A DNA stretch of 64,000 nucleotides, taken from the NCBI GenBank assembly GCA_020736575.1, contig JAGPYM010000015.1:744001-808000 (forward strand), read 5' to 3'. Under the pieces are notes generated by a model. The model saw only the letters and a list, made by a program, of their open reading frames with translations, made no database searches and was not told where the DNA came from. The DNA is from Thelonectria olida. Lineage: Eukaryota > Ascomycota > Sordariomycetes > Hypocreales > Nectriaceae. Position numbers and translations under genes: made by a program. Positions 1-64,000 of this stretch are shown in pieces (within the stretch, counting starts at the first letter, position 1; each line of letters opens with the position of its first letter).

Positions 1-842
1 ACAACGGCCCCGGCCTTCAAATTCGACGACAACTTCATCGAAATGGCAGTCGGCCAGATCAACACATTTCTCTTTGCGGGGCACGACACTACCGGCGTGG
101 CAATCTGCTGGCTCTTCCATCTCCTCGCGCAACACCCTGAAGTCATGGCCAAGGTGCGAGCCGAGCACGATGCTGTGCTGGGCCCGGATCCTCGGCAGGC
201 CGCTGCCGTGTTGCGAGAGAATCCGAGCCTCCTAAACGCTCTCACCTACACCAATGCTGCGGTCAAAGAGTCGATGCGAATCCACACGAATGTCGGCACC
301 ATGAGACGTGGGGAGCCAGGCTTCTTTCTCGTGGGTCCGCTCGGCTCAGGGCCCGAGGTCGAGGGAAAGATGCTCCCCACCGATGGGTTCGTAGTCTGGG
401 ACGGAAACTTTGCCATACATAGAGATCCCGATCTGTGGCACCGCGTGGACGACTTTCTTCCCGAGCGATTCTTAATCACGGATCAGGACGACCCTCTGTA
501 CCCACCAAAGAATGCTTGGCGGCCGTTCGAGGCTGGGCCGAGGAATTGTATTGGGCAGCACCTGGCCATGGTTGAGATTAAACTTGTCGTGGCGCTGATG
601 GCAAGACGGTATGATGTTGAATGTGCTTGGGGAAAATGGGACGCTTCTAGGTATGTGTGTGCTTGCGTGTCATTATTGTGACCCAACCTTGCTCTATTCT
701 CAAAGTCATTTCGTTAACTTGGGTTAGAAGCAACAACAAGAAGAGGCCCTCGGTGTGGGGAGATCGCTGTTACCAGGTTGGCTCTGATGCTCCTCCTCAT
801 GTCAAGGACGGCATGCCAGTCCATGTGAGAATCCGTGCTTGA
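1..842 (+). CDS. Cytochrome P450 monooxygenase, C-terminal half (5' end outside the window)
   Basis: The frame is open from base 1, so the start lies upstream. There is one intron at 651-727 (gtatgt...ttag); exon 2 (728-842) encodes the usual P450 tail and ends in TGA. In order the sequence shows the I-helix oxygen-binding motif AGHDTT, the K-helix ESMR (ExxR), a PERF-type motif (FLPERF), and the haem loop PFEAGPRNCIGQ, whose Cys is the thiolate ligand. These together define a class II microsomal P450. The N-terminal membrane anchor and substrate recognition sites 1-3 are not in the window, so subfamily and substrate cannot be assigned. Downstream lie two Zn(2)Cys(6) regulators and an RTA1-like protein, a setting seen in metabolite or detoxification groups (inference). 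Confidence in the family is high; function is unknown. Confidence 0.95.
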
Positions 843-1548
843 TAATACCAAACATGGCAGTTGGTTGGACTCATTGCGATGGAAACACGCAACTACTATC
901 TTCCTGTTGATACATGAGACGCCACTGGCTGCTTCACAAAGTTTCAAACATGCCGATAAAATCCTTTTTGAATTTCTGTGTGTATGTAAGGTTTTTACGA
1001 TACATCACAGAGCATAGAATATCCAGCCCGTGTCATCTAGGTCGTGATCGTATGGCACGTCAAAACAGCATCCCCTCGATTGCGAGCTACGTGGCATCCG
1101 GTATTAGTACACTTCCGAAGAAGCTTTGGGAAGCGCATTAAAATCCCCAATAAAAATGTTTTGGCGGGACAGATGATCGCCCCTCGGGGGATCTTCGAGC
1201 AAGGTTTCCCCAGATTCAGAAACCCAACTGGAGCTCAAGGTTCTGCCAGGATGTGGTCAGTTGGTGTCTCGAGCGGCGGGATTCGCAAGTCAACCCCGCC
1301 GACCCTTCAATCCACTGGGCCACAAAAGTATTGGATCAACTGTGAGATCTGATTGGGTCTGGCTTGAGCCAAGGCGGGATTCGCCTCAGCATGTGACAAA
1401 ACCCGCCGGGCTTATACGGACCATACCCCCATTGGCCTCACCTCCCGTTTCCGTACTCTGGGCGGGCACTGTAATCAGTGAATGTGTGCCCTGTTCTCCG
1501 TAAAACCTCATTGGATGCCATGTTACTTCGAATTGGTACCACTCAGCC
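843..1548. other. Intergenic region, P450 to regulator
   Basis: No gene is supported here. The short open frames lack family resemblance and splice logic. It should hold the P450 3' UTR and the promoter of the regulator starting at 1549. Confidence 0.5.
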
Positions 1549-3650
1549 ATGCCTTCGCCCAATCTGAACCCCGCCGTCCGCGAGTCCGCTCCCTACGGCC
1601 AAGCTTGTGTCGGGTGCTCCAAAGCCAAGTGCAGATGCATTAGTCGGGGACCAGGGAACAGCTGCGAAAGGTGTCACCGTCTCAATAGAGACTGCCACGC
1701 ATCGGCCGTTGTACGAAAACGTCTCGCTCGACGGCCGGTGACTAAGACGGCGCGGCTTGAGGAGAAGCTGGATGATCTTTTCACCTTGCTCAAGGCGCAA
1801 ACCACGGCGAGCCCGGCGGTCTCGCATCATAGCTCGGATGGCCTCAACGATCCTCCAAGCACTGGTTCCGAAACGCTTCTTCCAGGTGCTGCTGGAGACT
1901 CACTCCAGCAACCGGATGGAGCAATTCCGCCCGTCAACGCCAATAATGCCGAGTCTGGTGTTTCTCCAGCCGGCACCCTTCCCTATTTGGCTCACCTCTC
2001 TCAACCTTCAGCGTCATTCTCGTCACAAGACGACGAGTGTTTGAGGACCTTCCAAACACATCACCTACAAGCGCTGCCTTTTGTATACATCCCATCCAGA
2101 ATCACGTATGTGAGAACAACGCCTAGTCACCATGTCGACACCCTTGTGACACTCCCAGTTGCACACTTACTGATAATATTTATTCACAGTGCTGCCCAAT
2201 TGCAGCGGGAACGCCCGTTCTTATGGCTCAACATACAAGCACTTTGCTGCAAGAATACTACCGAAAGGAACAAGCTCGACCACAATGTACGGCAAATTCT
2301 AGCGCAGCGCCTGCTGGTCGACGGCGATCGCACCTTGGACCTCTTGCTAGGGCTTGTCGCATATCTCGCTTGGTAATCATCACGGTGTGCTAAAGAACAG
2401 AATAGCCTGACTGACTCTATCCAGGAGCATGGATCATGGAAAAGGCAAAAAGATGTTGTGCCTCTATTCGAATCTTGCATCATCACTCGTCTTTGATCTT
2501 CGTCTCGATCGTCCTGGCCAGGAGAATCCCTGCAGCGAGACAGACTCTTACAAGTCTTTCAGCCATCCAATCAAGCAATACATTCCAATAGCCACTCGGA
2601 CAAACGAAGAGCGGAGAGTGACGCTGGCGTCCTTTGCGGTGTGTTCTACGTATGTACAGTACACAATGGTACCCTTCTTTACCTGCATCGACTGACTTGG
2701 AGGCTCGTGAACACACTTAGTATCTCATCATTTCTCAAGTCGCAGCCCATGCGATGGACACCGCACATGGAAGATTGTGTACAACACCTGGCGAATGACC
2801 CCGAAACCCCAGGTGATGAGGTCCTTGCGGCAATTGTCAAGATATCAAAGGTCATGGATGACGTAAACGCCGCCAACTTTGGGCGTCTGTTCGAATCCGA
2901 GATACATGGCCCTTCGAAGGTGCCGCCGGTACTACACGTAAAGGCCCTAGTCGTGAATCTTGATGCGGTCAAGGGAGCACTGCGACCGGAACTCTTACGG
3001 AATAGTGTGTGCCCTTGTCTTTATATTTCGGGAGCCATGGATGACTAACCCGCCGTGCAGAAGTTGTCAAGTCATATCTCTGCGATACCTACGCGATGAT
3101 CAACAACATAGCCCTGCACAACACAACCTATTCCACGATACCTGGATTAACCCAGCTTGGCAAAACAGAGTGCTTTTACGCCTGCCTCGAGGCCCTCAAG
3201 CAGGGCCTGGACAACTGGTTCTCCTTTACTCCCGAGGAGCTCTACGGGACTTCCATGCCTCTGCTCCTACACTTTGGGCGCAGCACGCACATTCTGTACC
3301 GCCTCGCCATGGCGGAAGATGTAGCATGGGATCGCGCGGCCGCACGACATGCCGTCGACTTAATTCAAACTGTCGAGCGTGCTGCAGAACTTCTAGCCTC
3401 GGTGCCTCACCAAGTTCAAATGCAGAGTGATGGGAGTGACTTTTTCACCAAGGGGGCGGCAGCGCTGAGAAATGCAGTTTCCACGTGGAAGAAGGCTTTT
3501 GCAGATGCAGATGCAGCGTTGAATGCAGGGCCTGGGATTCAGAATGGTGTTGAGCTTGGTGCTGTGGATGTTGCTCCCAATGAGTTTGTCATGGCGGAGT
3601 TTTCTGATGATGCTTGGTTGACGGAAATGTTTACTTCATGGGAGACTTGA
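1549..3650 (+). CDS. Zn(2)Cys(6) fungal transcription factor (612 aa, 5 exons)
   Basis: Exons are 1549-2105, 2190-2372, 2425-2649, 2721-3004 and 3061-3650; phases are consistent throughout (1839 nt). The N-terminus holds the zinc cluster with Cys at residues 20, 23, 30, 39, 42 and 49 (spacing 2-6-8-2-6), a linker, and a short coiled coil (LEEKLDDLFTLLKAQ, about residues 68-82). The middle part has the fungal regulatory (MHR) signature, including LAWSMDHGKGKKMLCLYSNL and an ERRVTLASFAV-like segment that aligns with the 'ERR...WW..' region of such regulators. The first intron (84 bp) is a multiple of three and stop-free, so an unspliced reading is possible but less likely. It is a nuclear DNA-binding regulator expected to bind CGG triplets; target genes are unknown. 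It is convergent with the next regulator, with 81 bp between stops. Confidence 0.88.
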
Positions 3651-3731
3651 CCGGTTAGAAGGCGCCGGTAGGATCTGGCCGCTGAAATGCTTAGCGTTTG
3701 ATGAAGTATTTAGATAGAAAAGGCAACTTGG

Positions 3732-5681
3732 CTATACCTTTGTCACTTCCTCCTCAAGGGCGTTGAGCGGCTTATTCACGCGTTCAAGCACCTCAGCAGT
3801 GTCTTTGTGGGAGGTTGCCGTTGCGACGTAGTCTCGTAACTGACGAGCAATCTTGATGTAACTGTGAATGCGCTGCTTTTTCGCATCTTCTTGGCGAGCC
3901 TTCCGGCCTGTGGCATATTTGAGTCTTGTCGGAGAGAGTCCAGGTTGAAGGAGCTCGCTGCCTCGAGAACAAGTCCAGAAGCAGACGCCAGCACAAATAT
4001 TCCGTATGATGGATGGCGAGAGGTCGGCTAAAGAGTAATCCAGCGCACCCTGACCCAGTCGCAGTGCGTTCCACCGAGAGACCTCGGTAGCATCGTGGAC
4101 TGCTCGCAAGGCCTCGTGCTCGACACGCAAAGCGACCATCTCGGCTTCCAAGCTGGCTCCGTCTCGAATGCCATATTGAGCGACGTAGTCTTCTATCTGC
4201 ATGTAGCAGTTGACTTCCAGGAGCCATACAACCGCGCGATGCAGTCGTATTTGGGAACTTGGCGAAATTGAATCCGAGCTCTTTTCATGTGCTGTGCCTC
4301 TTGGTCTCCGCAAGCGCGTTGGGCACAGACTGTTGGACCAATGGTCCAACTGCCTTAGGAGTGAGAGCAAGTCATTGGGGTCGATCCCTTTCCGTCGAAC
4401 TGTAGCATTACAAAACGATTGCGCCATCCTGCGTGCAACGAATGCCAGAGCCAGTATGGCATCCAAGTAGCTCCTGGAATTATGAGTTACCAGGGTGGTA
4501 TGGAAATCAATTTCGTCATCTGTAATGCGGGATATGCTCTTTCGATCGAGACTCCGAAACGCATCGAGCCCGTACACGTGCCAGAAGAAAAGAGAACGGC
4601 GCTCACCAGCTCGTGCCAGCGTCGCCGATGGTTCGGACGAGTCGCTGTCCTGTATCTGATTTTGTAGCGTCAACAAGACCAACGAATCGTGCTTAAGAAA
4701 GAGGTCTTCCAAGTGCGAATGGAGTGGTGAGCCGTGAGCCCCATCATACTCGAAATCGGCCATGAGTGCCAGTGCTTCAAGATGATCCAAGCGAATGTGT
4801 TGTTGGCCTGCCAGCTTGTGCTGCTCTGTAAAGAAGGCCTCTCTGAACTGGTGGGCAAGGCGCTGTTGAATATCCCGTTTGTCCGCGGCTGTTGTGAAGG
4901 GCACGCCACGGCAAGCAACGGCGTATACAAGGGCATCGGCGCATCGACCGGCGTTGTAGTCTTGCCAGAAGGCGTCTTCGAAGATAATAGGCAGGCAGAG
5001 GGCCCCCACGTCGAAATATGCTTGCAGCGCCGCAGTGAATGAGGTTTCATCAAGATGGCATGCGGCCCAGGGCTGCGGCTGGCTTTCAAGGTGAAGATTG
5101 GGGGTGGTTCGCGTCTGAGGTGCGTCGACTGTGCGCACTTCCGTGTCAACTGGGGCATCCGTTTGGCCCCATGCTTCAGAATCTGTCTCCTGCATAAAGA
5201 TTTGATCGAGGAAGAGGAGGCTCTCGGCGCTGAGCTCAAATGGTGGATCCAAAGATAGAATGTCAAGAGGTTCGACTGGCAAAGGGTCGACGGTCTGCGG
5301 CGACACAAGAATGGTTGAATCAGCCTCTGAGAGTATCGATGGCTGGAAATGGCTACCAAATGGGGAATCGAGTGTCGGCTCAGTGTCGGCATGAGTAATG
5401 TCTGTTTGGCTCAGAGCCGCACGCTCTACCTCCATTGGGGTCCCGAGCTGCTCTTCTACTGCGCCTGCGGCCTCGCCCTGGGTATTAGTTTGGGCCACTG
5501 GCCGTCGGAGTCTGCGGAGTCGCACATCGTTGGAATCGTCGAGACGGCATTCGACTGCCCGCAGCGAACACTGGGAACAGGAGGCGTGGCCTTGACTGGC
5601 GCGGGAGAAGCGGTCGCACCGGATCTTCCGCCGGTGACAGAAGTCGCACGAGGCTCGTTCAGCGCCGCGTTTTAGCCGCAT
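3732..5681 (-). CDS. Zn(2)Cys(6) fungal transcription factor (649 aa, intronless)
   Basis: This is a single open frame. The zinc cluster is right at the N-terminus, Cys 12, 15, 22, 35, 38 and 45 (spacing 2-6-12-2-6), with the basic stretch HRRKIRCD following the second Cys. A long acidic, proline-rich linker follows, then a fungal transcription factor domain from about residue 215 (for example the segment FFWHVYGLDAFRSLDRKS near residue 365). The length and layout resemble regulators of the xylanolytic/quinate-type group, but that is only a general resemblance. The gene is convergent with the regulator at 1549 and divergent from the RTA1-like gene at 6008 across 326 bp, so it may control that gene (inference). 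Confidence 0.92.
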   Translation of the reverse strand: MRLKRGAERASCDFCHRRKIRCDRFSRASQGHASCSQCSLRAVECRLDDSNDVRLRRLRRPVAQTNTQGEAAGAVEEQLGTPMEVERAALSQTDITHADTEPTLDSPFGSHFQPSILSEADSTILVSPQTVDPLPVEPLDILSLDPPFELSAESLLFLDQIFMQETDSEAWGQTDAPVDTEVRTVDAPQTRTTPNLHLESQPQPWAACHLDETSFTAALQAYFDVGALCLPIIFEDAFWQDYNAGRCADALVYAVACRGVPFTTAADKRDIQQRLAHQFREAFFTEQHKLAGQQHIRLDHLEALALMADFEYDGAHGSPLHSHLEDLFLKHDSLVLLTLQNQIQDSDSSEPSATLARAGERRSLFFWHVYGLDAFRSLDRKSISRITDDEIDFHTTLVTHNSRSYLDAILALAFVARRMAQSFCNATVRRKGIDPNDLLSLLRQLDHWSNSLCPTRLRRPRGTAHEKSSDSISPSSQIRLHRAVVWLLEVNCYMQIEDYVAQYGIRDGASLEAEMVALRVEHEALRAVHDATEVSRWNALRLGQGALDYSLADLSPSIIRNICAGVCFWTCSRGSELLQPGLSPTRLKYATGRKARQEDAKKQRIHSYIKIARQLRDYVATATSHKDTAEVLERVNKPLNALEEEVTKV

Positions 5682-6007
5682 GGTCTAGCCTCGCGGGAAC
5701 TGATACAGAATGTCCGTCTGTGGAAGATATTGATGTTGTTTGTTCGGAAGGGAGTCGATGGAGTTCGGAACTTTGACGGCGATTGTGCGGAGTCGTCCTA
5801 ACGTCAACGGCGGAGATTAAACGGGAGAATGGCGGAGGTTTCCAAGTGTCCGACCCTGCATATGAAGGCCATGGGAGATGGCATAGATATTCGTTACGGG
5901 TTAATAAATAAAAGTTCAGCCCTTTCATGAAGCATTCATGCGACGATTTTTTGCAGTGCCCTCGTTTTTAGCCTTCATTCTCATCATTTGTCTCTAAACG
6001 TTCTACC
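5682..6007. promoter_or_regulatory. Divergent promoter region between regulator and RTA1-like gene
   Basis: This stretch of 326 bp separates the two start codons and must hold both promoters. I saw no clear TATA box or palindromic CGG pair that I would defend. Confidence 0.45.
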
Positions 6008-6953
6008 ATGAATACATCAATCACCCCCGCAAACGGCATTGGAGGAATCAACTTTACGCCCGTGTTGGCGGCGAACGCCCTATTCCTCACCACCTACACC
6101 ATCCTCTTACTCATGCATCTTCTAATTGCGGTTCGGTTTTGGTCTACTTATGGCTATTCTATTGGAATGACTGGTGGCGTCCTCTTGGAACTACTCGGCT
6201 ATGTTGCAAAGGTCCAGCTCTCGCACAATCGATCAAACAAGAACGCCTACATCATGTCAGGATAACGAACCAACCTTTGTGCCCTTGATAACTTCTGACG
6301 TATTGTCTCAAGGTACATCATCGGCCTCACTCTCGGCCCTACGTTCCTGTCATCCTCGTTGTATCTCGGCATCAGCACCCTCCAGCGACACGATCCATCA
6401 GCCCCGTTTGCGCGCATCAGCCCCAACGCGTTTGCCACTCTGTTCATTCTAGGAGACTTTCTCTGTCTTTGCCTCATTGGCTGTGGAGGTTCTCTTGCCG
6501 CCATATACGCTTGGAACCCCATCGGTGTTAACCTGATGATTGTCGGGCTGGCATTACAAGTGTTGTTTACAATGGTGTTCTGCCTCATCCTGGGGATCTT
6601 ATATTACCGAGTGCGCAGAGGAACTTTTATGCACAGAGCAAGATTTTTCATGCTCGGTATATGATTTGCCTATTCTAATTTCTAATGCGTGCTTACTAAC
6701 TATTCTTTTTGTAGGCTCTGCACTGGCTGCTGCATGTCTTTTTATCCGCTCCTGTTGGCGAGCTGCCGAGCTGAGCGGTGGTTTCAACGGCCGTCTTGCG
6801 TCAGAAGAAGGCTTATTCTTTGCACTCGACAGCATACCGATAGCCATCATGTGCATCCTCCTTACGGGGCTTCACCCGAAAATTTGGTTTGGGGATAGTA
6901 ATCCTAGGCTTGATAAACTGGCTGGGATTAGACTTTTTGGCTTACGAAGATAA
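6008..6953 (+). CDS. RTA1-like multi-pass membrane protein (276 aa, 3 exons)
   Basis: Exons are 6008-6255, 6313-6656 and 6715-6953. About seven hydrophobic segments are visible: ALFLTTYTILLLMHLLIAV, GGVLLELLGYVA, YIIGLTLGPTFLSSSLYLGI, ATLFILGDFLCLCLIGCGGS, NLMIVGLALQVLFTMVFCLI, a segment around SALAAACLFIRS, and IPIAIMCILLTG. The sequence fits the RTA1 family: a YI-x-GLTLGPTFLSSSLY segment followed by GDFLCLCLIGCGGS. Family members (RTA1, RTM1, RSB1) sit in the plasma membrane and are linked to resistance to amphipathic compounds or to sphingoid base export; the substrate here is unknown. Length is near the family norm. Joining the first two exons restores the conserved NAYIM-YIIG junction, which supports the splice choice. 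Confidence 0.88.
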
Positions 6954-7567
6954 TTGATTCGCAAATAATGATGGACTATTAGATAGATGCCTGCTATCAT
7001 CCGTGAAATAGCCAAGGCCGAAAAGGTTGCGGGAGATTATTATTGAGTAGTTGATAGATTATTGCATTAGAAAAGCCTGCAATTCGTTCATTTAAGGTTC
7101 AGTCATCCGGCGCGTTGTGATTCATAATGATCGGCGCAGAACCGGACGAACGACGAAGAGATCCACGGGATGTTTCCCCGCGTTCAGCGAAAACGGCTGC
7201 TTGTCATGGATCGGAATCAGTTCGGCGGTGCGGAGTCGGTAGATGGCTGCCTCGAAGTAGTGCATCCTAACCGATGATGTTGAGCAGTGTCAAACTGCCG
7301 GGATTGACTGCTATGAGTTGACTTGAATTCCTACCCGCTTGTGGCCGCTATTTCAGCAGCAGCCATACCCAGCTAACAGGCCCGTGAGATGACAGCTGAA
7401 GCACCGGAGATGACGGGACCCAATTTGATATTGATGGTGTGCCTGGTCATGGCCGCGGAATAACAATCGCCGCGAAATGTCCGTTCTGATTGATATATAA
7501 GTGAAGTTTAGAGACTAACATGTCGAGGTACATCAACTGAGAACTTTGAACCACCGCAGATTCCAAT
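6954..7567. other. Intergenic region, RTA1-like gene to beta-lactamase-like gene
   Basis: No gene is seen. This stretch should contain the promoter of the hydrolase at 7568. A signal-peptide exon for that hydrolase was looked for here and not found. Confidence 0.45.
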
Positions 7568-9465
7568 ATGGCATCCTTTCTCCTTGGGTCAATTCTCCCA
7601 TCGCCTTCAGGGTTGGTGGACTCCCCATCCGTGAAGGCCATGAGTACCAGCCTGTCGTCTTCCCTGCTGGAGACATTGCAACACGACTACGGGTCATTTG
7701 GAGAATCGGCCGCAAACAAGTCCTCCGTATCAATCACAGCAGTGTCTACAGAAGACGAGCAACACTCGCCGTTTTTCAACTTCCATTTCTCCTCGCCAAC
7801 CCTGAACGACACCATGGGCACCAAGACCGTTACGGAAGCCTCCATCTATCGCATTGGCAGCATCTCGAAGCTTTTCACAGTGTACGTGCTTCTGCTAAAT
7901 CTTGGGCGGGAGTATTGGGACCACAGCGTTACACGCTATGTGCCAGAGCTTCGACATGCAGCTTCGTCGCAAGGCAATACTGAGGGCCATGCAGTTGACC
8001 ATGTGGATTGGGATCAAGTGTCTGTCAGCTCTTTAGCGTCGCAGCTATCCGGTATTGGTAGAGACTGTAAGTATAAAATTCATCCCCTGTGTGTCATCGA
8101 TATTAACATTCTGCTAGATGCCAACGGAGATGTAGCAAGTCAGGGCCTTTTGTGGAAAGCCGTCGGGCTGCCAGAGCTGCCGTCCGAGGATATCCCCAAA
8201 TGTGCAGGAAATTCCAGTCTCCCACCATGCAACCGTCAAGGTACATATCTCACTCCACCACATACTAGTCATGGGGTATGACTGCTAACGAGTCATGCTA
8301 GAATACTTCGAGGGCTTTACAAAGCGGCACCCGGTGTTTGCTCCGGAAACAACACCCGTCTATTCCAACGCGGCATACCGAATCCTAGGATATGTGCTAC
8401 AAGCTGCGAGTGGCATGTCATTTAGCGAGGGATTGAAATCATCTGTCTTGACGCCTCTGGGTCTCACGGAAACAAGCGCAAAGCGACCTCAGTCCAGAGG
8501 GTCATGGGTGATTCCCCAGGGTGACAGCGGGTGGTATCAAGACGTGGGTGACGAGGCACCGTAAGCACCCTCTATTTTTATGTCATGTCAAAGAACAAAA
8601 CTGATCGGCATTGGATTGTAGCACGGCTGGAATGTTTTCTTCATCGCGAGACTTGGCCAAGTTCGGCCGGGCAATCTTGGCACACAAACTGCTTCCGGCC
8701 ATTGAAACCAGGCGTTGGATGAAACCACACTCGCACACAGCAAGCCTCATCTTCTCTGTTGGCAGCCCTTGGGAAATATGGAGGACGAAAAGCGGTATCA
8801 CCAGTGGCCGGACTATCGACCTCTACACCAAGTCTGGAAGCATCGGCGCCTACAACTCTCACTTGATTCTTATCCCCGACTATGGTGTGAGCGTGGCGGT
8901 CTTGGCAGCTGGGTCAAGCAGCAGTTTGGCGATTAATGCCGCCACTGAAGTGGCCCTCCAGGCTATTATCCCAACCCTGGAGAAGGTCAGCCGCGATCAA
9001 GCCTGCAAGGCCCTCTGTGGAACGTATCGCGCAGCTCACAACTCAAGCCTCACCATCTCAGCTGACAGGCACGGTCTCGTCGTGTCGCGTTGGATCAGTC
9101 GCGGCCTTGATTACCGCGCCGTGGCGCAAGAATATGCCGAGAGTACTGGAGGCGGGAGGCTTTCTGCGATACGCCTTCAGAAGACAAATCTTGAGTCTCC
9201 ATCAGGTGCAAAACACAAAGAGAATGGAGTGCAACGCGTCGCATATCGTGCCATTTTCGATACCAACGGCGGTGCAAGTGATTTTGCGCAACCTCTCTCA
9301 AAGAAGTCTCGAATTTTCGATCCCACTGCGCACCAATGGTCGTCAGTCGATAACCCCATGTACGGCGAGATTGCCAGTGACGATTTTCTTCTTCACTTGG
9401 ATCAGAGCGGGAGTGCCGTCGCAGTAGAACCACGCATCTCTAGGGAATTGTTGTACCGGAATTGA
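7568..9465 (+). CDS. Beta-lactamase-related serine hydrolase (574 aa, 4 exons)
   Basis: Exons are 7568-8066, 8118-8240, 8302-8560 and 8622-9465 (1725 nt). The class C beta-lactamase/penicillin-binding-protein fold shows its three marks: SISK (Ser98 nucleophile, Lys101), YSN (Tyr228) and the third-strand motif KSG in LYTKSGSIGAY. A C-terminal beta-rich extension follows. Such fungal proteins are serine peptidases, esterases or transesterases; the substrate cannot be predicted. Related proteins usually begin with a secretion signal before the LGPxFPPP-like segment, here LGSILPSPSGLVDSP. In this gene only six residues precede that segment and an in-frame stop lies just upstream (7547-7549). Either the signal exon is missed or the protein stays in the cell. 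The family call is firm; the start is less certain. Confidence 0.87.
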
Positions 9466-9769
9466 TCGTGGTGACCTAGACATTTTCCAAACATGCAGAC
9501 CGTCAAACATTGAAAATACAGCATGAGGACAATCTAGGTGGTTTAATACGCACTGTCAAGACTCTTACTTTATGAGACAGTTCAGAGCGCTGGAACTTAG
9601 TATTTTTATTCATTAGCAAAAGAGGAATAGGTGGGCGTTTCGCCTCAGTGGTTATGCCTGCTCCTCCTTTCCTGTATCACTTTTATGTCAACACCGTACA
9701 ACTTGGTGCCGAGTGATTGGTTTGCCCCAACAGTCCGAGTGCAGCGGAAGCGAGATAAAGGTAAGACTA

Positions 9770-9967
9770 CTAGTTAAAAGTTGTTCTGCCTTGACGGTTG
9801 AGACAAACATCCAACAACTCGAATAATATTGAAAATAAGGTAAAGATCAAATAAACCGACGCCAAACAAGCAGCATGATACGCAGCCGCGCCAGATTCCT
9901 CCCCGTCAATGAGAACTGGCCAAGTCTTCTGAGAATCGTTTAGTTCTAGCGCCATTGCTTCCTCGAT
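9770..9967 (-). pseudogene. Third-frame C-terminal part of the broken DUF7136-like gene
   Basis: An open segment reads IEEAMALELNDSQKTW and ends with a roughly 20-residue hydrophobic stretch (SVYLIFTLFSILFELL). It directly continues the DUF7136-like protein in a shifted frame. On its own it is not a gene. The tail would anchor the protein in a membrane or act as a GPI signal. Confidence 0.45.
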
Positions 9968-10562
9968 CTATTTGCCGCCTCATTGTCCATTTTGAAAGAA
10001 CAGACATCCCCGTCCGGATCTATGGCGGAGAGAATGGGACAACGGTAGCCACACACGGCTGAGCCTTCAAAGCCGATCGTGTGCTCCATTCAGCGTTTTT
10101 ATATGCATTTGAACCTTTCTCTCCGGTGCAGTTCCAGTTTATTATCGTGTTCCAGGCCTGCTCAATGCTTTGACTAGCCCCGTGATTTGTTACCAGTCTC
10201 CGGAAATCGGTGCTGTTGATAAAGAGGAATCGGTTGGCGGGAGGTGGTGAGGGCATTTCTGCATCTGGTTCACCGGCATTTGGTCGATAGAGTCCGCCCG
10301 AGCCATACGCGTCCTCCGAGAGCTCCCAGCCAAAGTCGACATCGTATGGCCAGATAACTGCCCAATTTCGAAGTCTAAAGACAACTGGAAAAGGATAAAC
10401 GGGCTTGTAAACGCCACCGTCTTCTGGAAAGATGAAATCGACCTCCAGGGTGACTGATAGATCGTAGTTGGCCTCTGGAAACTTGTCTGGATCGAGGGTG
10501 GCGGCAAAGCGTGGCGCCACCACCAAAGTCGCAAACCAGAGAAGGGATTCTGAGCCCAGCAT
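9950..10562 (-). pseudogene. DUF7136-like small secreted protein with a broken reading frame
   Basis: From the ATG at 10562 a signal peptide is visible (MLGSESLLWFATLVVA...), followed by EVDFIFPEDGGVY and PFPVVFRLRNW, which match the start of the fungal DUF7136 secreted family. An upstream in-frame ATG at 10619 would bury the signal, so 10562 is preferred. The frame runs to a stop at 10020. Convincing family-like sequence continues in a second frame from about 10080 (GFEGSAVCGYRCPILSAIDP, then DVCSFKMDNEAAN). It then moves to a third frame from about 9968, ending near 9770 with a hydrophobic C-terminal segment typical of a GPI or membrane tail. No intron of normal length explains either shift, so two single-base losses or sequence errors are the simplest reading. 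Function of the family is unknown. Confidence 0.6.
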
Positions 10563-10619
10563 CGTCGCCGTGAGTGTGCTTTTTGCGCGTTCCGAGGTCA
10601 GAGCAGACGCGATCGCCAA

Positions 10620-13600
10620 AGATGCTTTCGATGGAATGTTTGTATTCTTATTGAAGCCGAGGGAAACATCTTTGGGACCGAACCGAGCGCCTATCTCAAG
10701 AGCTGGAGATCAGGGGCGGAAAAACAAACCATTCCATCACCAACAAGGCTGAGTTCTTATATACCGCCGTCTTAGCTAACGCATTCGGAACCCACATGAT
10801 GAATCAGACATCACAATCCTAGCCATCGCGCGCCGCAATGGCCCTGCATCGGGAAGATGTCCTTGGCAAATCCTCGTTCTGCCGCGCGTCCTTTGCACGG
10901 CAGAGGCTAATAACGTTATCTAATCGACGAAAAGGGCGGTTTTGAGGGACAGTTATGATCTCGGCTATTCACTAGACGGAGGCTTTGTGGGGTGAGTAGT
11001 TATTGGGGAATGCGAGTTCAGCGTCCCGGGCATTTTCATCAAGGCCAACTTCATCGAGGCTGTCGAACAGTCAACTACCTCCATTCACATAGGATGGCGC
11101 ATGGCGCTATCAATCCAACACTAGAACTGCGATAACGAATTCTAAAGGGGCGCATTTCCTAGCCAGCTAGACAGAGAAATGCATCGATATCATCCCTACC
11201 TTTTCAGTTCACTTCACATGTGCAGGTTAGGCCGGTAGCTAGTCCTTGGCAGCAGCTTTTCGTCCGTAAATACTGGATGTCACAGTCTCGCAGAGAACAG
11301 ACATGGGACTTGATTGGTAACGTATTCCGCCTGGCTGCCTTTCCGATCGATCCGGTTGTGTCGGTTCCTAGCTGCCGAGGTAGCCTTGCAGTGTCTACTC
11401 TTAGCATCTATCATAGCATAGGGCAGGCAAAGGATGTTGTAAATTCTATTGTTCTTTTTCCTGGGCTCCTCTGCTCCCTTTGGAGCTGTACCTGGTATGG
11501 TGCTTTTCTCCCACTGATGCTCCGTTGAAAAACTGCGCCTGCTGCCTCTTCCTGTCTCGGCCGTTGTCTCGGCCGTTGGAGGCTCTCGTCGCGAGTCGTC
11601 TCCGTTGCTAACCGTTGCGTCTAACGGCGCTGCTTTCTCCCTCTATCGCAAGCCCCTATCCTGTTCTCCCGTTGTTCTAACTGTTACTGAAAATAGTCGC
11701 CAGTCCATATGTTGAAAGAGTCAGGGCGTCAGCGCTACCGTCAGCTTGAACTGTGCGTTCTCGGCCACGGTCTAATATGCTTCAGGGACGCCACTTGGAA
11801 AAATGGCTCGGGAGATCAAGTCCCTAAATGGGGGGATGTTCACCGAACCAGCCGGGGTACCAATTCTTCGGCTTATCTCTTGGCCGAGCTCTTAGCTATC
11901 ACAGGACATAAAGAGGAGACAGTTCAACTCCGGAGGGATTAGCTCCGCTGACCATATTGCCTTGGCATATGCACAATATATTTTAGTGTTAAAAGAGGGG
12001 CCGGCTTCAATGCCCGCCCCTGCTGGCGATCCATTACAGGTCCATTATCAACATATCCTCGGCTTTGGAAATGTCTTGCGCACCCGACTTCTATGTCAGG
12101 GCACTTTGTAATATAGGATAGATATGTCAAGACGAAAGAGAGCGCAGTAATGAGGTAGGGGCAAGAGTTCAATTGGGTTGCTGGCCAAGCCAGCTTCTCC
12201 TCAGGTTGACGCCACATCCAAGAAGTCTGTCCATAGCCCTCGAAAAGTGTTACATCGGATCTCCCAGCCATAATATCTCATGTACTAGGCGGCAAAGGCA
12301 CGAGGATGGTTATGACTCGATTTCTGCCACGGTTCCTGTTGATCCCCCTTATAAGGAGGCGTAGGGTTGTCATGATGGACACAGAGAGCGAACCAGATGT
12401 GAAGAACATGATGCTCACCCTCGATCGCTAACCGTGATAAGAATGGCGTATCCAAGTTGTCTCACCCGTACTCCAAAAGTTCAAATCCCAAGCATCGTCG
12501 TGGCTTCACGGCCAGGCCAGAGAACCGGGGTGCATACCGGTATTTCAGCATGTGAATCAGGGACGCCAAGCGGCAACTTGAGCCATTGGGACCTGTCGAG
12601 ACGGCACTAGCTTTTGGGGGAACGAGAGACGGGGATACGTTAGCAGTTAGTTCGTCGTGATGGACAGGGATAATGATAAGCTATTCCAAGATGTTCCATC
12701 CCAATCAGCCTCAAATTTCATCCAGAACTCTAAAGTTGGTGGCGTCGTACGATCACAATTTGCGGGCGTCAATAATCATGGGAAGCGTTGGAGCAAAGTC
12801 CGGGGGAACTCCACCACACTACCACACTGTCGTGGCGTGCATCCATTTGGAGAGGGGTATCGAAGAGGTCACTTACAGGGACCGATCTATCAGACACGGA
12901 TGCTACCTCCAGTGCGCGCTGCATTGTCAACAATATAGTGGCAGCGGCAGGATAGGAGACGAGCCAGAAATGCCCCAAGCGACAACACAACTTCCATCAC
13001 GCAGTCTCAGTCTCACTCTCAATGCCAAGGAACAAAGCCCCGTTGCTGACTCGAGGCGTGCGGGGAACCTGGTTGTTGAGAGACGATTCAGGTCCGTGGC
13101 TTGGAAGCCCTCGCGCGCTGACCACTCACCACTCGGCCCTCTTTCACGACTTGTCGAGGATTGACTCGTTTGAGTCGGGAGTGCCCCTCTAGCGTCCGTC
13201 CAAGACGCCCCTGCGCAATGCTACGGTAGACTAAACTCGCGCTACCCCAGAACTTCTCCCAAGACACGAATAGATTACGCATTGGCGGGCACCGTAATTT
13301 GGGGGAGAGCGGGAAGCTCGGCACCGGGACACGGATATGGTGTGCTGCCCTGTTTTCGAATCATGTCGCATTCGGGGGAGAAGACCAGTCCCCCCGGCCC
13401 GCAGGACTCAGGGGGACGTGCGAACAACTGCCACCCACCTTCAACAACAGTCTGGGGAAGATCGGCGCCGAGAGGAGAGGGACGAGTCGGACGTCCCCCC
13501 GATGGCTGGTCCAGACGCCCGGGTTGCCTGGGATTGACGTTTGATCCCTGCTAGGCCAAGGGCCGAGACGTCTCCTCGAAGGGGACGAGCCTCCCCAAGG

Positions 13601-14094
13601 GTCTGACTAAATGGGCGCCTTCAGCTTGACGCGACTCACGCCGCCCGTTACGGGGCGTCAGACTCCTCCGGGAAGAGTATGGAGCCTGGGCGCCGTCAAT
13701 GGCGATCTTGTTCGAACTCCTGCTAAGTAAACTAGTTACGTACTGTACCAATTCTCTACCGTCTCTTGTAAGTGTACGTAGCCTTGGGGGAGATGCATGT
13801 GCAAAAGCCCGTCTCTAAAAGAGTCCCTCGGACCCTGTTGTGCCCCCCTCTTTCGCCTTCCACCTCACACGTCAAGCCTGGACGTCTTATTCCTTTCCAT
13901 TGTACCCTGTTGCCGTGCTATATTGCACATCCCCTCACTTGCTGCTTGATTTCCTTTTTCCTTTGGTCTTTGGGCATCCCTACTTCGCCTCGCTCTGCTT
14001 CTACTTGACCGTCATCCGTGCCGACACGGCAAATCCACATCGACAACACACATACAGACGCTCACCTGAGAGGCCGACTTCCTGCGCAGTCGTC
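10620..14094. other. Gene-poor region of about 3.5 kb
   Basis: No recognisable gene, tRNA or complete mobile element was found. Several open frames (for example 12673-13164, plus) resemble no family I know and have no supporting splice or domain evidence. A perfect 12-bp tandem duplication sits at 11554-11577. The last 250 bp (13840-14094) are pyrimidine-rich, as is common just upstream of fungal start codons, and belong to the next gene. Confidence 0.5.
11554..11577. repeat. Two perfect 12-bp tandem copies
   Basis: The unit gtctcggccgtt is present twice without spacer. It is short and isolated in a gene-poor stretch; no function is suggested. Confidence 0.8.
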
Positions 14095-15260
14095 ATGGCG
14101 GGTGACCGAGGATTTCTCGTCCCGAGCCACTTCGTGTACGACCCGCCCGACCGTATCGACATGTACACGGCGTCAATCACCTGGGGCCTGTCGATGGGCG
14201 TCACCATCTTCAACGTTGGCAAAGCCAGCCAGCAGACGTTAGCAGCGTGGGAGAGGAGGGGGCGGCTGACGGCCTATATCAGCCTAGTCTGGGCCGAGGT
14301 CATCTCGAGTACCATCCTGGGCGTCATGGTGTGGCTACATTTACGCGGCGTCATTAAGCCCAGCTTTCAGTTCTATTTCTTCATCAGTATGCCTGACCTT
14401 TCAATACCCTGATGCTCTACGGATTGGGTCAACTAACGCCGAGGCTTTCAGTTGTCTTCTGGTCGACCCAGGTGCAATGCTTGATCCAGATCATCATCAA
14501 TCGAGTCGGTCTCCTGATGGTTGTGAGATCAAATGCCACCAAGCTCAAGTGGATTTGCTTCCTCCTATTACTCGCCGTTAATATCAGTGTGATGTGCATC
14601 TGGGTGCCCGCACGCCTACAGATTAACGAACACTATATTCACATCAATGAGATCTGGGATCGGTGCGAAAAGGTCATCTTTGCTATTATTGATGCTGCTC
14701 TCAACTTTTACTTTATTTATGTCGTGAAGAAGCGACTCATCTCAAACGGCCTTTCCAAGTACACCCGCCTATACCAAATGAACTTGTTCCTCGTGGGCAT
14801 TTCCATCACATTAGATGTGAGTTGATGTGGTTAAGACTCTTGTCCTATTCCTAACGCTGACTTCGTTTGCTAGGTCTTGCTCATTGGCATGATGTCTTTG
14901 CCCAACAGTTTCGTATACGTTCAGTTTCACCCACTTGTCTATCTCGTCAAGTTGCACATCGAGATGAACATGGCCGACCTTATCGGCAAGGTTGTCCGCG
15001 CGAGCAGCAACGCAAACGCCGGCGGGAGCAGCGGATACAACAATCGTTCACGGACTTACCAGTCGAATTCCCGCACATACCAGAGTCGAATCACACAGAC
15101 GCTCGCAGGCGCGCACCACCGCACTCATATCGAACTCGGCGAGGAGGACGAGTTGGAGCGCCAGGAGCGGCAGAAGCTGGAGGGGATCAAGAAGACAATC
15201 GTGACAGAGATAGTCAGGGTCGGGCCTGGCGACGAAGAGGACGGCATCAAGAAGCCGTAA
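14095..15260 (+). CDS. Seven-transmembrane integral membrane protein, unknown function (347 aa, 3 exons)
   Basis: Exons are 14095-14386, 14452-14816 and 14874-15260 (1044 nt). Seven hydrophobic segments follow an extracellular-type N-terminus, including LVWAEVISSTILGVMVWL, FWSTQVQCLIQIIINRVGLL, WICFLLLLAVNISVMCIWV, CEKVIFAIIDAALNFYFIYV and LFLVGISITLDVLLIGMM. A hydrophilic Ser/Asn/Arg-rich tail of about 90 residues ends in a charged coiled-coil-like stretch (EEDELERQERQKLEGIKK). The layout resembles fungal orphan 7-TM or GPCR-like proteins, but no catalytic or ligand signature is visible. The start was chosen because upstream in-frame Met codons precede a pyrimidine-rich promoter tract and lie outside any recognisable domain. 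Confidence 0.85.
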
Positions 15261-15531
15261 GAGGACGTAATGTGATTTGATTAATATGTACAGTGAGAGA
15301 TTCTAGCCAACAGGCGCGGCGAAAGGATAACGGCACTGGGGACAGGAGTATTAATATCATCCCGATTAATGTTTATGGACTGCACCTTCATCATGCGAAC
15401 ATTGATGGCCACCCAAGTCTATAAATGCTACCGTGAGTTCCTTGTCCTTCAGGAAAGTGAAATGAAACATGGAATGTATCGTGATATGTGAGTCTAGCCT
15501 TAAACCCTTGTAAAAGGGCACATACACTCTA

Positions 15532-17337
15532 CTACCTCAAAGGTATCGTCTCTATATGGGGATCGCCTTTAAGCATTTCACCAAACATGATGCCGTGAAC
15601 ATATGCCTCTCCAACAACTGAATACGAGCCATCGCCCCGAGGTCGTAATAGTATTGGTACTTTGGCACCCAGCATGATGCAAATCTCGTCACCAGCTTGT
15701 ACGTAGGAGGGACACAAACCCACAAACCCTTGAGAGCTGAGAAACGGACGGCGTGAATGGAGACGGTGCAGAGAGAACCTGAACCAGTCTTCATCCTCGC
15801 TCGACTGACTCCCTTCTTTCGTCTGAGAGTCGGTGCTGCTGCCGTCGACTGACGCCAGTAGCGCCCTGCCAGCTTCTACGTAGTAGACAAGATCATCGAC
15901 AAACACATCGGCCACCTGATCCGGAAGGTAACCACCGTCCACGGCGGCGATGCGAAGTGCCTCGACCCACTCCTCGTTTGCTTTGATGCGGGTAGACTTC
16001 TTGCAGAAGCCCATAATGTGATTGACAAATGCCAGCGCCGAGCTGGAATCCAAGGGGCTGAGCCAGTCGGGGTCCCAGACGTGGCTGAACTCCTTGATCC
16101 TGTCGACAAAGAAACCCCGTAGCTTCAGCAGCCCGGGCTCGGGCATCAGGACTTCCTGCCTGGAGTAAGTGTCCCCTGAAGCGGAGAATTTACACGACCA
16201 TGGCGGCTGGGCAACCGGGCGGCGGATGTGCATGCTCCAGTCCGGAACCCAACTTGGAAGCTCACTGAGCTCGCGAGGAGACTGACAAAAGATCAGGGTG
16301 TCAATATACCCCTGCCTCAGAAAGTACACGGCCGCCTCCGTGTACACCTCCTCGCACGTCTTAGAATAGTCAGGAAACGCCGGAAAGCTGTCGGGATCAG
16401 TCGCAAGGTTCAGGAGAGAAAAGACCCTGTCACGCGAGTCAGACGTGAGCGGATGGTTGTAGTCGCATTCGAGAGCCAGCGAGGTAGATAGAACCGTGAT
16501 GAATGGGGTTTGGTTGTGCGTCACGTCTTGATCGCGGTTGCGGAACGTCTCGCGGCGGACGACGACGTTTTCGACAAAGCTTCGCCCAGGACAACTGTCT
16601 CTCATGGTAATGCTCTTTGCCATTTCATAGAACTTGGCTAAGCTTTCGCTTTCTGGCGTTTGGTCCATTTGGCTGGGGTCCCAGGCGAGGATCGTGTACA
16701 CTACGTCGCCGTCAATGGACGAGTTTCCGCAGGCAATGGTAACGTGCTGGGCCACGGCGTACTCCTGTATCACCCAGAGTCGTTTCCAGTACGGCTTGTC
16801 ACAGAACATGGCAAAGGCTGCTTTGACCTTGAGGGCGTCGTCTTGGTTTGTTGGGATGTGCTCCAGTGATTTCCAATCCTCATTTTGAACGGCGGTCCCA
16901 ATCGCCTGCATGAACTTGAACAGCAGGTCGCTGTGTGCAAACTCGACACCGAGCCAAGTCACAATTTTGATTGCTCGCTCGTACGTGTCTCGCATTTGCT
17001 GCACCTGGGAGCTCTTCTCCTTGTCGTCGTCCTGGTTGATGCACAGCTGGTCAACCCAGACGTACTGCGAATGGTAGCCGTGCTTGAGATGTTGCAGAGC
17101 CTGCTCGACGGTGTCACTTATGAGACACTCTTTTCCCCAAACGACGATGCGCCGCGTTTGTATGTGGCTCTCCCAGGCATAGGATAATGCGATGTACGAA
17201 GGGCAATCATTGCGATGCCAAGTTTCGAGATCGCAAGTGACGAGCCCATTGGCTGTTGGCTGTGGGTGGATCTTGAGGAGACGAAACTGATCTGCGTCCA
17301 GCGAGGGGTGGGTATGGTCGTATCTGAAGGGATCCAT
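15532..17337 (-). CDS. HET-domain (heterokaryon incompatibility) protein (601 aa, intronless)
   Basis: The N-terminal HET domain carries its three blocks: YIALSYAWES (about residue 45), QYVWVDQLCINQDD (about residue 90) and MRDTYERAIKIVTWLG (about residue 115). HET proteins drive programmed cell death when incompatible fungal individuals fuse, usually together with a partner such as an NLR protein. The C-terminal 400 residues have no motif I can name. The start at 17337 (MDPFRYDHTHPSLDADQFRL) is preferred over an in-frame codon at 17451, because HET proteins normally begin shortly before this point. It lies head-to-head with a NACHT-ankyrin gene, ATG to ATG 372 bp. Confidence 0.93.
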   Translation of the reverse strand: MDPFRYDHTHPSLDADQFRLLKIHPQPTANGLVTCDLETWHRNDCPSYIALSYAWESHIQTRRIVVWGKECLISDTVEQALQHLKHGYHSQYVWVDQLCINQDDDKEKSSQVQQMRDTYERAIKIVTWLGVEFAHSDLLFKFMQAIGTAVQNEDWKSLEHIPTNQDDALKVKAAFAMFCDKPYWKRLWVIQEYAVAQHVTIACGNSSIDGDVVYTILAWDPSQMDQTPESESLAKFYEMAKSITMRDSCPGRSFVENVVVRRETFRNRDQDVTHNQTPFITVLSTSLALECDYNHPLTSDSRDRVFSLLNLATDPDSFPAFPDYSKTCEEVYTEAAVYFLRQGYIDTLIFCQSPRELSELPSWVPDWSMHIRRPVAQPPWSCKFSASGDTYSRQEVLMPEPGLLKLRGFFVDRIKEFSHVWDPDWLSPLDSSSALAFVNHIMGFCKKSTRIKANEEWVEALRIAAVDGGYLPDQVADVFVDDLVYYVEAGRALLASVDGSSTDSQTKEGSQSSEDEDWFRFSLHRLHSRRPFLSSQGFVGLCPSYVQAGDEICIMLGAKVPILLRPRGDGSYSVVGEAYVHGIMFGEMLKGDPHIETIPLR

Positions 17338-17709
17338 GCTGCAATGTGCGCGGCCTTGTATGCCACGACATGGAGGAGATGCAATCATGCAGGTAGTTAT
17401 GCAGACCAACAAGGCCAAAGAAGGGGTGGCCGCGGGGGCTACATTGCTCACCTCAGGCGTGCTGAGGCTTGTAGCATGGATCGTCCTGTCAGCACCGCCA
17501 CGTCAGCAAACAGTAGTGATCATCCCTGCTCTTCAGCTTACCAAATCGGCGTCTGAAACATGACTACCGTGAATGAGGTGGAGCTGTGTGCTGCCTGACG
17601 CTCACTTCGCTTACACCCTCAATGTCGTGAGAAGAAATAGATCCATGAATGTGTATGTATAGTATGCCCTCCATCATTCACGACAGCATCAATACCATAA
17701 TCATCCATT
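17338..17709. promoter_or_regulatory. Divergent promoter between HET-domain and NACHT-ankyrin genes
   Basis: This 372 bp gap separates the two start codons, so any co-regulation of the pair would be encoded here. The plus strand contains a TATA-like stretch near 17657-17662, about 50 bp before the NACHT start. No other site is claimed. Confidence 0.4.
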
Positions 17710-18630
17710 ATGCCAAAATCTGCAAATACAGCAGATGAATACGACTTTGTCGATCATCAAGACACAGAGCTCAGCCCCGACGTCGTCGCCCAGATCCGCG
17801 AATGGCTTCAACCCACCGATTATCTGGCCGAGTCTGGCGAGTTTCGTCGCCACCTCTTGTCGCAGGCTCCCGGCACCGGGCTTTGGATCTGCAAGACAGA
17901 CGAGTATCAAAAATGGCACGATTCTCCAGACCACGGCAGCCTCTGGATCAAGGGCGTCCCAGGAGCTGGCAAGTCGGTCATGGCAGCGTCCATCATCCAG
18001 CATCTGCGCACGACTGAGGACTGTCCCGTGCTCTTCTTCTTCTTCCGCAACATTGTCGCAGCCAATTTCTCGCCGCGAGCTCTCATCAAGGACTGGCTCG
18101 CTCAGCTTCTGCCCTACTCTCCCAAGCTTCAATTCGCACTCCGGTCTCGTCTAGACACCAATCCAGCCGAAACGTCGGACAACGATCTGATTCAGCTTTT
18201 CCTCGATGGAGTGTCGTGTGTGCCAAAGGTCTACTGCGTGGGAGATGCTCTTGATGAAATGACAACCGATAGCATGCCATTTCTCGACAAGCTGAACGGT
18301 CTGGCTACGTATCGTCCTCGTTCGCTCAAATTGCTCATCACCAGTCGACCCAAGCAGCACCTGCAGAGTGCACTGCGGGACTCGTCGATAGTGCACGTCA
18401 GCCTCCAACAAAGGCTTGTTGATGCCGACATCCTCTCGTATCTCAATCACCGGTTTGACGAAGCCCCAAACTCCGAGTCGCATCGCCAAATCAAACACCG
18501 CGTCATCGACATGGTCGCGAGACGGTCTGAGGGCTTGTTTCTTTATGCAAAACTTTGTATTGGCCTGGATACGGCGATCCAACACCAGAGATCCGCAAGA
18601 CGTCGTTCCCTGGAGTCACCAGCATTGTGA
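17710..18630 (+). pseudogene. NACHT NTPase part of an NLR-type gene, cut short
   Basis: This open frame of 306 residues holds a linker with TDYLAESGEFRRHLLSQAPG, the P-loop GVPGAGKS (residues 82-89) and a Walker B-type stretch YCVGDALDEM (about residues 177-186). Sensor-type TSRP follows, and then the conserved SEGLFLYAK segment that ends the NTPase lobe in this family. It then runs into 20 unrelated residues and a stop. The winged-helix and linker part expected next (well over 100 residues in relatives) is missing, and ankyrin repeats begin within 100 bases in another frame. An intron cannot repair this: the only GT...AG pairs in the overlap are about 20-35 bp apart. I read it as an internal deletion with frameshift. 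Intact relatives act as cell-death sensors. Confidence 0.8.
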
Positions 18631-18632
18631 GA

Positions 18633-20900
18633 ATGCTTCTCGATGCTAATGCCGACGTTGCCGTTGTTGACAAGCATGGTTTTACGGCGCTGGACGTTGC
18701 CCTCCAAAAAGGCTGCCCCGAAGCCGCCGAGGCTCTTGGTGCAGATGACAAGCTCTTCGCGCTGGCAACAGAGAAGCTGGAGAGGGACGAGAGGACTGCG
18801 AGACAGGCTGCACAGATTCGGCAGTACATGAGGACTCAGATCATGCTGATGCAACCACGGTCTTCTTTGGATATCCTGGGTCAAGATCAGGTCATCTTTC
18901 ACCACATTCTGGAAAAGCCTTGGCTGTATCTCGAGCTTCTTACATGCGAGGACGCCGCCAAGATGATAAACCAAGGCTTCAAGGCTATTCAAGGCTTCGA
19001 CAATAATCTCGAAAATGAGTCATACTATGCCGTTCTTGCGGAGCTCATGAAGCCTGGTCATTCGCTACTGGTCGAGCGCGTGCCTGACCTTGTGCGACAT
19101 TACAGCGATCATATATCCTTGGAGGTAATGCGGAAGAAGGAGAAAGAACTCCAGAATTCAGGCAAACTCTCCCCCTGTTTCACAGAGCCCTTTACCGCAC
19201 TCCAGCTAGCATGCAAGTCGGAAGAACCCAATATGCAGACGGTGCAAGTTTTGGTGGAAAAGCTCCATGTCAGGGTCAACGAACCACCTGCACTCCGGCC
19301 CCCCCATTTCTCATTCTTGACGGGCAAGGCTTTGCATCTGCTGGCGGAAGCGGACAACTGGTGGCAACTAGAGGCAATGAGATATCTGCTCGCCAACGGA
19401 GCCGACGTCAATGCACGGAATGAGGACGGCCAAACGCCACTTCACATTGCCGCACGCGGAGTCCTGTTTGACGTCTGCAGGCTCAAGGGATACTGGAGAC
19501 ACGCTGCCGTGCGCATTCTTCTAGCAAACGGAGCCGATATTACCATTCTCGACCACCTGGGCAACCCGCCCCTTCACAACTCGTCGGGCGCGCCAGACAT
19601 TATGCGGGAGCTTCTTCGCAACGGCGCCGATATGGCGGCTGGGGCCGAGAGCCCGTTGTTCAGCGCCATTCACGACCAGAATCTCGCGGCCTTGAAGATC
19701 CTTCTTGATCATGGACTGAGTGTCAACACCCTTTTCAAGGGGCGTCATTGCAGAGACTTGCATTGGGCGCTGAAAAACGAGCGCAATGTGTACGCGCTCT
19801 TGTGTGCTAGCTTTGGTGGAAAGTTGAACACCCACGTCAAGAATTCGGTGCCGTTGCTTCGTTGCCTTGTCGAGCGAGGAGCTGATTTGTATCTGCCGTT
19901 GAGCGACACCGAAACACTGATTCACTTCCTCTTTGAACACGCAGACCATGAGGTCCTGGACGCGCTACTTCAGGAGCCATGCGCGTCTCGAATCGACTTC
20001 AACCGTCATGACCAACGAGGCCGCACGGTGTTGATGTCTGCCTGTAGCTGGCAAGAAGTCTTGCCTGGATATAGAACCGGTGGCCATTTCTATCACTCGG
20101 GAACAAAGCCCACCGGGCCGCCCCTGCGCATTCTGGATCTCGGTGCGGATGCCACGTTGGTTGATGACGAGGGGAAATCAGCACTACATCACCTGCTGGA
20201 TAACCCCAGAGTGCCTGACGAAGTTGTCGCCCAGTTCATCAATCGCGAGGAAGTTGCCCCTACACTCTCGACGAGGAGCAAAGATGGATTCTTGCCGTTC
20301 CATTGCGCGCTTCGCACTCTCCGTCCCGGAATCTGCGACTTGCTGATCTCCAAGGGCGCGAGCCTGTTCGAACCAGACCCGAATGGTCTCACGACCCTGC
20401 ATCACATTGCGACCCAGTGGTACCAACTCAGTCGGCCTACAACCGTCGGCGACGATGTGAGAATGGAATTTGAACTTCCTGGCGAATACTTCGATGGGTG
20501 TCTTGGGCTCTGGCAACGGTTCCTAGCAGAAGGCGGCTCCGTCAATGCGGCCGACAACGATGGCAATACCCCGCTGCACGAGTACCTGTTGTCCCGGGAC
20601 AAGCTGAAGCGTCGGGGTGACTCAGGTGTGTGCCACCTCGACCACTACGAAAAGTTCTTTCCGCCAAGCAGCGACGTCGACGTCTTTGCTGCGAATCACG
20701 CCGGCGACACAGCGCTGCATGTCATTGCGAGACGAGATAAAGCTCACAACAGGGACTCGGAGCATGACAAGGCCCTGTTCCGGGCGATGATGGATAAGGG
20801 ACTGGATCCGCTGAAGGAGGATGCCAGGGGGCGAAGTGCGCTAGATGTTGCGAGTGCGTGTGACAAGGACGATATTGTTGGCATGTTGGGAAGGGGTTAG
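18633..20900 (+). CDS. Ankyrin-repeat protein, C-terminal part of the broken NLR gene (755 aa from first ATG)
   Basis: The frame is open from 18555, but the first ATG is at 18633. Ankyrin signatures are spread over the whole length: NADVAVVDKHGFTALDVAL near the start, NGADVNARNEDGQTPLHIAA, NGADITILDHLGNPPLH, ADATLVDDEGKSALHHLL, DPNGLTTLHHIA, VNAADNDGNTPLHEYL and AANHAGDTALHVIA. The last unit is ARGRSALDVASACDKDDI. A helical, non-repeat region (about residues 75-200) separates the first repeat from the rest. In intact genes these repeats are the sensor half of a NACHT-ankyrin protein. Here they are in a different frame from the NTPase at 17710, overlapping its end. The protein may be made alone from 18633, or the locus may be dead; the long stop-free frame argues for recent damage. 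Confidence 0.72.
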   Translation: MLLDANADVAVVDKHGFTALDVALQKGCPEAAEALGADDKLFALATEKLERDERTARQAAQIRQYMRTQIMLMQPRSSLDILGQDQVIFHHILEKPWLYLELLTCEDAAKMINQGFKAIQGFDNNLENESYYAVLAELMKPGHSLLVERVPDLVRHYSDHISLEVMRKKEKELQNSGKLSPCFTEPFTALQLACKSEEPNMQTVQVLVEKLHVRVNEPPALRPPHFSFLTGKALHLLAEADNWWQLEAMRYLLANGADVNARNEDGQTPLHIAARGVLFDVCRLKGYWRHAAVRILLANGADITILDHLGNPPLHNSSGAPDIMRELLRNGADMAAGAESPLFSAIHDQNLAALKILLDHGLSVNTLFKGRHCRDLHWALKNERNVYALLCASFGGKLNTHVKNSVPLLRCLVERGADLYLPLSDTETLIHFLFEHADHEVLDALLQEPCASRIDFNRHDQRGRTVLMSACSWQEVLPGYRTGGHFYHSGTKPTGPPLRILDLGADATLVDDEGKSALHHLLDNPRVPDEVVAQFINREEVAPTLSTRSKDGFLPFHCALRTLRPGICDLLISKGASLFEPDPNGLTTLHHIATQWYQLSRPTTVGDDVRMEFELPGEYFDGCLGLWQRFLAEGGSVNAADNDGNTPLHEYLLSRDKLKRRGDSGVCHLDHYEKFFPPSSDVDVFAANHAGDTALHVIARRDKAHNRDSEHDKALFRAMMDKGLDPLKEDARGRSALDVASACDKDDIVGMLGRG

Positions 20901-20991
20901 GCTCAACTGGTGAAGATTAAGCACTTGTAGATGCTAGAGATGCCTATGACTATATCTATAGCTTTCCTAACCTCTAACGTATCGCAAAATC

Positions 20992-22080
20992 TCACTGGAA
21001 CTGAAAGTATGGGTTCTCAATGCTCTCAGAGATACTGTCCTTCAACGGCTTCCACCCGTCCTGGCCGGCCCACTTCTTCAAGAGAGCGATAGACTCGGAC
21101 TGATCAGTCGACATTGTGAGGTAGTACGGGTCAGGGTAGTCGGCGATGAACTCCTTCTGCGGGCGAAGCTTGCGAAGCACAGCTAGGAACTCGTTCCATT
21201 GAGAGCTGTGACCCCAGGTATGGAGGCGCGCGTTCTTGACCTCGGGGTCCAAGATGGCTGCGACATGGAGGAGTGCAATGTCATGGATATCCACGAAGAA
21301 TGCTGTATAAAGTTAGATGATTGTCCACCAGGTGTGTCAAGACAAAGTCTTACCGGCGGGCCACGGATCCAGAGAGGCCTTGTCGCCCTTGAAGAGCGCG
21401 GCCACCCAGTTGGCGGGTGTCTCGGCATGTTTCTTATGAAGCGGCTCACCCAAGATGCCTGAAGGGCAGATGACGTTAACCGTGTAGTGGGGGTTGTTCT
21501 CCTCGACAAAATTCCAGACTTCCTTCTCGGCAGCGACTTTGCTGGCCGCGTACGTAAACATGGCACGGGACGGTTCATACGGTGGCGGCGCCCAAGCAGC
21601 TTGAACGGCGACCTCGTTCCAGGTATCGCGGGCTACTCGAGTGTCGTCACCTTTGAGGGGCAAGATGGCGGCCATGATGGAACTGGTAAATACAATCTGC
21701 TGAACTGAGCGTTCTTCAGCGGCGGCCTTTAGGATAGAGGTCACGCCGGCGACGGTTTGAGGGACAACGTTGTTTGGGTCCGGATCGAAGCTGGTAATGG
21801 TCGCGATGTGAGCAACGGCCAAAACGCCCTTGACTGCCTCGTCGAACGCACCATCGGCTGCGAGATCAGGAACGGCGACGAGTTCAAGGTCGCCGCTCTC
21901 GACGTAGGTCTTGAAGTGGTCATCAGCGAGCCACGAAGCTTGAGCCAAGTCACGAACGGTGCCTCGGACTTTGTAGCCGCGCTCCAGAAACTGTCTGGTG
22001 ACGTGGGAGGCGACGAATCCTGTGGCTCCGGTCACAAGGACCCATGAGCCGACGGGGATGGCTGGAGTCAACGAAGACAT
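20992..22080 (-). CDS. Extended-SDR NAD(P)H-dependent reductase (dihydroflavonol/aldehyde reductase type, 345 aa)
   Basis: Exon 1 is 21354-22080 and exon 2 is 20992-21302, with a 51-bp intron between. The N-terminal Rossmann motif is VTGATGFVASHV (GxxGxxA), followed by RGYKVRGTVRD, which is typical of NADPH-preferring enzymes. The catalytic set is a Ser in FTSSIMAA and the YxxxK pair in TYAASKVAAEK. Joining the exons restores PWPAAFFVDIHDIALLHVAA, the conserved C-terminal lobe start. This group covers dihydroflavonol-4-reductases, cinnamoyl-CoA reductases and yeast GRE2-like methylglyoxal/aldehyde reductases; the substrate here is unknown. The start at 22080 (MSSLTPAIPVGSWVLVTGAT) puts the Rossmann strand at the normal place. 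It is convergent with the ankyrin gene. Confidence 0.92.
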
Positions 22081-22465
22081 AGTGCTAGTCGGAAGATGCT
22101 TAGATGAAGGATAGATAAATGATAGTGTGCGTTTTTGTCTCTGATGAACGCGAAATGAGGACTCTGGATCGGGACTTATATAGATATTTTTTTTTGGTTT
22201 GGGAGTTAACCCTTGGTCCATCAACATCCACTCAACTCGGACTCGAGCTGATAAATCAAGTTTTAAACCAGTCTCACCGATCTTAGAAACATGAAGAGAT
22301 AACAATAGACTCTCGATAAAGCCTCAAAGCCAATGGCAGGGGACCAGTCGCCCAAGTAGGAAATAATAATGCTTGGCGTAGTGGACCGCAGAAAGGCCGT
22401 CCATCCGAGAATGAGAACCAAACCCTCAACCATGACTTGGCTTTACTTGTTTCGAGCATATCTAG
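22081..22465. other. Upstream region of the reductase
   Basis: No gene is seen in these 385 bp. A minus-strand TATA-like stretch lies near 22180-22186 (forward tatatag), about 100 bp before the reductase start, beside a run of T residues. Confidence 0.4.
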
Positions 22466-23426
22466 CTAAACGACTTCTATTGCGTGACCAACCATTGGAT
22501 CTTTTCCGCACAAGGAAACAAAAGCCACGTCTCCAAGTGCTCTCCTGGTTACAATTTTGCGGTACATCTGGTCCAGTAATCCCGTGAGACCAAGAGACTG
22601 CGGACCGCCACTGAGTTCAACCATGGCATACACACCTTGTAGATGCTGCCGAGCTGTTCCGATTTCTCCAGACTCCACCTAGAAAAAAATGCTATTAGTC
22701 ACTAATTCTTTTACGAATATCGTTACATATCACTCTCAACTCTCACCTCATCGAACGACAGAGCGAGTGCCTTGGCAACAGTCAAGATATTTACCGGCGA
22801 CGATACGCCACCAACTGCTTGCCGCAGCGTTTGGAGACCTCTCTGCTTGTACTGGAGTGTCATTTGCGTCAAGGTTAGATCGTCTGGTTTGCTGTGTAGA
22901 ATATTTCGGCATGCGCTGAGAAGAACGGCGGCATCTAAGAGATTCTTGTCGGTAATGGCGAGACCAACCCAATCCCGCAAGATCTGCCCATGGTGGTCCC
23001 CCGGATATTCGAACAAGCCGCAATGCATGGCGCTGTACGGCACAACAACTCGAACATCTGCTATTGAATTAGGGACATGGGTGCGGAAGAGAAGGCTAAC
23101 TAGAGCCCGGATGGCAGCAGTGTAAGGGCATCTGCGGACGTACAATGGTCCAGCAGGAAGTGTTCTTGGGAGGACAGCGGTCTTGCCAGGGTTGAGAAGG
23201 GATCCCTGCCATAGCTGAGCATCCTGCTCACGAACCCTGGGTCTAAAAGTGCCCGATTCTCCTCGGCTCGAGCCCGCAGGACCTCCCTTCGATATCTCTG
23301 CGTCCGCAAGCGCCTTTCCTCAGCATGCACCTGACGAATGGCATGCGAATGGGTCAACTTCCGCACGTCGGAGGACACAGGCTCCGTCGGGTTCGAGACG
23401 GACACAAATTGGAACTGGCGTGGCAT
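22466..23426 (-). CDS. Fungal transcription-factor-domain protein without a zinc finger (268 aa, 3 exons)
   Basis: Exons are 23144-23426, 22747-23057 and 22466-22678 (807 nt). The N-terminus MPRQFQFVSVSNP, followed by SSDVRKLTHSHAIRQVHAEE, is the usual opening of a family of fungal-specific regulatory-domain proteins that carry no Zn(2)Cys(6) cluster. The middle contains HYVRVVVPYSAMHCGLFEYP, WVGLAITDKNLLDAAVLLSA and LQYKQRGLQTLRQAV; exon 3 adds GEIGTARQHLQGVYAMVELS. It is shorter than most relatives (about 400-500 residues), and the C-terminus after exon 3 may be truncated. The acceptor at 23058 restores the conserved HYVR; an alternative acceptor three bases away is possible. It may act as a regulator or cofactor; there is no direct evidence of DNA binding. 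Confidence 0.68.
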
Positions 23427-24192
23427 GCTTAACACTTGGCAAGCAGGATCTTCAAGTCGGCATAGATGTTAGCTTTGTTGAGAATGTAGAGAAAAGGGAG
23501 ACATGATGAATGTCTGGCGGTTGAAAGCGCATTTGTCAGACTTCTGGTGCAGCTAAAGGGGCTCCGCTGCCAAGACTTACAACTTCCGTTTTGAGATGGG
23601 CGAGTTGGAGCTTGGGCTTAGTCACGGCCTACCTTCTCGCCCATTGTATAAAGTACCGTTGGGTAGGACTTTGAATTAATATTCATACTTTTCATAGACT
23701 TGATTATTTTGCGAGACAAATCTCGGACTGGCTCAAATGCTAACTAACACCTAATTTACCCCTTATCGTCGCTCTTTAGTCGTTGGCAAGCCCCGAATAA
23801 ACGCGGAGAAGGGAGCGAGCCAACAAGACGCCTTGTCACATGCTCCTTAAATGTTAAGCATCTGGTGCCTTGTTGCCGCTCAGACTGACGCTTCACTGAC
23901 GTAGTCGCACATCGAGTTGCTTTGGTGCCTCGGAAAAATCCGTGGTTCTTATTCGACGCGACGGACCAACTCCAAGCAGAGGCCAGGTTGGGGAAAGTTC
24001 TACGTCAATGGTGACTTGGTGGTTCCATTCTCAGGTCACATCGCGCCATGAGAGAGGCGTATAAGTATTCCGTACTTTTTGACAATGCGAATGCTGAGCG
24101 CGTTCTATATGTTTACTTCTTTCACGGCTCACGTTGAAGAGATTTCTCACATTCGCTGATACATTCACTGATTAGGGTCAAGAGTCTTGGTC
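23427..24192. promoter_or_regulatory. Divergent intergenic region before the DUF2235 gene
   Basis: 766 bp separate the regulator-like gene (minus) from the DUF2235 gene (plus). No further gene is seen. It should hold both promoters. Confidence 0.45.
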
Positions 24193-25680
24193 ATGACCGA
24201 AACTTCAGAGCCATCAACGGCAGCGGCCGAGCCCAGACCACTCATTCTCCTTGGTGATGGCAGCTGGTGCGGCCGCGAGACCGACACCAAATCAAACATC
24301 TATCTGCTGGCCAAAATGGTCGGTATCGATATAGACAACGTCAACGACACGGACGTGCACGATATGGGTGACAGGGCGTGGTACATTCACGGTGTTGGGC
24401 TTGGGAGTACGTTCCTTGAGTAAGTCGCCGACAAAGTGACGAGGTTGGCCATATCAATCGCTAAATGATGTAGTTATGTCTTTAACGGAATCACGGCCCA
24501 AGACATTGCGATGCAGTGCATAACAGCCTACAAATTCATTGTTGATCACTACACCTATCCTGATCGCCAGATCTGGATGTTTGGCCTTTCCAGGGGTGCA
24601 TATATGGTGCGGTCAGTTGCCGGTATGATCAACAATTGTGGCATTGTCAAGCAAGTCAATAACCCAGACGGATCCGTGAATGAAGAAGAGACGAAGCTCC
24701 TCTGCCAACAAGTTTACAGAATTTACCGCTCCGATGACCCCATCAACGACCCTCACTCGACTGAGTCGGTAAAGTTCCGTCAGAAGGCGAGTTGGCCACT
24801 GATCGGTGACGAAGAAGAGAAAGGCCCCAGATTGCTACCGCCCGTCAAGTTCCTGGGCCTGTTTGACACTATCGGCAGTCTGGGGATTCCGGATTTTGTC
24901 GGTGGCGTGGGGCTGGACTGGCCTCAGTTCCATGATCAAAACGTCTCGACCGTAGTCGACCTTGTCTACCACGCTGTCTCCCTGCACGATGATTTCTACA
25001 TCTTCCCTCCATGTCTTGCCAAGCGGAAAAAACACGAGGACAAGTCCGACGACTTTGGAATCACCCAGCAGTGGTTCCCCGGCGTGCACTATGACCTGGG
25101 CCGACAACGGTTCCGCTTCTTTCGCATGTTTGGTGGTGGGCTCTTGGAACGACTCTTGGCAAGGTGGATGTGGGCGAACAAGGTCATTGAGCCAAACGAG
25201 GTGCTTTCAGACCTAGTGCTGAAGTGGATGCTCGAGGCTATCAGGAAGAACGATCCAAGCGGGCAAGTCATCACAACTACAAGAGTTGACCAAGAGATCG
25301 CGGCGGCCAAGCGGAAAATTAGCTCCCCAAGCCGGCGGACTGGCCATGGAGACGTGTACAAGAACATCATCGAATATGGCCCATTTGGCAAAGCGATTGT
25401 GGGCATCTTGACGACACTTTCTGGCGATAGATGGCGGACAAACCAGATCTACCAACTCTTCTTTGCGCTGCGGGATCGTCTCATTGCTGACCCCAACGCG
25501 CGGGTCTACGACTACATGGAGGCCGATGCATCCATTCCGGAAGCACATGGTCTTACTGTTGAGCAACTGGCAGGAATCGACAGGGCGAGATATCCGTCGC
25601 AAACCTATCAGGCTTGGAGATTGTGTAACCGCTTGCCGAGTCAGGGATCGAACATTGGTCCAGGCACCGGGGGAAACTAG
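24193..25680 (+). CDS. DUF2235 / Tle1-like alpha-beta hydrolase (477 aa, 2 exons)
   Basis: Exon 1 is 24193-24419 and exon 2 is 24474-25680. The start LILLGDGSWCGRETD corresponds to the 'DGTWN' opening of DUF2235. The nucleophile motif is GLSRGAY (Ser115), the acidic residue lies in FLGLFDTIGSLG, and a His is available in the later VYHAVSLHDD and PGVHYDLG segments. The Tle1 family in bacteria comprises type VI secretion phospholipases; fungi have many uncharacterised relatives believed to be soluble serine hydrolases. No signal peptide or membrane anchor is seen. Joining the exons gives FLDYVFNGITAQDI, as expected for the family. Substrate and pathway are unknown. Confidence 0.88.
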
Positions 25681-25920
25681 GTAATGCGCAAATAAAAGCC
25701 TCGTTTGACATGTATCATACATATACTTGGCAAGTGTATCAACCCCCTGAAGCTCCCCTATAGTAGACGTTGAAGAGATTGAAGCTTGTCAGGGATTACG
25801 AGTCAGAGAATAAGACGGTTGAAGTTAGATGGCGTACTTATGGGACTAATTACCAACAGCTGGAAGCTGCTAAAAGCAACACCCATGCAAGACACCCATA
25901 TCTATACTCGTGCTCATCGA

Positions 25921-27282
25921 TCAAGCCTTGATCTTCAACGCCAGCCCAGACCTCATCAGTCGAACACACGCATGGATCAGTCCAGCTATGCACACAGTCA
26001 CACCTCCGTAAACCCACAGGCCAGTCCAATTCAACGGCTCGACGTTCCCGAGAACAGCACCGGCACCCGGTCCGCCAGCCAACAAGCCGAGTCCTCCAAT
26101 AGCAAAGCCCTGCCCGATGCGCGTGCCGATCATAGACTTGTTCTCGGTCAGCACGCGGAAGCACACGGGTGGCAGCGCGACGATGATACCACTGAAGAAG
26201 CCCGTGACAACGGCCTCGACAACCATTCCCGCCGCGTTGCGCACGGCGAGCAGACACAGCATGGTAACGCCCAGTAGCACCGTGAGCGGCGCCATGGTGT
26301 TGAAGACTCCAATGCGGTCGGACAAGGCGTTGGGCAGGATCCGCCCCAAGATCGACCCGGCGTTGAATATGGCGGCCGTGTAAAAGGCCAGCGACGTGTC
26401 AGTGAAGCCACGTTCCGCCGGGTAGAAGGAGATGTAAAAGAGGAGGGCCGTCTGGCCGATGAAGCCGATCAGCACACCCAGCGTGAAGAGCATGAAGGGC
26501 GCGTCGCGGAACGAGGACCAGTCCACCACGGCGCGCGGCTTCGGCAGACGCACACGCATCCGCAAAACGGTCAGCGGAATTACAAATGTGGCGAGGGCGA
26601 TGAAGCCGACGCATCGTACGGCCCAGGGGAAGCCGACCTGCGAGATGAGCCGATACAGCACAATGGGGTAGATGACGCCGCCAAGCGAGGAGCCAGACGA
26701 GGCGATGCCCACAGCAAGGCCGATGCGGGTGTTGAACCAGGTCGGTATGAGCGACACGGTAGGCACGAAGAGCAGGCCGGCGCCGATGCCGACGCAGAAG
26801 CCCTGGGCCAACAGAGCGTGCCAGTATTCGGTGCACAAGGAGAGCATCATGTGGCCGAAGACGACCATGAGGCTGCCGACGATGAGGAGCAGGCGCAGGT
26901 AGCCTCTATCATAGACGGGGCCGGCGACGAGCCCGGTAAGCTGAAGCAAGAAGGATTGGATGGAGCCGATCCAGGATATCTCAGCTGAAGAGGCCTCAAA
27001 AATCTCGCCGGACTCGTAGTAGGTTTGGTAAACGGAAAAGGCACTGATCATGCCCCATGTATTAAAGAAGAGTATGAAGCCCCCAGCGACTTGGAGCCAT
27101 GCGACGAGTCCGCCATTCGGAGGAGCTGGAGGCCCGTTGGTAGGAAGAGGCCTTGTCAACTTATCGAGATGGGATTGTTGTGTAGAGTCGGTCTCGAATA
27201 CGTCGAGATGGGCGGTGTTGTTTTCGAGACTTGTTGGTGCCGTGTCTTCTTTGGTCACGTCTTGGACGACTTGGGAAGCCAT
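25921..27282 (-). CDS. MFS transporter, monocarboxylate-permease-like (453 aa)
   Basis: It is intronless. A hydrophilic N-terminus of about 60 residues leads into PPNGGLVAWLQVAGGFILFF, the classic opening of fungal monocarboxylate (MCH-type) permeases. Twelve hydrophobic segments can be counted, with the inter-helix signatures FVPTVSLIPTWFNTRIGLAV and GSILGRILPNALSDRIG. Such proteins are plasma-membrane or vacuolar transporters; some sit in metabolite clusters, others import riboflavin, nicotinate or aspyridone-type compounds. The start at 27282 (MASQVVQDV) is chosen because the 26 upstream in-frame residues lack family support. It is divergent from a Zn(2)Cys(6) regulator (27693) with repeated CGGCGG sites between them, suggesting a dedicated transporter-regulator pair. 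Confidence 0.92.
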   Translation of the reverse strand: MASQVVQDVTKEDTAPTSLENNTAHLDVFETDSTQQSHLDKLTRPLPTNGPPAPPNGGLVAWLQVAGGFILFFNTWGMISAFSVYQTYYESGEIFEASSAEISWIGSIQSFLLQLTGLVAGPVYDRGYLRLLLIVGSLMVVFGHMMLSLCTEYWHALLAQGFCVGIGAGLLFVPTVSLIPTWFNTRIGLAVGIASSGSSLGGVIYPIVLYRLISQVGFPWAVRCVGFIALATFVIPLTVLRMRVRLPKPRAVVDWSSFRDAPFMLFTLGVLIGFIGQTALLFYISFYPAERGFTDTSLAFYTAAIFNAGSILGRILPNALSDRIGVFNTMAPLTVLLGVTMLCLLAVRNAAGMVVEAVVTGFFSGIIVALPPVCFRVLTENKSMIGTRIGQGFAIGGLGLLAGGPGAGAVLGNVEPLNWTGLWVYGGVTVCIAGLIHACVRLMRSGLALKIKA

Positions 27283-27692
27283 ATTGACGCCCAGTGAGGA
27301 ACTAGACGGCGGTTGACACGAATGTTGACTATATGAGGACAGCGATTGCTCCCAGTCCAAAATACCATGCAGGAGCTTCGGTTTATGGACAATATCATGT
27401 CCGAATCAACATGTTTTATAGTTCTATTGCCTTTTCTCCCCTGCTACATGCACAGCTTTCTATGTAGCCAAAGCTTAGACCGAAGTATCTCGGCGGTGAA
27501 TTGTGTGATTCCGCCGAAATGGGTGAAGAAGAGCTGACAAATTGGAGCTGCGTCTCCATTTCGCCCGTGACGGCGGAATTAATCGTTCCATGACAGCCCT
27601 GCGGACTTCCAACCTCGACCCAGATAGTTACAAACAAACGCCATAAACTCACCCTCATTCTCTCCGCCGCGCGGAAGAGTCGTCCACGATCA
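27283..27692. promoter_or_regulatory. Divergent promoter with repeated CGGCGG sites
   Basis: This is the 410 bp between the MFS permease and a Zn(2)Cys(6) gene. CGGCGG occurs at 27491-27496 (plus), 27511-27516 (minus, read as CCGCCG) and 27571-27576 (plus). The first two form an inverted pair with 14 bp between, and the latter two share the longer form CGGCGGAATY. CGG-triplet pairs are the standard target of Zn(2)Cys(6) proteins, so these are candidate sites for the neighbouring regulator. Confidence 0.5.
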
Positions 27693-29786
27693 ATGATACG
27701 CGACGACAGCACAGATGTTCACTCGCGACGGCCAACCATGATTGACACCCCGGGTGAAGAGCCAGCCACGCCAATATCTCCGAACTCGGGTCTGAACCAA
27801 GACATCTCGGCAAAGCGGAGAAAGGTTCGCAAAGGAACACGATCCTGCTGGGAATGTAAACGGCGGAAGATCAAGTGCATATTTGCATCGTCCGAAAATG
27901 CCGCTTGCATCGGCTGCCAGCGCCGGCGCACACCATGTGTCGGTCAAGAGATGCCAGAGCATCTATCTCCGGCAAGAAAAGGCAACCGACATCTTGGTGA
28001 GCGCATCGCAAGAGTCGAAGACTTTATGAAAGACATCCTTGCTGGCAAAGACGCTGCAGCAAGCCAGATTGAACGAGAGACGCGGCAAGACAGGCCGTTT
28101 GACTCGCAACACACACCAAGCCAGGCCGAGGCGGAAACAGCCCCCCATCCGTTATTTGCAGCCTTTCCAGCCAAAGACGATATCAATATCCTACTCAGAG
28201 AGAGCTCTAGGCCTTCTCGTTACACCAATCTCGTCAACACTCAGCCGCACAGCAAGCTGACGCACGAGACGCTAGCCGCTCCATATCCGGTCGCCGAACT
28301 CCCCGGTCCCAATACTCATCCCGTCATTTTAGCCAGACGTCTGCTCATGTTTGCAATTACTCTACAGATTCCGTCTAGAGAAAAGTTCCTCGGCCTTTCT
28401 GAACCACCAAGCGTGCTCATGCGTCGCTTGATGACGGCTGCCACGACTTGGGTGACGACCAAGGAAGAGATGAACGGAACCGTCGACGGCCTCGTGTGCG
28501 TCATGCTAGAGGGCGTATTCGAGACAAACTGTGGCAACCTTCGACGGGCCTGGGTTGTGTATCGCAGGGCAATGACAGTCGCCCAGTTGATGGGCCTCCA
28601 TCGCTCTCCCATGCCACCGCTGAAACGCATCGACCCAGAGCTCGATGCCAAGCCAGAGTCCATGTGGTTCCGCATCGTTTACATGGACCGCTATCTCAGC
28701 CTCCTGCTCGGTCTGCCTCAAGGCACATCCGATAAGAGCATGGGAACCAAGGCGGCTTTACAACACGAACCACCTTTGGGCAAGTTCGAGCGGCTCCTCA
28801 CAGTCATTGCCTCTCGCATCCTGGAACGCAACGAGCGTACCTTTGCGGCGAGCGAAATTACGGCAACCCAGACCATCGACTCGGAACTATTGAGAGTGTC
28901 CAAGAGCATGCCGGCAAGCTTTTGGCGTCCAGCGAATTTCCACAACCTCACCTCCGAGTCGCCGGGTGCCCTATTGGAGACGGTCCGCCTGGCAGCCCAA
29001 GTATACTACTACGGCCTGTTGATCCAGCTCCATCTACCGTACATGATGCGAATAGACGACAACGCCGAACACGAGTACTCCAAGATGACTTGTGTCAATG
29101 CCAGCCGGGAGATCATGACACGCTTCATTGCTCACCGAACCTTCAACCCCGTGTCGTCCTGCTCGCGACCCGTCGACTTCTTCGCTCTCCTGGCGGCAAT
29201 GACGCTCCTTCTTGCTCATCTCGACGCCCATCATCATCGGCAAGCGATCAATGTCCTAGCTCACCAGCGCTTGAGCGACCGCGCGATGCTGGACCAGGCC
29301 TTGGAGAGAATGGATGTGATGAGTGATGTGAACGAAGATGCTATCGCCCAAAAGAGTGCCAGATTGATCCGACGGTTGCTCGACATTGAGGCGGATGCAG
29401 CTGAGGGGAGCAGTTACATTGTCAGGAGCGGAATAGGACATGACGATGTGCAGGATGGCAACGAGGAAGGGGAAGACCTTCGGTTGCGCATCCCGTATCT
29501 CGGTGTCATCAAGATTGCTCGCCAGGGTCCTATCTCTCGGGAGTCGTCGCTCGATGCATTTTTGGTTCTACCTCGTACATCGCCTGTGGATGGACAGTGT
29601 TCTAGCCATCTGCCAAGATTGGGTCGGCCGAATGGGCAGCTACAAGCACTCGGGTGTGAGCAGTCCACCAGCTTTAACCACGATGGTATCCCAGCCGGAG
29701 TCGAGGACTGGACTTTCGAAGGCGTCGACATGGCCTTCTTTGATGGCTTGATGAGAGGATCGTCTGGTGTTGATGCTACGGGTTAG
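27693..29786 (+). CDS. Zn(2)Cys(6) fungal transcription factor (697 aa, intronless)
   Basis: The zinc cluster has Cys 52, 55, 62, 72, 75 and 82 (spacing 2-6-9-2-6) in RSCWECKRRKIKC and the following loop. A basic KRRKVRKG precedes it. The middle domain (MHR) is intact: the segment VVYRRAMTVAQLMGLHRS, then SMWFRIVYMDRYLSLLLGLP, is the conserved core of such regulators. A flexible C-terminus ends in an acidic and hydrophobic stretch (EDWTFEGVDMAFFDGLM) that could be an activation domain. It probably regulates the divergent MFS permease at 25921. A second in-frame ATG at 27738 is an alternative start. Confidence in the family is high; the target set is inferred. Confidence 0.93.
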   Translation: MIRDDSTDVHSRRPTMIDTPGEEPATPISPNSGLNQDISAKRRKVRKGTRSCWECKRRKIKCIFASSENAACIGCQRRRTPCVGQEMPEHLSPARKGNRHLGERIARVEDFMKDILAGKDAAASQIERETRQDRPFDSQHTPSQAEAETAPHPLFAAFPAKDDINILLRESSRPSRYTNLVNTQPHSKLTHETLAAPYPVAELPGPNTHPVILARRLLMFAITLQIPSREKFLGLSEPPSVLMRRLMTAATTWVTTKEEMNGTVDGLVCVMLEGVFETNCGNLRRAWVVYRRAMTVAQLMGLHRSPMPPLKRIDPELDAKPESMWFRIVYMDRYLSLLLGLPQGTSDKSMGTKAALQHEPPLGKFERLLTVIASRILERNERTFAASEITATQTIDSELLRVSKSMPASFWRPANFHNLTSESPGALLETVRLAAQVYYYGLLIQLHLPYMMRIDDNAEHEYSKMTCVNASREIMTRFIAHRTFNPVSSCSRPVDFFALLAAMTLLLAHLDAHHHRQAINVLAHQRLSDRAMLDQALERMDVMSDVNEDAIAQKSARLIRRLLDIEADAAEGSSYIVRSGIGHDDVQDGNEEGEDLRLRIPYLGVIKIARQGPISRESSLDAFLVLPRTSPVDGQCSSHLPRLGRPNGQLQALGCEQSTSFNHDGIPAGVEDWTFEGVDMAFFDGLMRGSSGVDATG

Positions 29787-31991
29787 AGCAGCAGTGGTTT
29801 GATCAAAATTTGGAGCATGACATTGAATGAGTTCATTCCACATGATGTAAACTGTGATCCCAACATATGAAAACGAACATTGCGAGACATGGTTTCTGTT
29901 CTCCGTACTCTATATAATGGCATTTACATGTTCAAGTGCAATGAGGCGCGATGTTGTTCATTTGTGCAGCGCTAGTTTCTCTGAACAGCGGAATGAGATT
30001 CTGCTTAGAGCCGTAAACTATCCTAGCATCACTAGCTAATCAAATCATGACTGCCATCGAAGGGCAATTTACAGGATTTTATCCTTCACGCTTTGCGCTC
30101 TCTAAGTCAATCGTTGAGTCGTTAGCTGTCAGGACCGCTAGATTGACGAAAAGCAGCAGGCTTGCCTGCAAATCTCACAAGCAAACATGGGAGAATCGGC
30201 ACAAAGATTTTCCCAATCACCGTCCATAGATGTACGGTGGGGTTTTCGGCCAGATTGCCGATCCCTCCCCATATTGTAAATCGCCAAGTCTGGTCAAGGC
30301 CACGACGTGAACGGCCAACGACGTCTCAACTGCCCTTCGGCGGCTCTCCTTTGTCTCAGATCATCCACGTTCCGAGGTCCAGCGGCGGGGGTCTGCAGTC
30401 TGCTTCTCATCGCTTACATGTGGCTCACATGCTTACCCTGTGTCGAAGACTTGAGTAGCACATATTCAGTCTTGATATCAGTATGCAGTCTGCGCGTACG
30501 GTTGCGGCCGAAATTAAAACTGGCAGTACCGGAGCACACGTAAGCATACAGCCTTATGCATGTTTTTTTCCAGTCAGGCACGTCAATAAGCTCGGGTGCT
30601 TCCCGTCAGTTGTTGCCTGGCTTTTGGTCAAGGTACGCAATCCAACCAGGCACCAGAGTGTGATGCATCAAAATCTGGCTCTTGTCTTTTGTCTTCTGCC
30701 ACCTCAGGGTGTTGAGGTAGTAGTTGCGAACCTTTTCTTAACCCAACCCATCTTAGATGTTGGACTCGAGTGTTTGTGAACGCAGCCCAAGGTGTGCCCA
30801 AATTCATGGAGAACTGAGGAGTGAAGCATTCGATTGTTATAACAATATCCGATTAGCAAAGCCGGCTCGTCCAGGTGGTTTGTGAATAATGATTTGAGAA
30901 GAAACTCCAGAACTACTGGGGCTTCAATCAGTGCATGGCGCTTGAGGCAGGTTTGATATTAGCCAGGTCATATTTCCAACTAAAGTGCTTCTCTGTAGCA
31001 TCCTCCTATATTTATGCCTTGAATACCTTGGAGGAGATAACAGATGCTTTCATTATTTCCCACGAAGACCTTAACTTGGAGTAAGATCTCCTTTCCGGCT
31101 CATGCTTGACGCGTCATTCTCGCCGCATTTGAGTGACGATGGCTGAGATAAGTCAGCCCGTAAGTTCCCATATTTGCTCATCCTGCGACCTGGTGTAGAG
31201 GTAAGGGGTGCATACTTTTGATTCTGTTCTCTGTCTGTCAGCAGCCTAGGAATCGGCGCTGAAGACGGGGAGGGACGGGATGGGACGAGACAATCAACTT
31301 CTCTATCAACATCCTTCAGGCATACTCTTCACTTAGAAACGCAAATTATGACCAATAGTTGCTAAACGCCGTGAGGTAATTACCTATTTCATGCCCCTTC
31401 TACGTTAGCACCCATCTGTACTATCCAGTAAGAAAAGGCCGAGATGCTTGTCGTCATTTCACTGAAGCCCAACCACATTGCGTCCTAATAAAACTCCATA
31501 GCAATCCGCACACAGCTAATAAACAGCCAGTCCAAGCACAGCTGCCGCGGGTCCTAGCTGGCAGGAACCATTCGCTACGCTGTCCGCTGTATCAAGGGTG
31601 AGTTATCAGTATTAAGAAAAAGGGAAACTTTTACTTCTGCATGATTCTGCCCATCTGCGATGAATGTGCCCTTGCTGCCCGCTTGTCAACCACGGGGTAA
31701 CAATGTTAGTGGTTTTATCTGAGTTTTGCATGCACATTTAGAGCGTAGGAAATTGCGAGAACAGCTTTATTGAGGTCTCTGTATGCGTGAGTGATTGTAA
31801 CTTCTGAAAACCAGAAGGCTACCAATTTTACAGGGTCGCGAAAGTCCGTGTCGGACATCAAAGACTTGTTGAGGACATTGTGCCTCAGTGTGACTGATCA
31901 GAATAGCCAGTCATGTTACAGCCAGCTGCCTGAGCGTGAGTGATCACATCAGAGTGAAAGTTATAGCAAAACATCGAGTGCAACGAGCTCT
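29787..31991. other. Gene-poor region of 2.2 kb
   Basis: No gene is supported. Short open frames (for example 30162-30458 and 30483-30779, plus) show no domains. No tRNA or mobile-element ends were recognised. The left part is the 3' flank of the regulator, the right part the 3' flank of the methyltransferase. Confidence 0.5.
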
Positions 31992-32951
31992 TTAGTTCTG
32001 GACCAGAAACTGTCGCATGCCCGAGTTCTTGGCCTTGCCAAGAAGCTTGACGGTGAGACCGTTCTTGGCGGAGATCTGGGAGATGTCGGCTTCGGTGCGC
32101 TTCCAAGACTTGAACATTTGGTAGGTGGTTCCGGCCTTGATGGTGAAGCCTTCGTACTTGGTGCAAACCATGTCATGCTTGGCGGTGACGTTGAAGTAGT
32201 GCTTGGTATTGTCAGTCATGCTTTTGAAGGACCAGGCCTTGTTGACATCGGCGTTGATTCCAGCCTCAGCCTGAATAGCCATGAGGTAACCTGTGAAAAA
32301 GGCCTTGTACTCCTTAGTATTGTAGGGGTCAGTGACATTGGTAGTCTGAAGACCGGAAGGACCATCTTGGCCAACAATGAGGCGGTCGGAAGGCTTGAGG
32401 TGGCGGCGAAAGTTCTGGCATCGCTCCTCAGCAACCTCGTCAGGGCCATTGTAGAAGATGGACCCGAGAGACAAGAAAAGTCTAGCAGGGGGGATCTGCT
32501 TGAAGTAGTCATCACCGTGCTGGAAGCTTCCCCAGATGCCGTAGGAGGCGAGGCCTGGAAACTTAGCCTTGGCGCGTCCGACTTGGGCGGCAAGAGAAGA
32601 GTTCTCAATGTCGAGGGGTATGTAGGTGCAAGTCTTGCCCTGGGCAAGGAACTCTCGGACGTAGGGCTCGTACTTGGCCGAATTTGCGGCGCCGAGATCG
32701 ATGATGTTGGTTCCAGAAGGCATCTGCGAGACAACTTCCTTGGCGGTGGCTTCGATGATGGACATCTCGTCGGAAGTCTGGTAAGAGCCGTCAGCAATCT
32801 TGGCCCATTTGACCATGTTGGAGGTGTAAGCGAGTTCCTTGGGGAAGTCAGCCTTGTGGTTCAGGGCCTTGCGCAACTGGCCTTCGAAGTCCATGGTGAA
32901 GGTACTTCCACCAATGTCAATGGTGACCTGGTTGCCGGTGTTGGCAGCCAT
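31992..32951 (-). CDS. EgtD-like (histidine-specific type) SAM-dependent methyltransferase (319 aa)
   Basis: It is intronless with a clear ATG. The SAM-binding motif I is IIDLGAANSAKYEPYVREFL, followed by TYIPLDIENSSL (acidic residue for the ribose hydroxyls). Next come FLSLGSIFYNG and LKPSDRLIVGQDG, then FTIKAGTTYQMFKSWKRTEA near the end. This order matches the EgtD/Methyltransf_33 fold, whose members N-methylate histidine (ergothioneine) or dimethylallyltryptophan (ergot alkaloids). The sequence is a lone domain, without the sulfoxide synthase part of fungal Egt1, so ergothioneine synthesis is not implied. The substrate is more likely a free amino acid or an indole-type metabolite (inference). 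Codon use is strongly C/G-ending, as expected for a well-expressed gene. The long antisense frame at 32118-33005 is a by-product. Confidence 0.82.
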   Translation of the reverse strand: MAANTGNQVTIDIGGSTFTMDFEGQLRKALNHKADFPKELAYTSNMVKWAKIADGSYQTSDEMSIIEATAKEVVSQMPSGTNIIDLGAANSAKYEPYVREFLAQGKTCTYIPLDIENSSLAAQVGRAKAKFPGLASYGIWGSFQHGDDYFKQIPPARLFLSLGSIFYNGPDEVAEERCQNFRRHLKPSDRLIVGQDGPSGLQTTNVTDPYNTKEYKAFFTGYLMAIQAEAGINADVNKAWSFKSMTDNTKHYFNVTAKHDMVCTKYEGFTIKAGTTYQMFKSWKRTEADISQISAKNGLTVKLLGKAKNSGMRQFLVQN

Positions 32952-33100
32952 CGTGAAGTCAGATCGAATAGGATAGGAAGTTGTTGTTGCTGTAGTCGAT
33001 GGTGATATCGGTGGTGATGCGAGTGGTGATGCCGAGCCTGTGTGTGTGTGAGGGCATGAGGAGGAGAAGAACGATTATCCTGAAGGGAAACTGAGACGGG

Positions 33101-33110
33101 AATATATAAT
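33101..33110 (-). promoter_or_regulatory. TATA-like element of the methyltransferase gene
   Basis: Read on the minus strand it is attatatatt, about 150 bp before the start codon at 32951. Confidence 0.5.
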
Positions 33111-33180
33111 GAGAAGCTATTCAATGTTTTCCAGAACAATGGCTTCATACCAAATGGTGGAGGTGAATGTTGCAACATTG

Positions 33181-33336
33181 TTCCATCTACACAAGAAATT
33201 GTCACTGCGGATTCTATCTGAACAAGAATCGTCACTGAGTGTTCCATCCGAACAGCATAGTGTCAGTCACTCTATGTCATCTGAACAAGATTATCTCACT
33301 AAGTGCATTCCATCTAGATAAGGTGTTGTCAGTCTT
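33181..33336. repeat. Five degenerate tandem repeats of about 31 bp upstream of the methyltransferase
   Basis: Five successive units of 28-34 bp can be aligned by eye, starting at about 33181, 33212, 33242, 33275 and 33306. Each opens with a form of TTCCATCT (or TTCTATCT), continues with an AACAAGA-like core and ends with a GTCACTGAGT-like stretch. Units differ at several positions, so the array is old. It lies 230-390 bp upstream of the methyltransferase start, just beyond its TATA-like element, and could work as a promoter array. It is not coding, although it gives a short open frame. Confidence 0.65.
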
Positions 33337-34613
33337 AAGCAGCAGCGTTCTCTGGACCAATGTCTATTCTGGGAACATCGCCCGAACACTGCAGTGAAGA
33401 GGCTATGTTCAAGCGTCTTGTTAAAGGAGTGCGTATGACACGAGACTATGTTCGGTGAGATTCACTACGAGGCTTTGAACAAGAGGCTGTGTTTAATGAG
33501 CCTTGATGAAAATTATAGCCGCCCAAGAGACCTTTCCTTCTAGGCACCGAGAACAAGATAGATTCAGACTAGGACCAGTGCAAACAATAATAGATACGAC
33601 TTCGGATTGGTACGTGTTCAATGAAGAGCCTAGGATACCCTAGAGCCAAGCGATCAGAACTCGATTTCATCGAAGAGAATCTTGCAAAATGAGTATGATA
33701 GCACTCCAAATTGACAATTATGTCTGGAGATTGTTTTTGGATGATAGAAGTAGTGTTATATTGGCTTTATGGAAATCATGGCTATCTTTCGGTACGAAGC
33801 TAATTTGAGCTGTAGTTTTGTGTGTGGGAGTTACCATTCCCTCCACCAAGCTACATTTGCACCTCTAGATTGCCAGCATTGGCAGGTTAATAAGACAGGC
33901 ATCAACTCGAGAAAAGACATTTAGGGATAATATCTCGGCGCACACACTAATAGTAATACTTAGATCTCATCAGCGAGACGAGGTTGGCCAACTAAAGTGA
34001 CAAGCGAAAAGTCTGGCACCATCACTCCTATCCTCACGCCTCACCTCACTCCTATCCTCCACTTGATGCTGTATGTTGAAGCACTGCCGTCTGGCGTCTC
34101 TTTTAGACGCGGGACTACCCAGTCCGCAGCCCACAAACCGTTCTTTTGAGTGCATTCGAATCGGGCCTAGGAAAGCTAGAAGAAAGAACCGCTAAGTGGG
34201 AGAGTTAGCGAGAATGTGAATTGGCGACGCAAGTGTTTACGAATATAGCGGGATGTGGGGTGACGTCATGTAGGGGCTTTCAGTGACACACCCGAGCAAG
34301 CTGACGGGAATTTAACTAGAAGCTGAAGGTGCTGAAGCTTTTGCACCAATACGAATACAAAGTACGAATACATGTAGCTACTCATGGTTGCGTCCAGGCC
34401 GTGATCTTTCTTTTGACCCAAACAGAGTCATTGCTACTCGCATCACAATACCAAAGCCAATGTTCTAATCAATCTGAAACAGTCAGCTCTTGATAATGGT
34501 GAGTGTGCTTATGTCAGAGGGAGACCCGCACATCTTTTCTCACGTTCCCTCCTCTGCACAGCAAGAACTCAACTGAAACACTATTGACGACCGCCTCATG
34601 TTCCGCTGAAATC
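33337..34613. other. Intergenic region with a probable 5' UTR intron of the next gene
   Basis: No gene is seen in 33337-34490. Near the right end, 34500-34561 (gtgagt...cacag) looks like an intron in the 5' UTR of the F-box-like gene. An ATG directly in front of it would run into a stop once spliced, so it is not the coding start. Confidence 0.4.
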
Positions 34614-36008
34614 ATGACTCTCCCATTGATTCTCAGCTTTTCTCAGCGCTCACCATCCACCTGGGACATAATACTTCAATTCCTAGATGTCGAGGCCATC
34701 AAGAACCTTCGTCTTACGAACAGACACCTTGGGGGTGAAGCTCTGAATCCGCGATTGAAACACTTTCTGGAGACGAAAACGACTGACTTGACAGATGAGA
34801 GCTTGGGATCTTTAGCTGCTCTTGCCGCTCATCCTTTCGGTGTATCAGTCAAGTGTCTGACCATTGTGGCCTCGCTCTATGACACGTCCAAAACCGAAGA
34901 AATATTAAAGTCGGGCGAGCGTTGCGAGATCGAATTCAGCGGCGTATTCACGTCCAAAACTTGGCACGAGTGCGCCGAGGAAGAACTGGCCTCGACTCGG
35001 TCTGACCTTGCCTGGCTGAGGAAGAAGAAAAATGAGCAGCAAGAGGCTTCCGATGAGACTGTCACGACCTCTCTGACCAAGGCGTTGCGAGCTTTCCGGA
35101 GGCTGGATGCCCTAGAACTTGATGCCGTGGTCTACGAAAGCCCAGAGCTCAAGGTGTCGACTCTGGAGAGCGACTGGCCCAGCATTTGGCAGCGAGCTTC
35201 CCAGGTGTACCGAGTAGCCATGACGGCCGTTGCAAGGAGCGGTGTTGAAGTTGGGGCATTGCAAGTCTATTCCAACACACCACGCTGCAGTGTTTCGATA
35301 CACGAACTGGCTGAGCACATGCAAAGTCTTCGGGCAGACAAGTTTGGACGCGCTGGAGCATCCATCACGAGCTTTTCCTTAAGCATCTGTCGAGAGACGA
35401 CCAGGCATGATGAGACGGAACAAGCAAGACTTGGACCTGACGAACCCAGTCTTGCTGGAGTCGCGCATCTCCTAGAAGAGATGCCAAATCTTGCCACGCT
35501 CGATCTTCACGTGTACCGTACACTCGGAGATGTTGCAGCCGTCTTTGACCCGATTGCATCTCGAATCCACCTCACGTCTCTGCAGCAATGCGCGCTCCGC
35601 GGCATCTCGACCGACAAAAAGTCGTTGCTCCAGTTCCTCACCAACCACGCGACGATGAAATCCTTAGAACTCAGCCATATGCACATCGATGCGGAATGGG
35701 GGCCGTTAATTGCGCAAGTCGTGACTGTTCTACCGGATTTGCAGAGGCTACACCTCTCGAATCTCTGGGCAAACAAGGTCTTGACGAACCTGCAGCCTGC
35801 ATGGGAAAGCGCTGCTCTGAAGGCGCACGAAAGGGAATGGGGCTACCCATGCGCGGGCAAGAAGCAGCTGGTGCACACTTTGGTTCTCGACGAGGGCGAT
35901 CTCAAGAGGGAGATGGAATTCCAACCGACACCGCGAGGGCGTTCCCTTGGGTCGCCGAGTCTTCGGCGGTGGATGCTGGCGAATCGGAGGGACTTTGGGC
36001 CGCCATAA
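34614..36008 (+). CDS. F-box-like protein with LRR-type C-terminal region (464 aa)
   Basis: It is intronless from the ATG at 34614. The N-terminus has an F-box-like helix set (STWDIILQFLDVEAIKNLRL, then TNRHLGGEALNPRL). After a charged middle portion (WLRKKKNEQQEASDE) the C-terminal half contains leucine-rich-like strands, such as MPNLATLDLHVY, MKSLELSHMHID and LPDLQRLHLSNLW. This layout is common in large families of fungal F-box proteins that bring substrates to SCF ubiquitin ligases; the partner is unknown. The F-box is weak (no LP-E start), so it may be only F-box-derived. An in-frame GTG at 34503 is not used as start because ATG 34614 follows a likely leader intron. Confidence 0.7.
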   Translation: MTLPLILSFSQRSPSTWDIILQFLDVEAIKNLRLTNRHLGGEALNPRLKHFLETKTTDLTDESLGSLAALAAHPFGVSVKCLTIVASLYDTSKTEEILKSGERCEIEFSGVFTSKTWHECAEEELASTRSDLAWLRKKKNEQQEASDETVTTSLTKALRAFRRLDALELDAVVYESPELKVSTLESDWPSIWQRASQVYRVAMTAVARSGVEVGALQVYSNTPRCSVSIHELAEHMQSLRADKFGRAGASITSFSLSICRETTRHDETEQARLGPDEPSLAGVAHLLEEMPNLATLDLHVYRTLGDVAAVFDPIASRIHLTSLQQCALRGISTDKKSLLQFLTNHATMKSLELSHMHIDAEWGPLIAQVVTVLPDLQRLHLSNLWANKVLTNLQPAWESAALKAHEREWGYPCAGKKQLVHTLVLDEGDLKREMEFQPTPRGRSLGSPSLRRWMLANRRDFGPP

Positions 36009-37020
36009 TGCGTTGGCTGAGTTTGTGTAGGGACTAAGTGTCTTGTATGCCCGTATGGGCAGGTAGACATGTTGTGAGATGAGATGGTGTATTTAATGGT
36101 GGTGCGATAATACGAAGACCGAGTAATGGCTTGGACGAGCACTGGCTCAGGGTTTCACCGCTTAAGTAGGGGTTGCATCTTACTCGGAATAGCTGACGGG
36201 ATTGACGTATGTACGGAAGTAGCATTGAAACGAAACGCAAGGGCGCGTCAAGTACCGTCTCAAAATATCGACGCTCCCGGCCATAAGGACACCCTGGACC
36301 TTGGACCTCGTCGGTGCTGCTATTAGTGCCATAGCTGATAAGCGGACTTGAAGGCAACGGGCCGATCTTATCTGTTACAGTCCTATGCCACGTGAAGGCG
36401 TGCAACTCAATCTCGCGCCAAGTTGCCCTTCCCGCTGATGGCTGAGGCCAAGGTTGCAAGGGAAGCCATGGTCAGATCATTGGCAACAAGCTGCTGCTCG
36501 CTCTCCACCGCACCAACCCACAAACCTCTCATTGAGTGTGGCATGAATCATGTCGATGCTCATTACGGTCGGCGTAGCCGGCTCCCGGGGCCCGGCAACC
36601 CCTTGATGGCCGCAAAGAGGCGAGTTAGCCGACGCAAGGGAGGCCCAACGGGGGTCAACTCCCTTCGCCCAACTGATCGATCCCTTTGGTGGCGAACGAT
36701 TTCCGTGCGCCCTAACCGTGCGGTGAGTCGTGGTGACATCCTAACACGACTTAAACCTTTGCCGGCGCGACGCTACAAGACGCCACAAAGACGAAGCTCC
36801 CAATCTCATCACCAGGCTTTAATCGGAACGCATCCTGATCCCTTTTCTCTGTTTCCTTTTTTAATTTATTTATCCTTTCTCTCGTTCACTGATCAACACG
36901 AATTGCTTTTGTCCATCGCCAATGTGATCTCTTCGCGTTTCTGGTTCCTGACCCCCCTGGTTGTCCATCCTCTCACGTCATGATTGCCCTGGACCTCCTC
37001 GTCCGACGGCAGCCAAAGAG
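36009..37020. other. Intergenic region, F-box-like gene to 7-TM gene
   Basis: No gene is supported. A pyrimidine-rich tract (about 36838-36890) precedes the next start codon, a common fungal core-promoter feature. Confidence 0.45.
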
Positions 37021-38239
37021 ATGGCTGGGGAAACGGGCCCCATATCGGCCTCGCTGCCGATTGACATGATCATTGCCGGCTTCTTCGCTATCGCCTGCTA
37101 CAACTGCATCGAGATCCTCATCTCACTGCTCAACCGCTTCAAGCGCCGCGACGGCCTGTACTTCTGGAGCATGCTCATCGCCACGCTGGGCATCGTGCTT
37201 CACTCGGTAGTCGTCCTGCTTCGCTACTATAGCCTGGGCCCCAACTTTCCCCTGTGCGTCCTGACCTGCATCGGATGGTATGGCATGGTGACGGGCCAGT
37301 CCGTCGCCCTCTACTCGCGCCTCCACCTCATCGTGGCCGACAAGGCCAAGACGCGCTGGGTCCTCATTATGATCATCGTCAACTTCTGTATCCTCCACAT
37401 TCCCGTTACCGTGTTGTTCCTCGGCAGCAACACGCGGGACTCGCAGCGCTATCTCCCCGCCTTCAACATCTACGAGCGGGTGCAACTCGCCGGCTTCTTC
37501 ATCCAGGAGTCCATCATCTCGGGCCTGTACATCTGGGAGACGGCCCATGGCCTCAAACCCATCTTTGCCATCAAGCAGGCCATGGAGCGCAAAGTCATGA
37601 GACACCTCATCACCGTCAACATCCTCGTCATCCTTCTCGACATCAGCCTTCTCATCACCCAGTACATGAGCCACTTCCAGATCCAGACCACGTACAAGCC
37701 CGTCGTTTACAGCATCAAGCTCAAGATGGAGTTTGTTGTGCTGAACAAGCTGCTGCTGCTGGCGCAGCATAGCGAATGCAACTGCACACATATGGTCCGA
37801 GAACCTGGGGGCGCCGCTCCTCGGCCGTCGTACTTCGAATGTCATTCTCTTGAACAAAACATGCCCCCAAGCCTCGACAATGGGATTCAGCTGCACAACG
37901 TCCCAGTAACCACCACCACCAACAATGACCCCGGACTGGGCCACGGCCGTAACCCCAATGGATCTCCCTTCAACCTCTTTGACATGACGGATCCATACTG
38001 TAGGTTTGCGTCTGGTCCCTCTTCCCGACTCATATTGAAACCTGACAGATCGGAAGGAAGCGCCGTCTCGTAGCGATAGCAACACTTCTACGCGAGAACT
38101 CGTTCATGCCGAATCATTAACCTCGGCGAGCCATGAAGAGGCTGTGGATCAGTCCCGCGCCAATACTACGGATCGACAGAAGGAGGCTCGCCAATCTTAC
38201 TGGCCGATCCTATCGCCATACAGGAGGAAAGACACGTGA
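37021..38239 (+). CDS. DUF7703-like seven-transmembrane protein (389 aa, 2 exons)
   Basis: Exon 1 is 37021-37999 and exon 2 is 38049-38239 (1170 nt). Seven hydrophobic helices are visible, among them IIAGFFAIACYNCIEILISL, LYFWSMLIATLGIVLHSVVV, GWYGMVTGQSVALYSRLHLI, WVLIMIIVNFCILHIPVTVL, LAGFFIQESIISGLYIWET and ITVNILVILLDISLLITQYM. A seventh helix contains LKMEFVVLNKLLLLA. The YSRLHLIV and ETAHGLKPI segments fit the DUF7703 membrane family. The polar tail of about 125 residues ends in a charged stretch. Splicing at 38000-38048 replaces a short terminal frame with a longer hydrophilic end (PYYRKEAPSRSDSNTSTREL). Function is unknown; a sensor or receptor role is possible from topology alone. 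Confidence 0.82.
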
Positions 38240-41200
38240 ACGAAGCGCGTGCACCAAGTCTATGAACAAACTACCACAAATTGAGACCATGTCAGAGCAC
38301 ATGGCTCATTGATCACACTATGGATGTGAAATTGGCGAACTGGCCGCCACCCAGACCATCCCGCGGCTGCGGCCTAGACGGACGGCAAGATTTATAATTA
38401 CGACGAGCCGCGCCACCGCGCCGGGAAGATGTTTCCAGCCATGTCACCCTGAATAGGGGACAACTCTCTCCTTTTCGAGGCTCTTGTATTGCCCTGCAAC
38501 CATGTTGCACCGGCGCACTCGCATGCCCGACTGGATGAGCACTTTGCAAACCAATTTTATAGTACCTAGCTAAATGCATAAATGAGAAAAACATGCCGAT
38601 TCACAATTGGAGTCCTCACCACATAGGTAGGGCAACACCATCCAGGTTGATAGCAGGGCGCCCTGATACTGAACCATCTGACAAGGAACGAACACCCAAC
38701 ACTGTTTCCGCTGAGCTCAATGTTCAGTCAGTGCCATTCCACACGACTCAGACAGATGTAGTTGTGTGAGGGGCGAAAGAACACCGAGTGCTAGTGCATG
38801 TCTTAATAGGAAGCTCGAGGGAATACCCGTTCAACGACTCGGCCCGTCCTGGAAGGCGACTTTTCCGTGTGCATGTACTAACCCACGAAAGCTAGACTGT
38901 CATTTCCGAGGGGTGGCTGCAGAAGTCAAGCCATACATGTAGAGACTGTACGAAAAAGAGAGCCTTCTTGCCCATCTCAGTCGTGACCTGTAAGAATAGA
39001 AGGCTATCAACTCATGTCTCAATGGCCTCGTGTGTGGTCAACAGACTTTTCTCATTAAACAGCTGGCACTACTGGCGTCGACCCCGTTTGTTTCCCTCTG
39101 TGGCCCAACCGCAACTTAGCTTTCGGTCTAAACATGATGAGTCCTGGAGACGAGCCAGGCCAGGCCAATACTTGTGTTGTGATAGAAGTTCATCGTTAAA
39201 ATCATGATCCAAAGGACATGCTTATTGTCCGTGTCCAAATGGTCTCGTTACTGAGAGATTTGCCAATGAAGGACAAATCTTGATGCATACTCACTGTCCT
39301 GATCTTATTCAATATGGAATGCAGTGACAACATCCTTTCGCATGCCGGCGAGCTCGCCTAGACCGATGGGCCACTCCTCGGTCTAGGGCCGAAGATTTGG
39401 GAAGTGTCTATGTTGAATTCTCCTGGTACATGTCAATAATGAACAAGTTCATACGGCTCCAAGTGCTGTGTGAATTAGAGGACCGCGCGTCCCCTCTCTC
39501 TTATTGGGAATTTTCAGGCTTGGTAGTAGACTTGCTATCTCTGTCTGTGTTCCCGAATCGCATGTATTATGATACAGCAGGAGAGTGAAGAAATATAGTT
39601 TGTATTTTTGCATAATCTGCATAGTTAAAAGACGCATGCTGCGAAGTCAATCTTGAACGCGCCGTTTTAACAGTATGCTTTGGAAACGGATGCTGTAAAT
39701 TGGATGAAGAGCGGGACCTCTGGTAAATATAGGCTCCTGCATGTCCTAGGAGACTCGAAAGATTCTGGGGAGTCTACCACGTGCCTCTTCGACAAGAGGC
39801 ATGCTAATCTGTGGGCCTGTAAAGTTAAGTCCTGTATGGGAGGCTATTGAAAGGTTACGTTTAAAAGACTGATGAGAATGAGCACCTAAGATTGTGCGTA
39901 ATTGGCGCAGGGCAATGTGATGAAAATGCATTATTAACGCAGGTGATAATACCACCAGGATACGCTTTCTGTCGTTAGATAAGGCCATCAATAAGAAGTT
40001 ATACGAAACCGATACCATTATTGGAATCCTTGTTGACTGAGAATTCGCAGCTGAACTATGATACCTAGCGCAACCGATGGCTGGCCTGGTGTTGAAGTTA
40101 TGAGAGACATTATCGTTAAGCTCAGGCACAGGAAAACGGCCTATCCTTAATTGAGCATGGTCCAGTTGAGCCAAGACTTCGTTGTGTCATGTGTGGTTCT
40201 GGGAACTGGACGATTGAGGAAGTTCAGAAGGTAAACATACTGGTTTGACGTTCGCGCCATACGTGCACACAGAACCTGGCTCAAACATCAGAAGAGCCCT
40301 ACTGACAGTAAACGTTCTCGATACCGATCTTTCCTCCATCCATCCTTGCTAGAACTAGATGCAGTCTGACCAGATGGAACTTGCACCCAGATGGCTCTCC
40401 CAAGTATTACGGTTAACCCTTAGAGGTAGACCGTGTGGCTTATATCAGGCAGCAACGAACTGCATTGGGATTTCAAACACTATCTCAAGTTCCATCCTCT
40501 TCTCATGGTGCCAATGTTGACGGGCGCGGGGTATCTGAGGTCAAGTAAACGAGACAGCCCTGCCGTTGCCTATGCCGGACCAGCTATGGAATCTATACTT
40601 AGCTTGGTCCATCGGAGCTTGCCTCTAGAGTGAGACTAGAATCTGGCCAAGTCGAATTTTATGTCCGATTTGCATTCGAAGTGGACTTTTGGAAACGACC
40701 ATCGTTGCTTTGCAATCAATCAGATGGCGGTATAGTACCTTGTCAGAAATCAGTCAGCCAAAGCCCCATTCAGCCTCAGCGTTTCAAGTAAGGAACCCTT
40801 GTCAGGTCGCGTGCGGCATGTGAACGGCTTCGGAATTCGCTGACCAGGGGAGACCAGGCTCGTATACGTAGAATGCCGTTTAAATAGATTAAAAATAGAT
40901 TAAAGGACAAACAAATGCCCAAGAACAGCTAATCACTAATCAATAAAAGTATCTTGAGTGTCGCTCGGCAAGATTGGGCCGAGACGAGTTCAGACGAGTA
41001 AGCCCGAGCACAAAAGGACTCTGGCCTCCTGGTGGCCCCCAGCGGCCCCCAACTGCCGCGAAGGATGTAGATGCAGAGAGCTGAGTAAAACCTGAATTGA
41101 CTAGGGCTGCAAAACATCCTCGAGCTTCCCCATTCCCCCCGCAGAAAGCCGTCATTCGTCCATTCAGCGGAAATACCGCACATCGGGCCCTAGGGAGCTT

Positions 41201-41470
41201 CCGGCCCTAGGAGGAGTCCGGCGGCCGACCCTTACCATGAATGGTGACTAGATCGGAGGAAACAGAGGATTGAGGCAACGCAGTGAAGAAAGAAGAAAGC
41301 TTTGTTTATGCAACGGGAGGCTGACGGTACTTGTAATTCTGGACCCTCTGCTCCGATGCAACATGTAGGCTTGTATAAAGATGGGAGGGACGTCTCCCTT
41401 AATCTGAAACCGCGCACCATATCTGGGCAATTCTCTTATCCTAGTTAGATGTTGAGAGAGGATTGATAGG
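38240..41470. other. Gene-poor region of 3.2 kb
   Basis: No gene, RNA or mobile element could be recognised. Open frames are short and unrelated to known families. The right end should contain the promoter of the secreted protein at 41471. Confidence 0.5.
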
Positions 41471-44400
41471 ATGCATCGTCTTGTCTTCCTGTCGTTTGCT
41501 TTAGCCTGGGCAACCCTGCTCGGGTACGCCTCGTCTCGACCCTATTTCCAAGATGAACGGTGAGTTGCTCTCCAAACGCTCCTTCGTACACGCTAGGCGA
41601 TAGATGGTGCTAATAACGGCGACAGACGTGAAGTGATTCGAGAGGATGAACCTTTCAACATCACCATTGAATCCACTCCCCGACACAGCTTTGATCTCTT
41701 CCGACGCGCAGGCTCTGGCTCATTGTGTCGCGGGCTGTGCGGCTCAGGCTTATCCGCTCTCTTGGTGAGCGGGGACTTTGGTGACGATGACAATCTCAAA
41801 CGAAGCCTCTTAAAGAGAGCGCTGGAAAATGTCCCACAGGATGTGAACGAGTTCATAGTCGACCAGTTTGACACTGATGGACTGATCGACGTCGTCCCCG
41901 AGGGCCAGGACACTGGCACCACTTCAGCCTTCAAGAAATTTGGCCAGCGAGGCTTCAACATGGGAACGCAGGGGCTTTGCGGCTGCACAGTGCTCGCCGT
42001 TGTCTCTCAAGAGGCGGCATGGATGGGACACTTCTTGTATGAACTTCCCCTACCGTCCCTCGAGGGCACATTTCTGACCGTCTAATAGCGAGAACCTCTC
42101 ATTCGACACCAACGCCGGCGACGAGGAAGCCCAGGAGAATTTCCAGGAGAACGTAATTGACTTCATTCAAAGCAACAAAAAAACCAACATGAATGCTGGC
42201 CTCAAGGGCGTCAAGTCACAGTTCAAGACGGGCGTGCGAGCTTTCATCATGACGCCGCAGAAGGAAGCAGAGGCATCGGTGCCTGAGGGAAGCACCGGCC
42301 ACCCAGATGACACCGTCACGTACTTGGACGGAATCAACTACGAGGACCAGATCAACGAGTTGAAGGCAGAGGTGTTGAGTATTCTCGGTGAAGACACCCC
42401 AGTGGAAATCAGAACTTACCAGGCCATCAACGCGGCAACGGACCAGGTTGAGGGTGGACCGGACTTGATGTTTACCACGGCCAGGGGACACGCCTTCTTC
42501 CAGTATGGAGGCACTGCGCCTGAAGCAGGTAAAGACGCTGCGAGACTATTCTTCGAAGACCAAGTCGTCTGGGACTTGAAATGGGGAGTCCAACCAGCCA
42601 AGCGCGCATGGGATATGGGGCTGCCCAAGAGACAGGCGGATGAAGGCTCGTCACCAGATGTCACGAAAGTGATCATTGGAGAAGCAGTTTTCACGCTGGG
42701 CCCAACACCATCGGTTGTGACAGTCAGCGGGATCCCTCTCACCCTTCAGTCCGATGCGGTCGTCATTGCCAACCAGACAATGAAGCTCGGGGCGGACGAG
42801 GACGAGGAAGTCTTTACCAACAGAGGACTCACATTGACGCTTGACAAGGACCCAGCCTCGACGTCCGACGTACTGTCGACAACTGTGTCGTCTACCGGCG
42901 CTGAACAAACCCCCGGCACTTCAACTACGTCGACAGACGCAGACACAGCAACAGGTGCCGCAACAGGCACGGCAACCGGCACTTCGGGAGGCACTTCGGG
43001 AGGCACTTCGGGAGGTACAATAACGAACTCGGATGCTTTCCCATCCACCGTATTCACCCTACCACCCGTCGTCACAACCACAACCTCCTCTACGGCATCT
43101 AATGGCGATGTCGTAGTCATCACTATCACTGGCACGACCAACTCTGCCGGCGTTGTCGTCCCTGTCACTACCCTCTCCTCTGCCGAGGCAAGCAGTTCTG
43201 CAAGCTCTCTCGCCGCTCAGCTCTCGTCCGTCTCAAGCGCCGTACAAGCCTTCTCGCAAGACCCGTCGGACCCGGCAAAGGCGACTGCTGCCTCCAATGC
43301 TATCCAAAACGCCCAGTCAGACACCGACGACTTTGGCCAAGACCTCGGTATCGCCCTGGCCGGTCTCTGCTTCATCTTTTGCTCGGCCGTTGCCAGCGTT
43401 GCTGGAACTCTGGGCGCGCTCGACGCAGCAGTGACGGGCATCATTGCTGGTACAGCCACCGTCGGAACCCTCGGCGCTCTTCTTGGGGCTCTCGGAGAGA
43501 CGGCTTCCGAGCTCGATGATGAATCCAACGACGACGATAACACAACCAAGCACACGACGGAGGCTACTTCCACGTCCTGCCAGCCAGTCACAGTGACCGA
43601 TTTTGAAGTGGTTTGCAACACCGGTGTCGTTGAGGGCGACAAGACCACAACCACTTGCAGTACTGTCCGTAGCTTCACAGTAGCTTCATGCAGCGCTGCT
43701 CCGACCACAGTTACATCCTTTGAAGGTGCTTTTTGCCCTCTTCATCGCCCATCGCCGCGTCCAGCCTCAGTGTATTCGTATCCAGGATTCGAAGCGCTTC
43801 CAGTTACAACCACGATTTGGATCACAGCATCGACGTTTTCAACAGCCAGCAGCACAGCACCGGAAACGTCTAGGTATGTACTCGTTTCATTCGCTACTTG
43901 TATTATAGGAAGCATGGCTGACTGTTTGTGTTTGCACCTCCCAGCACCTTTACTACGTTGGTGTCCTCGACTGTGAGCTCTCTGCAGCCGACAACAACTG
44001 CCATCTCCACGCAGTTGACAGAAACGAGCGGAAGCTCTATTGAGTCGACGACAACAGATGTGACCTCAACTGAGCTGACGACAACTGAAGTCTCTACACA
44101 GTCCACAACTAGTGAAAGTCCTATCGAATCTACCACAACAACGGAGAGCCTCATACAGTCAACGACAACAACTCAGCCAGCCTGCCCCTCCGCCACTCAA
44201 CCCTGCGACGAGTGTTCCGGCGAAGTCACCGACGGACAAGCAACTTGCCGAGGAGGGGCCTCCGATAGTTGTCCTTGCATTCCCAATGCCAACACCCCGG
44301 GATTTGAGTGCGGCGAACAGAAATCATGCGAGCTCAACGGTTGTGACGGCGCCTTCAACGATGGAGAGGCAACCTGTACCAATGCCTTCAAGGGTTGTCA

Positions 44401-45289
44401 ATGTCTCCCTTCAACGGACACGCCCGGCTTTGAATGTGGCGAACAAAAGTCCTGCGAGAGCAACGGCTGCGACGGGTCCTACGACAACGGAGAGGCCACC
44501 TGCACAAATGCCTTTAAAGGCTGTGAATGTATTCCTTCGGCAGATACTCCTGGTTTTAGCTGCGGCGAGCAAAAGTCATGCGAGCTGAACGGCTGCGATG
44601 GCTCAGTCGACGACGACGGGAACGCAACCTGCCAGGGAGCCTTCAAAGGCTGCGGCTGTCTCCCCAGCACCGACACGCCCGGCTTCAGTTGCGGAAGCCC
44701 GCAGTCATGCGAAAAGAACGGGTGCAACGGCCGAGGCGACGGCGCAGGCGGGGCCAAGTGCCAGGATGCCTTCAAGGGCTGCGCTTGCACGCCGAGCACG
44801 TCGACACCTGGCTTCTGCAGCAGCCTGGGGCCTTGCTCCTTCAGCGGCTGCCAAGGCATTGCCGTCGACGGCCAGCAGTTCGGTGTGTGCCAGGCCGACT
44901 CTCACAAGGGGTGCAGCTGCATCCTCGACGCGCAGCCAACGACGACGACCGAGGCGCCGCCGCCGCCGGCGCAAACGGGCGATTTCTGGATGCTCCGGCT
45001 ATGGGGAGACCAGCAATGCACGGCGAACACGGTTCCCTTCCTGCAGCAGACTGGCTTCGGGCCGAGTAGGTGCTTTGAGACGTTCGGGGCACTCAGGTCG
45101 TGGTGCGCGCCCAAGGACAATTGGCCGAGCTCGCTGAAGGTCTACTTCTACGACCAGGAGGGCTGCCAGGGCTTCCGTCTGTCGCTTGACAGTACTAATG
45201 TCGGTTGTCCCGGAGACACTCTGGGCAATGTTGGGTGTTATGAGGATGACAACTTGAAGTCATTCCAGGTTGTCAATGCGGACGAATGA
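41471..45289 (+). CDS. Large secreted protein with six tandem six-cysteine modules (1209 aa, 4 exons)
   Basis: Exons are 41471-41559, 41626-42036, 42089-43873 and 43945-45289 (3630 nt). A signal peptide opens the protein (MHRLVFLSFALAWATLLGYA). The N-terminal region (about residues 30-370) contains LCGCTVLAVVSQEAAWMGHF, ENLSFDTN and ARGHAFFQYGG; I recognise this layout from other fungal secreted proteins but know no function. Then follow a Ser/Thr-rich linker, a hydrophobic stretch (about residues 600-650) and a second Thr-rich stalk (TTTEVSTQSTTSESPIESTT). Six tandem modules of about 41 residues come next, with the pattern C-x4-C-x10-C-x6-C-x-C-x10-C (for example CESNGCDGSYDNGEATC). The last 100 residues, starting FWMLRLWGDQQCTANTVPFL, resemble a crystallin-like beta fold (tentative). 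It is likely cell-wall or extracellular and heavily O-glycosylated. Confidence 0.85.
44200..44940 (+). repeat. Six tandem cysteine-module repeats (about 120 bp each) inside the secreted protein gene
   Basis: Successive units of about 120-126 bp encode CxxNGCDG...ATC...AFKGC.C.PS.DTPGF.C. The second to fourth copies are most alike, also at the DNA level, which suggests recent duplication. The first and the sixth are diverged: the first lacks the NGCDG start, and the sixth has SGCQG and ends in the linker. No frame is broken. Confidence 0.85.
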
Positions 45290-45534
45290 TGGGTAAAGAT
45301 CGCCTTGCCGGAGAGGTTATATAGTTGTCTAGAGCATTGAATAAAGCCGCGAGAAGGCAAAGAACGTGCTTACTCATGCCGTTAATTCCAGTCGCTAATA
45401 AGCCTTGGAGTCACTCTGGTGTCATCGGCTGGATCAACGCCGACCCCTCAATACCTTGATGCATCGCCGCCTCAACCCCCTCAGAGCTCCTGCTTCTTCC
45501 GTTACCGAGAACATAATTTGTTTTGGCCTTTACC

Positions 45535-46306
45535 ATGGCATCATCTCCCAGCAGCGAGGTGGCACCTTTGCCATGTTCCGCTTGGGTTTACTCCAACAAT
45601 TCTACCGCTCAGTATGTGCTCGACTGTGTACCTGAGTGTTGGATTGTAGTCTGCGCGACGTTACTAACCGGGCTAGCATCGCCAAAGATCGCTCATGGCC
45701 TTGCGACGAGAATACGCCCTTTGAGTCCCTCTGTGAAAGCACGGGAGGGCAGATTAAAGTCATTGGAGTCGGCACTGTCGAACTCCCAGCCAAAGTCTCG
45801 CCGTTTCAAAGGGGTCCGTCAATCCGCTTATAGAATGTACTTTACGCACCAGACATCCTGTGCAACGTCATCGGACAAGGCCTGCACCAGGACTACGGTG
45901 TCTTAATCGATCCGATCCAGGCGGTGAAAGGGACGCCGCACCATCACCAACAACTCTGATGGCCGCGCCGCCGGCTACTTTAAGCCTCTCTCCCATCGGG
46001 GCGTCAGGTTCCTAGAACTCCGTCTTAGGGGACCCCCGGTCGGCCCCGAGGTTGGCCCTTTGCCTTTCGATCCCTGGCTCGACGCCGAGCGGGAAAGGTT
46101 TGCTGCGCTTCAGACGAGAACCGAGGCCAATGCATCCCTCACCTCTGCCGAAAAAAGCATGGCTGCAGCAGCACTATGGGGGCGAGTTCCAATTCCAATG
46201 CGCCTATGAGCTGAGCATCTACAAAGAGGAAGATCGGGAAGAGGGCCGTAGAATTTTGCATGCTATGATGTCCAGTCCGCGAGCTGGGGCAGAAGCAAGA
46301 CCTTGA
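45535..46306 (+). pseudogene. Decayed retropepsin-like (Ty1/copia Pol-derived, TNT 1-94-like) gene
   Basis: From the ATG at 45535 the protein begins PCSAWVYSNNSTA. A good intron lies at 45612-45676 (gtatgt, branch ttactaac, ctag), and the protein continues IAKDRSWP, TPFESLCESTGGQIKVIGVG, then NVLYAPDILCNVIGQGL. These match single-gene fungal proteins derived from the protease/beta-barrel part of copia Pol. The far C-terminal part GEFQFQCAYELSIYKEEDRE is also present. Three lesions are seen: a TAG at 45831-45833 where Glu is expected (RL*NVLY), a frame change near 45940-45960, and an added base in the A-run at about 46152-46157. It is a relic, not an active element; no LTRs or integrase were found. 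Confidence 0.72.
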
Positions 46307-46543
46307 AGTGCACTTTGCTTCATTACACAAATAGGCGTTGTTTGATCTGGGTAACAAGGACCCGGGTGAAACCGCGATAAGTACGTCATTATGATCCGGG
46401 CTGTTCCGGTGAAAAGAGCAATAGCGTGCCGCATGTGAAAACGACTGGAGATAACCCAAGGCCTGATCAAGTTTATTCACTAAATTGAGAGGTGTTGTTA
46501 CTTTAACATTGGAAGTCAATCTTTTGCACGAGCTGTCTACAGA

Positions 46544-48169
46544 TCACATGTAGGGTTTGTGTCGATCCTCCGCATCTGGCACCTGCGTGAAAAGTCTCCG
46601 CACCTCGTCGGCGTACTCCTCTTGTTCAGTGACCTTGGAAGAGATGAAGCCTTGGGTGTCTACGTCCCACAGTCGCACAAGCATGTGGCTAAATTCGTCC
46701 CACAAGGTGCTGCTCATGTTTGTGAAGCGTGGCTGGATATGGTTGACATATAGAGCGAGCATCGTGGATGGGGAATCCAACGCATGAGTGTACCAGAACT
46801 TGCCCGTCTGCCAACACTGGCGCATGATTTCCGCGTTTGCGGTATTGTAGTAGAGTGCCATTTCCTCTCTTTCGACTGTTTCCACGAATTCATCGTGCAA
46901 GCCCTTGAATTCGTCGAGATGGAACGTAATCTCCTCCAAACTCCGTCCGGATAGCCAGTCTGGGGGTCCCAACATCTCGATCGGTCGCGCGCATGCCCAT
47001 TCGAGATTGATCAGGCCTGTGACATGCCAGTCCTCATCAACAAAGATGTTGCTCTGGTGAAGGTCGGTCAACGAGTAAACAAACGGGCCTTCGCGATGCT
47101 CCACGTCCGTGTATTTCGGGAGAAGTGCGCGCATTGCTGTGAGAGCCGCCAACTGTTTCTCGCCGTCGGCTTCGTAGTGAATCGAGTTGGGCTGATGGCG
47201 GATGCGGTTGTCCTGGCAGGCAAGGAGATCCAGGAGATAAGGCTCCACGGAAGTGTATGTGCGATCTCTGGGCATATCTGTCGGGATCTCGGCATTCTCT
47301 TGTTGCTGGAGGACAAGAGTGAGAGGTCGGTTTGTCAAGTGGAGGTCGCCATTGTCGTCCATGGTCCACGAGCCGATCTTGGGGAGAGGGAGCTTCGCGA
47401 GGCGGAGCATGATTCGAGACAAGTCCCCATAGAGGTTGTCTCGCCGCTTTGTATCATGGCGATGTTCCTCCCAAGTCTCAGAGAGCAGACTGCCATTATC
47501 GACGTGTTCGAGGACTAGGTATCCGAGGTCGGGGAGATTGTCGCGCTGGTGCGGAACATAGTGAGAGAGCGATCGTCCCTGCATCCATGCGATGGTGTTC
47601 TTAATGGACCAAATAATGCGATTGATGAACGACTCATTCTCGATTCTGGTAAACTAGATGTTGGATCAATACGCGTGTGTCCGAAGGGAGAGGGAGGTGG
47701 CAGGGTGATGTACCGATTGTTTGCCGTGAAAGCCAAAACCATAGAGGCGAGGAATAGGAATCTCGGGGCAGTTTTGCTGCAACCAGTAGTACGTCGCCGC
47801 CTCGCAACGCAGCTTCTCATCCGAGTTTCCGGGGTTGAAGTCTTCCCCAACCTTGTAGGGAAGAGGGAATCGTATGATGGCTTGTGCAGAAAGATTCAAG
47901 CCCCGAGCGTCTTCGGCAATGCGAATCGGAATGCAGGCATTGTAGCTTCCATAGGTCCATTCATTGGACTCGCCGAGACTGAAGTCGGAATGATTGAGGT
48001 TCAAGTGTCGCGATACGATGTCTTCGATTTGGGGCAGGGAAGCGCTGAGCTCGACGGAAAACTGATACCGCTTTTCGGGGTAGGATAGTTCTTGAAGCAC
48101 GTCAATGTCTTCTTCCAGGGCTTCATCTAGGGTAATTCTGCCCTTGAGCAGTGGTAGAGTTCTCTCCAT
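46544..48169 (-). CDS. APH-type phosphotransferase-fold protein (521 aa, 2 exons)
   Basis: Exon 1 is 47714-48169 and exon 2 is 46544-47653. The kinase-like fold is seen in GLNLSAQAIIRFPLPYKVGE (nucleotide-binding lobe), the Glu-containing EAATYYWLQQNCPEIPIPRL, and GYLVLEHVDNGSLLSETW (hinge). The catalytic loop is VYSLTDLHQSNIFVDEDWHV, with Asp and Asn as in aminoglycoside phosphotransferases (HxDxxxxN, the His being replaced). The next motif reads GLINLEWACARP, where the metal-binding Asp of the DFG-equivalent (IDxEWA) is Asn. The gene belongs to a large fungal family of unknown substrate. The Asn could reduce or abolish phosphotransfer. The upstream 52 in-frame residues begin at a GTG and were excluded; the first ATG is 48169. 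Confidence 0.82.
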
Positions 48170-49792
48170 GGGGCTAGAATACTCCCCATAAGGCGCGAAT
48201 TGCAATTGAGGGGGATGGAGGGCAGAAGAGGTCACGAGAGCACGGGACACAAATAAGTTGAGAGGGATGAGCCGATGAGGCTGGGAAAGTTGTGGAGACG
48301 AGAACTGAGCCGATGACTCAGCCACGCTTTACCCCTTCCGGAGGCTGTTACCCCACGTGCCCAGCCACAGCCACAATTGTCTTTGTACGAATTTTGGCAT
48401 TCACAAATCCTGGCATATGGTACTGGAGGTCTGGTTGTTATCTTGCAACAACATTCTTTTCCTCTCTCTTTCCCTGTTTAATATGCCCCTGCAACAACCA
48501 GACGCATACATACTCCATCAAGTTTCGTCAAGATATGGTTGAGTGGAGAGCGTCCCGACACCCATTTCACCCCAGCCACTTGCGAACCCTCCACCACGAA
48601 TGTGACCTGTGACCCGTGACCCCGTGACCTGCTCAGAAATGCCTCGGATAGCCGGGCTTGCGGGCTCATGCGTTGTGGGTGCGATAAGATAAGCCCCAAC
48701 GCGTTGAACTTGAAACACGCTCGAAGAAATAGTGTCGGCGTCATGTTTTCTTACTTCCGTCTGAGGGTCGAATTAGAAGAGTCTGCTCGGTCACCAAGTG
48801 CATGATACCAGGTAACGTAGAATTCGCTCATTAAGGGAATCAATCGCGACCCAATGCCATTCCCAAAGACTCTTCAAGATCGTCATGCGGGCGGGATGAT
48901 CTGGCTTATCTTATCGTCTCGTTGCCCCGCCAATTCAACCCCTCCACAACGTCGCAATTGCTCTTATCGCTTATCGCCCGTTTGCGCTCAACGCATGCCG
49001 CATCCTCAACCTTTCTTTTTTGACCAGCTTCACGACAACCAAGCTGAACTCTCCGCACGCTCTGTATCGCTACCGCCAACAATGACCACGATTACCACCG
49101 TCCTCAATTCTATATACCCGAGTCAAGTTATTCACAGCAATCGGAATAACCCAATGCAATAGATTGTCGAATTGGCTTCTTCCCGATCAACTCCCCAAGT
49201 CCTCGCGCCTCGTCGACGCTGTGCACGATTCGTTCCCTTTGCGTCACCATCGTATACAAGTATTCTCGACGCTTTCATAAATACTCGAACCCCGAGAACC
49301 GACAAGGCGACCGGCATTGCCGGCTTTGATCGCCCAACATTGTTGGCCCCGAGACAATTGACAAAGAAGATGCGCAGGGGCTGAGATGGTGTCACGCTGT
49401 AGGTAAGAGCTTGGTAGCTTACTCACTGGAGCGCCTTATGAAGCTTCAGCAAGATAGAACCAGACTGTAGAAATACCCAGCGACAGCCAGGAGGCGCTCC
49501 GGAAACCTGCTGCTGCAGAAGAAGCGGCGAGGCGCATTTCGACAAGAACACGGACGAGCATCAATATCAACAACCCACACCAGGACTGCCATCCCTCGCC
49601 TGACATCACAGTACAAGGTCATGGTTAGAATGTAGTAATAAGAACACAGGGGGGCGTGGACAATTCTGTAGCCACAGTCAGCCTCGCGTGCTAACCAGGT
49701 ACAAGGAAGTTGCGTACATGATGCTTGTATGCATAGTAACCGGGATAGTGCATATGTGATTTTCTACTGGGCTGATTGCACACTGTAAGGCA
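48170..49792. other. Intergenic region with no supported gene
   Basis: Short open frames occur at 48854-49162 and 49172-49384 (plus). A pair of them might be joined by a short intron, but no family or domain supports this. The left part must hold the promoter of the phosphotransferase-like gene. Confidence 0.45.
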
Positions 49793-50449
49793 TCACAAAG
49801 AGCGTTGATTGGAAATGGCCAGAGGAAAACAGCACAGGCTGTGCCATGACAGAAATACCCCATCCCGGTAGTCATGCGGCGGACTTGCTTTAAGGCTCTC
49901 GGCAGCCGCCTGCTTGTCTCTTGAATACAACGGGCGCCTGAAGAGGCTGACTAGCAATTGGAGTATGCTTTCCATTACTAATGCGGCATGAGTTGAAATC
50001 CTCTCAGCTGGAGTCTCGATCTTCAACAAAATGCTCATGCTCGTCCGAGGCGCCGTGTGAGAAAATCTCCCCTGTGCGTCTCGCCCTCTTTCATGGGGTG
50101 ATGCGAATCGGTCAATGAGGCCCATCATGTATTGGTATGGGCGCCGCTTTCCACTAGATATCCGGTCGTGCAGCTTGAGCATGTAGTGATCTTGGTACTC
50201 TCGAATTACCCGGTTGGACCATCTCTGAGTCTCTAGTTCCCTAAATTCAGTCTGATTCTTTTTGGAGGTGAGTGTTGAAAGCGAAGACGAGAACCCATGC
50301 GAAAAGCCGATTACGTCGTCATGTTTAACGTTCGCCGCATTTCTCAGTGTTTTGTAAAGTATACATACATATTCTGTTCCAAGTTCCGTACTGTGGAAAT
50401 TGCTTCTCCTCGGCGGGTTTCCCATTTTCCTATTGCTACCTGTTGACAT
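49793..50449 (-). CDS. Hypothetical protein (218 aa), uncertain
   Basis: This is a stop-free ATG frame of 218 residues. It has a charged middle part (RELETQRWSNRVIREYQDHY) and no signal peptide, membrane helix or recognisable motif. Its length exceeds most chance frames nearby, and no competing gene covers the region. I do not recognise it. It may be a lineage-specific gene or chance. Confidence 0.25.
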   Translation of the reverse strand: MSTGSNRKMGNPPRRSNFHSTELGTEYVCILYKTLRNAANVKHDDVIGFSHGFSSSLSTLTSKKNQTEFRELETQRWSNRVIREYQDHYMLKLHDRISSGKRRPYQYMMGLIDRFASPHERGRDAQGRFSHTAPRTSMSILLKIETPAERISTHAALVMESILQLLVSLFRRPLYSRDKQAAAESLKASPPHDYRDGVFLSWHSLCCFPLAISNQRSL

Positions 50450-51016
50450 TGCCCCGATTCATTCCACAGAGGCATGGGGCTGTGATGTGGCCTGATCCTG
50501 CAGAGATGGCTGTGTTTTGATCAATGTTTCATCTTGGGTCAGTTGGTTGGCCAACTTGTACTCAAGGACAACCTAGAATTCTTGCACTCTCGTTCGCATC
50601 TGGTGACGCACTGTGAATATTCTTCGTGGAACCAACAACCAAGGCTGTGTTGTGCCGGTTGGCCGCTCGTCAGGTTACTATTGAGCACCATGCTATGACT
50701 ACCTAGGCGTTGGGCAGACTGATTGGGGAGCATTGAAATTCACAGTGAGATAGTGGCAGGGTGTAGGGATCAAGATGGCACTGCCACAGGCAGGGATTGT
50801 CAAAACATAAAAGTAGGTAATTTCCCTTACTCACTCTCATGGCTGTGTATACTTCTCTTTTCCATCGCTTCAGCGATTCTCAACTTGCCTTATCACGAGT
50901 ACATTCCATACTTGTCACTCCGCATTTATCAATTTGTTTCTTCACCGCTGCCTCCTTTACTTCTCAAGACTACAGATGAACAATTATCCAAGCCACCCAG
51001 TTCATATAGAGCAACG
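50450..51016. other. Intergenic region with no supported gene
   Basis: Nothing clear is seen. A long plus frame overlapping 50723-51166 has no ATG context or domain that I would support beyond its use as an alternative reading of the small spliced gene that follows. Confidence 0.4.
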
Positions 51017-51435
51017 ATGACGTGTAAAGAGAGCGTCCTCGAAACCGGTACGATCCTTTACATTACTAAATTATCTCGCCTATTGCTTCCTAGCCTTTGC
51101 CATAACCATCTAGATCAATTCATTGAAATATACATGGAAGCAATTGTTAACTGGGGTTACCTATAGGCAACTTCCCGACCGAGAAAGCGAAACAACACAA
51201 GTCGAAATCGGACAGGTCACTGGGCTGTGGACTGATTCGTTTAGTTGCATTGTGTGTTGCACTCATTATTAATACTTGGCGCGCGTCTCTCGTATTGAAC
51301 GATGAAGCCTGGAACGGATTCTTTCATGCATCAATTCTTGACAAGAATAGGCTTTTGCTACCCTTTTTATCTGCTGCATGGGTCTTGTCTGAGTTTAGAG
51401 ATTACATTCATCTTAAAACTACAAAGAAACGATAA
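51017..51435 (+). CDS. Small membrane-type hypothetical protein (99 aa, 2 exons), uncertain
   Basis: Exon 1 is 51017-51047 and exon 2 is 51167-51435, joined across a 119-bp intron (gtacga, branch gttaact, ctatag). The second frame is open well upstream of its first possible start, which led to this joining. The protein begins MTCKESVLETGNFPTEKAKQ, has a hydrophobic helix (LIRLVALCVALIINTW), a Trp/Phe-rich loop, a second helix (LLLPFLSAAWVLSEF), and a basic end (KTTKKR). No family is recognised. It may be a fragment of a larger gene. Confidence 0.35.
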
Positions 51436-51654
51436 AGTAAGGGTGTATATGTCAAACGGTATTAGTTAAGTACCTGTGCGACTTCAAACTCGTCCTTGAG
51501 AAAGAGGCTCCTGCCTCACCTAGGCAAGCAATTGATACCAAGTTCGATCGACTTTTTTTCGGGGCCATGATCCTCGTTGCCTTTGCGTCTTCTAACCGGG
51601 CTCTCTCTTCTCGTTCCCTCCTCCTCATCTGATTTGAACTCCCCTCGTTCTGCG

Positions 51655-52219
51655 ATGTCCTCTGCCGTCTCGGGCTACAACTTCTTGGGAACTAACGGCC
51701 TGATTTGTGTCAACTATGTCGGTAAGTTGGCTATTCACATTCAAGTGTGGAACAGACTTCGATGTCGGCCAACTTACATACATAGCAGCCACAGGCACCC
51801 TCGAAGTCTTCCCGGCTCATCTCTTTCCCTTTCCCACGAACTGGGGCCCCTAACAGCTAGGCTCCGAAGCCGGTAGCCTGGTTTTCTGCATTGGTATTGC
51901 GGCTAGTAAACCTTCAGTAGAGGATTTTCCTGTTTGCTCTAACAGCAGTGGCATTGAAGCCGTTGGCGGTGGCTTCCCCTTTGGTGGGAAACGAAAGTGT
52001 ATCATCCTTACACATCGCTTGGGAAGCCATGGTATATTGTTGAATTGCGGTAGACGGAAGAGCTTTAGCCTAGTAATGGCCGGCGTTGGTGGGAGTCTTG
52101 TCGGAGTAAGCATGAAGAACGGAAGAAATATGTTGGGTGATGTCGAGGAAAGAAGTAAAGAAGTATTTAGGAGCGCTCGACGTTCATATACCTTTTGCAA
52201 GCCAGACTGCAAACTATAA
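51655..52219 (+). other. Possible small gene with in-frame stop and open continuation
   Basis: Exon 1 (51655-51721, MSSAVSGYNFLGTNGLICVN) and exon 2 (from 51786) join across a 64-bp gtaagt...tag intron to give 44 residues before a TAA at 51851. Exactly in frame after that stop, 122 codons stay open to 52219 (for example GSLVFCIGIAASKPSVEDFP). The minus strand is also open over much of this stretch, so chance cannot be excluded. No family is recognised. Confidence 0.22.
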
Positions 52220-52843
52220 AACGGGGCTACTTTTCCACTAAACCTGAAGGTTTGCTCTCTAAGGTTCATTCTGTCTGTAACGAGGTGTTTGTCGTTACTA
52301 CCAAACTCTCCTCGCGGAATTCCCCCAGGGTATGTACCTAGTTTGTACGAGGTGCTATTTGGGCAACAAAGAATCTTCACTAACGGCAAATATATCCATC
52401 CGTGTCTGTGATGTTCGCATCCTGCACGCTGGTATCTTGACCAAGGCTAGATGGCAGGCACCTCACATAGTCTGCCTACACTATGGTACCAAGTCCTCGG
52501 TGCATCCACTGCATCAGCCCTCGGGTCGCGTTGATACACCTCAAGCAGACAAATGTGAGTTACCATGGAGGTGGTCATGACGAGCTTAAGACATGTGTCA
52601 TTACCTATCACTAAGGTAGCAAACCGGAATGCGATAGGCACATTTCGGTCTATGCCTTGTAGGCAGACTAAACCCTCATGACATAAAGTATTTAAATTGA
52701 TACTCATATAAACTGAAATAACCGTAAGAGATTGACCAGCAATTGAGAGAATATGATAAACGCCAAGAAAAGAAAGCCTGTGAGAAACGCCAGAGAATCC
52801 GCCTTGTACCGAAAGACTGCCACTGTTACCCTTTGTATCGTTT
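52220..52843. other. Intergenic region with no supported gene
   Basis: This stretch lies downstream of the minus-strand F-box gene. No gene or repeat was recognised. Confidence 0.45.
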
Positions 52844-53644
52844 TCACATGGACGCAAGCTCTATTCTAAGATCTAGCATGGGGAAAATATTGCGCTCAAG
52901 AATGTTCTCGTACCAACTAGTCGTCATATCAAGGTGAGGACACACGGCTAACTTCAGGTCAAGCTTCTTACTCACCCCTAGTGCAACCAGTCGTCGTTTC
53001 AGCTCCTGCGTAGTATTCATTCCCATGCCGCTGAATCTTCTTGCACTTGTATTTTTGCCCAGCAACCTGCGGTCTTTGACGTAGTCGATGGAGTCGCCTT
53101 GTCGGTACGATATCTGAAGGGTACAGGTTCGCAAGTTTGAGAAGGACTGCAAGAACTGCGGCATTTTGGCAAAATCAGACGCCGATTGCACATTGACGGG
53201 TGCAATGACGAGGTCCCGTACGTAATCGAGAAGCGAGGCATGGAACAACGGCCGCGATGCTGGCGACCATCCAGGTTCATCCTCGGACACGATGAGCTTG
53301 GTGCCAAGGGACTGGCTCGTGAATACCGTTTTGGAAGTGAAAAAAGCCTCCCATCCTATGTGGCGGATTCGACGGCAGGTAGTGTTGATGAGGATCCAAT
53401 CGGTTAGATGTGTCTTGTGCCAAAGTCGGGAGTAGACTGCTGATCTGAATAGTTGACCGGTGCGGGCGCAATCGATGCAGTTCTCGAGGCTGAATGGACT
53501 CTGCTCCGTCATGACGTAGACAAGAATCTTGAGCAGAAGCTCGTCTGGGAGCATCTCTAGGTATGAGCAGCTGGAAACATTGCGCTCATATGGCGAGGGC
53601 TGGTCAAAGGGGAGTTGATATGAAATGGCAGTTTCAACCGCCAT
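52844..53644 (-). CDS. F-box domain protein (266 aa)
   Basis: It is intronless from the ATG at 53644. The F-box starts with the standard LPDELLLKILVYVM (about residues 32-45) followed by ENCIDCARTGQLFRSAVYSR and LWHKTHLTDW. The rest resembles the C-terminal region of many short fungal F-box proteins, with no repeat units. It is a likely substrate adaptor of an SCF ubiquitin ligase, substrate unknown. Eight in-frame residues upstream start at a GTG and are not included. Confidence 0.78.
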   Translation of the reverse strand: MAVETAISYQLPFDQPSPYERNVSSCSYLEMLPDELLLKILVYVMTEQSPFSLENCIDCARTGQLFRSAVYSRLWHKTHLTDWILINTTCRRIRHIGWEAFFTSKTVFTSQSLGTKLIVSEDEPGWSPASRPLFHASLLDYVRDLVIAPVNVQSASDFAKMPQFLQSFSNLRTCTLQISYRQGDSIDYVKDRRLLGKNTSARRFSGMGMNTTQELKRRLVALGVSKKLDLKLAVCPHLDMTTSWYENILERNIFPMLDLRIELASM

Positions 53645-54420
53645 GTTTGATGATGATGTCGGGGTCACGAGGTGGAATAGTATGATGAATGCTTGAAGTA
53701 GGAGCGAGAAGCCGTAACTGTGAGCTGTACAAAGTAAAGGAGAGAGAACTCAGGGGCAGCCAGCGTCTTCTTATGGCGCCTCGGGACCGGTGGAAGTTTG
53801 GGGTACACATGGTGGCCGAGGCCCCGGAATGCGTGACTTTGGGGTAGTGTGGGACGACAACCCCGGATTCCGTGAACAATTGTGGTAAGAGATTGGGGTA
53901 ATAGCACTGACCAGTTGTGATAGCAGTGGGGTAATAGGATTAATGTCCCTCACCTCGTGTGATTCCTACGGTTGCCTGACATTGCGAAATAACCCCTCGT
54001 GGACTGTGTGACGTGACTGAGGCAGTCGAGCAGGCCACTTTACCCCGCGCGAGTGAATCCCCTCGTTGAGAGCCACGTACACCGCTGGACGCGTTATTGA
54101 CACTTGGTAGCCTGACCTTCATTCACCTACCGATTCCGGGGTGTAGACATGGGGGTTTCATGGTCCCCTGACCTTGTTCGGGAGCTTCGGCTTTGTTCCC
54201 GGGCGCGGCTTTGAAACAGTTGACATATGCTCGAGACGGGAGTTAATTGCCTCTTATAAAGCTCCGTTATGTCTACAAGCTCATGATAACTGGGGCCGAG
54301 GAAGCCGCTGAAAGCTACAGGTCTCACTTCGATACAGCACAGCTCACGACTGCATTGACGGGAAGTTGAGATTACTTCTGCAGATTGATATACGAAATCT
54401 CTCCATATCTAGGTATCTAA
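53645..54420. other. Upstream region of the F-box gene / 3' flank of the dehydratase
   Basis: No gene is seen in this 776 bp. It contains the F-box promoter and the terminator region of the minus-strand dehydratase gene. Confidence 0.45.
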
Positions 54421-57320
54421 CTACAAGTCCAGATCAGGGTTGAACTCGAGCGCGACCCAAACATCGACATTAGGGCCATCGCCGGCCTGCCACTTGTGGT
54501 AGGGGTAGGACACCACATTGTCTTTGCCCCGGACAAGGTTGCCGTACGAGTCCCGATTCCACATGCCGCCGTGCTCATGCAGCCTGGGAACGGGTACATG
54601 CTCGAAGCGATCCGCGTCAGTCCCGGTAGGCACGTCGGGAGGTGAGATGAGGCGAGACATGCCTCCGTTGCCAGTTCCGGGGGAGAGGCAGATGTGAAGC
54701 TCCTCGAACATGGCGTCGCTGTGGTTATGCGCTCCGCAATTGACCTTGGTTCCTATTCGCGTCATGTGGTTAGACTCGTGCTTCTTTTATAAAGACAAGG
54801 TTGGAGCAAGGGGAGCATTACCGGCAGTCCAGAACTGCATGTGGCAAATCTCGGACTTGTCATCAATAAAGCGGAAATAGAACCCGGTGAGGTTGTAAAA
54901 GTCCAGGCCCTTGAACGAGCCTCCCCACCAGAGATCCTCAACTTTGATGAATCCCAGCGATGGGGGTTGGAGGCCGAGCTTGCTTGTGTCCATGGTGAGT
55001 TTCACGGGGACGTCTGCCGCCGAGGCATATTCGCCAGGGTTTCCTAGGGGATCGAAGCGCAGAATGATGGCACCCTTTTTTGCGTCTGCAGTAAGACTCT
55101 GGTCGTCGCTGGTTACAGGTTCGACCGCGGGGAACCCAGCATCCGCAAGGGGTCGACGGACGGTTGTTGTGTCGGAAGCCGATCCGTAGATAACCTTGAT
55201 ACCCTGTCCCGGAAGAAGCGGAATCTTGCTGTTCTTGGGATGGGCCTCGACGCTGATGGCGTAGTTTGCAATCTCAATCAGAGGCGACTGGTAAGCAGTC
55301 TTTAGGTCCGCGGGATGGGCGAGATAGATCATGCCTTCATTGTCCCAGATGGTAGAGACGATAGGAGCCGAACTTGGGGCTTCGCTCGCGGCAACCGTCT
55401 GATTCAGGTGCAGAGTTGTGACGGGCTTTGGTTCCTCATTGTTCTCCGTGATGGTATATCCAATGGAGGCGACGTCAAGCTTGCCAGCTCCGCCAAAGTC
55501 ACTGATGTTGTTAGATCGTCGTTGGAACTTGTGATGAAATGGCCTGACTCACCCAACGGCGATATGAACCGAGGACTCATCAGCAATCCTCCATTTGGCA
55601 AACAAGCCCTTCTCGATATCGATGACCTTGTAGTACATGATGCCCTGCAAGAATATGTTAGTCAATCTATGTGGTCGTTAAAAGTCTTAGTCACATACCT
55701 TGTTTGGGTTGAAACCAGGTTGCGCCTACAAAGACTACTTGTTAACACTCACTCGACCCTTGAGCTTAGATTAGTTACCAACCGGGATAGCATTGCCGTT
55801 CGAATCTCGGTCTAGAGGACCAAAGAGAGCGACAAGGAACTCGTCGTCTCCATCGCCTACCTTGCAGTTAGCGGCTGGACCAACAATAGCATTAAGAACG
55901 TGGACTGCTTGCCATCGAAATCTCCGCACACGACGAAGTGACCGGGTCCATCTCCCCTCTTCTGACGTTGGTTCGGGGTTCCATAGACGTCCAGGACGTG
56001 TCGCTTCCACTTGGCACTCTTCATTCTACGGCTGGTCTTGGTGTAGACACAAGCCGCAATACCATCCAAGGGGTCAAGAGTTGCGATATACGCAAATGGA
56101 TCGTCGCCCAGCTTACCTACATCAGCACATCCTGTACCCCAGTGATCTCCACTACCTGGTGTCTCTGATGAGGCAGACTGTCTTGCTTCTTTCGGCTCTC
56201 CGATGCCGATGAGTTCGCGCTTCCAGGTGCCATCCTCATGGTACAACCACGTGGTGCCTTCTCTGGACGAGATGATCATCGAATCAAGGCCATCGAGGCC
56301 ATTGAACCTGTTGTCAAATCGTCAGTAAACTCGCAAGGACTGCCCGAAATCATGTCTTTGAAGCTCACTTTTTTGTAGTGATTTCGTGGATAACAGTAAA
56401 GTTGCTGTCATCAATAACGTCACGCTGCCATTCGGTGCTATAATGAGTTTAGAGAAGCTCCTGAGCCTTCAAAGAGGCTTCTACTTACGCCTCGAGAACA
56501 TTCTCCGGAGCCTGGAAACGGATGATGGGGATGGGCGTGGTCTAAGAAGCTCATCAGATACCGACATGACTTTCAAGAGCGATCCAACCGGCCTACCTTG
56601 TCGTGAGCGCCATGGATCACGGATGCGGCGACGATTTCAAGGAAAGACCTATATCCGTCAATATTGCTAATCATTTGCGTCAAACTGGTGTTATTCCTCA
56701 CTTCTGAGTGAAATATCCAGCCTTCATTCGGTGCATGGCGGGCCATCGGCCGATCTTCCGCTGCTTCCATGGACCAGATCCCAGCTTGTCCCGACCAGGG
56801 TTTTCAAACCAGGAGATCCATCCGCCTTGCATATCACACTCAAGCATGGACGGGCCGTAGTCGTGGCAAACGACCAAATCCATCAACCCATTCTTGGTGA
56901 CGTCGACAGGGAGGACCGCAACTGGAGAGCTGAGCTTTGCAATGACGTGGTTGGTCCAAGCTAAGGCAGGTTCTTAGTATGGACAATGTTTGAACGATGA
57001 AATGAGTGCATACGCTTCGTGAGTGCCTCCGCATTGTCTCCGGTTTGACCGCGGGCCTCATTTTCGGCAATCGGGTTGTCTAAGAATTCGACAACGCCTG
57101 AGACAAGGCCCGAGCTGCTGTCTTGTTAGCCTCCATATTGGTGAGCGATATTTAACGGTACATACGTGATGAGGCCAGGAACTCGGTCCTTGTCACTGCA
57201 ACGGAAAGACTCGACCCAATAGCCATCCTGACTTCGGGCCTCAATAACAGAGCTGCCAAAGGACGGAACAGTCACAGCAGCAGGCTGACCAGAACGGTCG
57301 GGGCCCTTAGACATAACCAT
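54421..57320 (-). CDS. Aldos-2-ulose dehydratase / 1,5-anhydro-D-fructose dehydratase homologue (769 aa, 12 exons)
   Basis: Exons in order are 57166-57320, 57014-57117, 56702-56960, 56597-56666, 56489-56541, 56369-56437, 55913-56307, 55783-55856, 55699-55725, 55553-55644, 54822-55501 and 54421-54752 (2310 nt, frame kept). The first 400 residues are FG-GAP/propeller-like, with DVTKNGLMDLVVCHDYG and CGDFDG-DGDDEFLVALFG. The second half has cupin-type metal sites: GAHNHSDAMFEELH (His668, His670, Glu676, His679) and HEHGG (His718, His720). The sequence fits the basidiomycete enzyme that dehydrates and isomerises 1,5-anhydro-D-fructose to microthecin and glucosone to cortalcerone. It ends at VALEFNPDLDL, so the C-terminal lectin-like domain of that enzyme is absent. 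No signal peptide. One intron (55857-55912) is GC-AG; the donor at 55782 is weak. It is divergent from the glucan lyase. Confidence 0.85.
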
Positions 57321-57423
57321 GGTTGCTAACGCTCCCACAGAGGACAAGAAATGCGTAAAGGATGAAGTAACCGAGGGTTGTGGATATTTGGTCTAGTTGG
57401 CTCGCTCCATGGGCACAGCACCA

Positions 57424-57430
57424 TTTTATA
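57424..57430 (-). promoter_or_regulatory. TATA-like element of the dehydratase gene
   Basis: Read on the minus strand it is TATAAAA, 104 bp upstream of the ATG at 57320. Confidence 0.5.
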
Positions 57431-57828
57431 CATATTTCTTAAGCTGTCCTGAGTGTGACTCCCGCAAGACAAATCAAGTTTTCCCCTTCAAGCGATAGGG
57501 GGGCGGGAATGAAAGTAATTGCATCATACTACGTGTGTCTCGATGAGACATTCGCGAGCCTCTCAACTCCCCGCGTCGAAGTCAGACAATGCGAAGGACC
57601 GACATATGCAACCGAATCCAAGCAACATGACAACACGGTGTTTGTATTTATTCGCAATTGACCTATTAGAATATATTTACAACCACGAGGCTGGTTTTAC
57701 AGAGCCGTTCCGGGAATGTGAGTGATGCGTTGTTCATCTTTTGCTCGTTCCGGTGCGTTTTGAAAGTTCAGCTTATGCACAAGGTCGTATCCATTCTATT
57801 ATTAAGATTAATTACGGACACCGAGGTG

Positions 57829-57841
57829 CCGAGGGACTCGG
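57829..57841. promoter_or_regulatory. Inverted repeat CCGAG-N3-CTCGG, candidate zinc-cluster regulator site
   Basis: A perfect 5-bp palindrome with a 3-bp spacer lies inside the shared promoter. It forms a CCG-N7-CGG pair, like targets of Zn(2)Cys(6) proteins. The binding protein is unknown. Confidence 0.35.
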
Positions 57842-58344
57842 CAGAAACAGTAAGAGCACATACATTGCTTTCGGGAGTTCGCATATGCGTGGCAGAACTG
57901 CATTCCAACGAGCCTCCTCGATGTGTCCTATTGGCTACTACGCAGCTGATCGGCTTGCAAAAGGAGATTTTAGATCGCGGGGTAACGTGGCTGAGAAGGG
58001 AGAGCGGGAAGAAAACTGTATTTGAATCATGGCTTGCTGCATGGATTGTACGAGGATTACGAGAGTTGATTGCTTGCTTGTTTACTAAAGACCAATATGG
58101 GAACTTTCTTGCAATGCATTCGTCACCGGATCGCACTCGTCTCAGCAAATACCGCGATCAACATGAACTCTTGCCATATGAGCGATGTCCATTCATTCCG
58201 AGCAAACACGGCTCGGCGGTATGCCTCTCCAGACTTTGTCTGAGAATAATCTAATTTTACAGCTCAGCTACATCCGGACTGTCATGATGCATGTTGCAAT
58301 CTGGTCACATTCTATCAGGTCGTATAGCTCGACCTTGAACAAGT

Positions 58345-58350
58345 TATATA
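58345..58350 (+). promoter_or_regulatory. TATA-like element of the glucan lyase gene
   Basis: TATATA lies 103 bp before the start codon, followed by a pyrimidine-rich tract (tcttccttaataac). Confidence 0.5.
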
Positions 58351-58452
58351 CTCCTCTATCTGCCATCGATGGTCTCCTTCTGTTCTCATCATCACTATCA
58401 TTCACTCTTCCTTAATAACTAATTACAACAACCTCATCACCATCCAAGCACC

Positions 58453-61400
58453 ATGTCGGACCTCGAAGCAACCAAGCTCAGAGACCCTTACATCTTTGTC
58501 AAGGCCGACGACTTCTTCAAGGACGTTGATACGTCCGCGAACAAAGTCAAGCGACCTGCGACCATTGCCTACCGCGCCGCGGACCAGACTCTGGACGATG
58601 GCAGCAAGAACCCGGCCTGCAGTCACGGTCGTGTCTTCCGTTTCAACGATGACTCGTTGCTCTTGATCCAGTTCATGCGTCCCAGGGTGTGGAGGATTCG
58701 TTTTGATCCTAACAACCGCAAGGCTTCTGACTTTACGGATTTCAACACGTGAGTATCTCTACGTCATTCTTCATGGTTCAAAGCTGACCACTCACCAGTC
58801 GAACCATCATCCAAGATACTCTCACCCAGCTTATCAGCACCCTCGATGCCGTCGAGGGCGTCAACTGGGCCGTTGAAATGGTCGAGGACCCCAGGTACTA
58901 CATCCTGCAGTCCGTCCTGGACCCCGATACCGAGCAGCGAAAAGTGCAAGTCCAGCTCTGGATCCAGCGAGACCCCTTCCAGATCATTGCTGTCCGTGTT
59001 TTGACAAACCAAGTGCCTGCGGAGAAGCTACCGGAAATTCAGAACTTTGAATCCGACGCCATGAAGCAGCTGAGCCTCCCCACTACCAAGGGTGCCGAGG
59101 CTGCCATCATCTGGAAGACGGAGCCTAGAGGCTTGCAGTACAATGACTATGCCACTGTCCTCGCTGTGGAGAAGTCAGTCACGGCTGATTACATGGGTTT
59201 CGGAGAGCAGGGTGGCAAGGACTTCTTCAAGAAGAACACCTACATGAACTACTTCAGTATGTGAAACCATGGCAGCGTGAATGAAGGGTCACTAACAATG
59301 AGTCTGCAAGATTTCGACAACATGAGGTACCAGAACGTTTACGGTCAGGGGCCTCTCGATGACCGTGAGCCTCTCTACCACTCCGAACCTTTCTGGGTCG
59401 AGGTCGACTCTCACCCGGGATACCAATCCCAGATTGGAACCTTCATCGACAACTACTCCCACATCTGCGTCGATGTAGGCGTTAAGGACCCCAACGTCAT
59501 CCGCGTTGCAACCAGGTTCAACAGCTTCCACGCCATTGTCGTTGCCGGGGACAGCATGGAGGACCTCATCATGCAGTACACGTCCATTGTCGGCAAGCCC
59601 AAGCTCAAGCCCCGCTACGTGCTCGGATATCATCAGGCCTGCTATGGATACGATACCCAAGAGTCGGTTATCGAGGCCATTGACGAGTATCGCAAGGCCA
59701 ACATCCCCATCGACGGCATGCACATCGACGTCGACATGCAGGACGACTACCGTACCTTCACCATCGACAAGAGAGAGGGCCACTTCCCCGACCCAGTCAC
59801 CATGTTCAAGACGCTGAGGGACAAGGGCATCAAGTGCTGCACCAACATCACCCCGTACATCAACTCTGTTCCTCCCACACAAGGAGAGTATTCGACGCTT
59901 AAGGAAGGCCTCGAGGGGGATCTCTTCATCAAGGACCAGCGCGACTTGGATCCCTCGGCCCCTCACGCCCACCAGCAACGGTATATGGAGTGGGGTGGTG
60001 GAAACCAGTACTTCAGGGCTCCCATTTCCGACAGACCCGACTACTTTGAACCGGACCACTACGACTTTGGCCAGGTCTTCAACAGCGGCCAGCCGTTCCA
60101 CGGTGGTGTCTTCTATGGCTGGGGCAACGGACATCCCGGACACTACCCCAACCTGAACAACAAGGACGTTCGCAAGTGGTGGGGAAAGCAGTACAAGTAC
60201 CTCTTCGAGTGCGGCCTGGACTTTGTCTGGCAGGACATGACGTCTCCTTGTATTGCGGAGCAGTATGGCGATATGAAGTCGTAAGTTACATCTAACGCCC
60301 TCGCTTCAGCGGTCCTTCCATCTAACCATTTTTTTAGTCTGCCATTCCGACTTTTGCTTGACTCCGATGGCTGGTCGGGCGACCCAGACCGAGCCAAGCA
60401 GCGAAAGGCTATCGAGATCTGGTCTCTGTACAGCTACAACCTTCACAAGGCGACCTATCACGGCCTCAACAACATCCACAAGGTCAGCCCCCAATTGGCC
60501 TGGAGAGAGAACCGCCGCAACCTCATCATCGGCCGAGGCAGCTTCATCGGCAGCCATCGTTACGCTGGCCTATGGACGGGTGATAACTCGTCGACTTGGG
60601 ACTTCCTCAACATCTCTGTCGCCCAAGTTCTTTCCCTCGGGTTGTCTGGTATTACCATCTCGGGACAGGATGTGGGAGGATTCGAGTTCATCGATGGTGA
60701 GCGCGACTTTGCCAACCCCGAACTCCTGATCCGATGGTACTGCGCTTACTCCATGCTGCCATGGTTCCGGTAAGATTGTCACCCTTGGACACTAATTATT
60801 TTTGTACGCAAAGCTCACCAGGTGATAGAAACCACTACACCAAGAGACGTGATTGGATGGATGGCCCCCGCAAGGGCACGATGCGAAAGGATGGCAAGCT
60901 CTTCCAGGAGCCCTATGCTTATCAGAAGTTCTATGAGCAGAACCAGGACAAGTTCCAAGGGCGCGAAGCCATGCTGTATCGCGCCGTCCTCCCGATCTGC
61001 CGCTACTACATCCGTCTTCGATACAGCTTGATGCAGCTTCTCTACGATGCCATGTTCGAGAACATGATCACTGGACTCCCTATTGCTCGATCAATGGTAG
61101 GCCGACTCCCAGCACACCCAACGAATCGGGCAATTACTAACGCTGGGAATCTGATAGGCAATCACGGATGATCTTGACCGAACTCTCTTCGCCGATGATG
61201 TAAGTTTGGTGCCTCATCGCAAAAGGGTCTATCTAACCAGGATTGTTTTACTTGCAGAACAAACGCTTCCTTGGCAGCCAGTACTTCGTCCGCAAGGACT
61301 TGCTCGTGGCGCCCGCCCTGCTTCCCGAGAGCCAGCGCAACACGCGCAAGCTCTATCTCCCCTACCCCGACGACTGGTACCCCATGAACCTGCGACCCGA

Positions 61401-62251
61401 CGAGCCCATCGGTGTCGCGCTGAGCCCGCTCGTCGACGGTGGAAGCCACGTCGAGTATGGCTGCCACATCAGCGACCAGTACTCTCAGCTTCCATACGTC
61501 ACGCCCATGTATGTTCGAGAAGGTAATGCATCACCGCTTCTGCTGTTTCGGTTCACTGTGTTAATCCAGAGTATAGGTGCCATCATCCCCAAGGTGGAGG
61601 TCAGGGACTACATTCCGGACCCTTCGCTGCCCGCGCAAGATCCCAACCCGATCACTCTGCACGTGTATCCCGGAAAGGACAACGTATGTCATCGCACAAC
61701 GAAAGTCGACTACAGCCCTTGCTAACAGATTGCAGACGTACGACATGTTCATTGACGATGGAATCTCGCGAGACAGCGCTCCTACTCTGCGCAGCCAGGG
61801 CGGACAGGTGAACCCGGATGAGGTTCGCCGCACCAGGAGCGACCCCAAGGCCGCAGACAAGTACTGCAAGCTTGTTGTTGAGCAGGTGAGATTGCCCCGG
61901 AAGAATTTGCGAATGTGCAATGCTTTACGAACGAGAACTAACACATCGCCTTTCTAGAAAACGACCAAGTTTGCTTCCGAGGACTCGGCCGTCAGCTTCT
62001 CTCGCCGCCTGACCATCAAGTCTGCCTGGAACGAATACGGCGACGTGTCCAAGATTGTGGGCAACATGTACACGGTCGTCTTCTGGCACGACGTGTCTGT
62101 CAACCTCAGCTCCATCCAGCTCGTCTGCCAGAACAACCCGCAGTGGGAGACCAACGTTGGCTACCGCGCCACCATTGTCAAGATCCCCGTTGCCGATGCT
62201 CACAGTGCCAACGGAGTCGACATCCGCCTGCAACACAACAGCTCTATTTGA
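58453..62251 (+). CDS. Alpha-1,4-glucan lyase, GH31 family (1093 aa, 10 exons)
   Basis: Exons are 58453-58748, 58799-59256, 59311-60280, 60338-60769, 60829-61096, 61158-61199, 61258-61522, 61577-61683, 61736-61885 and 61958-62251 (3282 nt). The enzyme cleaves alpha-1,4-glucans from the non-reducing end, releasing 1,5-anhydro-D-fructose by elimination instead of hydrolysis. The GH31 catalytic Asp is in FVWQDMTSPCI (Asp560) and the acid/base Asp in WTGDNSSTW (Asp657). In GH31 glucosidases the first motif reads DMNEPS; DMTxPxI is the lyase form. Other lyase blocks are GYHQACYGYDTQESV, MHIDVDMQDDYRTFT and FRNHYTKRRDWMDGP. The length equals that of known fungal lyases. No signal peptide is seen, which points to intracellular glycogen as substrate. 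It is divergent from the dehydratase, which would use its product. One exon is only 42 bp. Confidence 0.95.
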
Positions 62252-64000
62252 GAGGCAGGGTACCATTTGTGCTTTATTGACGGCTTCATGAAGACGTCTT
62301 AATTTTTGATTCGTCAGAAAACGTAATAAGAAGAAGAAGAAAAAGGCTGGAACAGAAAAGAAAAACAGTGGAGGGGGGGAAACTATGAAAACAATCACTT
62401 GGAGATGTCACTCGTTATAATATTACCACAATTAATTAGTCTAGTCAAAAGACAAGATCAGCCGCGTTCCCCTAGCCAGATGCTCCTGTGAATGAGACCC
62501 GAGAACCACGACGCCTGTTGCCAGGTGTAAGATGAAAAACGCAGGCAAGTAAAGACGCGAAACCGACACGGAGTTGACGGGCTGTTGCCGATCCGGCCAG
62601 GCGGTGGCCGGGGAGAGACTGCCGGCCGGTGGCTGATGACCCGACCCGCCATGCGTTATTGGGCCGTGGCAAGTCGTTAGAGGGGCGTAACTCTAAGATT
62701 CCGCAGAGGTAGTCAGTCTGTTCCCATCCAGGGCTCAGCTTGAGGTAAAGGTACTTGTGGCTGCGTCAAGTTCACGCCTCCCCCCAGCCCCTTTAACTGC
62801 ATGTGAACAGTATATGCATATACTGTATACAAGTTTAGCTACGCTTGGAGACCAACAAGATGCAAGTGAAATAGGTGAGAGTTAACAGTTCAGTCTCTTC
62901 CAAACGAACCGCGGTGCAATAAATACTTGTTTCGCAGAGAAATTGTGATTGAGCTAACAAATCCTACTAAACTCGCAAGAACTGTTATCCAACAGCCAGT
63001 CATGTCCATCATTGCGACACAAATCTCTCATCAAGATCTCACTACGGGCATAGGGTAGGACCTGCGAAATGGCACCGTCCATAAAGTATGTACACATCGA
63101 TTTAGCATTTTTTAGTCTCAAACTCTTGAGCACATCTTTCGCATGCGTCGTCGTCCTTCACATGCTTTGTCAATATCAAGAGACGCGACATGATGGGCGT
63201 CTTTCGGAGATGAGGATTACGTATACCTCCAATCAGAAAGCAACCGTGATGAAGAGATTTCACCATCTCCATCCGCTAGCAAGCCTCGTCGTCTTGTCTC
63301 CCATGGTGATGTCTTGTTATGGAGAAGTGACAGGCCGCTCCACAGCCAAAATTCTGCCGTCGCAAAATTTTAGGCGGTCAGACGACTGTTTGCCGACCCA
63401 CTCTCGATGGTATAAAACATCGTCGTCCCTTCGTTCCTTTGGACTTTTTTTTTCTTTCTTCTGTATGTCGACAATACTTCAGAGAATCATTTCTATAGTA
63501 TTCGACCTTCTCTTGGTTCCTAACAAGAGCCACAGATCCCACCCTGGTTGATGAGTGTATATCCTCGACATCCTAGAGTGAATACCTTGGTCCTCTCGCT
63601 CTGTCCGCAAGGCCGGCGGCGTCACCTCTGGTGGCTGCTGTATAGAGAGTTGTTTTCCTCTTGATGATCTCGACCCCGTTTGCGGTCTGCCTTCGGGCGC
63701 GCTTTCGGGGTGGGTGTCGATGGACGTCTGACAGGCTTTTCTTTTTCGTTGCTCCCTGAGGCTTGCTTCGGGCGTGAGGAAGAAGTTTTGTTCAAAGTGG
63801 CATATTTGGACGCAGTCTAAGACATTGTCTTGACTTCTAAACGAGCTACATGTGAAGTAATGGTAGCCGCCTTACTGCGATATGTACTCGAAAGATCCTG
63901 CGACTTTCGTGGCCCCATTGAGTCGTATACACACGATGCACGCACACTGCCTACCCCTCTATCAAGAGATAAATCGGAACTGAAGAGGTCCTCAGCACGC
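62252..64000. other. 3' flank of the glucan lyase gene and right edge of the window
   Basis: No gene is firmly supported. A plus frame at 63069-63551 starts with ATG but lacks any family resemblance. On the minus strand, about 63622-63805 reads as a basic, proline-rich segment (KPVRRPSTPTPKARPKADRK) ending in a stop. It could be the last exon of a gene starting beyond the window, but a second frame is open over the same bases. Confidence 0.35.

Follow-up and report, generated by a model that had tools for sequence, protein, structure and literature searches.

A head-to-head glucan lyase and aldos-2-ulose dehydratase-like gene pair in Thelonectria olida, a probable anhydrofructose unit

Here, we describe a head-to-head gene pair from the ascomycete Thelonectria olida that encodes an alpha-1,4-glucan lyase of family GH31 and an aldos-2-ulose dehydratase (AUDH)-like protein, and both genes splice to uninterrupted proteins. 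We consider it likely that the pair is a two-gene anhydrofructose unit, in which the lyase would act first and the AUDH-like dehydratase second, with both activities predicted from sequence. This reading draws on family membership, intact frames, catalytic motifs and the fact that the two genes are linked in many fungi, and further on bacterial lyases that are linked to genes for AUDH-type cupins and propellers. A previous sequence-only reading of this DNA had proposed a co-regulated pair under a shared promoter that turns glycogen into antimicrobial dihydropyranones for defence or stress, with microthecin as the dehydratase product; the lyase, the AUDH family and the functional coupling are upheld by our analysis, whereas co-regulation, the shared promoter, microthecin as the product and a defence role are not.

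Results

Gene models of the pair

We analysed the T. olida genome (52.5 Mb, 165 contigs), with a focus on a stretch of 64,000 nucleotides, hereafter the window, at positions 744001-808000 of contig C57 (1,020,634 bases). The pair occupies 54421-62251 of the window, an interval bounded exactly by the stop codons of its minus-strand and plus-strand genes:

54421..57320, minus strand: AUDH-like gene, 12 exons, 763 aa, a propeller followed by two cupin domains (splicing, PDB and Pfam matches, tree)
57320-57166, 57117-57014, 56960-56702, 56648-56597, 56541-56489, 56437-56369, 56307-55913, 55856-55783, 55725-55699, 55644-55553, 55501-54822, 54752-54421, minus strand: exons of the AUDH-like gene
55857..55912, minus strand: GC-AG intron of the AUDH-like gene, GCAAGC...TAG (splicing; same junction in public model P0121)
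57321..58452: intergenic region, 1132 bp between the two start codons, which would hold both promoters
58453..62251, plus strand: alpha-1,4-glucan lyase gene (GH31), 10 exons, 1093 aa (splicing, PDB and Pfam matches, tree)
58453-58748, 58799-59256, 59311-60280, 60338-60769, 60829-61096, 61158-61199, 61258-61522, 61577-61683, 61736-61885, 61958-62251, plus strand: exons of the GH31 gene

All nine introns of the GH31 gene are of the GT-AG type and 50-72 bp long, and the public model P0001 agrees with our splicing at 99%, without 8 residues. The AUDH-like gene has eleven introns, one of them GC-AG and another with an unusual GTTGGT donor. The internal splices of public model P0121 are the same, including both odd ones, and its N-terminus, over the first two exons, is different and shorter; in our model these exons hold a conserved DGYWVE stretch. 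A frameshift near 55905 was considered and rejected, as the apparent change of frame is the GC-AG intron whose junction is also found in P0121.

The GH31 protein groups with glucan lyases

The GH31 protein matches the catalytic barrel PF01055 (3.6e-69) and the C-terminal domain PF21365 (1.6e-7), both above cut-off. Its top PDB match is the Gracilariopsis glucan lyase 2x2h (9.3e-49), followed by maltase-glucoamylase 9kz6 (1.3e-46), and for this protein the PDB score by itself hardly separates a lyase from a glucosidase. The DMTSPCI motif of the sequence-only reading was read correctly and lies in VWQDMTSPC at residues 557-565. Two catalytic positions align with 2x2h:

60234..60236, plus strand: codon of Asp560 in VWQDMT, aligned with the Asp of WQDMT in 2x2h
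60582..60584, plus strand: codon of Asp657 in WTGDN, aligned with the Asp of GDN in 2x2h

We take Asp560 to be the nucleophile and Asp657 to be the acid/base, and we presume that WQDMT, in place of the glucosidase-type DMNE at the nucleophile, is a mark of lyases, a reading that the tree also backs. WQDMT is present in 116 of the 120 best homologues, and DMNE is found in two GH31 proteins of the same genome (L001 and L002). A tree built from 39 rows places the GH31 protein in one clade with the Morchella vulgaris lyase row. Five own-genome GH31 proteins, whose end branches are very long and were flagged as such by the tool, are split off by a branch 4.9 long (support 100/100); the phylogeny agrees with the motif in favouring a lyase over an alpha-glucosidase. 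The protein is 41% identical to M. vulgaris Q9UVZ1, which we take to be a characterised alpha-1,4-glucan lyase, and shares with this enzyme and 2x2h the GH31 domains, the WQDMT and GDN motifs and the lyase clade, so that lyase activity is predicted for it.

The AUDH-like protein combines a propeller with a double cupin

Membership of the AUDH family, as proposed earlier, is confirmed by matches above cut-off to the AUDH propeller PF22301 (9.4e-72) and the AUDH cupin PF18637 (1.7e-101) on one chain. The sole solved structure matched at E values up to 0.001 is the Phanerochaete chrysosporium aldos-2-ulose dehydratase/isomerase 4a7k (8.7e-104), over nearly the whole query (residues 11-757 to chain residues 14-731). 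The T. olida protein shares the propeller, the double cupin and the cupin residues HNH, E and EHG with the P. chrysosporium enzyme (4a7k, 4a7y, 4a7z); these residues form a metal-type HxH...E motif with putative ligand roles and are invariant in five aligned rows. They lie in the last exon:

54421..54752, minus strand: last exon, second cupin, with HNHSDAMFEELH (from residue 662), LHEHGGMW (711) and YPYHKWQ (736) (alignment)

The T. olida protein ends with the second cupin, the match stopping at residue 757 of 763, whereas in 4a7k it stops at 731 of 900 and the chain runs on for about 170 residues; this C-terminal part, which is not known to be essential, is absent from the T. olida protein. 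Among three basidiomycete relatives whose C-terminal stretch was scanned, P0226 has a ricin-B-like match above cut-off, P0198 one below cut-off and P0196 none. Two other full-length AUDH-like proteins, P0192 and P0193, group with basidiomycete rows and apart from the ascomycetes (100/100).

Intergenic region, flanks and further copies

Contig C110 carries a diverged second head-to-head lyase/AUDH pair, and contig C129 a third lyase-like copy:

L023 1-2270 and 2275-6866 (C110:54001-64000): decayed second copy of the pair, 73-81% DNA identity to the window pair
L025 3626-7715 (C129), minus strand: third lyase-like copy, with 43-62% identity in the two pieces that match best

Between the window pair and the C110 copy, exons are 82-83% identical, introns 59-65% and the intergenic region 64%. 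The intergenic region shows no excess conservation between these two copies, and no conserved shared promoter was found in this comparison. The same difference between exons and the remaining sequence leads us to infer that both copies were long kept as genes and that the second decayed later. In the C110 copy, the lyase part breaks off around residue 385-393, and a stop lies within the match equivalent to the third exon of the window gene; the AUDH matches contain stops, some perhaps intronic, and the AUDH is interrupted on its 3' side by an element with integrase-type and reverse transcriptase domains. Stops are also present inside the matches of the C129 copy, where some may be intronic, and there was no AUDH match near this copy in 30 kb. 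Neither the second nor the third copy shows signs of RIP, as their indices are no different from those of the surroundings.

No third pathway gene was found beside the window pair among 20 stop-to-stop ORFs (16 in the window and 4 to its right), a scan that multi-exon genes could escape; five of these ORFs have no family match. The nearest to the left is F-box-like (below cut-off), and the nearest to the right are chitin-synthase-like and a HAD hydrolase. Elsewhere in the window, a trio of ORFs recalls fungal incompatibility gene sets:

15535-17502, minus strand: HET-domain ORF (family search; the three lie within 10 kb)
18531-20897, plus strand: ankyrin-repeat ORF
24469-25677, plus strand: Tle1-like phospholipase-domain ORF

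The pair is linked in many fungi

Linkage was called where lyase and AUDH rows lie on a contig of equal size among the best 120 rows of each homology search, and it could be seen because the rows carry the size of their contig. By this measure, lyase and AUDH share one contig in 18 of the 22 species found in both lists, T. olida being one of the 18, and in 11 of the 18 this contig is under 350 kb. Locus tags adjoin in Monosporascus (009768/009769) and Cercophora (11655/11656), and are two apart in Diplodia intermedia (009884/009886). Rows on different contigs were found for the remaining four species (Colletotrichum tofieldiae, Elsinoe australis, Camillea tinctor and Calocera cornea), where they may stem from different assemblies. 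Among the linked species are Sordariomycetes, Dothideomycetes, Pezizales (Tuber brumale, Kalaharituber) and a Tricladium; divergent orientation was established in the T. olida genome. This linkage, mirrored by bacterial gene neighbourhoods, supports the functional coupling of the two genes.

In Tricladium varicosporioides, where there are two linked pairs, the first lyase and the first AUDH are both placed with Nectriaceae and Monosporascus. The second AUDH of this fungus forms a pair with Lepidopterella (91/83), and the second lyase is found at the same open fork as that of Lepidopterella. Although several supports are modest, this is the pattern expected if the pair is inherited, or transferred, as one unit.

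Bacterial lyases have cupin and propeller neighbours

Among 56 bacterial lyase loci, a cupin gene on the same strand is present in 32, a propeller gene in 12 and both in 11; 24 have no cupin, 17 of these with at least 1.3 kb on either side. In loci such as L038, L060, L065 and L043, the lyase, a "hypothetical" cupin and a propeller stand side by side, as do the enzyme parts in the fungal pair. The bacterial genes lie on one strand with the AUDH parts as separate genes, whereas the T. olida pair is divergent and its AUDH fused.

The bacterial cupin was reached only through lyase neighbours, and a direct pattern scan of genome and viral contig sets confirmed no AUDH cupin in prokaryotes. When tested, it proved to have the fold of both AUDH cupins. 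Against PF18637 it stays under the cut-off of 25 bits (19.4 and 19.9 for L031 and L043, 16.3 for L084), and the cupins of L072, L081 and L078 have no match to this family. The bacterial family has 854 homologues, and 118 of the 120 listed have no Pfam domain.

We also sampled 148 genomes from the order of the Oscillatoria princeps genome that contains L060 (cupin E up to 1e-8, lyase E up to 1e-120). The cupin is found in nine, the lyase in ten and both in eight, with a cupin but no lyase match in one genome and a lyase but no cupin match in two. In all eight, the lyase and cupin genes adjoin on one strand at a distance of 53-211 bp, and their co-occurrence has a Fisher p of 8.5e-11, a value that includes the centre genome and is uncorrected for shared ancestry, with two of the eight looking very alike. 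The propeller is present in six genomes of the sample, five of which are among these eight. Phylum-wide the cupin is rare (one of 194 genomes, which is the centre genome). A search of 396 genomes of the phylum of L045 gave no match to the propeller family, which does not by itself show its absence.

Further gene groups accompany some lyases. A group of 128-aa SnoaL-like genes occurs in six of the 56 loci (L039 13299-13685, L040 13189-13575, L048, L049, L057 and L068), and in L040 and L039 it follows the lyase match at 138-248 bp; speculatively, its product is a candidate enzyme for an additional step, for example tautomerisation. The remote lyase loci L078, L081, L082 and L083, alphaproteobacterial by title, share a DUF993 gene (the family was tested on the member from L078) and an SDR-like group, and three of them also an aldo-keto reductase-like group (both judged by eye); this set is perhaps a catabolic cluster. 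The lyase subgroup of L066, L067, L075, L076 and L077 (Pseudomonas, acidobacteria and Telmatospirillum) has DMTDP in place of DMTTP and shares a 540-aa-type neighbour, of which the L066 member was tested and had no Pfam match.

Discussion

We propose that the GH31 enzyme would cleave an alpha-1,4-glucan, either glycogen or starch, in an elimination reaction that yields 1,5-anhydro-D-fructose, and that the AUDH-like enzyme, with a metal in its second cupin, would then remove water from anhydrofructose to give ascopyrone M, the cupin being the presumptive dehydrating part. The same enzyme may go on to isomerise ascopyrone M to microthecin. The lyase step is strongly indicated by family evidence, and homology together with linkage suggests the dehydration step. 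Neither of these points to microthecin, which may nevertheless be the end product. We infer substrate, metal use, cytosolic site and product for the fungal pair; no obvious signal sequence was seen by eye in the N-termini of the two proteins.

As stated in passages of PMC12441222, fungi convert anhydrofructose to ascopyrone and microthecin, with antibacterial activity. That paper also cites a study of the anhydrofructose dehydratase and the ascopyrone tautomerase of Anthracobia; to judge by title alone, the Anthracobia melaloma pathway follows the same substrate chain as that proposed here. This ascomycete precedent weakens the claim that microthecin is the product, yet microthecin is listed among Morchella constituents in an excerpt of PMC9016275.

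Alternatively, the unit might be catabolic or hoard carbon, with anhydrofructose and its products serving as a private carbon store or being degraded and any antimicrobial action incidental. We regard this as possible but rather unlikely, although it shares the enzymology of the anhydrofructose unit and the two readings are not exclusive. Part of PMC12441222 suggests that the pathway may serve to use carbon closed to others, and the DUF993 gene (one member tested) and the groups resembling SDR and aldo-keto reductases in some remote bacterial lyase loci would fit such a role. However, the partner conserved in fungi is the dehydratase, whose expected products are antibacterial according to the same passages.

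It is quite improbable that the AUDH-like protein mainly dehydrates glucosone from a pyranose 2-oxidase, with its place beside the lyase being secondary. The basidiomycete enzyme takes its name from aldos-2-uloses, and a 1992 title in the reference list of PMC11650716 names cortalcerone formation from glucose via pyranose 2-oxidase and aldos-2-ulose dehydratase. In Morchella importuna, glucan lyase and pyranose oxidase both had FPKM over 1000 and were both down in one sclerotial sample, according to an excerpt of PMC8093252, so that such lyases are expressed in ascomycetes and pyranose oxidase can be on simultaneously. T. olida itself has a pyranose 2-oxidase-like gene, which makes glucosone a possible substrate of the dehydratase:

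C13:1102065-1104069 (L087): multi-exon pyranose 2-oxidase-like gene (TIGR02462 and PDB matches)

The exon matches of this gene to TIGR02462 jointly cover positions 1-547, each under cut-off, and one exon matches pyranose 2-oxidase 2f5v at 1.1e-31. However, it lies on another contig than the pair, none of the 20 ORFs around the pair matched such an oxidoreductase family, and the recurrent partner in fungi and bacteria is the lyase. That the GH31 gene is an ordinary alpha-glucosidase, adjacent to the AUDH-like gene by chance, we reject as extremely unlikely: many GH31 relatives are automatically named alpha-glucosidase, maltase-glucoamylase nearly equals the lyase as a PDB match and the top NCBIfam match is alpha-glucosidase MalA (235 of 800 bits, far under cut-off), but the tree, the WQDMT motif and linkage with AUDH parts in fungi and bacteria argue against it.

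The preferred reading, a unit for anhydrofructose formation and dehydration, may extend beyond fungi. We tentatively suggest, at slightly less than even chances, that an anhydrofructose operon with AUDH as two genes exists in cyanobacteria and, here and there, in other bacteria. Its cupin would be the dehydratase that forms ascopyrone M, and the propeller, where present, would serve a later step (to microthecin), while fungi would hold the fused form. The bacterial part is more novel than the fungal pair and lies outside the earlier claim. Among the titles listed by our searches of open-access literature, none was on a lyase-AUDH gene pair or a bacterial anhydrofructose operon, and the pairing may be in print already, for example in reviews outside this search.

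Finally, our analysis ties two enzymes into one linked unit across several ascomycete classes and gives a bacterial cupin family a concrete candidate function. If the split reading is true, loci with the cupin only and loci with cupin and propeller would separate the two half-reactions of AUDH, so that dehydration and isomerisation could be studied apart, and the anhydrofructose route of glycogen use would be prokaryotic as well, reaching beyond fungi and algae.
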